Part shown: positions 1-64,000 of the stretch, piece after piece
Position numbering within the stretch: the first letter of the stretch is position 1
Layout of the letters: each line of letters begins with the position of its first letter
Source of the DNA: Sinimarinibacterium sp. NLF-5-8
GTDB lineage: Bacteria > Pseudomonadota > Gammaproteobacteria > Nevskiales > Nevskiaceae
DNA length: 64,000 bases
Reading direction: 5' to 3'
Assembly (NCBI RefSeq): GCF_010092425.1
Contig: NZ_CP048030.1
Coordinates: 1,685,501-1,749,500, forward strand
Position numbers and translations under genes: made by a program
Notes under the pieces: generated by a model
The model's database searches: none
Told to the model about the DNA's origin: nothing
Seen by the model: only the letters and a program-made list of their open reading frames with translations

Positions 1-1
1 G

Positions 2-958
2 CCCAAGGCACTCGGTGCGCTCTACCCCGAACGCTGGACCCTGCGCAGTGCCACCCCGCTGTGGCACGCCACGCGCCTCATGCGTCCCTTGATTCTCATC
101 AGCAACCGCCTCACCCGCCTGCTGCTGCGCATCCTCGGCGTTTCCACGCAGGAAGCCACCCAGCACAGCATCAATCCGCAAGAACTGCGCAATGCCCTGG
201 CCGAGGCCAGCGCCATGATTCCACGCCGCCATCAGCGCATGCTTGGCGCGATTCTCGACCTCGAAAATGCAACGGTCGAAGATGTGATGGTGCCGCGCAA
301 CGAAATCTTCGGCATCGACCTGACCGACGCCTGGAGCGATATCCGCAACCAGATCATTGGCAGCGAACATACCCGCATCCCCCTGTTCGACGGCTCGATC
401 GACCATTTATGCGGCGTTGTTCACCTGCGCCGCGTGGTACGCCTGGCCGCCGAAGACACCCTGAAACCCGAAACCCTGACCGAACTCGCGCGCGAACCGT
501 ATTTCATCCCGGCAGGAACGCCCCTGAACCAGCAGCTGCTCAATTTTCAAAACCGCCGTCGCCGCATCGGCTTCGTCGTCGATGAATACGGAGATATTCA
601 GGGTCTGGTCACGATTGAAGACATCCTTGAAGAAATCATCGGTCAATTTACCGCCGACCCCGGCACACGCATCAAGAATGTCTACGCCGACAGCGACGGC
701 AGCTACCGCGTCACCGGATCGGTCACCCTGCGCAACCTCAACCGGGGTCTGGGCTGGAAACTCCCCACCCAAGGGCCCAAGACGGTCAACGGCCTGCTGA
801 TTGAAACGCTCGAATCCATGCCCCAGGCCGGCGCGCGCGCGCAGATCAACGGTTATGCCTTTGAAGTCTTGGAAATCCGCGCCAACGCCATCCGCGCCAC
901 CCGCATCTGGCCACCGAATGCAGCGCCTGCGCCGTCGGTGCAGGCCGCCGAAGCATAG
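2..958 (+). CDS. CBS-domain CorB/CorC-type (CNNM/HlyC family) protein, 5' end outside window
   Basis: The reading frame is open from the first bases of the window, so the start lies upstream; 318 residues are visible. What is seen is the end of a membrane region, two CBS domains (about residues 75-195, with the DVMVPRNEI stretch typical of the first CBS motif and the VDEYGDIQGLVTIEDILEE motif of the second), and a C-terminal CorC/HlyC domain. The family (CNNM/CorB/CorC, also called HlyC/CorC) contains inner-membrane proteins linked to magnesium and cobalt efflux, with CBS pairs that bind adenine nucleotides. The membrane part expected for CorB-type members (DUF21) would lie outside the window; the motif just before the first ATG (LYPERWTL) fits the end of that domain. 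The ATG at 80 is therefore internal. The exact transported ion cannot be read from sequence. Confidence 0.85.
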   Translation, partial: PKALGALYPERWTLRSATPLWHATRLMRPLILISNRLTRLLLRILGVSTQEATQHSINPQELRNALAEASAMIPRRHQRMLGAILDLENATVEDVMVPRNEIFGIDLTDAWSDIRNQIIGSEHTRIPLFDGSIDHLCGVVHLRRVVRLAAEDTLKPETLTELAREPYFIPAGTPLNQQLLNFQNRRRRIGFVVDEYGDIQGLVTIEDILEEIIGQFTADPGTRIKNVYADSDGSYRVTGSVTLRNLNRGLGWKLPTQGPKTVNGLLIETLESMPQAGARAQINGYAFEVLEIRANAIRATRIWPPNAAPAPSVQAAEA

Positions 959-1120
959 CCAGGCGCTTTGCCCAGACGCTCAAAAACCTCAGGGATATTC
1001 ACGTTCAAGCGCGCGCGCCGCGCACCCCACCCTGGCGCGCTGATTCGGACAGCCGACTCAATCGCCGCGTCGCGCACCTTGGGCAACGACGCGGCATTCA
1101 GGCTGTACCGGATCAACCGG

Positions 1121-2593
1121 CTACGCCGTATAGCGCAAATCCAGCTGCCGCGCCGCGCGCACGTCGTCCAGGCGGCGCACCGGCAAGGTGTAGGGCGCGC
1201 CTTTGACGTGGGCAATGTCGGTTCTGGCTTCATCCCAGATCGCCACCAGCGCCTCGACAAACGCATCCAGCGTGGCTTGATCCTCGGTTTCGGTCGGCTC
1301 GATCAGCAAGCATTCCGGCACCACCAGCGGGAAGTAAATCGTTGGCGCGTGGTAGCCGTAATCGAGCAGGCGCTTGGCGACGTCGGTGGCGGTGAGCTCC
1401 AGTTCGGCCTTTTGTTTTTTCAGGGTGACGATGAACTCATGGCTGGCGCGGCGCTGCGGGAAGGCCAGCTCAAAGCCTTTTTGTGCCATGCGCGCGGCCA
1501 GATAGTTGGCATTGAGCGTGGCAAATTCACCGACGCGGCGCATCCCTTCACGCCCCAGCAGGCGCGCGTAAACGTAGGCGCGCAGCAGCACCCCGGCGTT
1601 ACCCATCCATGCCGACAGGCGGCCAATGCTTTGCGGCAGATCCTGGCGGGTGAGCCAGCGATAGCGCGCGCCGTCACGCCCCACCACCGGCGTTGGCATG
1701 AACGCTTGCAAGCGCGCGCCCACACCAATGGCACCGGCACCGGGGCCGCCGCCGCCATGCGGGGTGGAAAAGGTTTTGTGCAGGTTCATGTGCATCACGT
1801 CAAAGTCCATATCGCCGGGGCGGACTTTGCCGAGGATGGCGTTGAGGTTGGCGCCGTCGTAATAAAGCAGCCCGCCAGCGTCGTGAACGATGTCGGCAAT
1901 CTCTTTGATGCGCCGTTCAAACACGCCAAAGGTGGACGGGTTGGTGAGCATGATGCCGGCGGTTTGCGGCCCCACGGCGGCTTTGAGCGCGTCCACGTCC
2001 ACATCACCATCGGCGTTGGTGGGGATCTCGCGCACGCTAAAGCCCAGCATGGCGGCGGTGGCGGGATTGGTGCCGTGCGCCGCGTCGGGGACGATGATTT
2101 CGGTGCGCGCCTCATCGCCGCGCGCCTGGTGATAGGCGCGGATCATCGCCACGCCCGCAAACTCGCCCTGCGCTCCGGCCATTGGCGTCAGGCACACGGC
2201 GGCCATGCCGGTGGCGGCGCGCAGCATTTCTTGCAGCTCATACATGCAGGCCAAAAAGCCTTGCGAATGGGATTCCGGCGCCAGCGGGTGCCGTGCCAAA
2301 AAGCCCGGCAGCATCGCCAGCGTGTTACAGGCGCGCGGGTTGTACTTCATCGTGCACGAACCCAGCGGGTAAAAATGCGTGTCGATGGAAAAGTTCAGCC
2401 GCGACAGCCGCGTGTAATGGCGCACGGCTTGCAGTTCGGAGACCTCGGGCAGCCCCGCGCGCGCCTTGCGCCGCAGGGTTTCGGGGATGGATGAAACATC
2501 AACCGCCACACCCGGCGTTTGTGCGTGGGCGATGCGCCCCGCGCGTGAGTGTTCAAAAATCAGCGGTTCTACGCTTTTGATTTCAGCAGTCAT
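1121..2593 (-). CDS. gcvPB: Glycine dehydrogenase (decarboxylating) subunit 2, P-protein beta part
   Basis: A 490-residue C-terminal half of the glycine cleavage P-protein. With subunit 1 it decarboxylates glycine using pyridoxal phosphate and transfers the aminomethyl group to lipoyl-GcvH. The PLP lysine is expected at about residue 273, in [18 protein letters not shown], followed by the family's glycine-rich loop. The ATG at 2593 is preferred over an upstream in-frame start near 2671, because it starts just after the gcvPA stop (2-base gap) and the translation begins like other GcvPB proteins. It is the last gene of gcvT-gcvH-gcvPA-gcvPB and is presumably controlled by the glycine riboswitch upstream of gcvT. 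The split P-protein is one of two known arrangements; the other is one gcvP of about 950 residues. Confidence 0.96.
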
Positions 2594-2595
2594 GG

Positions 2596-3957
2596 TCAGG
2601 CTCCCAACAGCGCGGCCAGCGCGTTGCGATAAGTGGTGATGTCGTCCGGGGTTTTGGTTTCGGTGGCACAAACCAGCAGCGCGTTACCCAGCTCGCCAAA
2701 GTGCTCGGACAAATCAAAGCCGCCAAGCACCCCGCGCGCGGCCAGTGCTTCCAGAACCGGCGCAACGGGCCGGGGCAGCGTGATCACCGCTTCGTGAAAA
2801 CCGGCGCCGTCAAACGCGCGCGCCACACCGGGGATGCTGCACAGCGCCGCCACCAGCGCGCGGGTGTTGGCGATGCTGGCGCTGGCCACTTGCTCCAAAC
2901 CCTGCGCACCCAGAATCGCCATGTGAATGGTGGCGGCGGTGACCAGCAAACCCTGGTTGGTGCAAATGTTGGACTTGGCCTTGGCGCGACGAATGTGCTG
3001 CTCGCGCGCTTGCAGCGTCAGGGTAAAACCGGGGCGGCCATCCAAATCCACGGTGCGACCAATGATCCGCCCCGGCATTTCGCGCACATAGGCCATTTGA
3101 GTGGTCATGAAGCCAAAATACGGCCCGCCGGAGGACAGCGGCGCACCCAGCGGCTGCCCATCCCCGCAAACAATATCCGCGCCTTTTGCGCCCCATTCGC
3201 CGGGCGGCTTGAGCAAGGCCAGCGCAATCGGGTTGACCACGGCGATGACCATTGCACCCTGGGCATGCGCCCAATCGGTGATCGCGTCCACGTCTTCCAG
3301 TTGCCCAAAAAAGTTGGGCTGCTGAATCACCACTGCCGTCGGCGCCTGGCCTTCAAACGCCTTGAGCGCGTCCAGCGCCGTGGTGCCGCGCGCGCGGTCA
3401 AATGCCACGGTTTGCACCTGCACGCCCTGCGCCGGCGTGGTGGCGGCGACCACCTCGGCATAAAACGGGTTGAGTGCCTGCGGCAGCAACACCAGACCGT
3501 CTTTGTTCTTTCGGTTGGCGCGCAATGCCATCAGCAACGATTCGGCCAGCGCGGTGGCGCCGTCGTACATCGAGGCGTTACTCACCTGCATGCCGGTGAG
3601 CGCCGTCATCATCGTTTGAAACTCATACAGCACTTGCAGCGTGCCTTGACTGGCTTCGGCCTGATACGGGGTATACGCCGAATAAAACTCCCCGCGCGTG
3701 GTGATTTCCCACACCGCCGCCGGAATGTGATGCTCGTAAGCGCCCGCGCCAATGAAGTTGAGCGCCGCACCGTCCTGGGCGGCGCGCGCGTGCATCAGTC
3801 GCGTAATCGCCATCTCCGGCAGCGCCTCTGGCACGCCGTCCAGTGCAGCGCAGCGCAGCTCGGTGGGGATTTCATCAAACAGCGCATCAATACTGGGGGC
3901 GCCAATCACATCCAGCATCGCGCGCACATCAGATTCAGTGTGAGGAATAAACGGCAT
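2596..3957 (-). CDS. gcvPA: Glycine dehydrogenase (decarboxylating) subunit 1, P-protein alpha part
   Basis: A 453-residue N-terminal half of the glycine cleavage P-protein, starting [19 protein letters not shown] as is usual for the family. It forms the heterotetrameric P-protein with GcvPB; the active-site lysine lies in the other subunit. The length is normal (about 440-460). The TGA stop sits 2 bases before the gcvPB start, which suggests translational coupling. A 71-base gap separates it from gcvH upstream. No defect seen. Confidence 0.96.
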
Positions 3958-4028
3958 CGTTTTAACTCGGCATGACAGGCTCTGGCGCGCTTTGATTCAA
4001 AGCACGCAAAGCATTGTTTATGAATGAA

Positions 4029-4418
4029 TTACAGGGTTTTCAAATAATCGGCATAAGCGGCGGCATCGAGCAGACCATCCACATCCGCCGCTTGCGCCGG
4101 GCGCATTTTCCACAGCCAGCCTTCGCCGTAGGGATCGGTGTTGAGCAGCTCCGGCTGCGCATCCAGTGCCTCGTTGCGCTGGGTGACTTCACCGGCAATC
4201 GGCGCGTACACATCCGACGCCGCCTTGACCGATTCCACCACCGAGCAAGACTCATCCACCGCCAGCGCGCGCCCGGCTTCGGGGGCTTCAACAAACACCA
4301 GATCACCCAACGCGGCCTGAGCGTGATCGGTGATACCGATGGTGACGGTGCCGTCGGCTTCAACGCGCACCCATTCGTGGGATTTGACGTATTTGAGTTC
4401 TGCGGGAATGTTGCTCAT
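4029..4418 (-). CDS. gcvH: Glycine cleavage system H protein
   Basis: A 129-residue lipoyl carrier protein that shuttles the aminomethyl group between P-protein, T-protein and lipoamide dehydrogenase. The lipoyl lysine is K65, in [14 protein letters not shown], the standard ESVKA context. The ATG at 4418, preceded by a GAGAGA Shine-Dalgarno stretch, gives the canonical start [17 protein letters not shown]; a longer in-frame version would add 17 residues with no family support. It lies between gcvT and gcvPA; the 156-base gap to gcvT holds an imperfect inverted repeat. Confidence 0.97.
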
Positions 4419-4574
4419 TTGATCTCTCTCGTTAGAAAACGTGATTGGTGATTGATGAAGGCGCTCCACGCTGCGCGTGTTGCTTGTGATGGGTGATTGG
4501 CAAGATGCTGCGGCGGTGGTTAATCACTCATCACCAATCACTAATCACACGCGAAGCGAAGCGCAGCGCGCCAA

Positions 4575-5660
4575 TCACACCAAAACCTTGCCATTGCGCA
4601 CAAACGGCGCTTTAACCACGCGCGCGGGGTGCCATTGGCCGCGGATTTCCACTTCACACGCGCCGTCGGCATGGCTGTCCACGCGCGCCAGGGCGATGGA
4701 TTGTTTCATCGTTGGGGCAAAGCCGCCGCTGGTGAGCTCACCCACAGCGCCGTTGGCAAAGCGCACCGCCATGTGCGCGCGCAGCACGCCGCGCCCTTCC
4801 AGCACCAGCGCAATTTGCTTGCGCGGCGACTGTCCGCGCAGCGGCTCGATCGCCTCACGGCCAATGAACGCGCGCTCGGCAGGCGTCCACGCCACCGTCC
4901 AGCCCAGTCCGGATTCCAGCGGCTGCGTGTCCTCGGTCATGTCTTGACCGTACAGATTCATCCCCGCTTCCAGCCGCAAGGTATCGCGCGCGCCCAGTCC
5001 GCAGGGTTTAACGCCAGCCGCCAGCAAGGCCGTCCACAGGGTCAAAACGCGCTCATGCGGTAGCGCCAGTTCAAAGCCATCTTCGCCGGTATAGCCGGTG
5101 CGAGAGGCAAAGCCCTCAGCTGTTTCCACGCCTTGAAACGGCGCCAGATTTTCAGCCGCCGCGCGCAGTGATTCGGGGAGCAGCGGCAGCAGCAGCGCGC
5201 GCGCGCTGGGGCCTTGCACCGCCAAAATGCTCCAGTCCACGCGCGGGGTGATGCTCACTTCAAACGCGCTAGCGTGCTGATTCAGCCAAGCCAGGTCTTT
5301 ATCGGTGCAACCGGCGTTGAGCACCAGCCGATAAGCGTCATCTGCCAAATAAGTGATGATGAGGTCATCGATCACCCCACCGTTTTCACGCAGCATGCAG
5401 CTGTACAGCGCCTTGCCGGGCGTGGTGAGTTTGGCCACATCGTTGGCCATCAGCGTTTGCAAAAACGCGCGCGCGCGCGCGCCGGCTACGTCCACCACCG
5501 CCATATGCGCCACATCAAACATGCCCGCGCCCATGCGCACGGCGTGATGCTCGTCAAGCTGGGATTGGTACTGGATCGGCATGTCCCAGCCGGCAAAATC
5601 AACCAGCCTGGCGCCAAGGCGAACGTGCTCGGCATGCAGTGCCGTGGTTTTGAGTGTCAT
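4575..5660 (-). CDS. gcvT: Aminomethyltransferase, glycine cleavage T protein
   Basis: A 361-residue T-protein that releases ammonia from the H-protein-bound aminomethyl group and makes 5,10-methylene-tetrahydrofolate. The N-terminal folate-binding GCV_T domain is clear (VDFAGWDMPIQYQS, MFDVAHMAVVDVAG), and the C-terminal barrel domain ends in VVKAPFVRNGKVLV. It is the first gene of the gcv operon. The start ATG sits just downstream of a tandem glycine riboswitch. Its GAGGG ribosome-binding site (5670-5674) is enclosed by a perfect 6-bp inverted repeat (5661-5666 with 5685-5690), which suggests control at translation initiation. Confidence 0.97.
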   Translation of the reverse strand: MTLKTTALHAEHVRLGARLVDFAGWDMPIQYQSQLDEHHAVRMGAGMFDVAHMAVVDVAGARARAFLQTLMANDVAKLTTPGKALYSCMLRENGGVIDDLIITYLADDAYRLVLNAGCTDKDLAWLNQHASAFEVSITPRVDWSILAVQGPSARALLLPLLPESLRAAAENLAPFQGVETAEGFASRTGYTGEDGFELALPHERVLTLWTALLAAGVKPCGLGARDTLRLEAGMNLYGQDMTEDTQPLESGLGWTVAWTPAERAFIGREAIEPLRGQSPRKQIALVLEGRGVLRAHMAVRFANGAVGELTSGGFAPTMKQSIALARVDSHADGACEVEIRGQWHPARVVKAPFVRNGKVLV

Positions 5661-5690
5661 GCGGCGAAGCCCTCAAGTTTGATGCGCCGC
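5661..5690 (-). promoter_or_regulatory. Hairpin sequestering the gcvT ribosome-binding site (riboswitch expression platform)
   Basis: Perfect arms GCGGCG (5685-5690) and CGCCGC (5661-5666) flank an 18-base loop holding the GAGGG Shine-Dalgarno. The hairpin ends 1 base before the gcvT ATG, and the first arm overlaps the end of the second aptamer's P1 region. It has no U-tract, so it looks like a translational rather than a transcriptional switch. Inferred from sequence only. Confidence 0.6.
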
Positions 5691-5845
5691 CCCCTGTCCT
5701 TTTACCTGAGCGTTGCGCGCCTTCGGTGGCCAATTCAATGGCTCTCTCCAGAGTTGGACCTTGTCACACTCCTTTTACCTGAGCGATTCCGGGCGGTTTG
5801 CGCCTTCGGTGCTGCCATCAAAGGCAGTCTCTCGCATGACAAGGT
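5685..5845 (-). promoter_or_regulatory. Tandem glycine riboswitch upstream of gcvT
   Basis: Two aptamers can be read on the minus strand. The first (about 5762-5845) has GAGAGACTGCC, then GCACCGAAGGCGCAA, then CTCAGGTAAAAGGAGTG. The second (about 5685-5756) has CTGGAGAGAGCC, then CCACCGAAGGCGCGCAA, then CTCAGGTAAAAGGACAGG. The pairs ACCGAAGG/CTCAGGTAAAAGGA are hallmarks of the gcvT-type glycine aptamer; two in tandem is the common arrangement. A short hairpin enclosing the gcvT ribosome-binding site follows directly and is the likely expression platform. A possible -10 (TAAAAT, 5886-5891 on the minus strand) lies upstream, without a clear -35. Confidence 0.93.
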
Positions 5846-5963
5846 TTGATCCGTTGTTGTGCTTTAAACAAGCAAAACGGCGCGCATTTTAGCTGATCAT
5901 CATCGGAAAAGCATCGGATCAGCAAAGCTCAGCACGCAAGGCGCAACGCGCGCACTGCTGGGA

Positions 5964-6272
5964 TTACGGCAAGGGGCGACTGCGACGGCGCGGGCTGAAA
6001 ACGGTGCTGTGGCTGCCGATGCGATACAGCCGCACCACATCCTGCATGCGCCTGTAGATCACCACAATATCGCCGGTTAAATGACATTCCATGTCGCCCG
6101 CGTAGTTACTGGCGCGCTTTTCCAATGGATGTTCGTTGTAATGCGCAGGGAGCTTTTCTAAATGGATGAGATCATCCAATAGCTGTTCAAAATCCTCGCG
6201 CCGATATTCCGGATGTTTGGCTAACGCTTTGAATTGCAACTTGAACCGCAAACTCAGTTCAAGCATGCGCAT
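5964..6272 (-). CDS. YafQ/RelE-family type II toxin (mRNA interferase)
   Basis: A 102-residue basic protein. The pattern LPAHYNEHPLEKRASNYAGD, then MECHLTGDIVVIYRR, then VVRLYRIGSHSTVF, matches the YafQ subgroup of RelE toxins: a conserved H before the core, the ECH..D..VIY strand, and the terminal RxGSHS.LF containing the catalytic-type histidine. Such toxins cut mRNA on the ribosome. The gene begins 3 bases after the stop of a small upstream gene, the usual antitoxin-toxin order. A second ATG two codons in (6266) is also possible. The C-terminal tail (SPRRRSRPLP) is slightly longer than usual. Target specificity unknown. Confidence 0.82.
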   Translation of the reverse strand: MRMLELSLRFKLQFKALAKHPEYRREDFEQLLDDLIHLEKLPAHYNEHPLEKRASNYAGDMECHLTGDIVVIYRRMQDVVRLYRIGSHSTVFSPRRRSRPLP

Positions 6273-6275
6273 GAC

Positions 6276-6524
6276 TTATGTCTCCAGCCAGCGCATTGCC
6301 TCACTCGCAGTGGAAAAACGCTGAAAGCTGCCCCTGCGATCTTCGGCGCGCAGCTCAGTTACCAGTCGTTTTTCTCCAGCATCTCTTTGCTCAGATGCCA
6401 CCTCGTCCGGCTCCACCCAAGGTTGCAAAATCGCATTGACAGCCGCGCGTGTGGTGGCGGCGCCGGTATGTTCGCGCAGGCGTTTTGCGCCTTCGGGACT
6501 CAGTTCAATGGTGATTTTGGGCAT
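6276..6524 (-). CDS. Antitoxin partner of the YafQ/RelE-type toxin
   Basis: An 82-residue protein starting MPKITIELSPEGAKRLREH, a short N-terminal DNA-binding-type strand and helix, with a C-terminal tail ending FSTASEAMRWLET. ATG 6524 is preferred to an upstream in-frame start near 6581: a GGGAGCC ribosome-binding site precedes it and the first strand then starts as in RHH-like antitoxins. It is 3 bases upstream of the toxin. Family assignment of the antitoxin is weak; the call rests mainly on size, order and the neighbouring toxin. Such antitoxins normally bind their own promoter. Confidence 0.68.
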   Translation of the reverse strand: MPKITIELSPEGAKRLREHTGAATTRAAVNAILQPWVEPDEVASEQRDAGEKRLVTELRAEDRRGSFQRFSTASEAMRWLET

Positions 6525-6600
6525 GACAGGCTCCCGTGCGGGGTCGGGCTGTGATTCTACGCGGTCGCGCGCGCGGGGCAAATGCGGTTGCCCCGCTGGG

Positions 6601-7770
6601 TTAAAGCCCGCAAGCCCGGCGAATCAGCGCCGTGCGCAGCGGTGTTGTGGCGTTGACCGCTTGCAGGCCGGTTTGGCGTAGCCAGTTCCAGGCCGGGTGT
6701 TGCAGTTGATAGGCGTGATAAAGCCCGTCGGTGACGGCGATCATGTCCTGGGCGGCGGCCTGGCGCGCGCGGTTGTAGCGAGCCAGTACGCGCGCGCTGC
6801 CAATATCGCGCGCTTGGCGACGGGCTTGGCTGATGGCGCCCACCAGTTCTTGCGCATCGCCAAAGCCGAGGTTGACGCCCTGCCCGGCCAGCGGATGCAC
6901 CACATGCGCAGCATCGCCCGCCAGCACCAGACGATCGTCGTGGTAGCGCTCGGCGTTGAGCACCGCCAAGGGAAAGCTCAAGCGCCGCGTGCATTGCTCG
7001 ATGCGCCCCAAAACCTGCTGGGTGGCATCGCCCAGTGCGGTGCAAAAACTGGCGTCATCCATGGCCAGCAACGGCTCGGCGTGAGTGCTCGACCACACCA
7101 CCGAGCTGCGTCCATCGGCCAGCGGCAGCAAGGCCACCGGCCCGGTTTCTAAAAATCGCTGATAGGCCGTGGCCTGGTGCGCGCGCGCGCTGCGCACATG
7201 ACACACCACGGCGGTTTGCGCATACGCCTGCTGGTGCACCGCAATGCCGCGCGCGCTGCGCAGCGGTGAGCGCGCGCTGTCGGCGGCGACAATCAGCGCT
7301 GCGCGCAACGAGGCACCGCGTTCCAGTTGCAACACGGCGTGTTGCGGCTGCGCATCAACCGCGCGCACGGTTACGTTTTGTTGCAAGGTGCCGCTGGGCA
7401 AGGCGGCCAACAGATGCCGCTGCAACACGCGGCTTTCAACGATGTGGCCGAGGTCGTCGCGGTGCAGATCGGCGGCGTCAAAGTGCAGTGCGGCCTCTGG
7501 CGCGGTTTCCCACACTTGCATGTGGCGGTAGGCGCTGGCGCGTTCGGCGCACACGGCGTCCCACACGCCCAGTTGATGCAAAAAGCGCGCGCTGGCCGGG
7601 GAGATGGCAAACACGCGCAAGTCGTAATCATCCGCCAGCGGTGGCGGCAGACCGCGATCGAGTACGCGCACGCGCAGTCCGGCGCGGTGCAAGCCCAGTG
7701 CAGTGGCCAGCCCCACCAGCCCCGCGCCAACAATGGCAACGTCGCAATCCAGACGGGGATCCATATTCAT
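6601..7770 (-). CDS. ubiI: FAD-dependent ubiquinone-biosynthesis hydroxylase, UbiI/UbiF type
   Basis: A 389-residue flavoprotein monooxygenase of the UbiH/UbiF/VisC/COQ6 family. Visible motifs are the N-terminal Rossmann motif CDVAIVGAGLVGLATALGL, the middle DG-type region (LIVAADSARSPLR) and the C-terminal FAD motif GDAAHVVHPLAGQGVNLG. These enzymes add hydroxyls to the ubiquinone ring, using O2. It is the last gene of ygfB-pepP-ubiH-ubiI; the ATG (7770) overlaps the ubiH stop as ATGA, which fixes the start against the longer in-frame version. Position after ubiH suggests UbiI (C5 hydroxylase), but UbiF or a multi-position UbiM-like role cannot be excluded. Confidence 0.88.
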   Translation of the reverse strand: MNMDPRLDCDVAIVGAGLVGLATALGLHRAGLRVRVLDRGLPPPLADDYDLRVFAISPASARFLHQLGVWDAVCAERASAYRHMQVWETAPEAALHFDAADLHRDDLGHIVESRVLQRHLLAALPSGTLQQNVTVRAVDAQPQHAVLQLERGASLRAALIVAADSARSPLRSARGIAVHQQAYAQTAVVCHVRSARAHQATAYQRFLETGPVALLPLADGRSSVVWSSTHAEPLLAMDDASFCTALGDATQQVLGRIEQCTRRLSFPLAVLNAERYHDDRLVLAGDAAHVVHPLAGQGVNLGFGDAQELVGAISQARRQARDIGSARVLARYNRARQAAAQDMIAVTDGLYHAYQLQHPAWNWLRQTGLQAVNATTPLRTALIRRACGL

Positions 7771-9008
7771 AGACGACCCTTGTCGCCGTAGCCAAGGTTT
7801 TGCCACATCACCGCCTCGCGCAGCGCCGGCGTCATGTCCAGCGCCAGCAGTCCCAAATGGCGCAGATGGCGCAGCCCCGGCACGCGATTGGAAAACAGCC
7901 GCACCACGCTGTCGGTAAACAGGGCGGTGCGCGCGCGGTCGGATTCGCGCAGCGCGGCGTAGCGTTGCAGCGCCGTGGCCTCGCCCGGATCGCCGCCGCC
8001 TTGCGCCTGCGCGCGCAGCACTTGTCCCAGTGCCGCCACATCGCGCAGGCCTAAGTTAAAACCCTGGGCGGCGGCTGGATGCAGCGATTGCGCGGCGTTG
8101 CCAATCAGCACCACGCGGGTGGCGTGGATGCGGCCACTGACGACGCGCGTCAGCGGATGCGCCTGGCGTTTGCCCAGCGCCAGAAAACGCCCCGCGCGCT
8201 CGCCAAAGGTGGCTTGGGCGGCGGCCAGAAAATCGGCGTCTGACAGTGCCATGCGCGCGCGCAGTTGCGCCGTGGGCGTGGTCCAGATCAGCGAACACAC
8301 ACGATCTTCGCCTTGCCACGGCTTGGGCAGCAGCGCAATCGGCCCGCCGGGGGTGAAACGCTCATAGGCGCAGCCGTCCACACTGCGCGCGGTGCGCACG
8401 GCGGTGACGATGGCCGATTGCTGATAGTCAAACGTCTGCGCGCCAATGCCGAGCCAGTTGCGCACCGGCGAGTGCATGCCGTCAGCAGCAATCACCAGGC
8501 GCGCGCGCACCTGGCGGCCATCGTCCAGCGATAGCCGCACGCGATCGGGCTCATGCTGCAAGCCGATGAGCTTGGCCGGTGCCCACAGCGTGCAGCCGCG
8601 CGCGCGTGCAGCGGCCAAAGTGTGTTCGCCCAGCGCGCGAATCGGGATGTTGTAGCCCAGCGCCGCATGGCCGCTGTCGCGCGCGTCAAACCGCGCCACG
8701 CCAAAGCGTCCTTGTTCGCCAATGTGGGTGCGGGTGATCGCCTGCGTCAGCGGTGCCAAAGTCGGCCACAGCCCCAGCCGCTGCAACACCTGCTGACTGG
8801 CGGCGTTGACGGCAATGCAGCGCTCATCCCAGGTGGCGGGCGCGGGCGGCGGCACAAAGGCTTCGAGCATCAGGGTGGAATAGCCGCTGTCGGCCAGCTC
8901 CAGCGCGATGCTGGCGCCGATCAAGCCGCCGCCGACAATGGCAATGTCGATTTCAATATCGATGTCGGCCTCTGCGCCCTGCTGCGGCGCGCGCGCGGAA
9001 TCACTCAT
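7767..9008 (-). CDS. ubiH: 2-octaprenyl-6-methoxyphenol hydroxylase
   Basis: A 413-residue flavoprotein hydroxylase of ubiquinone biosynthesis. The Rossmann motif is IDIAIVGGGLIGASIALEL. The C-terminal motif reads GNAAQSLHPAAAQGFNLG; the GNAAQ in place of the usual GDAAH is characteristic of UbiH rather than UbiI/UbiF, which separates the two paralogues here. The start chosen is ATG 9008; a TTG three codons upstream (9017) is also possible. The gene follows pepP by a few bases and overlaps the next hydroxylase by 4 bases. A low-complexity DIDIEIDI stretch precedes the first beta strand. Confidence 0.92.
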   Translation of the reverse strand: MSDSARAPQQGAEADIDIEIDIAIVGGGLIGASIALELADSGYSTLMLEAFVPPPAPATWDERCIAVNAASQQVLQRLGLWPTLAPLTQAITRTHIGEQGRFGVARFDARDSGHAALGYNIPIRALGEHTLAAARARGCTLWAPAKLIGLQHEPDRVRLSLDDGRQVRARLVIAADGMHSPVRNWLGIGAQTFDYQQSAIVTAVRTARSVDGCAYERFTPGGPIALLPKPWQGEDRVCSLIWTTPTAQLRARMALSDADFLAAAQATFGERAGRFLALGKRQAHPLTRVVSGRIHATRVVLIGNAAQSLHPAAAQGFNLGLRDVAALGQVLRAQAQGGGDPGEATALQRYAALRESDRARTALFTDSVVRLFSNRVPGLRHLRHLGLLALDMTPALREAVMWQNLGYGDKGRL

Positions 9009-9021
9009 GCCGATCAACCCA

Positions 9022-10362
9022 CTATGCGCCCGCCATCAGGCGCTGGATCTCGTCCACTGTTTTGGGCACGCCGCCGGTGAGCACGCGCGCGCCGGTGTCG
9101 GTGACGACCACATCATCTTCAATGCGAATGCCAATGCCCCAATACTGCTCCGGCACGCCTGCGCTGCCGGGGGCGATGTACAAGCCCGGCTCCACCGTCA
9201 TCACCATGCCTTGTGCAAACGCGCGCGCTTTGCCGTCTACCTGATAGCGGCCCACGTCGTGCACATCCATGCCCAGCCAGTGGCCGGTGCCGTGCATGTA
9301 AAACTGGCGCTGCTTGCCTTCGGCGATGAGGTCTTTGACATTGCCTTTGAGCAAGCCCAGATCAACCAACCCCTGGGTGAGAATCTGCGTGGCGACTTCA
9401 TGCGGTTTGGCGCTGGAGGTACCCACTTTGAGGGTTTTGATCGCCTGCACATTGGCCTCCAGCACCACTTCATACAGGGCTTGCTGGGCGGCGCTGAAAC
9501 GGCCATTGACCGGAAACGTGCGGGTGATGTCGGCGGTATAGCCTTGCAGCTCGCCGCCGGCGTCGATCAGCAGTAAATCGCCGTCTTGCAGCACGCAGTT
9601 GTTTTCAACGTAATGCAGGATGCAGGCGTTATCACCGCCGCCGACGATGCTGGTGTAGCCCGGCTGCATGTCGTGGCGGGCAAAGTGGGCGTGGATTTCG
9701 GCGGCAATCTGCCATTCGTACAGCGCCGGACGGGTGCTGCGCATGGCGATGCAATGCGCCTCGGCGCTGATTTCGCAGGCACTGGCAAGCAGATCAAGCT
9801 CCCGCTCGGATTTGTGCAGGCGCATTTCGTGCAGCGTGCCGTCCAGTGCGGTGATCTGCTCCGGTGCCACCGCGCCACGGCGCGAGACTTCACGCAACTG
9901 GCGCACGCAGGCGTTGATGCGCTGATCCAGCGCCGCGCGCTCGCCCATCGTGTAATGCAGCGTGCGGCGACCGCCCAAAAGCTGCGGCAGCAAGGCCTCG
10001 AACTGCTCGATTGGATACGCCGCATCGGCGCCGTAATCGCGCACGGCGCCTTCGGGGCCAGCGCGGCGGCCATCCCAAATCTCGCGGGTGGCATCGCGCG
10101 GGCGCACAAACAGCACAAACTCGCATTTTTTGCCGTCTTGCTTGTGCCCCGGCAGCAGCACTGCAATCGCATCCGGCTCGGCAAAGCCGGTCAGATAGGC
10201 AAAATCGCTGTCCTGGCGAAACGGAAAATGGGTGTCGCGCGAACGGGTGACTTCATGCGCGGCGGGCACAATCGCCACCGCATCGCGCCCGATGCGGCGC
10301 ATCAGCTCGGCGCGGCGCGCGCGGTATTCAGCAACAGCTTTAGTAACAGCTTTTTGGGCCAT
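9022..10362 (-). CDS. pepP: Xaa-Pro aminopeptidase (aminopeptidase P)
   Basis: A 446-residue M24B metallopeptidase that removes an N-terminal residue preceding proline. It has an N-terminal creatinase-like domain and a C-terminal pita-bread domain with the five metal ligands visible in order: Asp in LLLIDAGGELQGY, Asp in TADITRTFPVNG, His in MHGTGHWLGMDVHDVG, Glu in TVEPGLYIAPG and Glu in IRIEDDVVVT. Length fits E. coli PepP (about 440). It lies between ygfB and ubiH as in E. coli, with 9- and 13-base gaps, suggesting one transcript. Confidence 0.96.
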   Translation of the reverse strand: MAQKAVTKAVAEYRARRAELMRRIGRDAVAIVPAAHEVTRSRDTHFPFRQDSDFAYLTGFAEPDAIAVLLPGHKQDGKKCEFVLFVRPRDATREIWDGRRAGPEGAVRDYGADAAYPIEQFEALLPQLLGGRRTLHYTMGERAALDQRINACVRQLREVSRRGAVAPEQITALDGTLHEMRLHKSERELDLLASACEISAEAHCIAMRSTRPALYEWQIAAEIHAHFARHDMQPGYTSIVGGGDNACILHYVENNCVLQDGDLLLIDAGGELQGYTADITRTFPVNGRFSAAQQALYEVVLEANVQAIKTLKVGTSSAKPHEVATQILTQGLVDLGLLKGNVKDLIAEGKQRQFYMHGTGHWLGMDVHDVGRYQVDGKARAFAQGMVMTVEPGLYIAPGSAGVPEQYWGIGIRIEDDVVVTDTGARVLTGGVPKTVDEIQRLMAGA

Positions 10363-10371
10363 GCGCTTCTC

Positions 10372-10947
10372 TTAATGCAGTTGTTGGGGCGCGGACGGAT
10401 CGAGCGTGGGATGCGGGTGCAGTTCCATGAACACCATTTGCGCGCCCACGCGCACATATTCCACCAACTCGGCGTAAGCGCCTTCTTCGACTTCCAGATC
10501 CTCGCCTTCCTCGGCGGTTGCGGCGCGGGTCAGCTCGGTCAAGTCCCTGACCACTTCCTGCACGTCCTCGGACGCGCGCTTCAAATCCAGACCGGGCTTG
10601 CTGGCCATGCCAAACAAAAAGCCCTGACACCACTGCGCCAGCGCCTGCGTGCGCAGCGTCAGGCTGGCCTCGTCATCGGGCAGCAGCGGGGTAAACGACA
10701 GCGCCTCATCGGTCAGCGCGTCAAAGGTTTGCGCGCGCAAGGCTTCCAGCGTGGCTCGCTGCGCGCGCAGGGCGTCAAGCGGCGCATCCCATTCCACCAG
10801 CGTGGTCAGCTCCACCTGCGCGGGCGCTTGCACACACAGCGCCCCACACAACGCGCCGTGCAGCTCGGCGATCATCGCATCGCCCTGCCCCAGGGAGGCC
10901 AGCGCATTGGCCAGCGCATCAAAGTCCATCGCGTTTTGCGTTGTCAT
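10372..10947 (-). CDS. ygfB: UPF0149/YecA-family protein YgfB
   Basis: A 191-residue acidic protein of the UPF0149 family, recognised by the N-terminal helix pattern (AELHGALCGALC), the central GFLFGMA stretch and the acidic C-terminal half (TAEEGEDLEVEEGAYAELVEYVRVG). E. coli and Pseudomonas homologues lie just upstream of pepP, as here. In Pseudomonas aeruginosa YgfB has been tied to control of antibiotic resistance genes through AlpA antitermination; whether that applies here is unknown. It starts 16 bases after the cytochrome b561 stop, so it appears to be part of a longer operon. Confidence 0.9.
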   Translation of the reverse strand: MTTQNAMDFDALANALASLGQGDAMIAELHGALCGALCVQAPAQVELTTLVEWDAPLDALRAQRATLEALRAQTFDALTDEALSFTPLLPDDEASLTLRTQALAQWCQGFLFGMASKPGLDLKRASEDVQEVVRDLTELTRAATAEEGEDLEVEEGAYAELVEYVRVGAQMVFMELHPHPTLDPSAPQQLH

Positions 10948-10963
10948 TCAAAAATCCTAAAAC

Positions 10964-11623
10964 CTAAAGCCAAAAACGGTTGGCAATCGCGATCACTAAA
11001 GCCACGGCCAACACAACGCCAGGCAGCGCACGCGCAGCGCTGGCAAAGCGCAAATGCACTGCCGCGCCTGCGGGCAAGTGCGCGCGACCACTGATCATCG
11101 GCGTGAGCAAATCCTGTCGTTTGAACAGCCGATAGGCGGCAATCGCCAGCACATGCAGCGCGATCAACACCAGCAGAGCATCAAAACTCAGTCCATGCCA
11201 CTGCGCGGCGGCGCGGCCAGTTGCAAAGCTCACCCACGCCGACAGCGGCCCGGATTCGATGCCGTCGGTATCCACTGCAAACAAGCCGCTGACGGTTTGC
11301 GAGGCCAGCGCCGCCAGCAAGGCCAGCACACTCAAAGCGCCCAGCGGGTTGTGCCCCACACTGCGCGCGCCGCTGCGTAAATACGCCAGCACCGCGCGCG
11401 GTGGGCGCACAAACTCGGCAAAGCGCGCGCTGCTGCTGCCGCATACACCCCAATACAGGCGAAACAGCAGCAGACTCAGCACGGTGTAACCGCTGTAGCG
11501 ATGCCACAGCAGATGGCCGTTTTGTGCGCTCCACCACGAAAAACCCACGCCGAACACGAGCAGCCAGTGGGTCAGCCGCACCGGCAGATCCCAGACTTTT
11601 TGCGGGGTTTGCGGCAGGGTCAT
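10964..11623 (-). CDS. Di-haem cytochrome b561-family membrane protein
   Basis: A 219-residue protein with about four to five hydrophobic segments and histidines at the positions expected for haem b ligation in the cytochrome b561 / hydrogenase b-subunit family: RLTHWLLV in helix 1, WHRYSGY in helix 2, WHGLSFD and LIALHVLAI in later helices. Likely an inner-membrane electron carrier between quinol and a c-type cytochrome. It starts 3 bases after the stop of the cytochrome c' gene, so the two are probably co-translated partners. It is followed by ygfB-pepP-ubiH-ubiI in the same direction. Confidence 0.9.
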   Translation of the reverse strand: MTLPQTPQKVWDLPVRLTHWLLVFGVGFSWWSAQNGHLLWHRYSGYTVLSLLLFRLYWGVCGSSSARFAEFVRPPRAVLAYLRSGARSVGHNPLGALSVLALLAALASQTVSGLFAVDTDGIESGPLSAWVSFATGRAAAQWHGLSFDALLVLIALHVLAIAAYRLFKRQDLLTPMISGRAHLPAGAAVHLRFASAARALPGVVLAVALVIAIANRFWL

Positions 11624-11626
11624 GGC

Positions 11627-12103
11627 TTATTTTTTCGGCGCGCGAAAATCGTCGTGGCAGGCTTTGCAGGTGGCGCCCAAGTCACCCATTTGCGCCGCAA
11701 AGGCATCGGCATCACCGGCGCTGGCGTAGTCGGCCAGTTTTGCGGCCTCGGTCACAAAGGCGACGCGGCGCTGTTCAAACTGCTCAGGCTGTTGCCAGAT
11801 TTCGGCGCGCGCGCGGGTCTTGACGCCGGTTTCGGGGCCGCTGCCCGCAGGAAACCAGCCCGCCACTTCATCGGCACGGGTTTTGATGATTTGCGCGGCG
11901 GCGGCCAGATCGGCATTGAGCGCACCACCGGCCTTGAGGGTGTCGCCAATCAGCTTCATCTGCTCGCCAATGTTTTCGTAACCCTGGTGGCGGGTTTGCA
12001 CGATCTGCAACACCTCAGGCGCCACCGGCGGGGCTTTGTTACAGGCCGCCACAGCGGAGGTCATCAGGCCAGCGGCCAGGGTCATGCGCAGGATTCGAGT
12101 CAT
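11627..12103 (-). CDS. Cytochrome c' (probable lipoprotein)
   Basis: A 158-residue c-type cytochrome with a single CKACH haem motif 13 residues from the C-terminus (C146, C149, H150), the hallmark position for cytochrome c'. The rest is a four-helix bundle pattern. The N-terminus has a signal sequence ending in a lipobox-like AVAAC (C21), so it is probably a membrane-anchored lipoprotein rather than a soluble periplasmic protein. Cytochromes c' bind NO and CO and are associated with NO tolerance. The downstream cytochrome b561 (3-base gap) would provide electrons. The intergenic region to argA (156 bases) is divergent. Confidence 0.9.
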   Translation of the reverse strand: MTRILRMTLAAGLMTSAVAACNKAPPVAPEVLQIVQTRHQGYENIGEQMKLIGDTLKAGGALNADLAAAAQIIKTRADEVAGWFPAGSGPETGVKTRARAEIWQQPEQFEQRRVAFVTEAAKLADYASAGDADAFAAQMGDLGATCKACHDDFRAPKK

Positions 12104-12246
12104 GGTTTTGCCTTGAGAATAATCTTGGGTTGGGCGCGCAGTTTAGAGGCTGCGACCGGCTTTGGCATGGCGTCGTCGCAGGCGCGCGCATCGCTGCGGC
12201 GGATTTGTGGCGCTTTGGCGCGACGTGCTGTTGGCTTACAGACACT

Positions 12247-12252
12247 TATAAT
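12247..12252 (+). promoter_or_regulatory. Possible -10 element (TATAAT) just before argA
   Basis: A perfect TATAAT lies 7 bases before the argA ATG (12260). No good -35 is found 16-18 bases upstream and no Shine-Dalgarno precedes the ATG. If used, the transcript would start at or very near the ATG, i.e. a leaderless mRNA. Weak evidence on its own. Confidence 0.35.
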
Positions 12253-12259
12253 CCCAGTC

Positions 12260-13603
12260 ATGACCACCCCGACTGCTGATCCCATTGTTGCCACGCTGCG
12301 CGGCTGTGCGCCGTACATCCATGCCCATCATGGCCGGGTGTGCGTGATTGGCTTTGGCGGTGAGGCAGCGCAGCGCGATGATTTTGATCGGCTGATGTAT
12401 GACGTGGCCTTGTTGCACAGCCTCGGCGTGAAGCTGGTGCTGGTGCCCGGTGCCCGTCCGCAAATTGATGCACGACTGGCCGCGCGCGGAATCACGCCGC
12501 AGTTTGTTGGCGGCGCGCGCGTCACCGATCGCGCGGCGCTGGAGTGCGTCAAAGACGCTGCTGGGGCGCTGCGCTTTGAGATCGAGGCGCGTTTGTCCAC
12601 GTCGCTGGCGTCCACGCCGATGGGCGGCGCGCATATCCAGGCGGTGGGCGGCAACTGGATCACCGCCAAGCCGGTGGGCGTGCGCGCGGGGGTGGATCAT
12701 CAGTTCACCGGCGAGGTGCGGCGGGTGGACGTGGCCAGCATCCGTCAGGTGCTGGAACAAGACCGGATTGCGCTGGTATCGCCGGTGGGATATTCGCCAA
12801 CGGGTGAGATTTTCAATATCCGCGCCGAGGATGTGGCCACCGCAGTGGCGGCGGCGATTGGCGCGGAGAAGCTGATTTTTGTCACGCCCGTGCGCCCCGA
12901 TCGCTGGCGCAGCGCGCAAGGCCTGGGCACGGCGATGGGCGATGCCGGACAGTTGCCGCTGACGCGCGCGCAGGATTTGCTCAACGAATCCAGCACCTTG
13001 AACGCGCTGGAGCAGTTGTATCTGCGCTGTGCACTGACGGCGCTGCGCGGCGGTGTGGCGCGCGTGCATTTGCTCCCGCAAGACCGCGATGGGGCGCTGC
13101 TGCGCGAGTTGTATACCCGTGATGGCGTTGGCGTGATGGTGCATTCGGATGCCGACTATGAAGCCACCCGCGATGCCACGATTGACGATGTGGGCGGCAT
13201 CATGGCGCTGATCAAGCCGCTGGAGCGTGACGGCACACTGGTGCCGCGCTCGCGTGAGCAACTGGAGCTGGATATTCAGCATTTCAGGGTGATGGTGCGC
13301 GATGGCCTGGTGATTGCCTGCTGCGCCCTGTTTGCGTTTGCCGACAGCGGCATGGGCGAGCTGGCCTGCGTGGCGGTGCACCCGGATTACCAGCGCGCAG
13401 GGCGCGCGGCGGCGCTGCTCAAGCGCGTGGAAACCGAGGCGCGCGCGCTGGGCCTGTCGCAGTTGTTCACGCTCACCACGCACACGCCGCACTGGTTTGT
13501 GGAACATGGCTTTACCCGCGCCGACATTGCCCGTCTGCCGATGCAGCGCCAGCAGCTTTACAACTACCAGCGCAATTCAATGGTGCTGGTCAAACCGCTG
13601 TGA
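12260..13603 (+). CDS. argA: Amino-acid N-acetyltransferase (N-acetylglutamate synthase)
   Basis: A 447-residue two-domain enzyme for the first step of arginine synthesis. Residues about 25-290 form an amino-acid-kinase-like domain (VKLVLVPGARPQIDARL), and about 300-440 a GNAT acetyltransferase domain with the acetyl-CoA loop in VAVHPDYQRAGRAAALL. This is the classical gammaproteobacterial ArgA, normally feedback-inhibited by arginine through the kinase-like domain. The reading frame is open for some 750 bases upstream, but only MTTPTADP fits the family start. argD lies about 6 kb away, so the arginine genes are scattered. Confidence 0.95.
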   Translation: MTTPTADPIVATLRGCAPYIHAHHGRVCVIGFGGEAAQRDDFDRLMYDVALLHSLGVKLVLVPGARPQIDARLAARGITPQFVGGARVTDRAALECVKDAAGALRFEIEARLSTSLASTPMGGAHIQAVGGNWITAKPVGVRAGVDHQFTGEVRRVDVASIRQVLEQDRIALVSPVGYSPTGEIFNIRAEDVATAVAAAIGAEKLIFVTPVRPDRWRSAQGLGTAMGDAGQLPLTRAQDLLNESSTLNALEQLYLRCALTALRGGVARVHLLPQDRDGALLRELYTRDGVGVMVHSDADYEATRDATIDDVGGIMALIKPLERDGTLVPRSREQLELDIQHFRVMVRDGLVIACCALFAFADSGMGELACVAVHPDYQRAGRAAALLKRVETEARALGLSQLFTLTTHTPHWFVEHGFTRADIARLPMQRQQLYNYQRNSMVLVKPL

Positions 13604-13647
13604 TGCCCACGCGCACCCTCCAGCATTGACTTTTCCCAGGAGGATTC

Positions 13648-15027
13648 ATGTCAAGCAACGCCGAATGGACGGCGCGCTCCAAAGCGCACGTCTGGCATCC
13701 CTGCACCCAGATGAAGGATCACGAATGGCTGCCGCTGATTCCGATCAAAAGCGCGCAAGGCGTGTGGCTGGAAGACTTTGAAGGCCAGCGTTACATCGAC
13801 GCGATCAGCTCGTGGTGGACCAATATTTTTGGTCATCGTCATCCGTACATCATCGAACAGCTTAAAAACCAGCTCGACACGCTTGATCACGTCATGCTGG
13901 CCGGATTTACCCATCAACCGGTGGTGGAACTCTCCGAGCGCCTGTGTCAGATCACGCCGCCCGGACTGTCGCGCTGCATTTATGCCGACAACGGTTCATC
14001 CGCCGTTGAAGTGGCGCTGAAGATGTCGTTCCACTACTGGAAAAACATCGGTAAACCGCAAAAAACCCGCTTCATTGCGCTGGAAAACGGCTACCACGGC
14101 GAAACCCTGGGCGCACTGGCGGTGGGCGGCCCCAGCATGTACCGCGACACTTACGCACCGCTGCTGCTGTCGCCGATTTTTGTGCCCTCGCCCGATTGCT
14201 ACGAGCGCGCGCCCGGCGAAAGCTGGGAGGATTACACCCGCGCGCAGTTCCGCCACATGGAGCGCGCGCTACAACAGCACGCCTCCGAGACCTGCGCCGT
14301 CATTCTGGAGCCACTGGTGCAATGCGCCGGCGCCATGCGCATGTATCACCCGATTTATTTATCGCTGCTGCGCGAGGCTTGCGACCGCCACAATGTGCAT
14401 TTGATTGCCGATGAAATCGCCGTTGGCTTTGGCCGTACCGGAACCCTGTTTGCCTGCGAACAGGCACCGCCGCTGACCCCCGGCGATGCCAGCGGCATCA
14501 CCCCGGACTTTATGTGCCTGTCCAAGGGGCTGGTCAGCGGCACGCTGCCTTTGGCGGTCACGCTGACCCACGACGCCATCTACGATGCGTTTTACGACGA
14601 ATACAAAACCGGCAAGGCGTTTTTGCACTCGCACTCGTTCACCGGCAATCCGCTGGGCTGTCGCGCGGCCTTGGCAACACTGGATTTGTTTGAACGCGAA
14701 AACACGCTGGCCAGCAACCGCCTGCTGTCGCATTTGATGTGGACGCAAACCGCCGAGCTGCGGCGTCACCCGCATGTGGCCGAGGTGCGTCAGCAAGGGA
14801 TGATTCTGGCGATTGAAATGGTCAAGGATGCCCAGCGCAAAACGCCCTACCCGGCCAGCGAGCGACGCGGGCTGCGTGTGTATCAATACGGACTTGAACA
14901 CGGCGTGCTGCTGCGACCCTTGGGCAATGTGATTTATCTGATGCCGCCGTATGTGATCACGCCCAAGCAAATTGAACATATTGCCCAGGTGGCGCTGCGC
15001 GGCATCGATGCGGCCACGCGGGACTGA
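13648..15027 (+). CDS. bioA: Adenosylmethionine-8-amino-7-oxononanoate aminotransferase
   Basis: A 459-residue class III PLP aminotransferase that converts KAPA to DAPA in biotin synthesis using S-adenosylmethionine. BioA signatures are WHPCTQMKDHEW near the N-terminus, ISSWWTNIFGHRHPYI, and the PLP lysine in FMCLSKGLVSGTLPLAVT. A strong AGGAGG ribosome-binding site lies 7 bases before the ATG. No other bio gene is in the window. A TetR-type regulator begins 2 bases after its stop. Confidence 0.95.
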   Translation: MSSNAEWTARSKAHVWHPCTQMKDHEWLPLIPIKSAQGVWLEDFEGQRYIDAISSWWTNIFGHRHPYIIEQLKNQLDTLDHVMLAGFTHQPVVELSERLCQITPPGLSRCIYADNGSSAVEVALKMSFHYWKNIGKPQKTRFIALENGYHGETLGALAVGGPSMYRDTYAPLLLSPIFVPSPDCYERAPGESWEDYTRAQFRHMERALQQHASETCAVILEPLVQCAGAMRMYHPIYLSLLREACDRHNVHLIADEIAVGFGRTGTLFACEQAPPLTPGDASGITPDFMCLSKGLVSGTLPLAVTLTHDAIYDAFYDEYKTGKAFLHSHSFTGNPLGCRAALATLDLFERENTLASNRLLSHLMWTQTAELRRHPHVAEVRQQGMILAIEMVKDAQRKTPYPASERRGLRVYQYGLEHGVLLRPLGNVIYLMPPYVITPKQIEHIAQVALRGIDAATRD

Positions 15028-15029
15028 CC

Positions 15030-15605
15030 GTGCAGCGCGCGCGCAGCCTTGCCGCCGAACAGGCGATTCTGGACGCCACCCTGGCACTGCTGACCGAGGA
15101 CGGCTACGCCAATCTCACCATCGAAGCGGTGGCCAACCGCGCGCGCGCCAGCAAAAGCACGATTTATCGTCGCTGGAAAAACAAGGAGCATCTGGTGCTG
15201 GCGGTATTCGAGCGCCTGCCGGTGCCTGCGGCGCCCGAAGGCGATGACTTCATCAGCGAGCTGGCGCTGCTGTTCGGGCGCTTTGGTCAGATCATGCAGA
15301 ACACCGCCCTGCGCGGCGTCATTCCAACGCTGGTGGCCGAGTGCATGGATCACCCGACGCTGTCGGCAGCCTTGATCGACGTCAACGAACGCCGCCGCGC
15401 ACCGCTGCGCGCGCTGCTGCGCCGCGCCATCGCACGCGGCGAAATCGCCGCCGATGCCGATGTGGAACTGGCGATCGACATGATCCAGGGCGCGCTGGCC
15501 ATCCGCCTGTATTTTTTGCTCGACCCGCCCAGTCCAAACTGGATCCGCCAGCTCGGTCAGCGCATTTTGTGCGGCTTTGGCGCGTCCGCCCCAACATCCC
15601 GATAG
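15030..15605 (+). CDS. TetR/AcrR-family transcriptional regulator
   Basis: A 191-residue regulator with a clear N-terminal TetR helix-turn-helix (ILDATLALLTEDGYANLTIE followed by VANRARASKSTIYRRWKNK) and a C-terminal domain of the TetR_C type with ARG/LRALLRRAIARGEI, common in regulators of this subgroup. It starts with GTG 2 bases after the bioA stop, so it is probably translated from the bioA transcript. Its ligand and targets are not known; biotin metabolism is only suggested by position. Confidence 0.88.
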   Translation: MQRARSLAAEQAILDATLALLTEDGYANLTIEAVANRARASKSTIYRRWKNKEHLVLAVFERLPVPAAPEGDDFISELALLFGRFGQIMQNTALRGVIPTLVAECMDHPTLSAALIDVNERRRAPLRALLRRAIARGEIAADADVELAIDMIQGALAIRLYFLLDPPSPNWIRQLGQRILCGFGASAPTSR

Positions 15606-15625
15606 CCGCCCCACCGCAAAACAGA

Positions 15626-15645
15626 ATCCCCGCTTGTGCGGGGAT
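15626..15645. repeat. Perfect hairpin repeat downstream of the TetR gene
   Basis: Arms ATCCCCGC and GCGGGGAT with a 4-base loop, in the 97-base gap between convergent genes. There is no T-run on either side, so a classical terminator is doubtful; the sequence resembles a REP-type palindrome. Confidence 0.55.
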
Positions 15646-15702
15646 CAAAAACCGACATGGCGGGCGGGCACGCGGCACAACCCGCCATAGTTACAAGCAC
15701 AC

Positions 15703-16605
15703 TTAGCCTTGCAAAGCCTGCGCCTGTGCAACCCAGTTCTGGTCGGTGACGCGCCCCTGGCCATCGAGATAGTCATCGATCCAGGTCACGTTGTCGGCAT
15801 TCCAGCGCGCAATCTGGGCAATCCGATGAATCCCCAGCGCGTGCAGGATTTGTGCCGTGCCTTGGTCGAGGCCGACGATCCGCGTCAAATCATCCGCGCC
15901 TTGCTCGGGGAGCGGTTCGGCATCGGGTTTGACGCCTGCGTACTGCCCGGCATCGACGCCGCGCCGCGCCGAAGCCGGAACGGCCTGAAAATCCGGGTTC
16001 TTGAGAATGCGCCGAGCCTGCCCCACCCAATCCTCGCGCGCCACCCGTCCGGGAAAATCGAGATAGTTGCTGACCCACTCGATGTTTTCCGGCGTCCACG
16101 CCGCAATCTGGTGAAAGTGGTAAATCCCCAGCGATTGCAGCACCTGTGCATTTTTGGGGCCAATGCCGTTGATCCGTTCCAGCGTATCGGCCGTGCCGCC
16201 TTGCGGCGCTGCCAGCCCTTGCGGACGCATGTCGGCAGCGACCGGCGCTGCGGCTGCCGGATAGATCGGCACCACTTCACGCGGGCGCGGCGGCATCTCC
16301 ACCTGTTGCCGCCGGGTCTGCCCGGCACAGCGCAAGCGTGCCAACCGCCCGCCAAGCCACAGGCCGACAAACCAGCCGGTCAACAGCAGCAAGGCCGTTT
16401 CCAGCCACAGCCCCGGCGCCCCCGGCAACCATTTGAGCAACGCCACCGCCAGGCCAACGCCATACAGCACCACCACCAGCCCATGCCACAGCGGCCAGCG
16501 CTGCTTGAGCATGCGCTGGCAATCGAACGTCGAAAAACCGGCCACCATACCGACCAGCGCCGCCAGCAGCGTGGAAAATCCATATTTTGCCAATAGATAG
16601 GTCAT
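15703..16605 (-). CDS. Membrane protein with two helix-hairpin-helix (flap-endonuclease-like) domains, function unknown
   Basis: A 300-residue protein. Residues 1-95 contain two to three hydrophobic segments with a short basic loop. After a linker come two copies of a helix-hairpin-helix unit: about 145-200 (LERINGIGPKNAQVLQSLGI, IAAWTPENIEWVSNYLDFPG) and about 240-298 (LTRIVGLDQGTAQILHALGI, IARWNADNVTWIDDYLDGQG). This repeat is the COG3743-type domain described as 5' DNA nuclease/HhH-like and is often fused to respiratory or membrane proteins; it has no shown nuclease residues here. The copies look like an internal duplication. Directly upstream (12 bases) is the 3' scrap of an OmpA-type gene, the likely former operon partner. 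Confidence 0.7.
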   Translation of the reverse strand: MTYLLAKYGFSTLLAALVGMVAGFSTFDCQRMLKQRWPLWHGLVVVLYGVGLAVALLKWLPGAPGLWLETALLLLTGWFVGLWLGGRLARLRCAGQTRRQQVEMPPRPREVVPIYPAAAAPVAADMRPQGLAAPQGGTADTLERINGIGPKNAQVLQSLGIYHFHQIAAWTPENIEWVSNYLDFPGRVAREDWVGQARRILKNPDFQAVPASARRGVDAGQYAGVKPDAEPLPEQGADDLTRIVGLDQGTAQILHALGIHRIAQIARWNADNVTWIDDYLDGQGRVTDQNWVAQAQALQG

Positions 16606-16617
16606 TTCAATGACTCC

Positions 16618-16680
16618 TTATTGTTGAACCGTGAAGGCAATCCGGCGATTGCGCGCGCGCTCGGCGTGCAGCGTCACCAT
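16618..16680 (-). pseudogene. 3' remnant of an OmpA-type gene
   Basis: The last 20 codons before TAA read HAERARNRRIAFTVQQ. This matches the end of the OmpA-like peptidoglycan-binding domain (A..ARNRR.EF.V). Nothing resembling the rest of the domain is found upstream; the frame runs into a G-rich tract (about 16690-16709) and then into an AraC-type gene on the other strand. It looks like the tail of a deleted gene, 12 bases before the helix-hairpin-helix gene. Short, so the assignment is moderate. Confidence 0.5.
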
Positions 16681-16706
16681 CGCAGAGAAGGCAGGGGGGG
16701 TGGGGG

Positions 16707-17393
16707 GTGGTAAAAAGCAGCCACTGGGCTCAGGAGACCTGTTTCTGCTGTCTGCCGACGCAGTGGCAACACTCAAAATGTGCCAAAGGGTCTTTGGTTT
16801 ATGTGCAGTATGTGATTGCACCCAGCGCATGCGTGGAATTACCTCGCGGTGATTCAGCCATCATCGATATTCTGCCCACCCACCCCATTCAATACGATGC
16901 ATTCCTCTATCACAGTACGCTGCAGCTTTATGAGTGGCTTCAGCAAGGCGATGATCTGGCGCTGCTGATGTGTGATCAGCTACAGCGCCTGCTGCGCCAG
17001 CACCTGTTCAGGTTCTATCGCGCCAACGATCATCACACGGATACCGCTCATGCATTTCAGCCATCGGGGTCGATCCGCAAGCAGCAACAGATCGTTCGCT
17101 ATATCAAGTCATCACTGGATCAGCCATTGAAGCTGGCCGATCTGACCGAAGCCATCGGCATGAACACGCATCAGTTGCAGCTGTTCTTTCGCCAGTATTT
17201 CGGCACCACACCGATGCAATATGTCACTGCAATGCGGATCGAGCGCGCGCGCTATCTGCTGGTTCACACCGATCATGACATTGCCCACATCGCCATTGAC
17301 TGCGGCTTTTACAGCCACAGCCATTTGAGTGCCACATTCAAGCGCGCCACCGGCCTGACCCCCAGACAGCTGCGCCAGCGCGACCACCCATGA
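16707..17393 (+). CDS. AraC-family transcriptional regulator, probably 5'-truncated
   Basis: A 228-residue frame. The C-terminal AraC/XylS DNA-binding domain (about 125-225) is complete: LADLTEAIGMNTHQLQLFFR for the first helix-turn-helix and IAHIAIDCGFYSHSHLSATF plus TGLTPRQLRQ for the second. The N-terminal part has the end of a cupin-type sensor (WAQETCFCCLPTQWQHSKC), but the first 40-60 residues usual for the family are missing. The only early start is a GTG in a G-rich tract with no good ribosome-binding site. With the OmpA scrap next door, both genes seem to have lost their 5' ends in one deletion. May be a pseudogene. Confidence 0.65.
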   Translation: MVKSSHWAQETCFCCLPTQWQHSKCAKGSLVYVQYVIAPSACVELPRGDSAIIDILPTHPIQYDAFLYHSTLQLYEWLQQGDDLALLMCDQLQRLLRQHLFRFYRANDHHTDTAHAFQPSGSIRKQQQIVRYIKSSLDQPLKLADLTEAIGMNTHQLQLFFRQYFGTTPMQYVTAMRIERARYLLVHTDHDIAHIAIDCGFYSHSHLSATFKRATGLTPRQLRQRDHP

Positions 17394-17532
17394 GCAGGGC
17401 ACACTGATTTTCAGCGGCGTCGGCGCGCCAGTCAGAGACCACCAGGGTGTGAGGCTGTCCGCGCACAGGCGCCGTCGTGTGCGGGTTTCTTTATACTCGC
17501 GGCTTCATTTGCGCCTAGCCAAGCACGCCCCA

Positions 17533-19221
17533 GTGTATACCGAGTTTTTCCAGCTTCGGGAAATGCCGTTTTCGATCACGCCCGATCCGGCTTATCTGTA
17601 CCTGTCGTCCCGGCATCAGGAAGCACTCGGCCATTTGCTTTATGGCACCGGCCAGTACGGTGGATTCGTACAACTCACCGGCGAGGTCGGCACCGGCAAG
17701 ACCACCATCATCCGCAGCCTGCTGGAGCAGCGCCTGCCGGAAGTGGATGTGGCGGTGATTCACAATCCACGGCAGAGCGAGCATGAGTTTGTCCACTCGC
17801 TGTGCGATGAGCTTGGGGTGGCGTATCCGCGCGAACAGCCTTCGCTGAAAACACTGGTGGATGCGCTCAACACACACTTGCTCAAGACCCATGCCGCTGG
17901 CCGGCGCACGGTGCTGATCATCGACGAAGCGCAAAACCTGCAACCCGGCGTGCTGGAGCAGGTGCGGCTGCTGACCAACCTGGAAACCGCCAAGGAAAAA
18001 CTGCTGCGGATCATGCTGATCGGCCAGCCGGAACTGTCGGTATTGCTGGCGCGCCCGGAGCTGCGCCAGCTGGCCAGCCGCATCACCGCGCGCTATCACC
18101 TGACGGCGCTGACCGAAGCCGAAACCGCCGAATACATCCTGCATCGCCTGCGCGTTGCTGGCGCGCAATCGGCCATTTTTGAACTGTCGGCACTGGCTCG
18201 GGTGCATCGCCATACCCAGGGCAATCCGCGATTGATCAATGTGGTGTGCGACCGCGCGCTGATGGGCGCTTATGGACGCCATGCGCGGCGCATCACCCCG
18301 GCCATCGTCGATCAGGCAACACGGGAGGTCATGGGCGATCATCCCTTGCTGTTTGATCCCAGGGCCGATCACCGCTGGCGCACCATAGAACGGGTCTGGC
18401 TGCTGCTGCTGGTGATCAGCATTGGCGTGTTTGCCTACTCTTACTGGTGGCCGCGCGCGCAGCAGATACCATCCACCGCTGAACCCGCTCACCCCCCTGT
18501 GGCGGTGGCGGCAGACTCGCCAGCCGACACCACCGATGAGGTGCCGGTATTCGTCCCGGCAGATGACGCCCCGAAAGACAGCCCGGCGTTACAGCGCGCA
18601 GCCCTGCCGGTGTCATCGGTGGCCGATCTGCCGCGCACCATTCAACCGCTGCCGATGACACTGCTGCGGCTGGCGCGGCTCTGGAATGCACGGCTGCCCA
18701 AAACCGATACCGAAGGCTTTTGTGGCGCCCTGCAAAAACAAGGACTGGAATGCTATCGCAGCAATGGCGCCTGGGATGATTTACTGAAAATGAACCGCCC
18801 GGCAATCCTCACACTCGATCTGAGAGAGGCTGGTCAGCACTACTTTCTGCTGGAGTCGATGGGCAGCCAATACGCCATTGTCGATACCGCGCTGGGGCCG
18901 ATGCGCTTGCCGCTGGAGCAACTGCGCCCGTTGTGGACCGGTGAATTTTTGCTGCTGTGGCGGCGGCAGACCCACGCCCTCAAACTCGATGCCAGCGCCA
19001 ACGCGGCCGACATTGCCTGGCTGCATGAGCAGTTGGTTGACCTGGGCTATATCACCGATGCGCGCGCGCCCCGGCAATTGACGCCGGCGCTCCAGAACGC
19101 CGTGCGCCGTTTGCAGGGGGATCGCGGGCTGGCCACCGACGGCATCGCCGGCGTGCGCACCCTGATCGAACTCGGTGACGATGTTGCCGAAACGCCCAAG
19201 CTGAGCGTGGATCTGCCATGA
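17533..19221 (+). CDS. gspA: ExeA/GspA-family AAA ATPase with peptidoglycan-binding domain
   Basis: A 562-residue protein. Residues 1-280 form an AAA ATPase of the ExeA type: start YTEFFQLREMPFSITPDP, Walker A GEVGTGKTT, Walker B VLIIDEAQNL. One membrane segment follows (about 300-320), then a Pro-rich linker, a C39-like region (about 390-480) and a C-terminal peptidoglycan-binding domain (LVDLGYI, QGDRGLATDGIAGVRTL). ExeA/GspA with GspB opens the cell wall for assembly of the type II secretion secretin. The GTG at 17533 is chosen because family members start at this motif; the frame is open further upstream. It overlaps gspB by 4 bases (ATGA). No other gsp genes are in the window. Confidence 0.87.
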   Translation: MYTEFFQLREMPFSITPDPAYLYLSSRHQEALGHLLYGTGQYGGFVQLTGEVGTGKTTIIRSLLEQRLPEVDVAVIHNPRQSEHEFVHSLCDELGVAYPREQPSLKTLVDALNTHLLKTHAAGRRTVLIIDEAQNLQPGVLEQVRLLTNLETAKEKLLRIMLIGQPELSVLLARPELRQLASRITARYHLTALTEAETAEYILHRLRVAGAQSAIFELSALARVHRHTQGNPRLINVVCDRALMGAYGRHARRITPAIVDQATREVMGDHPLLFDPRADHRWRTIERVWLLLLVISIGVFAYSYWWPRAQQIPSTAEPAHPPVAVAADSPADTTDEVPVFVPADDAPKDSPALQRAALPVSSVADLPRTIQPLPMTLLRLARLWNARLPKTDTEGFCGALQKQGLECYRSNGAWDDLLKMNRPAILTLDLREAGQHYFLLESMGSQYAIVDTALGPMRLPLEQLRPLWTGEFLLLWRRQTHALKLDASANAADIAWLHEQLVDLGYITDARAPRQLTPALQNAVRRLQGDRGLATDGIAGVRTLIELGDDVAETPKLSVDLP

Positions 19222-19934
19222 GCTACATCCTTGATGCCCTGAAGCGTGCGGAACAGGCACGCAGCCAGACTCCGTTCAACGAGCCTTTGACCGCATCGGC
19301 GCGCGCGCAGGAACTGCCGCGCCTGCGTCCGACGACGCTGGCACTGGCGGCGGCCACCCTGTTTCTGGCCGGCATCGGTGCTGCCAGCCTGTGGCGCGCG
19401 CGCGCGCCAATGCCGCCCCCCACAACGTCAGCGGCCACCGCTGCGGCACCGGTCACGGTTCACGGAACGATGACGCCGAAGCCGGTACCGCCACAGGCAG
19501 ACTCACCAGAGCTGATGGCCTACGACAGCCTCGATGATGTCGCCCCGGTCTATCAAGGCAGTGTCTCCGCCCTGCCCGCTGTCCGCGACGCAGCCGACGA
19601 TGAACCGGCGCCATCCGTGGGACGGGTGACCGTGATCGAGCCGCCTGCCGCATCGATTCAGCCGTCGCCATCAACCCCGCCCGCCGCCGATGACGACGGG
19701 CGGGTCCCAACACTGGGAGAAATGCCGGCCGCGTTCAGGGCACAGTTCCCGGCGCTACAGGTACAGGTGCATGTGTATGACGCCAATCCGGCCAAGCGCT
19801 GGATGATGATCGACAACCGCCGCTACAACCAGGGCAACGTGCTCGGCAGCGGGCCACGACTGATCGAAATCCGCGCCAATGGCGCTGTCTTTGAACTCGA
19901 AGGCGAACAGGTGTTCTGGCCGTTGCAGCGATAA
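19218..19934 (+). CDS. gspB: General secretion pathway protein GspB
   Basis: A 238-residue protein starting MSYILDALKRAEQARSQ, the standard GspB N-terminus, followed by one membrane helix (about 40-60), a Pro/Ala-rich periplasmic linker, and a C-terminal GspB domain (FPALQVQVHVYDANPAKRW, VFELEGEQVFWPLQ). It partners the ExeA/GspA protein directly upstream, with which it overlaps by 4 bases. In Aeromonas the pair is needed to place the secretin in the outer membrane. Confidence 0.9.
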   Translation: MSYILDALKRAEQARSQTPFNEPLTASARAQELPRLRPTTLALAAATLFLAGIGAASLWRARAPMPPPTTSAATAAAPVTVHGTMTPKPVPPQADSPELMAYDSLDDVAPVYQGSVSALPAVRDAADDEPAPSVGRVTVIEPPAASIQPSPSTPPAADDDGRVPTLGEMPAAFRAQFPALQVQVHVYDANPAKRWMMIDNRRYNQGNVLGSGPRLIEIRANGAVFELEGEQVFWPLQR

Positions 19935-20037
19935 CGCCGCAGCCATTCGCGCACACTTTCAGACCGTGGGAGCGGGTTTACCCGCGAAGATCGGGCGTTG
20001 CGATAACGCCGCAGCCGTTCGACGCGCGCTTTCAGAC
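19928..20037. repeat. Direct repeat flanking a REP palindrome between gspB and argD
   Basis: A block of 37 bases (19928-19964, beginning GCGATAACGCCGCAGCC and ending CTTTCAGAC) recurs with few changes at 20000-20037. Between them is a REP-type palindrome, GTGGGAGCGGGTTTACCCGCGAA (about 19967-19989). The first copy contains the gspB stop codon and the second contains the argD stop codon on the other strand. Confidence 0.7.
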
Positions 20038-21234
20038 TGCCGCGAGCGCGCGCTCCAGCCGCAGCAGACCTTCGGCAACATCTTCAGCGCCGATGGTCAG
20101 TGCTGGCGTCAGCCGCAGCACATCAGGCCCGGCCAGCAGCATCCACAGCCCCTGATCCATTGCAGCGGCCACCACTGCGCCGGCCTTGCCCTGCCACGAA
20201 CCGAGCAACGGAATGCCGATCAACAAGCCCTGTCCGCGCGGTGCGGCGATGCGATCGGGATAGCGGTGGCTCAATGCGGTCAGCCCCTGCATCAACTGAT
20301 CGGCGCGCGCGCGCACATTTTCCAGCGTCTCGGGTTTGCTGATTTGCTCGACGACGACATCGGCCACGGCACAGGCCAATGGGTTGCCGCCGTAGGTGGA
20401 ACCATGACTGCCAACACTGAACGCCTGGGCGCAGGCATCCGTGGTGAGCATCGCCGCAATCGGAAATCCGCCGCCCAATCCCTTGGCCGTGGTTAATACA
20501 TCGGGCGCCACGCCGATCTGCTCGTAGGCAAAATAGCGGCCGGTGCGACCATTGCCGGTCTGCACTTCATCAAAGATCAGCAGGGCATCGTACTGGTCAC
20601 ACAGCGCGCGCGCGCCACGCACAAAGTCGGGATCGGCGGGCAAAATGCCGCCCTCCCCCTGCAAGGGCTCCATGACGACGGCACACACCGTGTCGTTCAT
20701 CGCGGCCTTGAGTGCCGCCAGATCATTGAACGGCAGGTGGCGGATGCCCCCCGGCAGCGGTTCAAACCCCTGGGTGTATTTGGGCTGCCCGCCGACGCTG
20801 ACCGTGAACAGGGTGCGGCCATGGAAAGCGTGCTCGAAGGACAGAATGACGTTTTTATGCGCCCCGAATTGGGTGTTGCCGCGCCGCCGTGCAAGCTTGA
20901 ATGCAGCCTCGTTGGCTTCGCCGCCGGAATTGCAGAAAAACACCTTGTCGGCAAATGACAGATCAATCAGCCGTTGCGCCAGGCGCAAGGCCGGCTCATT
21001 GGTCATGACGTTAGACACATGCCAGAGCCGGTTTGCCTGCTCGGTGAGCGCGGCAACCATGCGCGGGTTTGCATGACCGAGTGCGGTCACGGCAATCCCG
21101 GCGGCAAAATCCACATATTCGCGCCCATCCTGATCCCAGATGCGCGAACCCAGCCCGCGCACCGGAATCCGTTGCGCGGGCTGGTAGTTGGGCACCATCA
21201 CTTGATCGAATACGGCACGGCTGGGAGTGGACAC
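20032..21234 (-). CDS. argD: Acetylornithine/succinyldiaminopimelate-type aminotransferase
   Basis: A 400-residue class III PLP aminotransferase. Motifs include FCNSGGEANEAAFKLARR, LIFDEVQTGNGRTG and the PLP lysine in LTTAKGLGGGFPIAAM. ArgD converts N-acetylglutamate semialdehyde to N-acetylornithine. The GTG at 21234, with an AGGAAGG ribosome-binding site, gives the expected start STPSRAVFDQVMVPNY; an upstream frame would add 15 poor residues. AstC (arginine catabolism) is a close paralogue; no ast genes are present here, so argD is favoured but not certain. Confidence 0.9.
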   Translation of the reverse strand: MSTPSRAVFDQVMVPNYQPAQRIPVRGLGSRIWDQDGREYVDFAAGIAVTALGHANPRMVAALTEQANRLWHVSNVMTNEPALRLAQRLIDLSFADKVFFCNSGGEANEAAFKLARRRGNTQFGAHKNVILSFEHAFHGRTLFTVSVGGQPKYTQGFEPLPGGIRHLPFNDLAALKAAMNDTVCAVVMEPLQGEGGILPADPDFVRGARALCDQYDALLIFDEVQTGNGRTGRYFAYEQIGVAPDVLTTAKGLGGGFPIAAMLTTDACAQAFSVGSHGSTYGGNPLACAVADVVVEQISKPETLENVRARADQLMQGLTALSHRYPDRIAAPRGQGLLIGIPLLGSWQGKAGAVVAAAMDQGLWMLLAGPDVLRLTPALTIGAEDVAEGLLRLERALAAV

Positions 21235-21436
21235 GACAAAACCTTCCTGAATAGAAAAACGCCCGCCGCACAGCCGCAAGAATCAGGCTGGCATCGGGCA
21301 CGCGGCGCATATTGTCCGGCGCGGCGGCGGTTGTCGCAAGACACCGCCGCAGACATCGCCCGGAACACCGACTCAAACGTCGATCAACGATCGGCCGACC
21401 GATCGCCGACCAGCCGTCATGTGCGGGCGCCCCGGT

Positions 21437-22633
21437 TCAATCGACGATGATGCGAAACTCCACGCGGCGGTTCTGCGCGCGCCCGGCTTCGGTGCGGTTG
21501 GAGGCAATCGGACGGAACTGGCCATAGCCCATCGCCACCAGCCGGCCACTGTCGATGCCGCGCGAAATCAGGTACTGCCGCACCGATTCGGCTCGTTCCT
21601 GGGACAGGATGTGGTTGAACGATTCATTGCCGACGTTATCGGTATGCCCGCCGATCTCGATCCGCACCGAAGGCTGCGCCTTGAGTGAGTCGGCCATCTG
21701 ATCGAGTGCGCGGCGCGCCTCGCCGGTGAGAATGGCATCGCTGTTCTCAAAGGTGACGTTTTCGAGCACAACGCCAGCACCGCTGTCAACGCCATGATCG
21801 GCACAGGCTTGTCCCTGCACATCAAAACCGCCAAAGCACGGCGATTCTTCCGGCATCGGCAGCGCCACGGCGCTCATGGGACAACCACGGCCATCGACGA
21901 CTGCGCCAAAAGGCGTATCGGGGCATTCATCCAGGCTGTCGATGACACCATCACGATCGGAATCCACGCCGCAATCGCTGCGCCCAGTGATCGGATCGAC
22001 AACCGCCAGCTCACATTCCTGTGCAGGTGCCGGGGCACGATGCTCGGCCGGGGTAAAGAACATCGACAGAGGCAGTTGCAGGCCCGCGCCGATCCGGTAA
22101 TCGATCAGAATGTCTTCGCCCGGCACGGACTTCTTGTTGTCCTGCGCCTGGATGCGCGCGTCCAGCCGCGCCGCCAGCCCCAGCCACGGCAGCGGAATCA
22201 GCGCACCACCGCCAAAATTGAGCCCGAACGAATTGCGCGAATCCCCGCGCACATCGTCCTGCACCACGCCCAGCCCGCCCAGCACGAACGGCTTGAACAC
22301 AAAACCGTTCTGCCAGCCGAGGCTGCCAAAGTCGTAAACCAGATCGAGCATGATGCCGCGCTGATAGTCGTGCTGGCCATCGACATCGCGCTTGCGTTGC
22401 AGGGCGTGGAATTGCCCTTCGACGGCCAGATTGGAATAACCCCATTGCGTCAGCGGCCAGCCAAAGCGCAGGTCAAAACCGTTGCCGTTGCCGGATTCGC
22501 GCGCGCTGTCGCTGATTTCAAAGTTGTAACCGGCACCAACGTAGGGGATATCGTAATCGTCTACGGTGACGGCAGCCGCCGAGCACGACCACAGCAAGGC
22601 CAGCGCAGTGGCAGAAGCAAGCATATGACGCAT
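21437..22633 (-). CDS. OmpA-family outer membrane protein with thrombospondin-type-3 calcium repeat
   Basis: A 398-residue protein with a signal peptide (cleavage near SAAA/VTVDD), an N-terminal beta-barrel of about 180 residues (aromatic-rich alternating strands, GAGYNFEISDSA, FVLGGLGVVQDD), a TSP3-type calcium stretch (CGVDSDRDGVIDSLDECPDT) and a C-terminal OmpA peptidoglycan-binding domain (IEIGGHTDNVGNESFNHI, QERAESVRQYL, AQNRRVEFRI), with the key Asp and Arg present. It anchors the outer membrane to the cell wall. The 200-base gap to argD contains GC-rich inverted repeats without U-tracts; no clear terminator seen. Confidence 0.92.
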   Translation of the reverse strand: MRHMLASATALALLWSCSAAAVTVDDYDIPYVGAGYNFEISDSARESGNGNGFDLRFGWPLTQWGYSNLAVEGQFHALQRKRDVDGQHDYQRGIMLDLVYDFGSLGWQNGFVFKPFVLGGLGVVQDDVRGDSRNSFGLNFGGGALIPLPWLGLAARLDARIQAQDNKKSVPGEDILIDYRIGAGLQLPLSMFFTPAEHRAPAPAQECELAVVDPITGRSDCGVDSDRDGVIDSLDECPDTPFGAVVDGRGCPMSAVALPMPEESPCFGGFDVQGQACADHGVDSGAGVVLENVTFENSDAILTGEARRALDQMADSLKAQPSVRIEIGGHTDNVGNESFNHILSQERAESVRQYLISRGIDSGRLVAMGYGQFRPIASNRTEAGRAQNRRVEFRIIVD

Positions 22634-22712
22634 GAAAAACCCCCAAATTTTTAATTGTGCATTTGCAACGTGGGCGAAACTGTACTGGATTCACCTGCGC
22701 CGCGAAACAGAA

Positions 22713-23723
22713 TCAACGTCGTAAATCGGCCCCACATTCGGCAATCAGCGCCGGGCCACGGTAAATGAATCCCGAATAAATCTGAACCAGATCGGCGCCG
22801 GCCTGGCGCTTGCCGCGCGCATCGGCGCCACAGGTAATGCCACCCACGCCAATCAGCGGAAAGTCCGCACCCACGCGCTGGCGCAGCTGTTGCAGCACTT
22901 CATTGGCCCTGGGCAGCAGCGGCGCACCCGACAAGCCTCCGGTTTGCTGTGCCAGCGGCTCGCCTTCCAAACCGGGGCGGGCGATGGTGGTGTTGGTGGC
23001 GATCAGGCCATCGATCCCGGATTCGCGCGCGGCCAGGGCAATGCCGTCCAGTTCTTCGAAGGTCACATCGGGGGCAATCTTGACCACAATCGGTCGCTGC
23101 ACTCCATGTTGATCGGCCAGTTCGCGGCGCGCGCGGATCAACGCATCCAGCAAGCCGCGCAAATGCGCTGCACCTTGCAGCTCGCGCAGGTTTTTGGTGT
23201 TGGGTGAGGAGATGTTGACAGTGATGTACGACGCTGCCGTGTAAACCTTGCGCAGGCAGTGCAGATAGTCGTCAGCCGCACGCTCATTGGGGGTATCAAA
23301 GTTTTTGCCGATGTTGATGCCCAAAACGCCGGAAAAATCGCTTTCGGCGACGCGCGCGAGCAGGTAATCCACGCCTTTGTTGTTAAACCCCAGCCGGTTG
23401 ATGATGGCTTGATGCTGCGGCAGCCGGAACATGCGCGGACGCGGATTGCCCGGCTGTGGGCGCGGGGTAACGGTGCCGACTTCGACAAAGCCAAACTCCA
23501 GTGCTTGCCACGCGGCCAGGCATTCGGCGTTCTTGTCCAGCCCGGCGGCCAGGCCGACGCGGTTGGCAAAGTCCAGCCCCATCAGTCTCACCGGATCGGC
23601 GGGCACGGGCTGGCGAAACGGCGCGGTGGCCAGGTTCGGCATTTTGCGGAACATCGCCAGCGTCAGTTCATGCGCGCGCTCGGCGTCCAGGGTAAACAGC
23701 AAGTTTCGGGCAAGAGCGTACAT
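22713..23723 (-). CDS. pyrD: Dihydroorotate dehydrogenase (quinone), class 2
   Basis: A 336-residue FMN enzyme of pyrimidine synthesis, membrane-associated through its N-terminal amphipathic helices (MYALARNLLFTLDAERAHEL) and passing electrons to quinone. Class 2 features: that N-terminal extension and the catalytic serine region NISSPNTKNLRELQ. FMN-binding stretches PLIGVGGITCGADAR and LVQIYSGFIYRGP are intact. ATG 23723 fits the family start; the frame is open for another 48 Ala-rich codons upstream, overlapping the ABC1 gene's end, and these are not expected to be coding. Confidence 0.95.
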   Translation of the reverse strand: MYALARNLLFTLDAERAHELTLAMFRKMPNLATAPFRQPVPADPVRLMGLDFANRVGLAAGLDKNAECLAAWQALEFGFVEVGTVTPRPQPGNPRPRMFRLPQHQAIINRLGFNNKGVDYLLARVAESDFSGVLGINIGKNFDTPNERAADDYLHCLRKVYTAASYITVNISSPNTKNLRELQGAAHLRGLLDALIRARRELADQHGVQRPIVVKIAPDVTFEELDGIALAARESGIDGLIATNTTIARPGLEGEPLAQQTGGLSGAPLLPRANEVLQQLRQRVGADFPLIGVGGITCGADARGKRQAGADLVQIYSGFIYRGPALIAECGADLRR

Positions 23724-23758
23724 CGCAAACCTCAACGTAAAACGATCACGGCGCGCTT

Positions 23759-25795
23759 CTAACGCTGCACCGGGGGGCGCAGCGACTGCGACGGCATCGG
23801 CGGCGGCGCAGCGCGCGGCGCAATCGTCCGCAGCGGTGGCGGCGGCGATTGCACCTGCGGCTGCCACGGCAGCGCGGTAGCAAGCCGCTGACGCACATTG
23901 CGTACGCGTTCGTGCAATAAATCCTGGGTGATCGTCAGCGGCATCCGCATCAGACTGCGGATCACATCACTGAGCAGACGGCGCTTGGAGTCGTTTTCAT
24001 ACAGCGAGCCAAAGCTGCCAGCGGCGGCAAATAGCGCGCGCGACAGGTGCACATAGTCGCGGCGCACCACCAATCCAATCTGCTGGGTGTTGGACATCAG
24101 ATGCAACACGGTCTGACCGCGCACGCTCAGACCTTCCATGCCGCCTTTGCGCAGCGCCTGGATGAAGTTACGACGGGTCAGTGGCGTGACGTTTTTCTTA
24201 TGCAGGGTTTCATCCAGCGCGGCTTTGATTTCTGCGCGGCGGGCATCGTCCACCTCTGGCTGGGTGCTGACACGGATCAGCGCATCGGTGAGCTGCTCGG
24301 TATCGGCGGTGACGGCGGCAGCCAGGTAATCCCACACCGCGCTCCACTTGCCATCCAGACCGACGACGTTGCCCCAGTCGATCAGATACAGCGAGCCGCT
24401 GCGATCCACCATGATGTTGCCGGGGTGCAGGTCACCGTGGATTTCATGGTGGACAAAAATATGGTTGAGCAACGTGTACAGCAGCCGATCGGAGATTTGC
24501 TTTTGAAAACGACGGCGCTCGATCAATGGCATTTGCCGCAGCGCGCGCGTCAGGCTCTCGGCATCCGACAGGTATTCCATCTCGATGATGCGCCGCGAGT
24601 GCCCGTACAGCTGCGGCACCCGCCACATCCGTGAGTGCAGGCTGCGCTGATGAAAGCGCTGGTGATGCAGGGCTTCGGCATCAAAGTCCAGTTCTTCGAC
24701 AAAACCAGCGACAAACTCATCGACCTGCTCTTGCATCGCGCGCAAAAACGGCGCGAGCTTGGAATGCGGCGCCCAGTATTGCGACGACATGATCGCCAGC
24801 CCCATGACCATTTTGCCGATGGTGAACTCGCGGTCGATGTTTTGCCGCCCCACCTTGACCACCACCTGCCGCAGCCGCTCAACACCGTCTTCTACAAACG
24901 GTTTTTTGGCCAGATACACCGAGCCGATGGAACCGGATTTGATCGGGTTGGCCGGATCAAAGCCCAAATACAGCTTGTGCGGCGGCTTGCCGTAGCACTC
25001 GATAAAGGCCTGGACGACTTCGTCCTCATCCATCGGCGGCACGTCTTCGTGAAACACCGCCAGTTCGCGCGCGATCTCATTGGGCAAGAAGTCGGCATTG
25101 GCGGCGGCGACCTGCGCCATTTTGACAAAGAACGGGCCAAACTCGCGCACCATCTGCGCAACGATTTGCGCCTGCGCACCAAAGTCTTTGGGATCGGTCT
25201 GGAAAAACGGCTTGATGTAGCGCAGCGCCCCCAACTGGCGGCGCATGATCAGCAAATCCTTGCGCAGCGTGCCCGCGCGCCGCAGCACTTCCTGCAATTG
25301 CCACTGGTTGAAGCGCCGCCCGGCCTTGAGAATGTTGACCAGCTCCACCAGCAGCGGCTCATAAGTGCGCAGCACCAACCGCACCATGTCCAGCGATAAC
25401 TCACCTAACCCCTTGAGCTCCGGCGTGGAAAACAGCTCTTCAAAAAACTCCCAGAAGCCCTGGACGATTTGTTCCGGCACCTGCACCGGCGAGCGTGCCA
25501 CGGCCTGATCGACCATGAAGCGGATCAGATCTTCGGTGGATTCTTCATTGGGAATCAGTCGGCGCGCGCGCAGATAGCTGGTCAAACGCTCGGTCTGGTG
25601 CAGGAGCGGATGCTGATACAACCCGGCAAAGGCGCTGTCGATGGCCTCCGCCAAGTCATCGCGGGTGACATCGGGATCAGCCCCCAACAGCTTGAGCAGC
25701 GGCGAAAACCCCTGCGACAGGCGATAGGTGGAAGTGGTCAGCGCGCCGATTTCCTTGAACAAGGTCACAGCCGCATTGTCGCGCAAGGAAACCAT
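23759..25795 (-). CDS. ABC1/UbiB-type atypical kinase-like protein with glycine-rich loop
   Basis: A 678-residue protein of the ABC1/ADCK/UbiB family, larger than UbiB (about 545). The N-terminal 200 residues are helical and not recognised. The family helix motif is FFVKMAQVAAANADFLPNEI (usual KxGQ here KMAQ). The nucleotide loop reads KSGSIGSVYLAKK, glycine/serine-rich, where UbiB proteins carry an Ala-rich loop. The catalytic HGDLHPGNIMVD and metal-binding LIDWGNV (DFG equivalent) are present. The end is Pro-rich and lacks obvious UbiB membrane helices. Probably an ATPase/kinase-like protein linked to lipid or quinone metabolism; a true substrate is unknown. It lies between pyrD and ribA. 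Confidence 0.8.
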   Translation of the reverse strand: MVSLRDNAAVTLFKEIGALTTSTYRLSQGFSPLLKLLGADPDVTRDDLAEAIDSAFAGLYQHPLLHQTERLTSYLRARRLIPNEESTEDLIRFMVDQAVARSPVQVPEQIVQGFWEFFEELFSTPELKGLGELSLDMVRLVLRTYEPLLVELVNILKAGRRFNQWQLQEVLRRAGTLRKDLLIMRRQLGALRYIKPFFQTDPKDFGAQAQIVAQMVREFGPFFVKMAQVAAANADFLPNEIARELAVFHEDVPPMDEDEVVQAFIECYGKPPHKLYLGFDPANPIKSGSIGSVYLAKKPFVEDGVERLRQVVVKVGRQNIDREFTIGKMVMGLAIMSSQYWAPHSKLAPFLRAMQEQVDEFVAGFVEELDFDAEALHHQRFHQRSLHSRMWRVPQLYGHSRRIIEMEYLSDAESLTRALRQMPLIERRRFQKQISDRLLYTLLNHIFVHHEIHGDLHPGNIMVDRSGSLYLIDWGNVVGLDGKWSAVWDYLAAAVTADTEQLTDALIRVSTQPEVDDARRAEIKAALDETLHKKNVTPLTRRNFIQALRKGGMEGLSVRGQTVLHLMSNTQQIGLVVRRDYVHLSRALFAAAGSFGSLYENDSKRRLLSDVIRSLMRMPLTITQDLLHERVRNVRQRLATALPWQPQVQSPPPPLRTIAPRAAPPPMPSQSLRPPVQR

Positions 25796-25837
25796 ATCAG
25801 CGCCCGAACAGTGGTCGTCGCCCGGACATTGTCATGT

Positions 25838-26440
25838 TCAAGGCAGCGTCAGCAGATGACCGAGCTTGGCTTGTTTGGCGGCCAGGTATCTGCGGTTGTA
25901 GGGGTTTAAGCCGGTTTGCAAAGGTACCCGTTCGACCACTTCAATGCCATCGGCAGACAGCGCATCAATTTTGCGCGGATTGTTGGTCATCAAGCGGATT
26001 TTGAGCAGCCCCAAGTGCTTGAGCAGGCGCACGGCCAGGCCATAGTCACGCGCATCGGCCGGAAAACCCAGCTGGTGATTGGCTTCAACCGTATCAGCCC
26101 CCTGATCTTGTAGCGCATAGGCGCGGATTTTGTTGCCCAGTCCAATGCCTCGCCCTTCCTGACGCAGATACAACACGGCGCCGCGCCCGGCCTCGGCAAT
26201 GCGGTGCAGCGCCGCATCGAGCTGCGCACCACAATCGCAGCGCAGTGAAAACAGCGCATCGCCGGTCAGGCATTCCGAATGCACGCGCACCAGCGGCGGA
26301 TCGCCCGACAAATCACCCAGCGACAGCACCACATGCTCTTTGCCATCGGCCGCCTTGAAGACGCTGATGCGAAATTCAGCAAAGGGAGTGGGCAGCCGGG
26401 ACTCGGCAAAAGCATGCAAATCAGGGGAGGAAGTGGACAC
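25838..26440 (-). CDS. ribA: GTP cyclohydrolase II
   Basis: A 200-residue single-domain RibA that opens GTP to start riboflavin synthesis. The three zinc cysteines are in [20 protein letters not shown], the substrate region in [19 protein letters not shown], and the C-terminal [12 protein letters not shown] and [14 protein letters not shown] motifs are present. GTG 26440 is favoured because the family starts a few residues before LPTPF; an ATG at 26473 is an alternative. It is a stand-alone protein, not a RibBA fusion. Confidence 0.93.
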
Positions 26441-26544
26441 AACGTTCTCAAAAAACTTTTGGCGGCAAAACATCACCAGAACACAGCAGCCGCAGCGCGG
26501 GGACGGCGAAGTTTAGCCGCCCCCGCGCTCAAGAGGGATAAAAT

Positions 26545-27963
26545 TTACGCGCCAAACCAGTTTTGGCCACAAACGCGCAAGGTCTGGCCGTTGACGCCAG
26601 AGGCAGCGCCCGAGGCAAAAAAGGCCACCGCTTCGGCAATGTCCTGAGGCAGCCCGCCCTGTGACAACGAGTTGATCCGACGCCCGACTTCGCGCGGCCC
26701 CATTGGCATCGCTGCTGTCATCTGGGTCTCGATAAAGCCCGGCGCAACGGCGTTGATCGCGCCACCGTTTTTGGCAAAGGTCTCGGCCATTGCCGCAACA
26801 TAGCCGATCAAGGCCGATTTGGTAGCGGCGTAGTTGGTCTGGCCAGCGTTACCGCTGATTCCGCCAATCGAGGAAATACATACCGCGCGCGCGCCTTTGT
26901 TAAAGGCTTTGTCTTCGAGCAAGCCTGCATTGATGTTGAGGATGGCTGCCAGGTTGATATTCAGCACCATGTCCCACTGCTGCGGGGTCATGTTGCGCAG
27001 CATCTTGTCGCGCGTGACACCGGCGTTGTGAACGATCACATCCAGCCCGCCCAATCCCTGTGCAGCTTCGGCAATCCGCTGCGCAGCGTCCGGCGCCGTC
27101 ACATCCAGCGCCAAGCCCTGGCCGCCCAACCGTGACATCGTCTCACCCAGCGCGCCTTCAGCAGACGGATGATCAACCCCGATCACCTGCGCCCCTTCGC
27201 GCGCAAAAACCTCGGCAATCGCCGCGCCAATACCGCGCGCAGCCCCTGTGATCACCGCAACCCGGCCATTGAGGCTATCCGCCAGCGAAACCGCGTCGCC
27301 GCCCTTGGTCAGACGCAGTACCTGCGCATCCACATAGGCAGAGTGGCTGGTCAGGAAAAAGCGCAGGGGCGCTTCCAGATGAGCATCGCCGCCAGCCGCC
27401 ACTTCCAATAGATTGCAGGTGGTGCCGTTCTTGCCCACTTCCTTGCCCAGCGAACGGACGAAACCGCGCAGCGCCATCGACATGGCCTTGGCACCGGCCT
27501 CCTTGCAAGCGTCTGCCGCGCGCGTCAGCACGACGATGCGGGCATTGCGCGGCAGTGCGCGCACACGCGGCTGGAAAAACTCGTAGACCTGCCGCATCTG
27601 CTCCGGCGTCTGCAAGCCGCTGGCATCAAACACCAGCGCATGACTGGCGGGTTCGCCGGTGCCCGGCAGCGGCTCTCCGGTCAAGGCCAGATTCTGTGCT
27701 GCGGCAGCGGCCTTGACCGGCGCCAGCCCGGCATGATCCGCCGCAATTCGCAACTGCGCGCCGGTTGCGCTCAGAGCCGCCAACAGCGGCGCCGACAGTG
27801 TGGCCTGGGCATCGCCGCCAACCAACACCGCCTTGCCTTCCAACGGGCGCTCTGCCCAGGCCGATTTGGCACGCTGCAAACGCGGTGGCGTCGGCAGCCC
27901 CAGCGCCGAGGCCACGGTCTGACCAAAAGAGGAGTTGATAAAATCCAGATAACGATCGCTCAT
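26545..27963 (-). CDS. High-molecular-weight FabG-type 3-oxoacyl-(ACP/CoA) reductase
   Basis: A 472-residue short-chain dehydrogenase with two Rossmann-type parts. The C-terminal part (about 225-472) is a full FabG domain: cofactor motif AVITGAARGIGAAIAEVF, VHNAGVTRDKML, catalytic SSIGGISGNAGQTNYAATKSA. The N-terminal part (1-220) is a degenerate nucleotide-binding domain, as in mycobacterial FabG4 and proteobacterial homologues. Those enzymes reduce 3-oxoacyl-CoA/ACP, probably with long chains and NADH. Stand-alone here, 68 bases upstream of the ribA region's start, same strand. Confidence 0.87.
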   Translation of the reverse strand: MSDRYLDFINSSFGQTVASALGLPTPPRLQRAKSAWAERPLEGKAVLVGGDAQATLSAPLLAALSATGAQLRIAADHAGLAPVKAAAAAQNLALTGEPLPGTGEPASHALVFDASGLQTPEQMRQVYEFFQPRVRALPRNARIVVLTRAADACKEAGAKAMSMALRGFVRSLGKEVGKNGTTCNLLEVAAGGDAHLEAPLRFFLTSHSAYVDAQVLRLTKGGDAVSLADSLNGRVAVITGAARGIGAAIAEVFAREGAQVIGVDHPSAEGALGETMSRLGGQGLALDVTAPDAAQRIAEAAQGLGGLDVIVHNAGVTRDKMLRNMTPQQWDMVLNINLAAILNINAGLLEDKAFNKGARAVCISSIGGISGNAGQTNYAATKSALIGYVAAMAETFAKNGGAINAVAPGFIETQMTAAMPMGPREVGRRINSLSQGGLPQDIAEAVAFFASGAASGVNGQTLRVCGQNWFGA

Positions 27964-28223
27964 TGCAGTGACTTCTCTGATTGAAAAAAGACGCGCCTAT
28001 TATTGCAGCCATGCGCCATCGCCGACACGGCAGCCACTGTCATCCACAATGCCGCTGCAGCCATTGACGAGGCACGCCGTGATCCTGCTAGTCTAGCGCC
28101 TGCATCGGATGACATTGCATCCTGCGCAGGTTGCCACCATCATGCGCAACTGCTGCGATTGCAGCATGGATGCAGCCAGACAATCCCATAGCATGACAAC
28201 TTTCTACCGGGTTGGGAGAACCT

Positions 28224-29126
28224 ATGAGCGCCAAAAGTTTGATTATGGCCATCGTGATCATCGCGGTGGCCTACGGAACCAATCTGTTCCTTGAAAGCAT
28301 CGCCCCGCGCGATGCAGAAAATTCGGCAACATCGACTCCGATAACCAGTCCCGTTGCCGAAGGACAGGTCAGTCCCGACCCGCACACAGCAGCGACTGAC
28401 GACGCCAGTGCTGACGGCAGCGACATCTGGCTCGCCGCAGGCGCCACCGACTCGCAGGTCGCATCTCCTTCAGCCGCCAGCGATATGGATGACGACGAAG
28501 CCGTGGCCGCCTATCACGAGGCGCTTCAGGCCATCGAAAGCGACGCCATCGCAACTGATACGGGCGCCGACTCCCACGCCGATACCTTGACGGCCGAAGC
28601 ACAGACACCAGAAACCGACATCGCCGCTGCCGAATTCGACGCAGCACTTGATGACGATGCGCCAGTCAGCACCCCCGCAGCCACGCCTGCCCCGACTCCG
28701 GCGCCGGTCGTTCGCAGCACATCCGCACCCGTGGCAACATCGGCGCCGGTCAGAATGGCAACGCCGCGCGCAGCCGCCGCACGAACCGCTGCACCGGTGG
28801 TCTCGCTTGAGCCTTGGTGGGGCGCAGAGTCGGCGACCGGATTGTCGATCGTCTATGCCGGCTCTGCGGCTTATACCCGCGCCGTGGTACTGATGTTCAA
28901 CGGCGAGTTTGCCGACGCAAGCGCCGCCCAGTCGCAGCTCCAGGTGACGGACAGCACCGGTCGTGCCGTTGCCGGTCAATGGCAGGTCAACCCCAAGAAT
29001 CCGCGAATGCTGCTGTTTCCGGTCAGCCGCAACGGCATCTACACGATCACCGCCAAGCCCGCTTTGAGTGATCGCAATGGCCGCAGCCTGGGCAGCCAAC
29101 AGAAAGGCCCGGTTCGGGTCAACTGA
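28224..29126 (+). CDS. Unknown membrane-anchored protein with Ala/Asp-rich linker and Ig-like C-terminal region
   Basis: A 300-residue protein I do not recognise. Residues 5-22 are one hydrophobic helix (SLIMAIVIIAVAYGTNLFL), so the rest is likely periplasmic. Residues about 30-190 are low-complexity, rich in Ala, Asp, Thr and Pro, with a repeated APTPAPV/SAPVATSAPV pattern. The last 105 residues, beginning VSLEPWWGAESATGLSIVYAG, look like a beta-sandwich (Big/SbsA Ig-like): LQVTDSTGRAVAGQWQVNP, ISRNGIYTITAKPALSDRNG-like strands. ATG 28224 is chosen for the GGGAGA ribosome-binding site upstream. A terminator follows at once, so it is probably transcribed alone. Confidence 0.7.
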   Translation: MSAKSLIMAIVIIAVAYGTNLFLESIAPRDAENSATSTPITSPVAEGQVSPDPHTAATDDASADGSDIWLAAGATDSQVASPSAASDMDDDEAVAAYHEALQAIESDAIATDTGADSHADTLTAEAQTPETDIAAAEFDAALDDDAPVSTPAATPAPTPAPVVRSTSAPVATSAPVRMATPRAAAARTAAPVVSLEPWWGAESATGLSIVYAGSAAYTRAVVLMFNGEFADASAAQSQLQVTDSTGRAVAGQWQVNPKNPRMLLFPVSRNGIYTITAKPALSDRNGRSLGSQQKGPVRVN

Positions 29127-29147
29127 TCTGCGCCTGCGCCGACCATC

Positions 29148-29177
29148 AACGCCGCTTCAACCGAGGCGGCGTTTTTT
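29148..29177 (+). terminator. Rho-independent terminator after the unknown anchored protein
   Basis: AACGCCGC and GCGGCGTT arms with a 10-base loop, followed by TTTTT. It lies 22 bases after the stop of the gene ending at 29126. Confidence 0.88.
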
Positions 29178-29218
29178 ATGCGGCATTGGAATCCATCGAC
29201 AACCGAAGCCGATGGCTA

Positions 29219-30613
29219 TCACGCAAGATCGCGCAGCGAGGCTTCATCCTCGCCAAAGTGATCGGCAGCCGACTGTTCAGCACCGGCAATCCGGGGGGTG
29301 GCTGGCGGCGGTGCCGGCACATCTTCACCCCCTTCGAGAATGTAGCTGGGCACCAGAATCCCGATGCCCTTGACGTAGCGCCGCCGCCGCCGCATGGACA
29401 GGGTTTCGGTGCAGCCGCCACATTCCTCAAGCGTTTTTTCATCAACATGAATCTCGCCATCGGCAGCCTTGCCGCACAGGCGTGCGGCCAGATTCATGGC
29501 GGGTCCCACGGCCATGTATTCATAGCGGCCACTTTCCCCGATGATGCCCACCACGACCGTGCCACTGGCAACCCCCACGCCCAGACCCAGCTCAGGCGAA
29601 AACCGCTTGAGCACCGGACGCACACGCGCTTGCAGGCGTCGCGCCAGATTGATTGCACGCTGCTGCCGGTCGGGATAGGCCATCGGCGCCCCGATCAGGA
29701 TCATGGCGCCATCTCCAGCCAGATCCTTGACCGTGCCACCAAATTCCTGGGTCGCAGCCGCAACCGCTGCATAAAAGGCGCGCAGCAATCGCATCACGTC
29801 TTCCGGGGAATGCCCTTGGGTGTGCGCGGTAAATCGGCGAATGTCGCAGCAGACAACGGTGACCTCCAGCCGCTGTCGTGCCATGGCGCGGCGCAGCCCC
29901 TGCTCGCGCACCAGGCTGGCCACCTGCGGGGACAGAAACTGCGACATGAATGCGCCGCGCGCGCCCAGAATGGCGTGATAGCGCAGCCCGCCATATAAAA
30001 CCACAACCTCACCCACCGCCAGGATCAGCGGCGCAATCCCTACCGGCAGCAACAGGGCAATCAACAGGATCGGCGTTGCCGCCAGCACGGCCAGAATCCG
30101 CACATATTCAGCCTGATCCGGCTTTTGCCTCAGCAGCAGTGTGCCCGCCACCAGAACCAGCATGCAGCCGATCCACATCGGCAGGACAAACACCATGAAG
30201 CTCATCGGCGGCCAGCGCCCCTGATCCAGCGCCTGTCCCAGCGCCCCGTAGCGCAGGTCGGGCCACAACATCACCGCGAGTGCGTATAACAGCGCCATCG
30301 CCTGCGCGCCTCGCATCAGGGCAATGCGCAGACGCTCGCCTTGGGTAATCTGAACCGTGCGCGAAACCCGTAATCCCCACTCGCCCCCGGCAATAAAAGC
30401 GGCTGCGTCCAGAACCCCGATGCCGCGCATCCACACGGGCAGCTGCGGTTGCAACCAATATTCCACCACCTGAGCGTTGACCAGCAGCGCCAGCCCCAGC
30501 AGACCGACGAACAAAGCCAGCGCCCGACTGGTTGGCGCTTTGCGATCACTGAGCCAGAACGCCAGCCCCATGCCCAATGCAATCACTGCAACGACTTCGT
30601 ATCCGGTATTCAC
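29219..30613 (-). CDS. Class III adenylate/guanylate cyclase with N-terminal membrane domain
   Basis: A 464-residue protein. Residues 1-225 contain about six to seven hydrophobic segments. Residues about 255-430 form a class III cyclase homology domain: first metal Asp in VVCCDIRRFTAHTQ, second in DLAGDGAMILIG, and the Asn/Arg motif in GPAMNLAARL. The usual GD before xVN reads GP here, as in some bacterial cyclases. A cysteine cluster (LEECGGC) follows. The likely product is cAMP, but substrate choice cannot be settled by eye. Divergent from uup, with 125 bases between. Confidence 0.87.
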   Translation of the reverse strand: MNTGYEVVAVIALGMGLAFWLSDRKAPTSRALALFVGLLGLALLVNAQVVEYWLQPQLPVWMRGIGVLDAAAFIAGGEWGLRVSRTVQITQGERLRIALMRGAQAMALLYALAVMLWPDLRYGALGQALDQGRWPPMSFMVFVLPMWIGCMLVLVAGTLLLRQKPDQAEYVRILAVLAATPILLIALLLPVGIAPLILAVGEVVVLYGGLRYHAILGARGAFMSQFLSPQVASLVREQGLRRAMARQRLEVTVVCCDIRRFTAHTQGHSPEDVMRLLRAFYAAVAAATQEFGGTVKDLAGDGAMILIGAPMAYPDRQQRAINLARRLQARVRPVLKRFSPELGLGVGVASGTVVVGIIGESGRYEYMAVGPAMNLAARLCGKAADGEIHVDEKTLEECGGCTETLSMRRRRRYVKGIGILVPSYILEGGEDVPAPPPATPRIAGAEQSAADHFGEDEASLRDLA

Positions 30614-30738
30614 AAATCAGCGCACAGGCAAAAATGTGCGCTTACTTTAGCGTGAGCCAGTGATTTTGCATCACCATCGGGCAGTCCATGGATACCGCCC
30701 GGTTACACTGTGCGGCTGTTGCCCTTTTTTGGATTGCC

Positions 30739-32619
30739 ATGCTGCTGGGTCTTAAAAACGCTTCGCTGCGGATTGCCAACACTCAATTGCTCGACGGGAT
30801 CGACTTTACGCTGACCGCAGGCGAGCGCGTCTGCCTGGTGGGGCGCAATGGCACGGGCAAGTCCACGTTGCTGCGCGTGATTGCCGGCGAGCAGGCCATC
30901 GACAGCGGTGAAGTCGTGCGCGCGCAAGGTCTGCGCCTCGCACGGATGCAACAAGACGTTCCGACATTGCAGGATGGCAGTGTCTACGATGTCGTCGTTC
31001 AAGGACTCGGCGAAACCGGACAGCTGGCCGCGCGCTATCACCAGCTGGCGCACGCTGTGGAGCCCGATCTGGATCAACTGGCTGCGGTACAGGCCGAAAT
31101 CGAAACGCGCAACGCCTGGACGATCGAAAGCCGCGTGCAGGCGGTGATCAATCAGCTCGAGCTACCCGCCGATGCGCGCTTCGAACGCCTTTCCGGCGGA
31201 CAAAAGCGCCGCGTACTGTTGGCACAGGCCGTCGTCACCGAACCCGATGTCCTGCTGCTGGATGAGCCCACCAACCACCTGGATATTCCCAGCATCCGCG
31301 CACTCGAAGCGCTGCTTCACAGTTACACCGGCGCGGTGGTGTTCATCAGCCACGACCGTGCATTTGTGCGCGCGCTGGCCACGCGAATCTGCGATCTGGA
31401 TCGCGGCAAACTCAGCTCATGGCCGGGCAACTGGGAAATGTACCAACGCGGCAAGGCCGAAGCCCTGCATGCCGAAGCGCGCGAACAGGCGCTGTTCGAT
31501 AAAAAACTGGCCCAGGAGGAAGCCTGGATCCGCAAAGGCGTTGAAGCCCGGCGCACCCGCAGCGCCGGACGGGTCAAGGCACTGCTGCAATTGCGCGAAC
31601 AGTTCAGCCAACGCCGCAACCGTGAAGGCAATGTCACTCTCAATGTGCAAGAAGCGCAGCGCTCAGGCCGCCTGGTCGCCCAACTGCAACAGGTTCATCA
31701 CCAATGGGAGCAACAAGTGCTGATCCGCCACCTCAGCACCACCGTCCTGCGCGGGGACAAAATCGGCATCATCGGCCCCAACGGCGCAGGCAAAACCACG
31801 CTGATCAACATTATTCTGGGCAAACTCACCCCCACCAGCGGCCACGCCGAACTCGGCAGCAAACTTGAAATTGCCTATTTCGATCAGTTGCGCAGCCCAC
31901 TGCAGGACGATGATCAAACCGCACTCGATGCCGTCGGCAATGGCAAGGAATTTGTTGAAATCAACGGCGCGCGCCGTCATGTCATCAGTTATTTGCAGGA
32001 TTTTCTGTTTACCCCCGACCGCGCCCGTGTGCCAGTGCGCGTGCTCTCCGGCGGCGAACGCAGCCGGCTGATGCTGGCACAGCTGTTTTGCACGCCATCC
32101 AACCTGTTGGTGCTGGATGAGCCAACCAATGACCTGGACATGGAAACCCTGGACTTGCTCGAAGAACGTCTGGTCGAGTACGCCGGCACGGTTCTCATCG
32201 TCAGCCACGATCGTGAGTTTTTAGATAACGTCGTCACCCGCAGTCTGGTTTTTGAAGGTCAGGGTGAAGTCGGCGATTACGTCGGCGGTTATAGCGACTG
32301 GCTACGCCAGCACCGACCCGCTGCCTCACCCCCTGCGCCTGAGCGTGCAGCCACAAAATCAACCCTCCCCGCCCCGCCCCCGGCGGTGCCTTCCGTCGCC
32401 AAACTCACCAGCAAGCAACTGCGCGAGCTCGACGGGCTGCCGCGCAAGATCGAAACCCTGGAAGCCGAACAAAGCGAACTGGCCGAACACATGAGCCAGG
32501 CCGACTTCTATCAAGGCAACCCCGCGCACATCGACAAAGCCCAGCAACGCCTCACCGAACTGGCCGAGCAACTCAGCCAGGCCTACGCGCGCTGGGAAGC
32601 CCTGGAATCGCTGCGCTAA
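30739..32619 (+). CDS. uup: ABC-F family ATP-binding protein Uup
   Basis: A 626-residue protein with two ABC ATPase domains and no membrane segments. Domain 1 has Walker A GRNGTGKST, signature LSGGQKRRV and VLLLDEPTNHLD; domain 2 has GPNGAGKTT, LSGGERSRL and LLVLDEPTNDLD. A Pro/Ala linker and a C-terminal coiled coil (about 555-625, LSQAYARWEALE) are typical of Uup, which acts on ribosomes and influences transposon precise excision and Holliday-junction handling. ATG 30739 was chosen; a longer frame from 30688 adds 17 residues without support. Confidence 0.93.
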   Translation: MLLGLKNASLRIANTQLLDGIDFTLTAGERVCLVGRNGTGKSTLLRVIAGEQAIDSGEVVRAQGLRLARMQQDVPTLQDGSVYDVVVQGLGETGQLAARYHQLAHAVEPDLDQLAAVQAEIETRNAWTIESRVQAVINQLELPADARFERLSGGQKRRVLLAQAVVTEPDVLLLDEPTNHLDIPSIRALEALLHSYTGAVVFISHDRAFVRALATRICDLDRGKLSSWPGNWEMYQRGKAEALHAEAREQALFDKKLAQEEAWIRKGVEARRTRSAGRVKALLQLREQFSQRRNREGNVTLNVQEAQRSGRLVAQLQQVHHQWEQQVLIRHLSTTVLRGDKIGIIGPNGAGKTTLINIILGKLTPTSGHAELGSKLEIAYFDQLRSPLQDDDQTALDAVGNGKEFVEINGARRHVISYLQDFLFTPDRARVPVRVLSGGERSRLMLAQLFCTPSNLLVLDEPTNDLDMETLDLLEERLVEYAGTVLIVSHDREFLDNVVTRSLVFEGQGEVGDYVGGYSDWLRQHRPAASPPAPERAATKSTLPAPPPAVPSVAKLTSKQLRELDGLPRKIETLEAEQSELAEHMSQADFYQGNPAHIDKAQQRLTELAEQLSQAYARWEALESLR

Positions 32620-33000
32620 TCCGCAATTGACCGGCTCTGCACCAGCCGCAATCGCCGCCACGCATGAAAGGTTGAGTGATCGCAAGCCCCGCGCGGCACA
32701 GCAAACAGCCTCTTTTCAGCACATCTGCGCGCGCGATTAAACAGCCCGCAGAGCACCGCAACGACCGCAGGCAGGCCTGCGCGCCCGCACAAAAAGAAAC
32801 TTTTTGCATTGTTGTCAGTCTGATGCCGTCGAGTTCATACGATACCGGCACCAGAATCCCCCTTTAAGGATGTCCTTCGATACGCCCCACAGTGGCTGTC
32901 AACCAAATGTTGCAACGCACCAATCAAATGACGAGTGCGTCACATAAAAACAGCTCAACCAACTTAACAATATGATTTATATCTGTTTTTAGAATAAACG
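32620..33000. other. Intergenic region, AT-rich toward its right end
   Basis: No coding region is supported between uup and the promoter at 33006. The last 60 bases (about 32940-33000) are AT-rich (AACAATATGATTTATATC), unlike the GC-rich surroundings, and could act as an UP element for the promoter that follows. Confidence 0.5.
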
Positions 33001-33005
33001 AAGAT

Positions 33006-33034
33006 TTGACAACGGGCTTTTACATCTTTATACT
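33006..33034 (+). promoter_or_regulatory. Near-consensus sigma-70 promoter for a small RNA
   Basis: TTGACA (33006-33011), a 17-base spacer and TATACT (33029-33034), preceded by AT-rich DNA. This is the strongest promoter seen in the window and no protein gene follows on this strand before a terminator. Confidence 0.8.
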
Positions 33035-33040
33035 GCACTG

Positions 33041-33164
33041 CAACATAACTCGAGCATAAAGAAACCCGGCAAGCTGGGTTGCTATACCGGGTTAGGTGAG
33101 TCTCCTCCAGAAAGGCCTAGCGCCTTTCTCGCACCTTGCCCCCGGAATCCGGGGGCTTCTTTTT
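33041..33164 (+). ncRNA. Candidate small RNA of about 125 nt with anti-Shine-Dalgarno bulge
   Basis: It starts about 7 bases after the TATACT box and ends in an intrinsic terminator (GCCCCCG/CGGGGGC, 33138-33156, then TTCTTTTT). Within it are a stem AACCCGG...CCGGGTT (about 33064-33094) and a second hairpin GAAAGGC/GCCTTTC (33110-33128) closed by GGTG/CACC. The 5' side of the second hairpin bulges out TCTCCTCC (33101-33108), which complements the AGGAGG ribosome-binding consensus. No open reading frame of note. I do not recognise the family. A trans-acting sRNA blocking translation is the simplest reading; a riboswitch is less likely because no gene follows downstream on this strand. Confidence 0.65.
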
Positions 33165-33259
33165 GCCCATACGTGTGGGCACAACAATCTCCCCAAAAAA
33201 TCTTAACGCTGACGCAATATAGGCCGTCAAGGCCAACTTGTTGGCGATTGATTTACTGT

Positions 33260-33293
33260 AAAGGCCGGATTCTGGCTGAGAATCCGGCCTTTT
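33260..33293. terminator. Bidirectional terminator after pnp
   Basis: AAAGGCCGGATTCT and AGAATCCGGCCTTTT arms with a 5-base loop. On the minus strand it lies 21 bases past the pnp stop, with a short TTT tail; on the plus strand the tail is TTTTT, so it can also back up the sRNA terminator. Confidence 0.85.
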
Positions 33294-33313
33294 TCAACCC
33301 TTCGTCGCGTTTT

Positions 33314-35419
33314 TCAGTCCGTCTGTACGTCGATCGCCTTCATGGACAGGCGAATCTTGCCATCGCGGCTGACTTCGAGCACTTTGACGCGCACGGTTTC
33401 GCCCTCTTTAACCACGTCCTCAACCTTCTCGACGCGCTTGTCGGCCAGCTGGGAGATGTGCACCAGGCCATCCTTGCCGGGGGCGATGGTGACGAACGCC
33501 CCAAAGTCCATGATCTTGGCAACCTTGCCTTCGTAGATCGCGCCCACTTCGATGTCGCGGGTCAGCGTCTCGATGCGATGAATCGCGGCTTCAGCTGCTG
33601 TGCCGTCGGCGGCAGCAATTTTGATCGTGCCGTCATCATCAATATCAATGCTGGTGCCGGTTTCACGCGTAATCGCCTGAATCGTGGAGCCACCTTTGCC
33701 GATGACTTCGCGGATTTTGTCCGGATGAATTTTGATGGTGGTGATGCGCGGCGCGTAGCGCGACAGATCGCTGCGCGGCTTATCCAGCACCTGATTCATC
33801 TGCTCAAGAATGTGCAGACGACCCGCTTTGGCTTGCGTCAGCGCCTGCGCCATGATTTCGCCGGTAATGCCGGCGACTTTGATGTCCATCTGCAGCGCGG
33901 TCACACCTTCTTCGGTGCCGGTGACTTTAAAGTCCATATCGCCCAGGTGATCTTCATCACCCAGAATATCGGTCAACACCGCCCAGCGCTCGCCTTCCAG
34001 GATCAAGCCCATGGCAACGCCAGCAACCGGAGCCTTGATCGGCACGCCCGCATCCATCAGCGCCAGCGTCGCGCCGCAAACCGAGGCCATTGAGGAGGAG
34101 CCGTTGGATTCAGTGACTTCCGACACCACGCGCACCACATACGGGAACTCTTTGCTCAGATCGGGCATGACTGCGGCCACACCGCGCTTGGCCAAACGGC
34201 CGTGGCCGATTTCGCGGCGCTTGGGCGCATTCATGCGGCCGGTCTCGCCAACGCAGTACGGAGGAAAGTTGTAATGGAACAGGAAGTGGTCATGCCACTC
34301 ACCTTCCACCGCATCAATGATCTGATAATCCTTGCCGGTGCCCAGTGTGGTCACGGCCATCACCTGGGTTTCCCCGCGGGTAAACAGCGCCGAACCATGC
34401 GCGCGCGGTAACACACCCGTGGTCATCGCCAGCGGACGCACGGTCACGCGATCACGGCCGTCGATGCGCGGCTGACCGTCCAAAATGCGGTTACGCACGA
34501 TTTTGGCTTTGAGGTCTTCCAGCGCTGATTTGATCTGGTTATCGGTAAACACAGCATCTTCCGGGCGCGCGGCCTTGGCCTGCTGGGTGACTTCGTCCAG
34601 CTTGGCGTAGCGGCTTTGCTTGTCGGTGTGGGTGTAAGCCTCGGCAATTGCGGCCTCAAACTGCGCCACAAACGCATGCACCGCCGAGGTGTCGGCCGGT
34701 TGCCACACCCACTGCGGCTTGCCGGCCTCGGCCACGAACTCATTGATGGCCTGAATCGCTGCCTGCATCTGCTCGTGGCCAAACATCACGGCACCCAGCA
34801 TGACCGGCTCCGGCAGCACCTTGGCTTCGGATTCCACCATCAGCACAGCATCTTTGGTGCCCGCAACAACCAACTCAAGGTCAGAGGTTTCCAGCTCGGT
34901 TTTGGACGGGTTGAGGATGTAATTGCCATCCTTGTAACCCACTTTTGCTGCGGCAATCGGCCCCATGAACGGCACGCCGGACAGCGCCAGCGCAGCAGAC
35001 GCGCCAAGCATCGCCGGGATATCACCATCCACCTGCGGGTTGAGCGACATTACCGTCGCCACAATCTGGATTTCGTTATAAAAACCTTCGGGGAACAGCG
35101 GCCGAATCGGACGGTCGATCAGGCGCGAGGTGAGGGTTTCTTTTTCGGTAGGCCGGCCTTCACGCTTGAAAAAGCCACCGGGAATACGGCCACCCGCGTA
35201 GAACTTTTCCATGTAATCAACCGTGAGCGGGAAAAAGTCCTGCTCGGGCTTGGCTTCTTTTTTGGCCACCGCGCTGACCATGACCACGGTTTCGTCGATG
35301 GTCACCAGCACTGCCGCAGAGGCCTGCCGCGCCACAGCGCCGGTTTCAAGCGTCACCGTACGGTTGCCGTATTGGAAGGTTTTGCGGATCGCCGCAGCAG
35401 GAGTTGCAGGTACTGACAT
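33314..35419 (-). CDS. pnp: Polyribonucleotide nucleotidyltransferase (PNPase)
   Basis: A 701-residue phosphorolytic 3'-5' exoribonuclease of the RNA degradosome. Order of domains: RNase PH 1 (about 5-220), helical linker, RNase PH 2 (about 310-545), KH ([20 protein letters not shown]), S1 (about 620-690, [20 protein letters not shown]). Catalytic Asp region [17 protein letters not shown] is present. ATG 35419 with a GAGAAA ribosome-binding site gives [19 protein letters not shown]; the frame is open further upstream. It follows rpsO, as in E. coli, with the rpsO terminator between. Confidence 0.98.
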
Positions 35420-35552
35420 GTTATTTCTCACGATTTCATAATTTGAGACGCGCGCACAGGTATCATCACCGACACCCGTAGCACATCCGATAAGCCACAC
35501 AGGCCGCGCGGATCCATCCGATCACCCCGGCATTTTGCGCGGCAAACAACGC

Positions 35553-35592
35553 AAAAACCCCCAGAATGACCCGCAAGGGTCACTGAGGGTAT
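35553..35592 (-). terminator. Terminator between rpsO and pnp
   Basis: On the minus strand, ACCCTCAGTGACCC and GGGTCATTCTGGGGGT arms (one mismatched region) around TTGC, followed by TTTT. It lies about 36 bases after the rpsO stop. As in E. coli, readthrough to pnp is expected. Confidence 0.8.
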
Positions 35593-35627
35593 TGCGGAGC
35601 AGAGGCGACAATGAGGTCGCGGCGCGA

Positions 35628-35897
35628 TCAGCGACGCAGACCCAATTCGGCGATGAGCTGGGTATAACGCCCTTCGTCCTTGCCCTTCAGATAATCAAGC
35701 ATCTGACGGCGTTGATTGACCATGCGCAGCAAGCCACGGCGCGAGTGGTTATCTTTCTTGTGATCGGCAAAATGCGGGCTGAGCGAATTGATACGCTCAG
35801 TCAACAAAGCCACCTGAACCTCAGGAGAACCCGTGTCATTGCTGCCACGAGCAAACTTCTGGACGACTTCCGCTTTGCGTTCTGCGGTTACGGTCAT
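35628..35897 (-). CDS. rpsO: 30S ribosomal protein S15
   Basis: An 89-residue primary 16S-binding protein. Contains the family core [41 protein letters not shown] and [26 protein letters not shown] 35897 is preceded by GGAG. It has its own promoter (TTGAGT-17-TACAAT, 35951-35979) and is followed by a terminator and pnp. Confidence 0.98.
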
Positions 35898-35950
35898 TGC
35901 TGCCAACTCCAAAATCTTGTTAAACGTACTTGAACTTTACAAAGTCCGCT

Positions 35951-35979
35951 ATTGTAGCTTTTATTAAAGCTGCACTCAA
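35951..35979 (-). promoter_or_regulatory. Promoter for rpsO-pnp
   Basis: On the minus strand: TTGAGT (35974-35979), 17-base spacer, TACAAT (35951-35956), about 55 bases before the rpsO ATG. Matches the known separate rpsO promoter of the E. coli operon in position. Confidence 0.7.
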
Positions 35980-36023
35980 TTACTTATCCACGAGTCCACT
36001 CATTTCCTGCATTGCGACCGCGC

Positions 36024-36935
36024 TCACCCCCGCAGCCAGCGGCGCGGCGCCAGCTCACTGGAACCCACCGCCTCGGCCAATCCCAGCAATTGCCCTGCTT
36101 CGTCGAGCACCGCAATCCGGCCACGATCCACCGGCAACGGAACAGACACCTGCCGCCCTTGCGCCAGTTGTGCCGCCAAAGCCACATCGACCCGCACTTG
36201 CGGCCAATTCCGCACGCCTTCGACCGGTGCCAGCAGTTGCGCATCAACAGCCGCCTGCCCGCCTTCACGCGCCAACTGATCGAGCCACTCCAGCGTCACC
36301 AGCGGCCTGTCCTCAAAAGGCATTACCGCAGTGCGCCGCAGTGCACTCAGCGAAGCACAGCTACCGGCCAGACGCGCCAAATCTTCAGCCAGCGTGCGGA
36401 TATAGGTTCCCTTGGAGCAGCGCACCCACAGGCGCGCGGTATCCTCGGTGAGCCTTACCACACGCAAACTGTCGATCCTGACTTGCCGCGCCTTGCGTTC
36501 AACTTCCACGCCCTGGCGCGCCAGGGCATACAACGGCTGCCCCCGATGCTTGAGCGCCGAGTACATCGGCGGCACTTGCTCGATTTCACCGCATAGCCTC
36601 GTCGCTGCAACCTGCAACGCCGCATCCCCTGGCGGCGCGCAGGTGTTGATCACCTCGCCTTCGGCGTCGCCGGTACTGGTTTGCACTCCCAGCCGCAAAT
36701 CTGCGCAGTATTGCTTATCGGCTTCCAGCAGATGCCCTGACAATTTGGTCGCCTCACCCAGGCAGATGGGCAAAACGCCGGTTGCCAACGGATCGAGGCT
36801 GCCGGTATGCCCGGCCTTGTCCGCCTGATACAGATGCTTGACCCGTTGCAATGCCGCGTTGGAACTCAATCCCAGCGGCTTGTCCAGCAGCAAAATTCCG
36901 CTGACCGCGCGGCGCAGGCGGCGAGGCTTACTCAT
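36024..36935 (-). CDS. truB: tRNA pseudouridine(55) synthase
   Basis: A 303-residue enzyme making pseudouridine 55 in the T-loop of tRNA. Family motif GHTGSLDPLATGVLP contains the catalytic Asp (D48); YSALKHRGQPLYALAR and SKGTYIRTLAEDL are also present, plus a C-terminal PUA-like region. ATG 36935 overlaps the end of rbfA by 8 bases; an upstream frame of 39 residues has no family support. Part of rimP-nusA-infB-rbfA-truB. Confidence 0.97.
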   Translation of the reverse strand: MSKPRRLRRAVSGILLLDKPLGLSSNAALQRVKHLYQADKAGHTGSLDPLATGVLPICLGEATKLSGHLLEADKQYCADLRLGVQTSTGDAEGEVINTCAPPGDAALQVAATRLCGEIEQVPPMYSALKHRGQPLYALARQGVEVERKARQVRIDSLRVVRLTEDTARLWVRCSKGTYIRTLAEDLARLAGSCASLSALRRTAVMPFEDRPLVTLEWLDQLAREGGQAAVDAQLLAPVEGVRNWPQVRVDVALAAQLAQGRQVSVPLPVDRGRIAVLDEAGQLLGLAEAVGSSELAPRRWLRG

Positions 36936-37338
36936 CCACAGTTTTTGTGTCATCCACAGCGTCAGCCTGAGGATGGTCGGCATCTTCCCGTAGCGCCTGC
37001 TGCAACAGCGCACTGACACGATCGGCCTGCCTGAGAGCCACATCCGCAGCAAAGCGCAGTTCGGGAATCCGCCGAAGACTCAAGCGGCGCGACAGCTCGG
37101 TACGCAGGCGTCCGGCGGCATGGTTGAGCACCTTGACGGCGTCGGCCAGCGTCTGATCGTCATCGAGCGAGCTGACCAGCACGCGCGCGTTGCGAAGATC
37201 CGGCGACACATCAACGGCCGTCAAAGTGACACCGCCGATGCGCGGATCAGCCAACTGCCCACGCAGCAACATCGCCAACTCGGCATGCAGCTGCGCGCCG
37301 ACACGCAGCTTGCGTGGATAATCTCGCTTACTGTTCAA
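36928..37338 (-). CDS. rbfA: 30S ribosome-binding factor A
   Basis: A 136-residue KH-type factor for 16S rRNA 5'-end maturation and cold adaptation. The family core is ITLTAVDVSPDLRNARVLVS-like (VTLTAVDVSPDLRNARV), then LRTELSRRLSLRRIPELRF. The acidic C-terminal tail (EDADHPQADAVDDTKTVDE) is typical. It lies 18 bases after infB and overlaps truB by 8 bases. Confidence 0.95.
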   Translation of the reverse strand: MNSKRDYPRKLRVGAQLHAELAMLLRGQLADPRIGGVTLTAVDVSPDLRNARVLVSSLDDDQTLADAVKVLNHAAGRLRTELSRRLSLRRIPELRFAADVALRQADRVSALLQQALREDADHPQADAVDDTKTVDE

Positions 37339-37356
37339 AGGGCATTCACGTCCGAT

Positions 37357-40023
37357 TTAAGCCTGCGCCTGTGAAACCGTGCGCTGAACCTGGATACGCT
37401 GGAAGCATTCGATCTGATCGCCTGCCTTGACGTCGTTGTAATCCTTGACGCCAATACCGCATTCGGTACCCGCCTCGACTTTCTGCACATCGTCCTTGAA
37501 GCGGCGCAGTGACTCCAGCACGCCTTCGTAGACAACGGTCTGGTTGCGCAGCACGCGAATCGGCAGGTTTTTCTGCACCGACCCTTCCAGCACCAGGCAA
37601 CCGGCGATATTGCCGAGCTTGGAGCTGCGGAAAACATCGCGTACCTGGGCGATTCCGACGATCTGCTCGCGGGTTTCGGTGCCCAGCAGTCCGGATACGG
37701 CATCACGCACATCATCCAGCAGGTCGTAGATGATGGAGTAGTAGCGCACATCCACGCCGGTATCCTGGATGCGCTTGCGCGCACCTGCATCCGCGCGCAC
37801 GTTGAACCCAACGATGGTGGCCTTGGAGGCCAGCGCCAGATCCACATCGGATTCGCTGATGCCGCCCACGCCGGACGACAGCACATTGACGCGCACTTCT
37901 TCGCTGGGAATGCGCTTGAGCGCATCAACAATCGCTTCGGCAGAGCCCTGAACGTCGGACTTGACCATCAGGTTGAGCTGCTTGACTTCGCCCTCGCCCA
38001 TTTGCGCAAAAACCTGATCCATGCGCAGTGCCTGCGACTGCGCCAGCTTTTGCTCACGCTGTTTCTGCTCGCGCAGTTCGGCCAGTTCACGCGCGCTACG
38101 CTCATCGGCCACCACCACGACATCATCTCCGGCATCGGGAACGCCCGACAATCCGAGGATCTGCACAGGGATAGACGGCCCCGCCTGCTTCACCGGCTTG
38201 CCGTTTTCATCAAACATCGCACGCACACGACCAAAGTGTGGCCCCGACAACACCACGTCACCCTGTTTGAGCGTCCCCGCGCGCACCAGCACCGTCGCCA
38301 CCGGGCCACGTCCCTTCTCCAGAGACGCTTCGAGGATCACACCGCGCGCCAGGCTTTCCACCGGCGCGGTCAGCTCCAGCATTTCAGATTGCACCAGAAT
38401 GGCATCAAGCAGGGCATCAATGCCTTCGCCGCTGTGTGCCGAAACGCCGACACATTGAATATCACCGCCCCAATCCTCGGGGATGACATCCTCTTTGCTC
38501 AGCGCCGTCTTGACCTTGTCGATATCTGCCGTTGGCTTGTCGATCTTGGTGATCGCCACCACGATCGGCGCCCCTGCTGCGCGCGCGTGCTGGATGGCCT
38601 CACGCGTCTGCGGCATCACACCGTCATCAGACGCCACCACCAGCACCACCACATCGGTGGTCTGCGCGCCGCGCGCGCGCATTCGCGTGAATGCCGCGTG
38701 ACCTGGGGTATCCAGAAACGTCACGATGCCGCGCGAGGTTTCAACATGGTACGCACCAATATGCTGGGTAATACCGCCCGCTTCGCCGATCGCGACACGG
38801 GTTTTGCGAATGTGGTCGAGCAGCGAGGTCTTGCCGTGATCGACATGCCCCATGATCGTGACAACCGGCGGCCGCGGCTCGGTTTCCACCTCACTCTGGT
38901 CGCCCGTCACCGCCAGCTCCAGACGGTCTTCGGTATCGCTGGCACTGACGGCCCGACCGGTATGCCCCAGCTCCTCAACCATCAGCATCGCCGTATCCTG
39001 ATCGAGCGTCTGGTTGATCGTGGCCATGACGCCATTTTTCATCATGACCTTGATCAGTTCGGTCGCCTTGATCGCCATACGGTTGGCCAATTCGCCCACT
39101 GTAATGGCTTCAGGCACCTCGACTTCGCGCACGATCGGCGCCACCGGTTTTTCAAACATGTGGGTGTTCTCCACCCGCACGCGCCCCGAGGGCTTCTTGC
39201 CTTTCTTGTCACGGCGACCACCCTTGCCCTCGGCGAGGTGCAACTCGGTCCGCTCCTTGCCGCGACGGTCAGAGCCGCGCTTGTTGGCCGACGGTGCAGG
39301 CGCCGCCGCCGTAGTCGTCGCAGGTGTCGCCGCTGGCTTGCTGCGAACCGGCGCAGCAGACGCAACCGGCTTGGGCGCAGCCGCCATCGCCTTGGCCGCC
39401 GCTGCTGCACGGCGAATATTTTCCGTGGCGCGCTCACGCGCCTGCTCGGCTTCCCAGCGAGAGCGGTACAACTGATCGGTGCGCAGCAGCCGCTCGTGCT
39501 CTTCTTTGGCTTTGCGTTCGGTTTCGGCAACCTCGGCAGCCTTGCGCTGCACCTCGGCTTCGCGCGCGCGCTGCTCGGCTTCTTCTTTTTGCCGCAGTGC
39601 TTCAGCTTCGGCTTCCAGACGTGTCGCCGCTTCGCGTTCGGCAACCACGCGCGCGGCCGCCTCTTCGATCTGGCGCTGTGCGTCCTCGTCCATCGTCGGC
39701 ACGGCTTCGCCACCATCGCGTTTGAGGATCGTGCGTTTCTTGCGCACTTCAATGCTCACCGTCTTGCTCGGCGCACCGCGCGCGCCACTGAGCTTGATCT
39801 CCGATGTTTCACGGCGACGCAATGTGATCTTGCGCGGTTGTGCGGACGCCCCGGCACCATGTGCCTTGTCACGCAAAAAGTTGAGCAAGGCAACCTTATC
39901 TTCGGCGGACACCGTCGATGTCGCCTCAGACGCGATCACACCCGCACTGCGCAGCTGTTCCAGCAGCTCACCCACTGGACGACCGAGTTCTTTTGCAAAT
40001 TCCTGTACGGTAACCGTCGACAT
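37357..40023 (-). CDS. infB: Translation initiation factor IF-2
   Basis: An 888-residue initiation GTPase that recruits fMet-tRNA to the 30S subunit. It has an N-terminal IF2N domain ([20 protein letters not shown]), a long charged Ala/Glu/Arg-rich and Ala/Pro-rich linker (about 90-300), a G domain with G1 [13 protein letters not shown]3 DTPGHAAF and G4 TKIDK, then domains II-IV. Only one IF2N copy is obvious. Normal position between nusA and rbfA. Confidence 0.98.
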
Positions 40024-40062
40024 TTACGTTTCCTTCCCGAGCAATGCTCTAACCTCGCCCGA

Positions 40063-41553
40063 TCAGGCGTATGCCTTGGCGCGTGCCGCCATAATGAGAC
40101 CAGAAGCACGCTCTTCAGATAAATCAGGGAGCAGCTCCAGCAATTCATCGGTTGCCAGATCAGCCAACGCCGTGCAGTCACTGATGCCTGCCGCCGCCAA
40201 CTGAAAACCGATGTCTTCATCCATTCCTTCCACTGCCAGCAGTTCAGCCGAAGGCTTGTTGCTGGCACGTTGCTCGGCCTTGGCAATGGCCTTGGTCAGC
40301 AGAACGTCGCGCGCGCGATGGCGCAATTCTTCGACGATATCCTCGTCAAACTCCTCGATCTTGAGCAGTTCCTGCTCCGGTACATAGGCGATTTCCTCAA
40401 GGGAGCTGAAACCTTCCTGCACCAGGATGTGCGCAACATCAATATCGACATCCAGCGCATCCATAAAGCTTTTAAGGACCGATTGGTTTTCTTCTTCTTT
40501 TTTAGCTTCTGCATCTGCCGAGGTCATGACGTTCAGCGTCCAGCCGGTCAATTCCGAGGCCAGACGCACGTTCTGTCCGCCACGACCAATTGCCTGGGCC
40601 AGCTTTTCTTCGGTGACGCCAATTGTCATCGAGTGCGATTCTTCGTCAACGATGATGGTTTCGACCTCGGCCGGTGCCATCGCATTGATGACAAACTGCG
40701 CGATGTTTTCATCCCACGGCACGATATCGACGCGCTCGCCGGCAAGCTCGTTGGAAACGCTCTGCACCCGCGAGCCGCGCATCCCCACACAAGCGCCCAC
40801 CGGATCAATCCGCTTGTCCTTGGCCTGCACCGCAATCTTGGCGCGCAGCCCCGGATCGCGTGCCGCCCCTTTGAGCTCGATCAGGCCCTGTGCGATTTCA
40901 GGCACCTCGATCTTGAACAGCTCCAGCAGATATTCAGGCGCGGTGCGCGAAAGAAAAATCTGCGGCCCCCGCACCTGCGGGCTGACTTCATACAGATAAC
41001 CGCGAATCCGGTCATTCGGGCGTACCGGCTCGCGCGGAATCAAGTGATCACGCGGCACGATGGCCTCGATATTGTTGCCAAGATCAACAATCACACTGCC
41101 ACGCTCCAGGCGCTTGACCTGGCCGGTGATCAACTCGCCGACACGATCCCGAAACGCCTCGACCACCTGCGCGCGCTCAGCCTCGCGGACTTTCTGCACA
41201 ATGACCTGCTTGGCCTTTTGCGCACCAATACGGCCAAAATCGACCGAATCGACTTTATGTTCGATCACATCGCCGGGTTGTGCATCCGATTTTTGCTTCT
41301 GCGCATAAGACAGCTTGATCTGGCGCTCAGGGAACTCGAAGTCCTCGCTGTCATCCTCCAGCACCGTCCAGCGCTGAAAGGTTTCGTACTCGCCGGTTGC
41401 CCGATCGATCGACACCCGCAAATCAGCCTCATCGCCGTACTGCTCTTTGCCGGCGGAAGCCAGCGCCGCCTCAAGCGCGCGAAAAATCAGCTCCTGCTCG
41501 ACCCCCTTTTCATTGGAGACCACGTCCACCATCAACAGGATGTTCTTGTTCAT
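40063..41553 (-). CDS. nusA: Transcription termination/antitermination protein NusA
   Basis: A 496-residue RNA polymerase factor: N-terminal domain (1-130), S1 (about 135-200, ITGQVKRLERGSVIVDLGNN), KH1 and KH2 (KDKRIDPVGACVGMRGSRVQ), and two C-terminal acidic repeats ending SEERASGLIMAARAKAYA, the long gammaproteobacterial form. ATG 41553 (MNKNILLMVDVVSNEKG) is chosen over a GTG two codons earlier. It lies 6 bases after rimP and 39 before infB. Confidence 0.97.
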   Translation of the reverse strand: MNKNILLMVDVVSNEKGVEQELIFRALEAALASAGKEQYGDEADLRVSIDRATGEYETFQRWTVLEDDSEDFEFPERQIKLSYAQKQKSDAQPGDVIEHKVDSVDFGRIGAQKAKQVIVQKVREAERAQVVEAFRDRVGELITGQVKRLERGSVIVDLGNNIEAIVPRDHLIPREPVRPNDRIRGYLYEVSPQVRGPQIFLSRTAPEYLLELFKIEVPEIAQGLIELKGAARDPGLRAKIAVQAKDKRIDPVGACVGMRGSRVQSVSNELAGERVDIVPWDENIAQFVINAMAPAEVETIIVDEESHSMTIGVTEEKLAQAIGRGGQNVRLASELTGWTLNVMTSADAEAKKEEENQSVLKSFMDALDVDIDVAHILVQEGFSSLEEIAYVPEQELLKIEEFDEDIVEELRHRARDVLLTKAIAKAEQRASNKPSAELLAVEGMDEDIGFQLAAAGISDCTALADLATDELLELLPDLSEERASGLIMAARAKAYA

Positions 41554-41559
41554 GATCAC

Positions 41560-42024
41560 CTATTCCCGATCGTATTCCGGCACTAAACGCGCGCGTTCCA
41601 TGTCTGCAAAAGGCAGCACCACACTGCCATCCTGGGTTTCCAGCGTTACCGACTGTCCATCTGCCTGACGAATCCAGCCAATGAAACGCCGACGCCCATT
41701 CAGCGGCGCAAGCAGCTGAATACGCGCCTGTTCATCAATAAAGCGTTGAAAATGCTCAGGTTTGACCAAGGGCCGGTCAAGCCCCGGCGACGAAATTTCC
41801 AGCCGATACTGGATGCTGATGGGGTCTTCCACATCGAGCTGTGCCGCCACTTCACGGCTCACACGCTCACAATCATCCACGGTGATCCCGTCGGCATGGT
41901 CGATATACAACCGCAACAAGCCATGCTTGCTGCTCGGCGCAAACTCAAGCAACACCAGCTCATATCCCATGGCTTCCACCACGGGCTCCAACATCTGCTG
42001 TAATCGCTCGCGCAGTACCGTCAT
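41560..42024 (-). CDS. rimP: Ribosome maturation factor RimP
   Basis: A 154-residue factor for 30S assembly, with the N-terminal domain LEPVVEAMGYELVLLEF, then LRLYIDHADGITVDDC and EISSPGLDRPL, and a C-terminal SH3-like domain. ATG 42024 is the family start. AGGAGG lies 15 bases upstream, a little far, with a closer GAG. A terminator lies between tRNA-fMet and this gene, so expression depends on readthrough or a nearby start. Confidence 0.95.
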   Translation of the reverse strand: MTVLRERLQQMLEPVVEAMGYELVLLEFAPSSKHGLLRLYIDHADGITVDDCERVSREVAAQLDVEDPISIQYRLEISSPGLDRPLVKPEHFQRFIDEQARIQLLAPLNGRRRFIGWIRQADGQSVTLETQDGSVVLPFADMERARLVPEYDRE

Positions 42025-42059
42025 ATGTATATCTCGTCGCCTCCTGATACTGCGCCAAC

Positions 42060-42083
42060 AAAAAAGCCCCACAAAGGGGGCTC
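42060..42083 (-). terminator. Terminator between tRNA-fMet and rimP
   Basis: On the minus strand AGCCCC-CTTTGT-GGGGCT followed by TTTTT, 14 bases past the tRNA 3' end. In E. coli a similar terminator lets only part of the metY transcripts continue into rimP-nusA-infB. Confidence 0.85.
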
Positions 42084-42096
42084 TCCAAGCCTTGAT

Positions 42097-42173
<77 letters not shown>

Positions 42174-42187
42174 CCAGACAGACGCGC

Positions 42188-42216
42188 ATTATATGGAGCC
42201 CCCTCTGATACCGCAA
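42188..42216 (-). promoter_or_regulatory. Promoter for tRNA-fMet and the rimP-nusA-infB operon
   Basis: On the minus strand TTGCGG (42211-42216), a 17-base spacer and TATAAT (42188-42193), followed by a GC-rich discriminator (GCGCGTC), typical of stringently controlled stable-RNA promoters. Confidence 0.75.
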
Positions 42217-42479
42217 GAGCCACTCACCATAAATAACATAAGTAGTTGTTTGTTAAAACTTTTACATGAAATCACAAACAACCTGATATCCACCCTGCAA
42301 TCACCCTCAACCCCGTTGTCATGGGATATTCAAAGCGCTGCGTTCACCGTGATTCAAACCACGGCGATTCAAATCATCACCGGGCCGACGCAAGCCACTG
42401 GGATCGCGTCGCCCCATCGGCAGCCCGAATGCTGCGGCGCCCCCGACAATCCTGGCGAGGGCGCGCGCGCCATAATCCA
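42217..42479. other. Intergenic spacer with AT-rich inverted repeat
   Basis: No gene is seen. An AT-rich block (about 42225-42290) contains a perfect inverted repeat GTTGTTTGT (42245-42253) / ACAAACAAC (42274-42282). Its base composition differs from its neighbours. No U-tract follows, so a terminator for the adhesin gene is not evident. Confidence 0.5.
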
Positions 42480-45400
42480 TCAAGCATTGATCTGAACCGT
42501 GCTCAAAATCTGCAATGTCACGGTTTGCAAGGGATCATCGACGGCTGTACCGGTATAAACCACATGGCTTCCAACCGGATCATCGGCGTCCCACGTCCAC
42601 CCTTCTCCATCCAACAAGCGAACCACGTCGTCACCTGCGCCATCAATGGTCAGCGTACCGCCGTTGCCCACAATGCCAAACACGTCTTCTGCGGTAAGGG
42701 CATCGATGGTATCGGCGCCATTGGCGGACAGGTCGATCTTGCTGATGCCGCTGCCGGTCAACAAGGCTTGCAGCTCGTCGCCGCTGAAGCTGTCACCGCC
42801 CTTTGTGGTGGCAGTGTCGGTGGGAGTGTCGGTGACGGTTGCGCCGGTGACGTTCAACGCCAGACCGCCCGCAGAACTCACCCACTGACCTGAGCCATCC
42901 TGCTGCCACACACCAAAGTCGTGACTGAGCAGGTTGTTGAGCTGCACGGTGTCAGCGCCATCGCCCTGGATGGTGAGCGTACCGCGCGCATCGGTGATCG
43001 CAGCCACGTCGTCAAGGCCCAGGTTGTGGATCTGGTTTTCACCCGCAATGCCCAAGTCCAGGGTTTCGACGTTTTTGAGGTTGGCCGCCAGATCAGCGCC
43101 AGAAACATCTTCACCAAAGCGCAGTTGAATGGTGTCATCCCCACCCAAGGCGTTGATCGGCTGGCCGGTGTAGAGCAGCGTATCGCTGCCGCTGGTGGCC
43201 AGCTGCGCGCTGCTGTTGACCGTGGCAAAGCCCCCAACCGGCGCAGACTGGCCGCCGCCGCTCTCTACCGTGAAGGCTTCAACCCGGATTTGCACACCGG
43301 CAGCGCCGTCTTGATCCACCAGCGCATCGCGCGCTTGCATAAAGCCCAACTGATCCAATTCAGCCTGGCTCAGGCCGCTGATGGTGTAAGAGCCGCCGCC
43401 GTGATCGACAACGCGCGAAGTACCGCTGATCAAGGTTGTGCCGAGATACAGTGCGGCATGTTCGCCCAGACCGCTGAGGGTGAGCGTGGTGGTTTCGGTG
43501 CTGCTGTCGGTGGCGCTGGCTTGCACCGGATCGACCATGGTGGCGTTGAGGTTCAAGCGGATGATCTGGTTTTCACGGCCAAAGCTGGGGGTGGCATTGA
43601 GCGTGACACCATCGGCAACCGGGGCGATGGTCACATCGGCGAGTTGCGCAGTGTCCACGCGCTTTTCATCCAGCGTTGTTTCACCCGACTCCACGATCAC
43701 TTGCAGATCGCTGAGGGTGCCGCTCCAGTGCGCAGGCGGCAGGATGCCAATGTATGCGGGCAGCGAGCCATTGGAATCGGAAATGATCCAGGTATTGGTG
43801 CTGCCATCACCACCGGCGTTGTTGCTTTGCTCCGCCTGGGTCGCAGCCTGCGCGGTTGCGCCGGTAAACACCAAAAAGCCCACAGGCAGGTTGCTCAACA
43901 AGATGGCGCTGATGCTTTCAGAGCCGTCGTTGTCGTTGAGTGACACGGTGAGGCCGGTGATTTCGGTCAGCCCGGCATTCCCAGCCACGCGGGTTTCAGA
44001 ACCCAAACTGGGCTGCGTCTGAATCAGCACGCCGTCATTGCTGATCTGTACCGCAATCTCGGTCTGACCGTGACTGGTGACCAGATTGTCGGCGTTTTCT
44101 TCCTGATGCTGCGCCCAGCTGTCAATCACAAAACGGCCTATAGGGAAGGCTTGCGGCTGGCCGTTGTCGTCTGGTGGCGTATAGCCGAGTTTGAGCTGCT
44201 CACCCATCTGCACGCCTTGCACAGCGTAATAAGTGCCTGCAGGAACGCCCGGAACCTCGCCATCAGCCAAGGTGACGGCGCTGACGGTATGACCTGCCGC
44301 GACCAGGGTGCCGCCTGCCAGCGCACTGACGCTGTTGCCGTCGTCATCCTTGAAGGCAACGGTCAAGTACACGGTTCCGCCCGTGTTGAACACATCCTGG
44401 GTATCGACGATGTGGCCATAAATGCCATCAAAATCACGGTTCACCGCCGGGTTTTCGTTATGCACGCGCAAACTGGGGACATCGGTATCGACCGTGTACG
44501 GACGCCCGGCTTCTGCGGTAGTGCTATTCCCCGCTGAATCTTGAGTGGTAACGCTGGCGTGCAGGTTTTGATCATTCGCCAGCACACTGCCGGGAATCTG
44601 CACCTGCCAGTTGCCATCGGCATCCACCGTGGTGGTGAAGGTTTGCCCACCCACGCTGACGGTGACGCGATCGCCAGGGCGCACATCGCCGCCGGTGCTG
44701 CCGGTCACGGTCACATTGCCACCGGCCTCGGCCATGCTGATGAGATCGTCGCCGGTGATCGGATCGATGCTGATGCGGGCTTGTGGCGGCAGGGGGTCCA
44801 CCTCGATGCTGTCGCTGTCACCGCTGCCGTGTTGACCGCGCGAATCGGTGTAGCGGCCATCGTCCACAGTCACCGTCACGGTGCCTTCAAAGTTGGCATC
44901 CGGGATCAAATCGGCAATCCAGCGACTCGGATCATTGGGATCGGGGCGCAGATTTTCGATGCGCCCGTTTTCAACAACCACATCACTGCCATCAAAGCCC
45001 TGCGGCGGACGGCTGAACTGAAACTCAACCGTGCCATCCGCGCCGATGGTGATCGTCAGCGTTGGCGGCGACTGCGGTGCGGGGGCGTTATTGCCGTCTT
45101 CACCAGCAGACGGCGGACGCGGCCGCCCTTCATCCGGGCGCTGCTGCTCATCGGGGCGCAGGGTTTCATCCGGACGCGGCAACACGCTGCCGCCACTGCC
45201 ATTGCCGCCACCCTGCCCGCCATTGACGCCGCCGGGACGCAAAATCATGGAAGTCAAATCGCCGCGCGGCGCAAGACCCGATTCATCCCGATCCGGCAGC
45301 AGCATGCTCAGCGGACGGATCAGCTCGCGCACGCGCGCCAACGTCAGCGGCGTGATGCCATCGGCCTCGACGATTTCCTGGACACGCACCAGCTCAACAA

Positions 45401-45734
45401 AGTTGTAGCCCTCGCCATCAAGGCTCAGCACGGGCGCCTGCGCCTCGGCATCCGCGGAGGCCGGCGTGGAACGCAGCTCCGGCATCCCTTCAGGATTGAC
45501 CGCACCGAGCGTCATGTTCAGAGCTTGCGGTTCGAGCACGCGCGCGCCGTCAATCACCACTTCACGCGCATCGCCAAAATCCAAGACGATCTTGGCGCTA
45601 TCTGCGGTGATCAAAACCTCATTGGCCATGAGTGAATCGCCGACCTTGAGCGCGCGCAGCGACCCATCAGGTTGACGCGCCCACGCTTGGCCGCTGAGGT
45701 TCACAACTGTCGCAATTACGGTTTGATTAGCCAT
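42480..45734 (-). CDS. LapA-like biofilm adhesin with N-terminal retention module
   Basis: A 1084-residue secreted protein. Residues 1-110 match the LapA-type retention module (ATVVNLSGQAWARQPDGSLR, LITADSAKIVLDFGDAREVV, DGARVLEPQALN). A Gly/Pro/Arg-rich stretch (about 165-220) follows, then several Ig-like domains (PYTVDTDVPSLRVHNENP, SALAGGTLVAAGHTVSAV) and two C-terminal units of about 80 residues with degenerate RTX-like GGDDTIQL/DGAGDDVVRL. A full GGxGxDxx repeat array is not present. No Ala-Ala pair, the usual LapG cut site, is seen in the first 200 residues. It is the last gene of the secretion operon upstream. ATG 45734 is used; a GTG 4 codons earlier is possible. LapD/LapG are not in the window. 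Confidence 0.82.
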   Translation of the reverse strand: MANQTVIATVVNLSGQAWARQPDGSLRALKVGDSLMANEVLITADSAKIVLDFGDAREVVIDGARVLEPQALNMTLGAVNPEGMPELRSTPASADAEAQAPVLSLDGEGYNFVELVRVQEIVEADGITPLTLARVRELIRPLSMLLPDRDESGLAPRGDLTSMILRPGGVNGGQGGGNGSGGSVLPRPDETLRPDEQQRPDEGRPRPPSAGEDGNNAPAPQSPPTLTITIGADGTVEFQFSRPPQGFDGSDVVVENGRIENLRPDPNDPSRWIADLIPDANFEGTVTVTVDDGRYTDSRGQHGSGDSDSIEVDPLPPQARISIDPITGDDLISMAEAGGNVTVTGSTGGDVRPGDRVTVSVGGQTFTTTVDADGNWQVQIPGSVLANDQNLHASVTTQDSAGNSTTAEAGRPYTVDTDVPSLRVHNENPAVNRDFDGIYGHIVDTQDVFNTGGTVYLTVAFKDDDGNSVSALAGGTLVAAGHTVSAVTLADGEVPGVPAGTYYAVQGVQMGEQLKLGYTPPDDNGQPQAFPIGRFVIDSWAQHQEENADNLVTSHGQTEIAVQISNDGVLIQTQPSLGSETRVAGNAGLTEITGLTVSLNDNDGSESISAILLSNLPVGFLVFTGATAQAATQAEQSNNAGGDGSTNTWIISDSNGSLPAYIGILPPAHWSGTLSDLQVIVESGETTLDEKRVDTAQLADVTIAPVADGVTLNATPSFGRENQIIRLNLNATMVDPVQASATDSSTETTTLTLSGLGEHAALYLGTTLISGTSRVVDHGGGSYTISGLSQAELDQLGFMQARDALVDQDGAAGVQIRVEAFTVESGGGQSAPVGGFATVNSSAQLATSGSDTLLYTGQPINALGGDDTIQLRFGEDVSGADLAANLKNVETLDLGIAGENQIHNLGLDDVAAITDARGTLTIQGDGADTVQLNNLLSHDFGVWQQDGSGQWVSSAGGLALNVTGATVTDTPTDTATTKGGDSFSGDELQALLTGSGISKIDLSANGADTIDALTAEDVFGIVGNGGTLTIDGAGDDVVRLLDGEGWTWDADDPVGSHVVYTGTAVDDPLQTVTLQILSTVQINA

Positions 45735-45781
45735 GGCAAAGCTCACAAATCAAGTGTCAGCACAACTGACAAAAATAAAAA

Positions 45782-47237
45782 TCAGCGTTCGCTCAAGGCA
45801 TTGGCCTTGGCGCGCAGAATCGGTTTCAACAAATAGGACAGCACGGTTTTTTTGCCGGTCAGCACATCCAGCTGCACCGTCATCCCCGGAATGATCGACA
45901 GCCGCCGGGCAAACTCGGTATCGCCGGTGGCGGCGCGCACCAGATAAAACGTGTTGCCCCGCTCATCGGTAATGGTGTCGGCGCTGATGTGTTGCAGCTG
46001 GGCGCTCATGCCGCCGTAGATTGAATAATCGTAGGCGTGAAACTTGATGATGGCGGGCAGGCCCGGATGCAAAAACGCAATATCGCGCGGGGCGATACGC
46101 GCCTCGACCAGCAGCTGATCATCATCCGGCACGATCTCCACCACCGCGTTGCCCGGCTGTACCACCCCGCCCAGAGTGTTGAACAGCAGGCGCTGTACCG
46201 TGCCATGCACCGGCGAACGAATCTCCGCGTACTTGACCCGATCGGCCAGACCGCTGACGTTTTTCCCCCAGGCTGTTCAACTCACCCAAAGTCTCTGCCA
46301 GCTCGGCACGCCACTGGTTGCGCATGGCCAGGCCGGTTTCACGAATACGCCCCTGCGCCTCGGTAACGCCAGCCTCGATCTGCGCCATCCGCGCGCGCGC
46401 CTGTTCCACCTCACCGCTGGCTTGGGATACGTCACGTTCCAGCCGCAGAATCTCCACCTCGGAAGCCGCACCAGACGCCAACAGCGGCTTGGTCACCGCC
46501 AGCTCCTGCGCGGCCATGCCGTGATTGCGCGACGCCTGCGCCAGGCGTGCTTCAGCTTCGTTCAGCTCTTTTTGCCGCTGCGTGAGCTGCTCCCGCGCAA
46601 TGGCAATGCGCTCGGCCAGTTCCGCCTTGCTGGTCTGATAAAACCGCTGCTGCTGCTCCAGCACCCGTTGCTGCGCCGGATTCAGATCCGTCCCCAGCTC
46701 TGGCTTATACGGCTTTTGATCGACCAGCGCGGTCAAGCGATCCGCCTTGGCACGCAATGCAAACGCGCGCGCGGTGCCTTCTTCGTAGTTGGCCACAAAG
46801 CGCGTCGGGTCGATCCGCACCAGCAAATCCCCCTGCGCCACTTTTTGCCCTTCTTTGACAAACAGCGCCTCCACCACGCCGCCATCCACCGACTGCACCA
46901 CCTGCAACTGCCGCGAAGGGATCACCTTGCCCTCACCGCGCGTCACTTCATCAATCGGTGCCAATCCTGCCCACACCAGCAGCAGCAGCACGATCACCGC
47001 CACCGCATACAGCAGCGCGCGCGCACGCGGCAGCTTTTGCAACGCCAAAGCATGATGCGCATCCGCACCCCAATCCTGGCGGTTGACTTCCAGCGACGAA
47101 AACAGCGGCTTGAACACCGCATTGACGCCGCGCCCGCCATACGCGCCCAGCCCCACCGCGCGCCCCAGATTTTCAAACGCGCGCTGCTCGATCGGGCGGG
47201 GGTCTGTGGCGGGTGCCGAATCAGGTTTATGGCTCAT
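45782..47237 (-). pseudogene. LapC-like HlyD-family adaptor, frameshifted
   Basis: The two halves of one membrane-fusion protein lie in different frames. The first, MSHKPDSAPATD to about residue 325, has the membrane helix (LLYAVAVIVLLLLVWAGLAP), the GEGKVIPSRQLQVVQSVDGG motif and the coiled coil up to LAETLGELNSLGE. The second continues as VSGLADRVKYAEIRSPVHGTVQ to KPILRAKANALSER. The break is at a run of five T and five C (46260-46269, plus strand), where one extra base is present. Without it the product is a normal 480-residue LapC/HlyD protein of a type I secretion system. Real inactivation, population variation or an assembly error are all possible. Confidence 0.85.
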
Positions 47238-47297
47238 ACCGCCACCTCCAGAGCGCGCGCGCCAAGCCAACGGCCTGCCCTCTCCCCTGCCCCTCTC

Positions 47298-47445
47298 CCG
47301 CTTGCGGGAGAGGGAGACAGCGCGGCTGGCTTTTTAGAAGTCATGCGCGCGCCTAAAAGGGGAAATAAAAAAGCATTACCGCGCGCGCGGTGCGCCTTCA
47401 AACCCAAACCAACCAACTCCCTCTCCCGCTTGCGGGAGAGGGTTG
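47298..47445. repeat. Pair of palindromic REP-like repeats inside the secretion operon
   Basis: Two copies of CCTCTCCCGCTTGCGGGAGAGG (about 47301-47323 and 47421-47444) lie in the 229-base gap between lapC and lapB. Their flanks (CTCTCCCCTGCCC and TTGGGGAGAGGGCGAG) are inverted relative to each other, so they form an inverted pair as in BIME-type elements. They would form strong hairpins in the mRNA. Confidence 0.8.
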
Positions 47446-47466
47446 GGGAGAGGGCGAGCGCGCGCG

Positions 47467-49617
47467 TCATGGGCTCACCTTGCGGAGGCTGCCGCCGGCC
47501 AGTGCCTTGAGCACTTCGACCTTGGGCCCGTCGGCGACGATGCGGCCTTGGTCCATCACCACCAGCCGATCAACCAAATCCAGCAGTGAATTGCGGTGGG
47601 TGATCAGCAGCAGTGTCTTGCCCACGCTGCACCGCGCCAAACTTTGCACAACGTGGTTTTCCAGTGTGCTGTCGAGGGCACTGGTCGGCTCATCCAGCAA
47701 CAGGATGGGTCGGTCTTCAATCAGCGCGCGCGCCAGTGCCACGGTTTGCCGCTGTCCGCCGGAGAGACGCCCGCCGTTTTCACCCACCGGCAACCCCAGT
47801 CCTTCGGCGCGCTCCCCGACCAGCGCGGCCAGCCCAGCGTCGTTGACCGCAGCCAGCAGTTGTTCACGGCTGGCGTCGGGTACTCCGAGGATGATGTTGT
47901 CGTAGACGCTGCCGTGCAGCAGTTGAATTTCTTGCGGAACATAGCCGATGTTGCGACGCAGTTCGGCAATGTCGATCTGGCCTTGGTGCAGGCCGTCGAT
48001 CAACACCTGTCCGGCACTGGGTTGATACAAGCCCATGATCAGTTTTTCCAACGTGCTTTTGCCCGAACCGGCACGGCCCACAATGGCCACGCGCTCGCCA
48101 GCTTTGATTCGCAAGTTGATGCCCTGCAACGCCGGGCGCTGCTCGTTGGGATAACTAAAACCCACATCGCGCAGCTCGATCTCGCCGCGCAAGCGCGGAT
48201 GACTGACCTGGCTCGTCCCCGGCGCGCGCTCCTGCGGCGAGGCCATCAACGATTCCAGCGACTGCATCGCCATGGCCGCCGAGTGGTATTGGGTGAGCAG
48301 TGCTGCGGTTTGCGAAATCGGCGCCATCGCGCGCGATGACAGCATGTAAGCGGCGATCAATCCGCCCTGGCTCAAGTTGCCATCGATGACCAGATAAACG
48401 CCGATGATCATCAGCACCACCGACACGGTTTGCTGCGTCCACATCGCCACGCTGCCGACTGAGGCGCCGAGCAAACGCAGTTGCGCGGCACAGCCGGAGA
48501 CAAACTCGGTGGCGCGTTCCCACACGCTTTGCGCGCGCGAGGTGGCGTTGAAGCTGCGCAGGGTTTCGGCAGCCGTGAGATTTTCAATCAGGCTGGCATT
48601 GCGCTGCGAACTGGCCTGGCTGACCAGATCGGCCATCTGCCGCATCCGCGCTTCCACGGCCAGGGCGTAGCCAATGACGAGGGCGGCACCGACCACAACA
48701 GGTATCGCCATCGGCCACGCCAGCACGCCGATGATGACCACAAACAGCACAAAAAACGGCAGATCAATCAGCGCGCTGACGCTCATCGAGCCCATGAAAC
48801 TGCGCACCGATTCAAACGACTGCACGTTGGAGGCAAACGACCCTACCGAGGCGGGTTTGGCTTCCAGGCGTTGGCCTAGCAATCGCTCCATGATCTGTGC
48901 CGAAAGCTGCAAATCCGCGCGGTTGGCGGCCACATCCACAAACCAGCTACGCAGCAGCCGCAAGATCAGATCGCCAGTGATGATGATGAACACACCCAGA
49001 CCCAGCACCCACAGCGTGTCGATCGCCATATTCGGCACCACGCGGTCGTACACGTTCATGGTGAACAGCGGCATGCTCAGTGCAAACAGGTTGATCACCA
49101 GCGCCGCCACCAGCACATCGCGATACAGCCCCCGGTTTTGCCGGATGACCTGCCAGAACCAATGCCCCTGCGCCGCCTGACTGCCGGGCACCGGATTGGC
49201 GCGTTCGTCCAGCACAAAGCGTGGACGGCAATAAAACGCCATGCCGCTGTATTGCGCTTCCAGCTCGGCGCGCGGCAGTTGCAGTTCAACCGCCTCCGGC
49301 ATCATCAACAGCCGCAGCGTAGCGAGATCGGCATCAGCATCCAGCACGATGCAGGCGCGCTGATCCGCCAACACCAGAATGCACGGCAGCAGCGCGCGGT
49401 TGAGGCGCGCCAACGGCTGCTGCACCGCTTGTGCGCTCATCCCCAGCCGCGCAGCCGCGCGCGGCAACACCGAGGGCAACAACCGGCCTTGTTGCAACGG
49501 CAGGCCGCTGGTCAAGGCATCGCGGGTGAGGCTGACGCCGTGCTGCTGCGCCAGCCACAGCAGGCTGGCGCTGAGCGGATCATCCGCCACGCCGATGGAC
49601 GATGACGCCTGGGTCAT
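47467..49617 (-). CDS. LapB-like type I secretion ABC transporter
   Basis: A 716-residue exporter with an N-terminal C39-like domain (1-140) lacking the catalytic cysteine, as in LapB/HlyB-type proteins, then a membrane domain (about 165-440, ALVINLFALSMPLFTMNVYD) and a nucleotide-binding domain (about 480-716) with Walker A GRAGSGKST, signature LSGGQRQTVALARAL and ILLLDEPTSALD. It would export the adhesin with the adaptor and TolC-like protein next door. No lesion seen here, unlike its partners. Starts 6 bases after the lapE-like gene's stop. Confidence 0.9.
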   Translation of the reverse strand: MTQASSSIGVADDPLSASLLWLAQQHGVSLTRDALTSGLPLQQGRLLPSVLPRAAARLGMSAQAVQQPLARLNRALLPCILVLADQRACIVLDADADLATLRLLMMPEAVELQLPRAELEAQYSGMAFYCRPRFVLDERANPVPGSQAAQGHWFWQVIRQNRGLYRDVLVAALVINLFALSMPLFTMNVYDRVVPNMAIDTLWVLGLGVFIIITGDLILRLLRSWFVDVAANRADLQLSAQIMERLLGQRLEAKPASVGSFASNVQSFESVRSFMGSMSVSALIDLPFFVLFVVIIGVLAWPMAIPVVVGAALVIGYALAVEARMRQMADLVSQASSQRNASLIENLTAAETLRSFNATSRAQSVWERATEFVSGCAAQLRLLGASVGSVAMWTQQTVSVVLMIIGVYLVIDGNLSQGGLIAAYMLSSRAMAPISQTAALLTQYHSAAMAMQSLESLMASPQERAPGTSQVSHPRLRGEIELRDVGFSYPNEQRPALQGINLRIKAGERVAIVGRAGSGKSTLEKLIMGLYQPSAGQVLIDGLHQGQIDIAELRRNIGYVPQEIQLLHGSVYDNIILGVPDASREQLLAAVNDAGLAALVGERAEGLGLPVGENGGRLSGGQRQTVALARALIEDRPILLLDEPTSALDSTLENHVVQSLARCSVGKTLLLITHRNSLLDLVDRLVVMDQGRIVADGPKVEVLKALAGGSLRKVSP

Positions 49618-49623
49618 CGCCGC

Positions 49624-50829
49624 TTACGGCTGCGTCATTTGCACACGAATTTCAACGCGCCGGTTTTGCGCGCGCCCGGCCGCCGTGGCGTTGTCAGCCA
49701 GCGGCTGGGTAGCGGCGACGCCGTGGGTCTGGATCAGCGCCGCATCCACACCTGCCTGGATCAGATAAGCCTTGACGCTTTGCGCGCGCGCTTCCGAAAG
49801 CGTCTGGTTGCGGGCCGCATGGCCGCTGCTGTCAGTGTGGCCGGTGATCTCGATCATGCGCACCTGCGCTGCCTGTTGCAGCTGATCCAGCAGCGGCTTG
49901 AGCGCGGCAATGGCCTGTGCTCCGAGTGTGGCACTGCCGCTGTCAAACAGCGCATCCCCCTGAACAACAAAGGCTTTTTCAGTCACCACCGGAACCACCT
50001 GAGCTGCCGGGGCAATCGGCGCAGGTGCTTGCAGCACTTCGGTGAGCTGCGTCTGCATGTTCATGTCCTGTGCTGCAAACGCAGTGCAGTAGTTTTGCGC
50101 GCGCGCGCCGCCATCATCTTGGGTGGCGTCAGCCAGGGTATCGGGACGCGCGCTGAGCACATCGAGCAAGGTGCCCATGCTTTGCAGGGTGCGTGCCTGG
50201 GCGGTGCTCAAATCAAAGCGGCCATTGATCAGCGCGCGCTCGGCCTGAAACGCCTCGTTCTGGGCATCGAGCACATCCAGCAGGGAGCACCGTCCGGCAT
50301 CGAATTGTTCGCGGTAGGCGGTGATCACATTGACCGCATTGCTGCGGTGGCTTTCCAGCGCGCGCAGCTTGAACTGCACGTTGAGCACGTCGTTGTGGGC
50401 AATCGCCAGCGTTTGTCGCAGATCCACACAGGCTTTATCGCGTAAATCTTGCGACTGATTCACACGATAGGCGGCGGCGTGATCGGCGGCACGGTCGCTC
50501 ATGCCGCGAAACAGGTTGTAGCGCGCGCGCAGTTCCACCACGCTTTCTTCGCCATTGCGGTCACGGTCGATACGGCCATCAAAACCATTGGTGTTTTGAT
50601 AAACCCCGTGGCGCGCGCCCAGCTCCAGCGTGGGGTAGTACCGTGACTGGGCGACTTTTTTCGCAGACTGCGCGGCGTCGATGTTTTCAAACGTGGCGTG
50701 CAGACCGGGATTGTGGGCATAGGCCACACTCAGCGCCGTGGTCAGCGCCTGCGGCACGGCCTGCGCCGGATCGCTCACCGGCGCCAGCGACGCCGGTGGC
50801 ATTTGCCCGACGATGCGCTGAAAACGCAT
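49624..50829 (-). CDS. C-terminal fragment of a TolC-like channel fused to an OmpA domain
   Basis: A 401-residue frame that continues in phase from the fragment upstream after an in-frame TAG (50839-50841). Residues about 15-215 are a TolC outer-membrane efflux repeat (LSVAYAHNPGLHATFENIDA, YNLFRGMSDRAADHAAAYRV, FDAGRCSLLDVLDAQNEAFQ). Residues about 285-400 form an OmpA peptidoglycan-binding domain (ITGHTDSSGHAARNQT, SEARAQSVKAYLI, AQNRRVEIRV). The ATG at 50829 lies inside the TolC fold and gives no signal peptide, so as a separate protein it would not reach the outer membrane. The joint TolC-OmpA layout suits an AggA/LapE-type channel tied to the cell wall. Confidence 0.8.
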   Translation of the reverse strand: MRFQRIVGQMPPASLAPVSDPAQAVPQALTTALSVAYAHNPGLHATFENIDAAQSAKKVAQSRYYPTLELGARHGVYQNTNGFDGRIDRDRNGEESVVELRARYNLFRGMSDRAADHAAAYRVNQSQDLRDKACVDLRQTLAIAHNDVLNVQFKLRALESHRSNAVNVITAYREQFDAGRCSLLDVLDAQNEAFQAERALINGRFDLSTAQARTLQSMGTLLDVLSARPDTLADATQDDGGARAQNYCTAFAAQDMNMQTQLTEVLQAPAPIAPAAQVVPVVTEKAFVVQGDALFDSGSATLGAQAIAALKPLLDQLQQAAQVRMIEITGHTDSSGHAARNQTLSEARAQSVKAYLIQAGVDAALIQTHGVAATQPLADNATAAGRAQNRRVEIRVQMTQP

Positions 50830-50838
50830 GGATACGTT

Positions 50839-51213
50839 CTATAAATTGGCCAGCTCGGTCATCAGGTTGGCCTGCGCCAATGACACCCGACCACTGATCT
50901 GCATCAAATCGGCACGGTTGGCAACGCCGCTGCTGACGCGCTGCTCGATGTGCTGATGCACGGCCTGATGATCACGCAGGTTTTGCTCAGCCAGCGCCAC
51001 GGTTTGCCGATAACGCTGCACATCCAGATAGGCCTGGGTGGTTTCCAGCGCCTTGAGCTGGGCTTCTTCGAGCAGCTCCAGATAACGGACTTTTTCGGTG
51101 TGCGCCATCTGTGCCACGCGGTAATGGATCCGCCCACCGGCAAACAGCACCTGGGTCAGCGCAACCTCGGCATCGCCCCCGAGGCGAAACGTGGCATGAC
51201 ACAGGCCAGAAAA
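50839..51213 (-). pseudogene. Truncated upstream part of the TolC-like (LapE) gene
   Basis: It encodes the second part of the first TolC repeat (EVALTQVLFAGGRIHYRVAQ, LEEAQLKALETTQAYLDVQR, VSSGVANRADLMQISGRVSL, LMTELANL) and then reaches TAG in the same frame as the next fragment, where homologues continue (ELANL-x-NVSMRFQRIVGQMPP). The signal peptide and the first 80 or so residues are absent: the frame meets a TGA at 51214-51216. Both the 5' truncation and the amber codon point to a pseudogene. Confidence 0.78.
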
Positions 51214-51328
51214 TCAGCCGATGTCATGAAGGCCGTCATTATACGATTTATTACTTTTACAACTGACATAATCAGTGCCACTGATCCGCGTGGCAGCGGC
51301 CAGTCGTCGCGCGCGGGATCGGGCGGCG

Positions 51329-51877
51329 TCACGCCCCGCCAAACAGGGCCTGCCACTGCGCCGGCGTCAAGCCCTGCAAGCGGCGGATATTGGCCAGCGG
51401 GATGCCTTCGGGATTGGGGTGGCTGGCAATCGCGGCTTCTACGCTGTCCTCGCGCAGCAGGTGCAGCAGCGGCAGCGGCGCGCGGTTGGTGTAGTTTTCA
51501 CGATCGTCGGCGGTGGTGCCTTCAAACTGATACTGCGGATGAAAGCTGGCCACCTGAAACTCGCCGTCCCATTCGTAGTGTTCAAGCAATGCGTCCACCT
51601 GATCCAAAAAATCGTTGTAATCGAGAAAATCCTGCAAAAAATGCGGAATCGCGATCAACGTGGTTTCAAGTTCTTGCGCGCGGGTTTCGCTCAGGCGCGT
51701 CAATTCCAGCTGCAATTCGGTCAGCAGCGCGACTTCATCGCAGGCGTCGCTGACGACGATCCGCACGCGATCGTTTTGATACGGCTGCGCCGCAAACGGG
51801 CAGAGATTCAGCCCCAGCACGACGGTTTGAATCCACTGCCGCACGCGCGTTTCAACCGCTTGAGAATCCGTATTCAT
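51329..51877 (-). CDS. DUF1415 family protein
   Basis: A 182-residue protein of the DUF1415 family: VRQWIQTVVLGLNLCPFA near the N-terminus, LIAIPHFLQDFLDYNDFL, FQVASFHPQYQF and NRAPLPLLHLLREDSV, which are the conserved stretches. No function has been shown. ATG 51877 gives the family start (MNTDSQAVETRVRQWI). Same strand as the sulfhydrylase upstream but separated by its terminator. Confidence 0.85.
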   Translation of the reverse strand: MNTDSQAVETRVRQWIQTVVLGLNLCPFAAQPYQNDRVRIVVSDACDEVALLTELQLELTRLSETRAQELETTLIAIPHFLQDFLDYNDFLDQVDALLEHYEWDGEFQVASFHPQYQFEGTTADDRENYTNRAPLPLLHLLREDSVEAAIASHPNPEGIPLANIRRLQGLTPAQWQALFGGA

Positions 51878-51901
51878 GGTGATGGATGGCCTTTGACCCA
51901 C

Positions 51902-51941
51902 AAAAAAACAGCCGAAGAACCGCGCGCGATTCTTCGGCTGC
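51902..51941 (-). terminator. Terminator after the O-acetylhomoserine sulfhydrylase gene
   Basis: Minus strand: CAGCCGAAGAA and TTCTTCGGCTG arms around a GC-rich loop, followed by TTTTTTT. It ends 20 bases past the stop at 51962. Confidence 0.92.
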
Positions 51942-51961
51942 TGCGATCGACACGGTCAAAA

Positions 51962-53248
51962 CTACACCGCCGCCAGTGCCTGCTCGACGTCGGCAATGAT
52001 GTCGTCGATGTGCTCGATGCCCACGCACAGGCGGATCAGATCGGCGCTGACGCCCGCGGTCACCAGCTCCTCGTCGCTGAGCTGACGGTGCGTGGTGGTT
52101 GCCGGGTGGCAGGCCAGTGAGCGCGCGTCACCGATGTTGACGAGCCGCTTGATGATGTCGAGCTTGTCCATAAAGCGCGCGCAGGCGTCGCGGTCGCCCT
52201 TGATGCCAAAGGTAAACAGCGACGAGGGGATGCCGCCATCCATGTACTTTTGCGCCAGTGCGTAGTCGCGGTTGCCTTGCAGCCCGCCAAAGTTGACCCA
52301 AGACACTTTGGGATGCTTTTGCAGGTATTGCGCCAGTGCCAGCGCATTGGCGCAGTGGCGTTCCATCCGCAGCGGCAGGGTTTCGATGCCTTGCAGAATC
52401 AAGAAGGCGTTAAACGGCGAAATCGCGCCGCCGGTGTTGCGCAGCGCCACGGTGCGCGCGCGCGCCACATAAGCCGCCGGGCCAAAGGCTTCGGTGTACA
52501 CCACGCCGTGATAGGCCGGCTCTGGCGTGGAGAATTGCGGGAAGCGCGGATTGTTTTTCCAATCAAACTTGCCGCCATCGACGATGATACCGCCGATGCT
52601 GTTGCCGTGGCCGCCCATGAACTTGGTGAGGGCGTGCACAACGATGTCGGCGCCGTGTTCAAACGGGCGGCACAGAATCGGCGTGGGTACGGTGTTATCA
52701 ACGATCACCGGCACGCCTTGGGCGTGGGCGACTTCGGCAATCGCGGCGATGTCCACCACGTTACCCGCCGGGTTGCCCACTGACTCGCAGTACACCGCTT
52801 TGGTTTTGCCATCAATGGCTTTGGCAAACGCTGCCGGGTCGCGGCCATCGACCAGACGCGCTTCAATGCCCAGTGATTTGAGGCTGTGCACCAAAAAGGT
52901 GTAGGTGCCGCCGTAGACCTGGGCGGTGGCGACGATGTTGTCGCCCGCTTCGGCCAGGTTGAGGATCGACGCGGTAATCGCCGCCATGCCGGAGGCAAAC
53001 GCCAGAGCCGCCACACCGCCTTCGAGCGCAGCCACGCGCTGTTCGAGCACGTCGGTGGTCGGGTTCATGATGCGGGTGTAGATGTTGCCCGGCACCTTGA
53101 GGTCAAACAAATCGGCGCCGTGCTGGGTGTCGTCAAAGGTAAAGCTGGTGGTTTGGTAAATCGGCACCACCACCGCGCGCGTGGTCGGATCGTTTTTAAA
53201 GCCTGCGTGTACCGCAGCGGTTTCAGGGCGCCATTTTTGTTGAGTCAT
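51962..53248 (-). CDS. metY: O-acetylhomoserine sulfhydrylase (aminocarboxypropyltransferase)
   Basis: A 428-residue PLP enzyme of the Cys/Met metabolism family, making homocysteine from O-acetylhomoserine and sulfide. Signatures: VPIYQTTSFTFDDTQHGADL, NIYTRIMNPTTDVLEQRVAA, and the PLP lysine in VHALTKFMGGHGNSIGG. Length and the Asn-rich C-terminal region fit MetY rather than MetB/MetZ. Transcribed alone, with a terminator after it. Confidence 0.93.
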   Translation of the reverse strand: MTQQKWRPETAAVHAGFKNDPTTRAVVVPIYQTTSFTFDDTQHGADLFDLKVPGNIYTRIMNPTTDVLEQRVAALEGGVAALAFASGMAAITASILNLAEAGDNIVATAQVYGGTYTFLVHSLKSLGIEARLVDGRDPAAFAKAIDGKTKAVYCESVGNPAGNVVDIAAIAEVAHAQGVPVIVDNTVPTPILCRPFEHGADIVVHALTKFMGGHGNSIGGIIVDGGKFDWKNNPRFPQFSTPEPAYHGVVYTEAFGPAAYVARARTVALRNTGGAISPFNAFLILQGIETLPLRMERHCANALALAQYLQKHPKVSWVNFGGLQGNRDYALAQKYMDGGIPSSLFTFGIKGDRDACARFMDKLDIIKRLVNIGDARSLACHPATTTHRQLSDEELVTAGVSADLIRLCVGIEHIDDIIADVEQALAAV

Positions 53249-53322
53249 GATGTCAGCACTAAAGAGGGTGAAAAAAGGAGCCGCAGTTTAGCGCCTCCGT
53301 TGCCGTGCATAAGCTTATGCCG

Positions 53323-54957
53323 TTATTGCGGCTTTATAAGCTGCCTCAGCGCGCGCGCTTTTTGCGCCAGGCCACGGCCAAACAGCAGCCGGATCATGCC
53401 CTTGGCCTTGGCGTAATCACCCGGTTTGACCGGGTAGATTTTCGGCAGCACCGAAAACCCAAAACGATCTTCCAGCACCGCGCGCGCGCAGGTATAGGCG
53501 CGCAAGCCATCACGCCCATTCATCGCCCCAAAACCGGAGGCCTTGACGCCACCAAACGGCAGGTCCTGATTCAGATAGCACATGCCAAAGTCATTGATGC
53601 AAACGCCGCCCGATTCCAACTGCGCCGCCAGGCGTTGACCGCGCGCGCGGTCGCGGGTGATGACGCTGGCCTGCAAGCCAAACTCAGTGCTATTGGCCAA
53701 TGCAATCGCCTCGGCATCGTCTGCCACTTTAAAGATCAGCATCACCGGGCCAAACACTTCCTCACGGGCGATGCGCATCTGCGGCGTCACATCCACCAAA
53801 ATCGTCGGCGGGAAAAAGTTACCTTGACCGGGTAAGCGCTTACCACCGGCCAGCGCGCGCGCGCCTTTTTCCAGCGCATCGTTGACCAGGGTTTCAATCA
53901 CCTGCATCTGCTGCGCGGTACACACCGCGCCCACGTCTTGAGTGCCGGGGCCGGTGGGCACGCCCTGGCGCAACGCGCGCGTGGCCGCAGTGACTTTTTC
54001 AATAAATGCGTCATACACCGGCGCCTGCACAATCAGGCGCTCGGAGGCCACGCAGTTTTGACCGAGGTTGATAAAGCAGCCGCCCAGCGCGGCGTGCAGC
54101 GCCTGATCCAGATCGGCATCGTCACAGACAATGAACGGGTCTTTGCCGCCCAGCTCCATGATCACCGGCGTCAGGGTTTGCGCGCTGCCTTCGATGATGC
54201 GCCGACCATTGCCCGCCGAGCCGATGAACAAGATCTTTTGCACACCCGCGCGCACCAGCGCCGCGCCGGTGGCACCAGCTCCATCGACAATCTGCACGGT
54301 GTCGGCAGAAAAGCCTTCGCTTTGCAGTGCCTCATCGAGCAGGCTTTGGAATAAAGCACTGCTCCACGCCACCGCCTCGGACGGCTTGATGATGACGGCA
54401 TTGCCCGCCATCAGCGGCGCGGCCACCGAGCCAAAAATGTTTTGAAACGGATAGTTCCACGGCACGATGCAGGCCACCACGCCCAGCGGCACATAATCAA
54501 TGCGCCCACGCTTGTGCGGCAAAATGCCGCTGCCGACTTTTTCAGATTTTAAATGCCGCTCGCCGTTGTCGATGACCCAGCGAAGCTTAGCGCACACCGT
54601 CATCACCTCGCCCAGCAGCGCGTTTTCCCAGGTTTTGCCACTGGATTGCACCACCGATTCGCAAATCTCATCGGTGCGTTCCAAAACGCTGCGCAGCAAG
54701 TGCTCCAAAACGCGGCGGCGCTGGGCAAAGCTGCTGCACGCCCAGGCTTTTTGTGCCAGGCGCGCGCGCGCCACGGCAAGCTGTACCTGTTCAGGACTGA
54801 CGGCGGGCACCTGCCCCAGTACCTCGCCGGTGGCCGGGTTGATGCAGCTCAGCATTTCCGCACCCGTGGTCGCGGCTGGCGCGCGCGCCTTGCCCTTGGT
54901 CTTGATGTTGGCCTTGGTTTGGGTTGCAGTTTTGGGGGCAGAAACAGGCTCAGTCAT
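53323..54957 (-). CDS. NAD(P)-dependent aldehyde dehydrogenase
   Basis: A 544-residue ALDH-superfamily protein with catalytic residues in MELGGKDPFIV (Glu) and GQNCVASERLIV (Cys), and the cofactor region IVPWNYPFQNIFGSVAAPL, KPSEAVAWSS. The N-terminal 35 residues are Lys/Ala/Thr-rich and the C-terminus extends beyond the usual end (RLLFGRGLAQKARALRQL). Its start overlaps the GMC dehydrogenase end by 8 bases, so the pair probably oxidises an alcohol to an aldehyde and then to an acid. The substrate is unknown. Confidence 0.9.
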   Translation of the reverse strand: MTEPVSAPKTATQTKANIKTKGKARAPAATTGAEMLSCINPATGEVLGQVPAVSPEQVQLAVARARLAQKAWACSSFAQRRRVLEHLLRSVLERTDEICESVVQSSGKTWENALLGEVMTVCAKLRWVIDNGERHLKSEKVGSGILPHKRGRIDYVPLGVVACIVPWNYPFQNIFGSVAAPLMAGNAVIIKPSEAVAWSSALFQSLLDEALQSEGFSADTVQIVDGAGATGAALVRAGVQKILFIGSAGNGRRIIEGSAQTLTPVIMELGGKDPFIVCDDADLDQALHAALGGCFINLGQNCVASERLIVQAPVYDAFIEKVTAATRALRQGVPTGPGTQDVGAVCTAQQMQVIETLVNDALEKGARALAGGKRLPGQGNFFPPTILVDVTPQMRIAREEVFGPVMLIFKVADDAEAIALANSTEFGLQASVITRDRARGQRLAAQLESGGVCINDFGMCYLNQDLPFGGVKASGFGAMNGRDGLRAYTCARAVLEDRFGFSVLPKIYPVKPGDYAKAKGMIRLLFGRGLAQKARALRQLIKPQ

Positions 54958-56566
54958 GGTTTGCGTCCTCTAAAATCAAATCAGCCGCGCGCCAGGCGAT
55001 CGCCATCGTCGGCGCGTTGAGCGCAGAAACCGGGGTTTCGGGCATCACCGAGGCATCGGCCACCCGCAGGTTGTGCACGCCTTTGACGCGCAGGCGGGTA
55101 TCCACCGGGCTATCCGCCTCGTCGCCCATGCGGCAACTGCCGCAAAAATGAAACGTCGTCATCGTCGCCTTCTGTACCCAGCGCCAAATCCTGTTTTGAT
55201 CCTGGCTTTTGGCGCCCGCCGATAACGGCTTGGCACCGGTCTGCTGCAAGGGCGGCTGCGCCGCAATGCTCTGTGCGCGCGCGATCCCCGCCAGCAAGAT
55301 TTGCCGATCGACCGGGTCTTGGTAATACGCCGGATCAATCTGCGCCGCAGCGTTTGGATCGGCGCTCACTAGGCGCAAGCGCCCGCGCGAACGCGGCTTA
55401 CCCAGAATCACCACAATGCCAAAAATGCCCCGCACAAACCGCTGAAGCGGCGGTAGCTTGAACGCAAAATTGACCAGCGCGCGTAAAAAATTGCGCAGCG
55501 CGCGCCACTGATACAAACGCCCCGGCAGCGCCAAAATCGGCACCATTCGCAGCATCGACAAGCGCAGCGTTGGCGGTGCCGCAAAACCCACATAACAAGT
55601 ATCCGGCGCAGTTTTTGAACCCGCAGGCGCGCGCGCCGCATCAAAGCCATACAGCTGCGGATAAGCAAAATCCACCGGCTCCCGGCTGCGATAAAACAGG
55701 CACACATTGGGATGATCATGCAGATGCTTGCCAACGCCGGGCGCATCCACTTTGAGGTCAATCCCCAGCGGCTCCAGCTCTGCGCGCGCGCCCACGCCCG
55801 ACAGCATCAACAGCTTGGGCGTCTCCAGTGCGCCTGCGCACAGCACCACCTCGCCCTCAATCGCCATCCGCTGGTTTTGCCCTTGCGCGCGGTACTCCAG
55901 CGCGCGCACACGCCCATCTTCTATCAGCAAGCGTTGCACCTGGCAGCCGGTGCGCACCGTCAGCGTTGGCAACTGCGCATCGTGAATCCACGCGCGGTAC
56001 GAACTGCGGCGCTGATCTTCTCGGTAATTCATGGTGTTGCAACCCACCACCGCCGCCAGATCACCGTCATTCATCCCGTCTTGACGGGTAAATCCTGCCG
56101 CCACCGCCGCATCCAGCCAGCGCTGCGCAAACGGCGTCGGCGCGCGCGGTTGCACCGTGAGCTTTGCCTCCACCGCCGCAAATGCCGGAGCCAGATCATC
56201 CCAGCGCCAACCTTCGGGCCAATGCTCAAAATCGCGCGCATCCCCGCGCGTATACACCATGCCGTTGACCGCGCCACTGCCGCCCATGCCCCGCCCAGTG
56301 CCCAAATACAGCGCGCGCGCGCCGCAATCCGCCTGCGGCGCGCTCATGCGGTGATGCATCAATTCATCATTGGCAAACGCCTGGACAAACCCATCGGCAG
56401 ACAAGGTTTCAGGGTGCGCGCTGGCCGCATCGCCAGACTCCAGCAACAACACGCGCGCGCCCTGCTCCGCCAGCCGCGCAGCCACGATGCAGCCCGACGA
56501 ACCCGCGCCAACCACGACATATTCAAACGCCGTCGATGCGGGGTTTTGGGGATTGTTCTCACTCAT
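54950..56566 (-). CDS. GMC-family FAD alcohol dehydrogenase (choline dehydrogenase-like)
   Basis: A 538-residue GMC oxidoreductase: FAD motif YVVVGAGSSGCIVAARLAEQ, second motif GTGRGMGGSGAVNGMVYTRG, and VVLCAGALETPKLLMLSGVG; the C-terminal FHFCGSCRMG and NLRVADASVMPETPVSA carry the active-site and FAD-end motifs. It resembles medium-chain alcohol dehydrogenases such as AlkJ. Followed by an overlapping aldehyde dehydrogenase. A perfect palindrome lies 39 bases upstream, overlapping the putative promoter. Confidence 0.9.
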   Translation of the reverse strand: MSENNPQNPASTAFEYVVVGAGSSGCIVAARLAEQGARVLLLESGDAASAHPETLSADGFVQAFANDELMHHRMSAPQADCGARALYLGTGRGMGGSGAVNGMVYTRGDARDFEHWPEGWRWDDLAPAFAAVEAKLTVQPRAPTPFAQRWLDAAVAAGFTRQDGMNDGDLAAVVGCNTMNYREDQRRSSYRAWIHDAQLPTLTVRTGCQVQRLLIEDGRVRALEYRAQGQNQRMAIEGEVVLCAGALETPKLLMLSGVGARAELEPLGIDLKVDAPGVGKHLHDHPNVCLFYRSREPVDFAYPQLYGFDAARAPAGSKTAPDTCYVGFAAPPTLRLSMLRMVPILALPGRLYQWRALRNFLRALVNFAFKLPPLQRFVRGIFGIVVILGKPRSRGRLRLVSADPNAAAQIDPAYYQDPVDRQILLAGIARAQSIAAQPPLQQTGAKPLSAGAKSQDQNRIWRWVQKATMTTFHFCGSCRMGDEADSPVDTRLRVKGVHNLRVADASVMPETPVSALNAPTMAIAWRAADLILEDANHD

Positions 56567-56604
56567 GCGCAGATCACTTTAGAAGTGTTATTCTATATTT
56601 AGAA

Positions 56605-56630
56605 ATTACGATTATCCATTCAATCGTAAT
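56605..56630. promoter_or_regulatory. Perfect palindromic operator in the GMC/ALDH promoter
   Basis: ATTACGATT (56605-56613), 8-base spacer, AATCGTAAT (56622-56630): a 9-bp perfect inverted repeat in an AT-rich segment of otherwise GC-rich DNA. A TTGAAT within it and a TAAATA 16 bases on (minus strand) could be -35 and -10. Such size and symmetry suit a TetR-type repressor site. No regulator gene is adjacent. Confidence 0.68.
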
Positions 56631-57058
56631 GCTGCAAAGCTGTCAATCACCCACCGCGCGCGCGGCGCTCAGCCCCATCCAACAATCGCTGGCTTTCGTG
56701 GGCGCGGCTTCAGCCGCGCAGACAACGCCCGATCATTCGCGGGAGCCTTTGGTGGGAGCGGCTTGAGCCGCGAGTCAGCGTGCAAATCAGACCACAACCG
56801 CGCCGATGCAGTCCCTTTTAGCCCAACAAACCATCGTGGCAAAACCATCGCCCCATCACCCCCGTCATTGCGGCGAATGCCGCAATCCAGAAAAGCCTTC
56901 AGTGAATGACCGAACCTGGGCACTGGATCCTTGCTTGCGCAAGGATGACGGCCAGTGGGTTTTGGATGATCGCAGCAGGTTTTGCGCGCGCAGCTTGCAT
57001 CGACTGCGGTGGGCACTCGCAGCCATTCGCGGCTGAAGCCGCGAATCGGCGCGCGCGT
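56631..57058. repeat. REP-rich intergenic region
   Basis: No gene is supported in these 428 bases. There is a pair of inverted REPs of the CGTCATT..GCAATCCAG type (56862-56890 and 56923-56951), and three palindromes of the GTGGGAGCGGCTT.AGCCGCGA type (56698-56721, 56752-56774, and a perfect one at 57025-57046, ATTCGCGGCT/AGCCGCGAAT). The last lies just past the stop of the acyl-CoA dehydrogenase gene. Confidence 0.8.
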
Positions 57059-59377
57059 TCAGGCTTTGGGGCGCGCTTCTCTGGGCATGCCGAGGCCGCG
57101 TTCGGAGATGAGGTTGAGCTGAATTTCGTTGGTGCCGGCGTAGATGGTGTCAGAGCGCGAGAAGAAGAACAGTTGTTGCAGCGGGCGGATGGCGGGGTCG
57201 TCGCTGATCACGGCGGCCTGCGCGCCGAGCACGTCCATCGCCAACTCGCCCAGGTCGCGGTGCCAGTTGGACCAGAAGTATTTGTACATCAGCGCTTCGC
57301 GTCCCAATCCAGCCTCGGCGCTGGAGAGCATCCGCAGGGCGTTGTAGCGCATCACCCGCAGTCCACTCCAGGCTTGGGCGATGCGGCTGCAAATGCCGGG
57401 GTCGTTGATGCGGCCACTGGCTTTTGCGGCGTTGATGACCAGCGCCAGCTCGTGCGCAAAGTGCATTTGCTGCCCCAGGGTGGAGACGCCGCGTTCGGCT
57501 TCGAGCAGGCCCATGGCGACTTTCCAACCGTCACCGGGTTCGCCGACGACGTGTTCAGCTTGGGCGATGGCGCCGTCAAAAAACACTTCGTTGAACTCGG
57601 AGCCGCCGCCGATTTGTTTGATCGGGCGGATTTCGATGCCGGGTTGATTCAGCGGCATCAGCAAAAAGATCAGCCCCTTGTGGCCTTTGCTGCCGGGCTC
57701 GCAGCGGGCGAGGACAAAAATCCAGTCGGATTCATGTGCCAGCGAAGTCCAGATTTTCTGGCCGTTGACCACCCAGCGGCCATCGGCCTGTTGTTCGGCT
57801 CGGGTTTGCACGTTGGCCAGGTCGGAGCCTGCGCCGGGTTCGGAGTAGCCCTGCGCCCAGAAGGTTTTTCCGGCCACGATGTCGGGCAAAAACTGCTGTT
57901 TTTGCGCCTTAGAACCAAAGCGAATCAGCGCCGGGCCGAGCAAGCCTTCGCCAATGTGCCCCATGCGGCCAGGGCCACCGGCGCGCGCGTATTCTTCAAA
58001 GTAGATGACCTGTTGCTGGATCGACAGGCCGCGCCCGCCCGCTTCTTGCGGCCAGCCGACGCAGGTCCAGCCGCCAGAGGCCAGCTCACGCTCCCATTCT
58101 TTGCGCAGCGCCGGATCAACTTCTTCATCACCGGGGCCACCGCGAAATTGCAGCGAGGCAAAGCGGCCGGTCAGGTGCGCGCGCATCCACTGTGCAACCT
58201 CGGCGCGAAATGCGGCGTTTTCGGCGGTGTCGTCGGCGTTATCGGTGAGCAGCGCGGCGGGTGCTTGGCTGAGCACTTGCCCGACGCCGTCGATCAGCCG
58301 ATCGGCCGCGCCCAGCCAGTGCTGCGCGGCTTGCGCGCGCTTGAAGTACAGATGCGGGTCGTATTCCCAGGTAAAGCCGACGCCACCGTGGAGTTGAATC
58401 GCTTCTTGTGCGCAGTAAAACGCGGTATCGACCGCGCGCGCGCGCAGCATTGCGGCTTCTAGTGCCAGCCGTACCGGCGCGGCGTCGCTCATCGCCATGG
58501 CTGCGGTGCCTTGCACGGCGGAGCGCAGGGCTTCGATGCGAATCATCATTTGCGCGCAGCGGTGTTTGACGGCCTGAAAACCGGCAATGACGCGGCCAAA
58601 TTGTTTGCGCGTGGCGGTGTATTCCAGCGTCATGTCCAGGCATTGCTGGGCGGCGCCGAGTTGTTCGGCAGCCAGATAAATGCGCGCCAGCGACATTGCG
58701 CGGTGCAGCCCTTCGATCAGGCGCGCGGGGTCGTCAATGCGAGTGGCGGCGGCGTTGTCTACCGTGACCTCGGCCATGCGCCGCGCTTGATCCCAGGTAT
58801 TGAGCGCGCGCGCGCTCACGCCTTGGCTGGCGCGCGGCAGGATGAATAAACCGATGTCGCTATCACCCTCGCCCACTTGGGCAAACACCAGCAGTTGATC
58901 GGCGCTGCCGCCGTCCACGACTTGATCGAGGCGACCGCTGAGCTGCCAACCATCGCCTGCGCGCACGGCGTTCAGGCGCTCGCCGGATAAATCACCGGCC
59001 AGCGTCACCGCAAAGGTTTGCTCGCCGCTGGCAATTTGCGGCAACCACTGCGCGCGCGCCTCCATCGTGGCGATGGCGTCGATCAACGGCGCGGCCACAC
59101 AAACGGTGGCAAAAAACGGCGCGCACAGCAGCCGCCGTCCGGCCTGTTCCTGAATCAGGGCCAGCGTAGAAACCCCCAGCCCCAGGCCGCCATGATCTTC
59201 GTCAATGGCCACACCGCACCAGCCCAGTTCGTTGCCGATCTGCTGCCACACCGCAGCGTCATGGCCGCTGTCGCTGTCCATCGCGCGACGCACGGCGGGG
59301 GAATCGCTGGCATCGGCCAAAAAACGCTCGGCCATGTCGCGGATCATGATCTGGTCTTCGTTCAGGGTCAGGTTCAT
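57059..59377 (-). CDS. Two-domain fused acyl-CoA dehydrogenase (FadE34-like)
   Basis: A 772-residue protein with two acyl-CoA dehydrogenase domains: 1-375 (MNLTLNEDQIMIRDMAERFL, then VDTAFYCAQEAIQLHGGVGF) and 390-772 (WERELASGGWTCVGWPQEAG, GYSEPGAGSDLANVQTRAEQ, DTIYAGTNEIQLNLISERGL). Single-chain fusions of the alpha and beta subunits occur in steroid degraders (e.g. mycobacterial FadE34/ChsE3 and bile-acid-degrading proteobacteria), where they oxidise steroid side chains. Only by homology is a steroid substrate suggested. The C-terminal domain resembles the separate gene at the window's end. Followed by a thioesterase in the opposite order of transcription, i.e. upstream. Confidence 0.87.
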   Translation of the reverse strand: MNLTLNEDQIMIRDMAERFLADASDSPAVRRAMDSDSGHDAAVWQQIGNELGWCGVAIDEDHGGLGLGVSTLALIQEQAGRRLLCAPFFATVCVAAPLIDAIATMEARAQWLPQIASGEQTFAVTLAGDLSGERLNAVRAGDGWQLSGRLDQVVDGGSADQLLVFAQVGEGDSDIGLFILPRASQGVSARALNTWDQARRMAEVTVDNAAATRIDDPARLIEGLHRAMSLARIYLAAEQLGAAQQCLDMTLEYTATRKQFGRVIAGFQAVKHRCAQMMIRIEALRSAVQGTAAMAMSDAAPVRLALEAAMLRARAVDTAFYCAQEAIQLHGGVGFTWEYDPHLYFKRAQAAQHWLGAADRLIDGVGQVLSQAPAALLTDNADDTAENAAFRAEVAQWMRAHLTGRFASLQFRGGPGDEEVDPALRKEWERELASGGWTCVGWPQEAGGRGLSIQQQVIYFEEYARAGGPGRMGHIGEGLLGPALIRFGSKAQKQQFLPDIVAGKTFWAQGYSEPGAGSDLANVQTRAEQQADGRWVVNGQKIWTSLAHESDWIFVLARCEPGSKGHKGLIFLLMPLNQPGIEIRPIKQIGGGSEFNEVFFDGAIAQAEHVVGEPGDGWKVAMGLLEAERGVSTLGQQMHFAHELALVINAAKASGRINDPGICSRIAQAWSGLRVMRYNALRMLSSAEAGLGREALMYKYFWSNWHRDLGELAMDVLGAQAAVISDDPAIRPLQQLFFFSRSDTIYAGTNEIQLNLISERGLGMPREARPKA

Positions 59378-59406
59378 CGCGTAGGTGCCTTAGAAGGTCA
59401 AAAATG

Positions 59407-59442
59407 ACAAATAGCGTTACAAATAGCGTTACAAATAGCGCT
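59407..59442. repeat. Three tandem 12-bp repeats over the thioesterase stop codon
   Basis: ACAAATAGCGTT, ACAAATAGCGTT, ACAAATAGCGCT. On the minus strand each unit reads CGC TAT TTG TAA (the last ends TCA), so the final codons Arg-Tyr-Leu-stop of the thioesterase gene are copied after its own stop, giving two stops in a row. Confidence 0.8.
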
Positions 59443-59860
59443 GCAAAATCGCGCGCTCGTGATCGTTTAAAACCAGCGCCTGGCGCGTGATTTGATCCAG
59501 CCGCACCATCACCACCTCGGTGGTGTTGATGCACACATCGTTATGAAAAATCGCCGAGCCGATGGTGTAGGACTTGTTGCCAATGCGCAGGATGCGCAGG
59601 CCAATGCGCAAATCCGCCGGAAAATGCAGCTCGTGCAAATAGTCCACCTCGATGCGCGCGACCACGTTCTGGCGTGATTCGCCCTGCACCCACAGGCCGG
59701 TCTTGAGCAAAAAATCCACACGCCCCGACTCAAAATAAGTCAGCGTGGACTTGTTGTTGACGTGGCCGATGACGTCCAGATCGTCATAGCGCACCCGTTC
59801 TGTGGTCCAGAACGGGTACGCCGCCGGATCGGTGGCCGGTAATACGGAGGTTGAACTCAC
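59429..59860 (-). CDS. Hot-dog acyl-CoA thioesterase (4HBT family)
   Basis: A 143-residue thioesterase of the 4-hydroxybenzoyl-CoA type: VRYDDLDVIGHVNNKSTLTY (Asp active-site motif), YFESGRVDFLLKTGL, VARIEVDYLHELHFPADL. It hydrolyses acyl-CoA. The start is GTG 59860, overlapping the SDR stop as GTGA. Its last codons are part of a tandem repeat. The gene probably frees CoA in the same catabolic module. Confidence 0.85.
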   Translation of the reverse strand: MSSTSVLPATDPAAYPFWTTERVRYDDLDVIGHVNNKSTLTYFESGRVDFLLKTGLWVQGESRQNVVARIEVDYLHELHFPADLRIGLRILRIGNKSYTIGSAIFHNDVCINTTEVVMVRLDQITRQALVLNDHERAILQRYL

Positions 59861-60735
59861 GTTCCGTAAACCTTTTGCGGGGCGGGGTCTTTGGCGATCA
59901 AGCCTTCGATCACAGCGGTCAGATCCGCCGGATTCCAGCGCGCTTTGTTGTCGGCGATGGTGCCGGTTTTCCAGCCGTTGGCAACGGAAACCTTGCCGCC
60001 TTCCACCTCAAACACGCGGCCACTGACCTTGGCCGATAGCGGGCTGCACAGCCACACCACCAGCGGCGCGACGTTTTCGGGCGCGTAGTAGTCAAAGCTG
60101 CCGTCGGTGGGCTTTTTCATGATTTCGCCAAACGGGCCTTCGGTCATGCCGGTGCGCGCGGCCGGTGCCAGCGCGTTGGCGGTGATGCCGTAGCGTCCCA
60201 GTTCTGCGGCTTGCACCAGCGTTAATGAGGCAATGCCGCCCTTGGCCGCCGCATAGTTGGACTGGCCAATGCTGCCCTGCAAGCCTGCGCCGGAGCTGGT
60301 GTTGATGATGCGGGCATCGACTTTTTTGCCGTCTTTGACCTGCGCGCGCCAGTGCTTGACCAGAGTGTTGGCAATGCAAAAGTGACCTTTCATGTGCACT
60401 TTGATGACCAAATCCCATTCATCTTCGCTCATCGACGCAAACATGCGGTCGCGGACGATGCCTGCATTGTTGACCACGCCATGCACATCGCCAAAGGCAT
60501 CAACGCCCGCTTTGATAATGTTGGCGGCACCCGCCATGCTGGTGATGTCGTCAATCCCGGCAACGGCGGCGCCGCCCGCGGCCTTGATTTCGGCGACAAC
60601 GCCATTGGCGGCGTCGGCGTTGATGTCGTTGACCACGACATTGGCACCTTCGGCGGCCAGCGCCAGTGCGTAAGTGCGCCCCAGGCCGGAGCCGGAGCCA
60701 GTGACGATGATGGTGCGGTTATCGCAAATACCCAT
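59857..60735 (-). CDS. SDR-family (3-hydroxyacyl-CoA/17-beta-HSD type) dehydrogenase
   Basis: A 292-residue short-chain dehydrogenase with cofactor motif IIVTGSGSGLGRTYALAL, GVVNNAGIVRDRMFASM and catalytic NTSSGAGLQGSIGQSNYAAA. It resembles the 17-beta-HSD4/hydroxyacyl-CoA type used in peroxisomal-style and steroid beta-oxidation. Ribosome-binding site AGGAGA. It overlaps the thioesterase by 4 bases, so the two are co-translated. Confidence 0.85.
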   Translation of the reverse strand: MGICDNRTIIVTGSGSGLGRTYALALAAEGANVVVNDINADAANGVVAEIKAAGGAAVAGIDDITSMAGAANIIKAGVDAFGDVHGVVNNAGIVRDRMFASMSEDEWDLVIKVHMKGHFCIANTLVKHWRAQVKDGKKVDARIINTSSGAGLQGSIGQSNYAAAKGGIASLTLVQAAELGRYGITANALAPAARTGMTEGPFGEIMKKPTDGSFDYYAPENVAPLVVWLCSPLSAKVSGRVFEVEGGKVSVANGWKTGTIADNKARWNPADLTAVIEGLIAKDPAPQKVYGT

Positions 60736-60760
60736 GAGGGTTTCTCCTGATGTTTTGAGG

Positions 60761-60794
60761 GCTCAGGCGCGCGGGTTTGCGCGCGCGCCTGAGC
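60761..60794. repeat. Long GC-rich inverted repeat between thiolase and SDR genes
   Basis: Arms GCTCAGGCGCGCG and CGCGCGCCTGAGC (13 bp, perfect) with an 8-base loop. No T-run on either side. It lies in the 161-base gap and could stabilise or separate the transcripts. Confidence 0.6.
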
Positions 60795-60896
60795 GGGGAT
60801 GGAGTGCTGGCAGGCGCTGCGCAGATTCAGAAAGCGCGCGCTTTGCGGCAAGCCGGCCTCGGCAAAGAGCCTGCTTGACCCGCTATGCCAACGGGC

Positions 60897-62045
60897 TTAC
60901 AGCCGTTCGATGATGGTGACGTTAGCCACACCGCCGCCTTCGCACATGGTTTGCAGGCCGTAGCGGCCGCCGGTGCGTTCCAGCTCGTGCAGCAACGTGG
61001 TCATCAGCTTGACGCCAGTGGCGCCCAGCGGGTGCGACAGAGCAATGGCGCCGCCGTTGACGTTGGTTTTTTCGTGCGGATAGCCGATTTCCTTGAACCA
61101 CGACAGCACCACCGGCGCGAAGGCTTCGTTGATTTCAACCAGGTCGATCTGATCCATCGTCATGCCGGATTTTTTCATCGCGTTGCGGGTGGCTGCGATC
61201 GGTGCGGTGAGCATGAAGATGGGGTCGTCCGAGTAGACGCTCATGTGGTGAATGCGCGCGCGCGCTTTGAGGCCGTATTTTTTCAGCGCGCGCTCGGAGA
61301 CGATCAGCATTGCTGCGGCGGCGTCGCCGGTTTGGCTGGACACACCGGCGGTGATGGTGCCGCCCGGCATCAGCGGTTCCAGCGTGGCCATTTTTTCCAG
61401 TGAGGTATCGCGCACGGTTTCGTCTTGGGTGACGCCTTCAAACGGCACAATCTCCCGATCAAAACGGCCTTCTTGCTGGGCTTGGCGCGCGCGGCGGTGG
61501 GATTCGAGCGCGAACTTTTCCATATCCAGGCGTGAGATGTTCCATTTGTCAGCGATCTTTTGCGCGCCGACAAACTGCGACACGGGTTGATCGCCAAAGC
61601 GCGCAGCCCAGCCTTTGGAGCCGGAGAACGGATCGCTAAAGCCTAGCGGTTTGGCGCAAGTCATCGCCGAGGAAATCGGGATTTGCGTCATCGTTTGCAC
61701 GCCACCGGCGACGATCACGTCCTGGGTGCCACTCATTACCGCCTGGGCGGCAAAGTGCACGGCCTGCTGGCTGGAGCCGCATTGACGGTCGATGGTGACG
61801 CCCGGCACATGCATCGGCAGCCCGGCTGCCAGCCATGCGGTGCGCGCGATGTTGCCGGCCAACGGGCCGATGGCATCCAGGCAGCCAAAGATCACGTCGT
61901 CGTAATCCTCAGCGGGAATGGCGTTGCGTTCCACCAGCGATTTGATCGCAAAGGCGCCCAAATCGGCGCCATGAACGTGCGCCAGGCCGCCTTTGCGTTT
62001 GCCGGTGGGAGTGCGCAGACAATCGACGATATATGCTTCTGCCAT
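60897..62045 (-). CDS. Thiolase, FadA6-like
   Basis: A 382-residue acetyl-CoA acyltransferase with nucleophile Cys89 in TIDRQCGSSQQAVHF, His in NGGAIALSHPLGATG and the C-terminal Cys in QTMCEGGGVANVTI. The N-terminus AEAYIVDCLRTPTGKRKG, DVIFGCLDAIGPLAGNIART and IPISSAMT match the FadA6-type thiolases of steroid C/D-ring breakdown more than FadA/PhaA, from memory of that family. Upstream are two acyl-CoA dehydrogenase genes, downstream SDR and thioesterase genes. Confidence 0.88.
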   Translation of the reverse strand: MAEAYIVDCLRTPTGKRKGGLAHVHGADLGAFAIKSLVERNAIPAEDYDDVIFGCLDAIGPLAGNIARTAWLAAGLPMHVPGVTIDRQCGSSQQAVHFAAQAVMSGTQDVIVAGGVQTMTQIPISSAMTCAKPLGFSDPFSGSKGWAARFGDQPVSQFVGAQKIADKWNISRLDMEKFALESHRRARQAQQEGRFDREIVPFEGVTQDETVRDTSLEKMATLEPLMPGGTITAGVSSQTGDAAAAMLIVSERALKKYGLKARARIHHMSVYSDDPIFMLTAPIAATRNAMKKSGMTMDQIDLVEINEAFAPVVLSWFKEIGYPHEKTNVNGGAIALSHPLGATGVKLMTTLLHELERTGGRYGLQTMCEGGGVANVTIIERL

Positions 62046-62085
62046 GATCTTTCTCTTGTTAATTCAGTGTGTTAATTAAGTTGAC

Positions 62086-63144
62086 TCAAACAAAGCTGGC
62101 GGTGGGGCCGAGTTCAAACGCCGCCGACAGCAAAGCTTTTTCCACGCGCGATTTGTGAAAAATGCGATCGCCCCAGGCGGCATTGAGTGCCCACGCGCGC
62201 TTCATAAACATTTGCAAATCCGATTCCCAGGTATAGCCAATGCCGCCGTGGGTTTGGATGCTGTTGCGCGCGGCCAGCAGCGCCGCTTCACCCGCAGCCA
62301 GGCGCGCGTGCGAAACGTGAACACTGGCGGTGGCGGCGTTTTCGGCCAGCGCATAAGCCGCGCGGTGCAGCACCGGCGTAGCAAACTCAATTTTCACGGC
62401 GATGTTGGCCATGTGGTGTTTGATCGCCTGGAAGCTGCCAATCGGCTTGCCAAACTGCTTGCGCTGGGCGGCGTAATCCACGCCCAAATCCAGCATTCGC
62501 TGTGCCAAGCCAATCAACTGCGCGCTGATCGCCAGGCTGGCGCGATCAATCGCCCCTGCCCACAGCGCCTTGCCGCTGGCGGCATCGCAAACGCGGGTGG
62601 CTTCGCTGGGCGTCCACGTCACATGAAACAGGCGGCGCGATAAATCAATGCTGGAGTTGAGCGACAACTGCACGTCTGCGGGCTTGACCGCGTGCACTTC
62701 ATCGTTGTGCCACAGCAGCAGCAGACCGGCGTTTTTGGCGTCGGCCACCATCGGGTTGATCGGGTGTCCCACGGCAATGCGCGCCTCGCCACTGGCCACC
62801 TTGGGCAGCCATTCGGTTTTAACCGGATGATCGTCGGCCAGGCCGTTGAGCAAATAAGCGCCAACGTAGGCGGTATCCAGCAGCGAATCGGGAATGGCGA
62901 AATAGCCCAGCTCTTGCTGCACCAGCACCCAATCCAGATCGCTCATACCCAGGCCGTCGAATTTCTCAGGCACCGACATGGCGGTGAGCCCTTGTTCGGC
63001 CAGCTTGCCGCGCATTTCATTGGAGCGACCGCTTTCGGTGGTTTCCCAAATCTCGCGCAGCCACTCCGGCGGCGCTTCAACCATTAAAAACTTGCGAATC
63101 GCATCCCGAAACGCGAGCTGTTCGTCTGCAAAATTAAAGTCCAT
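62086..63144 (-). CDS. Acyl-CoA dehydrogenase, shorter subunit type
   Basis: A 352-residue acyl-CoA dehydrogenase-like protein: MDFNFADEQLAFRDAIRKFL, GLGMSDLDWVLVQQELGYFA, and C-terminal YAAQRKQFGKPIGSFQAIKH, ARNSIQTHGGIGYTWESDLQ. The central FAD/acyl-binding region is poorly conserved, as in the beta-type subunits of heteromeric alpha2beta2 enzymes. It lies 17 bases after a full-length-type acyl-CoA dehydrogenase, a likely partner. ATG 63144 is the family start; the longer frame upstream is not supported. Confidence 0.85.
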   Translation of the reverse strand: MDFNFADEQLAFRDAIRKFLMVEAPPEWLREIWETTESGRSNEMRGKLAEQGLTAMSVPEKFDGLGMSDLDWVLVQQELGYFAIPDSLLDTAYVGAYLLNGLADDHPVKTEWLPKVASGEARIAVGHPINPMVADAKNAGLLLLWHNDEVHAVKPADVQLSLNSSIDLSRRLFHVTWTPSEATRVCDAASGKALWAGAIDRASLAISAQLIGLAQRMLDLGVDYAAQRKQFGKPIGSFQAIKHHMANIAVKIEFATPVLHRAAYALAENAATASVHVSHARLAAGEAALLAARNSIQTHGGIGYTWESDLQMFMKRAWALNAAWGDRIFHKSRVEKALLSAAFELGPTASFV

Positions 63145-63161
63145 GCGAAAGGCTCCGGTTC

Positions 63162-64000
63162 TTAGGCGCGCGGCAGGCCAAGCATGCGCTCGGCAATGAT
63201 GTTGCGCTGAATCTCGTTGGTGCCGGCATAAATCGGGCCAGCCTGGGCAAACAAAAAGCCGTCCAGCCACTGCCCCACATCGCCCGCTTCTGGCGCGTGC
63301 GGCATCAGCTCGGCGCGCGCGCCGAGAATGCTCATCGCCGCTTCGTGCATCAGCAGATCGAGTTCTGACCAAAAGATTTTGTTGGTGCTGGCCTCAGCGC
63401 CAATCTTCTCGCCGCGCGACAAGCGCCCCACGGTGCGATAGGTGGAATAGGTGTACGCCTGCGCGTCCATCCAGCTTTTGAGCACGGCTTCGCGGATCGC
63501 CGGATCGGCGTCGCAGCGTTCGCGGTTGGCTTGGTACAGCGCCAGCAGCCGCTTGGCCGTCATTTGAAAGCGCGCGGGGGAGCGCAGCATCAGGCCGCGT
63601 TCAAAACCGGCGGTGGCCATGGCCACACTCCAGCCTGCGCCTTCGTCGCCCATGCGGTTTTTCACCGGCACGCGCACATCGTCAAAAAAGATTTCGGCAA
63701 ATCCGGGCAGGCCGTCGAGCTGCTTGATTGGGCGCACAGTGATGCCCGGCAGGTTCAGCGGCAGCAGGATAAAGGTCAGCCCGTGGTGGCGGCTGGATTC
63801 GGGGTCGGTGCGGAACAGGCCAAAGCACCAGTCGGCAAAGACCGCGCGCGTGGACCAGATTTTTTGGCCGTTGATGACGTATTCATCGCCATCACGAATC
63901 GCCTTGCTGCGAATCGCCGCCATATCAGAACCCGCGCCCGGCTCACTCCAACCTTGCGCCCAAGTCATTTCGCTGGAGGCCATCCGCGGCAACAGCTCGG
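63162..64000 (-). CDS. Acyl-CoA dehydrogenase, alpha-type (5' end outside window)
   Basis: The C-terminal 279 or so residues of an acyl-CoA dehydrogenase; the frame is open to the window edge. Seen: TWAQGWSEPGAGSDMAAIRS (FAD/substrate loop), YVINGQKIWSTRAVFADWC, and RNIIAERMLGLPRA preceded by AQAGPIYAGTNEIQ. It is similar to the C-terminal half of the fused enzyme at 57059-59377. With the gene at 62086 it probably forms a heteromeric dehydrogenase of the type used on steroid acyl-CoAs. Confidence 0.87.
   Translation of the reverse strand, partial: ELLPRMASSEMTWAQGWSEPGAGSDMAAIRSKAIRDGDEYVINGQKIWSTRAVFADWCFGLFRTDPESSRHHGLTFILLPLNLPGITVRPIKQLDGLPGFAEIFFDDVRVPVKNRMGDEGAGWSVAMATAGFERGLMLRSPARFQMTAKRLLALYQANRERCDADPAIREAVLKSWMDAQAYTYSTYRTVGRLSRGEKIGAEASTNKIFWSELDLLMHEAAMSILGARAELMPHAPEAGDVGQWLDGFLFAQAGPIYAGTNEIQRNIIAERMLGLPRA

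Follow-up and report, generated by a model that had tools for sequence, protein, structure and literature searches.

Between a uup-like ABC-F gene (30688–32619, plus strand; an open reading frame whose name is taken from the original prediction) and the convergent gene pnp (33314–35500, minus strand; an open reading frame supported by tblastn against the loci of relatives), the 64,000-nt stretch of the Sinimarinibacterium sp. NLF-5-8 genome analysed here (the window, to which positions refer unless stated otherwise) carries a strong promoter that is followed by no protein gene, which raises the question of what is made from this promoter and what controls it. As originally predicted, a sigma-70-type promoter matching 11 of 12 consensus positions (33006–33034, plus strand; TTGACA −35 box at 33006–33011, a spacer of 17 nt, TATACT −10 box at 33029–33034) precedes a structured RNA of about 125 nt and a terminator, and no ORF of at least 60 aa is found inside the element. 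The promoter is the top scorer of four promoter-like sites between 31000 and 36000, a region for which shuffled versions yield a mean of 1.9 such sites (sd 1.7). The predicted small RNA (33041–33164, plus strand), the start of which was placed according to the −10 box, has a folding energy of −49.1 kcal/mol (z = −3.18), a value equalled by one of 200 shuffles. On the same strand it comprises a 5′ hairpin ACCCGG...CCGGGT (33064–33092), which by sequence and alignments is similar in close relatives only, an anti-Shine-Dalgarno seed UCUCCUCC (DNA TCTCCTCC; 33101–33108), which is unpaired in the minimum-energy fold, a conserved hairpin AGAAAGGC...GCCTTTCT with compensatory changes (33109–33129), a conserved linker CGCACCTT (33130–33137), of which GCA is invariant in two alignments, and an intrinsic terminator (33138–33164) with the stem GCCCCCGGAATCCGGGGGC at 33138–33156 and the tail TTCTTTTT.

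With respect to known RNA families, a search of the entire window with Rfam 15 at gathering thresholds returned only a tRNA and a glycine riboswitch and nothing at the element, in line with the original statement that its family was not recognised. The riboswitch aptamer (5757–5846, minus strand) reaches 60 bits, with a gathering score of 32, and the tRNA gene (42100–42173, minus strand) scores 61.7 bits and has, by eye, the anticodon loop CAU. Below the thresholds, the interval 32950–33310 gives nine weak matches at E ≤ 10; these, including GadY with 22.0 bits (gathering score 45), were dropped as far sub-threshold chance matches, with the exception of RF02278 (see below).

The conservation of the element in related genomes shows that it is not a product of chance. 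In a set of 41 genomes, in which the window's own genome (G000) is counted, a 171-base DNA query has matches in all 41 at E ≤ 1, with the best matches in the other 40 having E-values of at most 3.6e-5. R1, a covariance model of the 3′ half of the element built from 30 of the matched loci, recovers the element in all 41 genomes, with a total of 63 matches at E ≤ 0.01, and 52 of these score at least 50 bits; the 30 source sequences match by construction, and further copies were found as well. When applied to a sample of 369 genomes of the class, R1 matches 11 at E ≤ 0.001, four of which, the own genome among them, belong to the same order; the sRNA also extends to a small number of further families of Gammaproteobacteria. 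Scanning named genomes for a pattern of the element yielded 49 stretches, mostly labelled Solimonas, Sinimarinibacterium, Fontimonas, Nevskia, Hydrocarboniphaga, Panacagrimonas, Salinisphaera and similar, a few labelled only as Gammaproteobacteria or bacterium, and one as Endozoicomonas. The family core has the constant order UCUCCUCC, hairpin, CGCAC(C)UU and terminator, and over 52 copies the seed is unpaired with a probability of 0.77 on average (minimum 0.31).

Covariation in related genomes, a check proposed together with the original prediction, was assessed on 35 distinct cores out of 37 prepared (L323 and L143 were excluded). In the hairpin 3′ of TCTCCTCC, five of eight pairs are changed on both sides, which none of 500 shuffles reaches. 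The true register has 93.8% of its cells paired and registers slid by one to three columns at most 61%, with the register at −2 containing 14 double-changed cells, the same number as the true one; in one subgroup the stem is shifted by one base (GAAAGGCC/GGCCUUUC) and was scored as mismatches. The sRNA gene is therefore real and widely conserved, and its promoter, fold, R1 matches and covariation jointly bear out the view of an independent, terminated and structured sRNA with an exposed anti-Shine-Dalgarno motif.

In turn, a functional meaning of the position beside pnp, as hinted at originally, is not supported, and this neighbourhood follows from the gene order of the relatives. The DNA-binding domain (PF07879) of PhaR, a regulator that senses granules of polyhydroxyalkanoate (PHB), is encoded in 39 of the 41 genomes, being missing from G032 and G035, and in 32 of the 41 a same-strand copy of the sRNA lies 606–2831 bp from the start of this domain. 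For 30 of the 32, the distance to the closest copy is 606–774 bp, which places it just downstream of phaR. The nine genomes without such linkage are G000, G001, G009, G011, G016, G022, G027, G032 and G035, and pnp is located beside the sRNA in seven, the exceptions being G001 and G009. Amongst the named loci, 39 of 49 have phaR and 40 of 49 have pnp in the fetched stretch. Therefore, the common order is phaR – sRNA – convergent pnp, and the sRNA lies between uup and pnp because the window genome lost the phaR part of this order: the uup-like gene occupies the place where most relatives have phaR, pnp was kept, and the genome's own phaR is found elsewhere (G000:C1:1373149). In G322, a genome of another family, the order is thiolase – phaR – sRNA – pnp, and in G393 it is thiolase – phaR – phasin-like gene – sRNA. 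The frequency of pnp at the named loci might also suggest a cis-acting element, i.e., a convergent transcript that tunes the pnp mRNA or its 3′ end. However, the RNA stops at its own terminator 150 bp short of the end of pnp, five extra Solimonas copies (L152, L153, L157, L188 and L191) reside in 8-kb stretches with neither phaR nor pnp, and the 3-kb stretch fetched for L144 (G393) yielded no pnp. Owing to the terminator and to the copies with no pnp nearby, cis-regulation of pnp was set aside as highly improbable. As a side observation, a similar membrane-protein ORF adjoins four of the five extra Solimonas copies, and at L143 and L144 the sRNA directly follows the phasin-like gene and seemingly lacks a promoter of its own, which suggests its release from the 3′ end of the phasin-like mRNA.

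The link to phaR and, above all, a putative operator, which we regard as the key to the locus, were both missed by the original prediction and are added here. The −10 box of the sRNA promoter runs straight into TGC-RNY-GCA, the consensus of PhaR operators, and the predicted operator TGCACTGCAACA (33034–33045, plus strand) overlaps the −10 box and the start site. A second PhaR-type site, TGCGTTGCAACA (32908–32919, minus strand), was found by pattern search about 90 bp before the −35 box. For comparison, the site footprinted for the Herbaspirillum PhaR reads TG[N]TGC[N]3GCAA (PMC3206438), that of Ralstonia YTKNTGCRNYGCANMAR (PMC12849132), and the sites in Sinorhizobium are TGC-N3-GCA palindromes (PMC12542648). 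TGC-RNY-GCA occurs within 150 nt upstream of 47 of the 52 copies of the sRNA, with 0.44 expected from shuffles of the same stretches. Two features expected of a member of the PhaR regulon are present, namely a predicted operator in a position to block the promoter, being joined directly to the −10 box in 46 of the 52 copies, and PhaR in the same genome, i.e., in the own genome and in 39 of the 41 relatives.

Counted by genome, the site is present in 39 of 41. It is missing from G032 and G035, the very two genomes without a PF07879 match; in both, the promoter (TTGACT/TATACT) is kept. As these two genomes are related, the joint loss of site and PhaR may be one event, and the co-occurrence of PhaR and site amongst the relatives (p = 0.0012) is computed ignoring kinship. 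A pooled table including other families (p ~1e-7) was set aside because the genomes are related and because of the way in which G504 was counted: this genome, an assembly 88% complete in which PF07879 was not found, had been tabulated as lacking both PhaR and site, yet it has PhaR-type sites at the promoter of a phasin-like gene. In other families, TGC-N3-GCA is missing within 150 nt of the core from the four PhaR-less genomes G419, G526, G617 and G154, and in G322, where phaR adjoins the sRNA, the site is fused to TATGAT. The Salinisphaera UBA1666 locus has no phaR in its stretch and likewise no site. The site is absent from four of the 39 named phaR-adjacent copies (L150, L168, L179 and L197) and from L290, L310 and L322, though these genomes have PhaR.

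Since the sRNA survives in the PhaR-less genomes G032, G035, G419, G526, G617 and G154, and since gene order can persist by descent, it could be argued that it is a housekeeping-type anti-Shine-Dalgarno RNA and that its place beside phaR is inherited synteny with no regulatory meaning. However, the operator-like site also accompanies copies far from phaR, namely that in the window and all five extra Solimonas copies, and it is likewise found at betaproteobacterial RNAs (see below), so that we regard this explanation as improbable. The persistence of the sRNA in genomes lacking PhaR nevertheless implies that it has some role outside PhaR control and that its targets matter beyond storage.

The motif also finds support in the window genome. 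Its own PhaR scores 148.3 bits with TIGR01848 (cut-off 109.45), and TGCAATGCAACA lies just upstream of its gene. The promoter of its own PF09361 phasin (1667930–1668193 in genome coordinates) consists of TTGACA, 17 nt and a TATGAT running into TGCGCTGCAACA, which is followed by a second PhaR-type site, and thus has the same layout as the sRNA promoter. The same layout with a double site is seen at the phasin-like gene ahead of the sRNA in G393 and G504; no Pfam or NCBIfam family fits the encoded protein, and the designation phasin-like therefore rests on its composition, place and promoter. Phasin operators as a general rule were rejected, as PhaR-type sites occur at 10 of 30 fetched PF09361 loci and at none of the other 20.

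As the site overlaps both the −10 box and the start in 46 of the 52 copies, the layout favours repression, and its absence where PhaR is absent speaks against a different regulator reading TGC-RNY-GCA. Accordingly, activation by PhaR or control by such another regulator, which would still leave a carbon-state RNA of other sign or signal, appears to us rather unlikely, although PhaR activates phaP3 in Ralstonia (PMC12849132) and although the window genome may not make polyhydroxyalkanoate, as judged from its gene content: it scores 23.8 bits with PhaC_N (cut-off 23.7) and 166.5 and 165 bits with class III PhaC (cut-off 365.3). Amongst the relatives, 18 of 41 have no PhaC_N match at E ≤ 0.001, and in some of these species PhaR could respond to a different signal.

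Taken together, the linkage to phaR and the operator-like site make it probable that the element encodes a trans-acting sRNA of the PhaR regulon, which would be repressed by PhaR, freed at granule formation and block ribosome-binding sites with UCUCCUCC. As long as granules are lacking, PhaR would occupy TGCACTGCAACA, thus cover both the −10 box and the start site, and keep the sRNA gene off. Once polyhydroxyalkanoate granules form, PhaR would relocate to them, as published for other species, and its release would allow the sRNA to be made together with phasin and PhaR, the promoters of which have sites of this type in the window genome. In this state, the sRNA would present UCUCCUCC in single-stranded form beside its stable hairpin and pair with Shine-Dalgarno sequences of the GGAGGAGA type, so that a number of mRNAs for metabolic and envelope proteins would be translated less. 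The PhaR-like site on its promoter accordingly suggests that the sRNA probably turns down other genes when carbon storage starts. In this way, a likely regulator and role can be assigned to an sRNA family, represented in, e.g., Solimonas and Salinisphaera, that stays below all Rfam 15 thresholds.

The proposal that the seed could pair with the ribosome-binding sites of many mRNAs appears less far-reaching in the window, where a complement of at least 6 nt lies before the start of two of 52 putative genes of at least 100 aa. One of the two has CCCAGGAGGAT, and from the start of its protein we take it to be bioA, the example given originally. On the genome scale, the pattern GGAGGAGA-N3..10-ATG was run in nine genomes and has 11 matches in the own genome compared to one for the reversed pattern. 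The sites followed were all ten distinct ones of the own genome, 25 of 25 in G004 and 25 of 26 in G005, and about nine of these 60 head frames shorter than 40 aa, which are probably false starts. BLAST relatives with the same seed match were found in three of three genomes both for a wax-ester synthase/diacylglycerol acyltransferase (own copy PF03007) and for a DUF1329 protein (own copy PF07044), and in two of three, at 25% identity, for a DUF1302 protein. As these matches may merely reflect conserved strong ribosome-binding sites, the putative targets are to be taken as leads only. The phasin mRNA might seem an obvious target; it is not claimed here, as the TTTTTTGGAGTTTT of the own phasin matches the seed poorly.

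Amongst known systems, the nearest kin are MmgR, the alpha-r8 sRNA of Sinorhizobium meliloti, and the RF02278 RNAs of Betaproteobacteria. According to the published accounts, MmgR is repressed by AniA (PhaR), is tied to phasin levels and the amount of PHB, and exposes an anti-Shine-Dalgarno motif in a loop, and its promoter, which harbours a PhaR palindrome TGCACCGCA, is shifted by purified PhaR (PMC8401924, PMC12542648, PMC7143759). The window promoter likewise carries a PhaR-type palindrome, TGCACTGCAACA at 33034–33045, to be set beside the printed mmgR site (PMC12542648). However, MmgR is described as an NtrC-activated RNA of 77 nt with three stem-loops and partial SuhB similarity (PMC8401924, PMC7143759), whereas the window sRNA has about 125 nt and another fold, shows no SuhB amongst the nine Rfam matches at E ≤ 10, and belongs to a family usually encoded next to phaR. 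The NfeR1 (alpha-r14) and AbcR RNAs also occur in multiple copies, expose anti-Shine-Dalgarno motifs and silence metabolic and transport mRNAs (PMC7143759), but differ in structure and regulation, and no similarity of the element to them was reported in the Rfam searches of the window and of 32950–33310. We class the window sRNA as a separate gammaproteobacterial family, probably of the PhaR-repressed anti-Shine-Dalgarno kind known from MmgR.

The RF02278 group (Betaproteobacteria toxic sRNA, or double-hairpin RNAs) includes NcS03, NcS05, NcS27 and NcS62, bdhR1 and Bordetella S17. Its core, with (U)GUCUCCUCC first, followed by a hairpin and a terminator, has the same order as the window sRNA, in which a UCUCC(UCC) seed precedes hairpin and terminator; in both groups the RNAs are often multi-copy and are predicted to act on ribosome-binding sites. 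In contrast, the first hairpin differs, and in the betaproteobacterial RNAs the distance from the core back to the PhaR-type site is greater. With RF02278 (gathering score 50), the window scores 14.5 bits, its genome has no match at E ≤ 0.001, and the best gammaproteobacterial relatives tested reach 27–29 bits (L144 and L202). Across six related loci, RF02278 and RF02837 (anti-hemB) score 23.6–29 bits, with thresholds of about 50. The likeness to Burkholderia RNA 7 (anti-hemB, RF02837) amounts to 23.6–25.2 bits at L144 1495–1569 and at L202 1079–1142 and 1453–1516, and this RNA is possibly another member of the wider group. R1 in turn matches the element weakly, with 9.0–21.5 bits, in all 18 RF02278 loci. 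We read this as shared architecture, with common descent as a possibility.

In 249 genomes of the phylum, RF02278 has a match in 19, of which 11 are over the cut-off. TGC-RNY-GCA lies within 130 nt upstream of 10 of the 18 copies over the cut-off, with 0.09 expected, corresponding to nine of the 11 genomes. PhaR is encoded in ten of these 11, and the PhaR-less G259 is also site-less; in G122, PhaR is present and the site absent. One genome, G210, holds nine RF02278 matches (L045, L057 and L062–L067 among its loci), eight of them over the cut-off and two with a PhaR-type site. In Burkholderia cenocepacia, Sass and colleagues described an unnamed upstream motif shared by three of four double-hairpin RNAs, and reported that the three RNAs measured increase in glucose medium and starvation and that overexpression of ncS27 slows growth; growth inhibition by overexpressed RF02278 RNAs is reported for Burkholderia and E. 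coli (PMC5688073), and no comparable toxicity in E. coli was found for Bordetella S17S. The main text of PMC5688073 does not contain the word PhaR, and in the passages of open-licence papers examined here PhaR control is described for MmgR and not for the RF02278 group or a gammaproteobacterial sRNA. For the betaproteobacterial double-hairpin RNAs, the testable hypothesis follows that PhaR and the PHB state govern them.

It is tempting to go one step further and to assume, as a tentative proposal that we hold with somewhat less than even confidence, one circuit in Proteobacteria, in which PhaR represses an anti-Shine-Dalgarno sRNA, i.e., MmgR in Alpha-, the RF02278 RNAs in Beta- and the window family in Gammaproteobacteria, and in which this sRNA is the broadcast arm of carbon storage that silences competing uses of carbon. 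If so, the silenced uses would here include the wax-ester/triacylglycerol synthase and the DUF1302 and DUF1329 envelope proteins, so that one storage polymer would be preferred to another. In this view, the betaproteobacterial RNAs inhibit growth because a storage-state brake is applied at an inappropriate time. Storage granules would thus signal to translation via RNA in all three classes, a point of relevance to strains for bioplastic production.

Finally, three further loci of the own genome deserve mention. The perfect palindrome TGTTGCATTGCAACA (G000:C1:2321267–2321281; L227) at the start of an ORF and a further occurrence of TGCACTGCAACA (G000:C1:2558156–2558167; L230) before an ORF are possible PhaR sites; the encoded proteins are presumably PriA-like and a cbb3 oxidase subunit, respectively. 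A second, diverged copy of the sRNA (G000:C1:104327–104396, minus strand; L148), which lies near a gene that we take to be LysR-like, has no TGC-N3-GCA within 150 nt, scores 42.8 bits with R1 and has retained the hairpin in the compensated form AGATCCC/GGGATCT.
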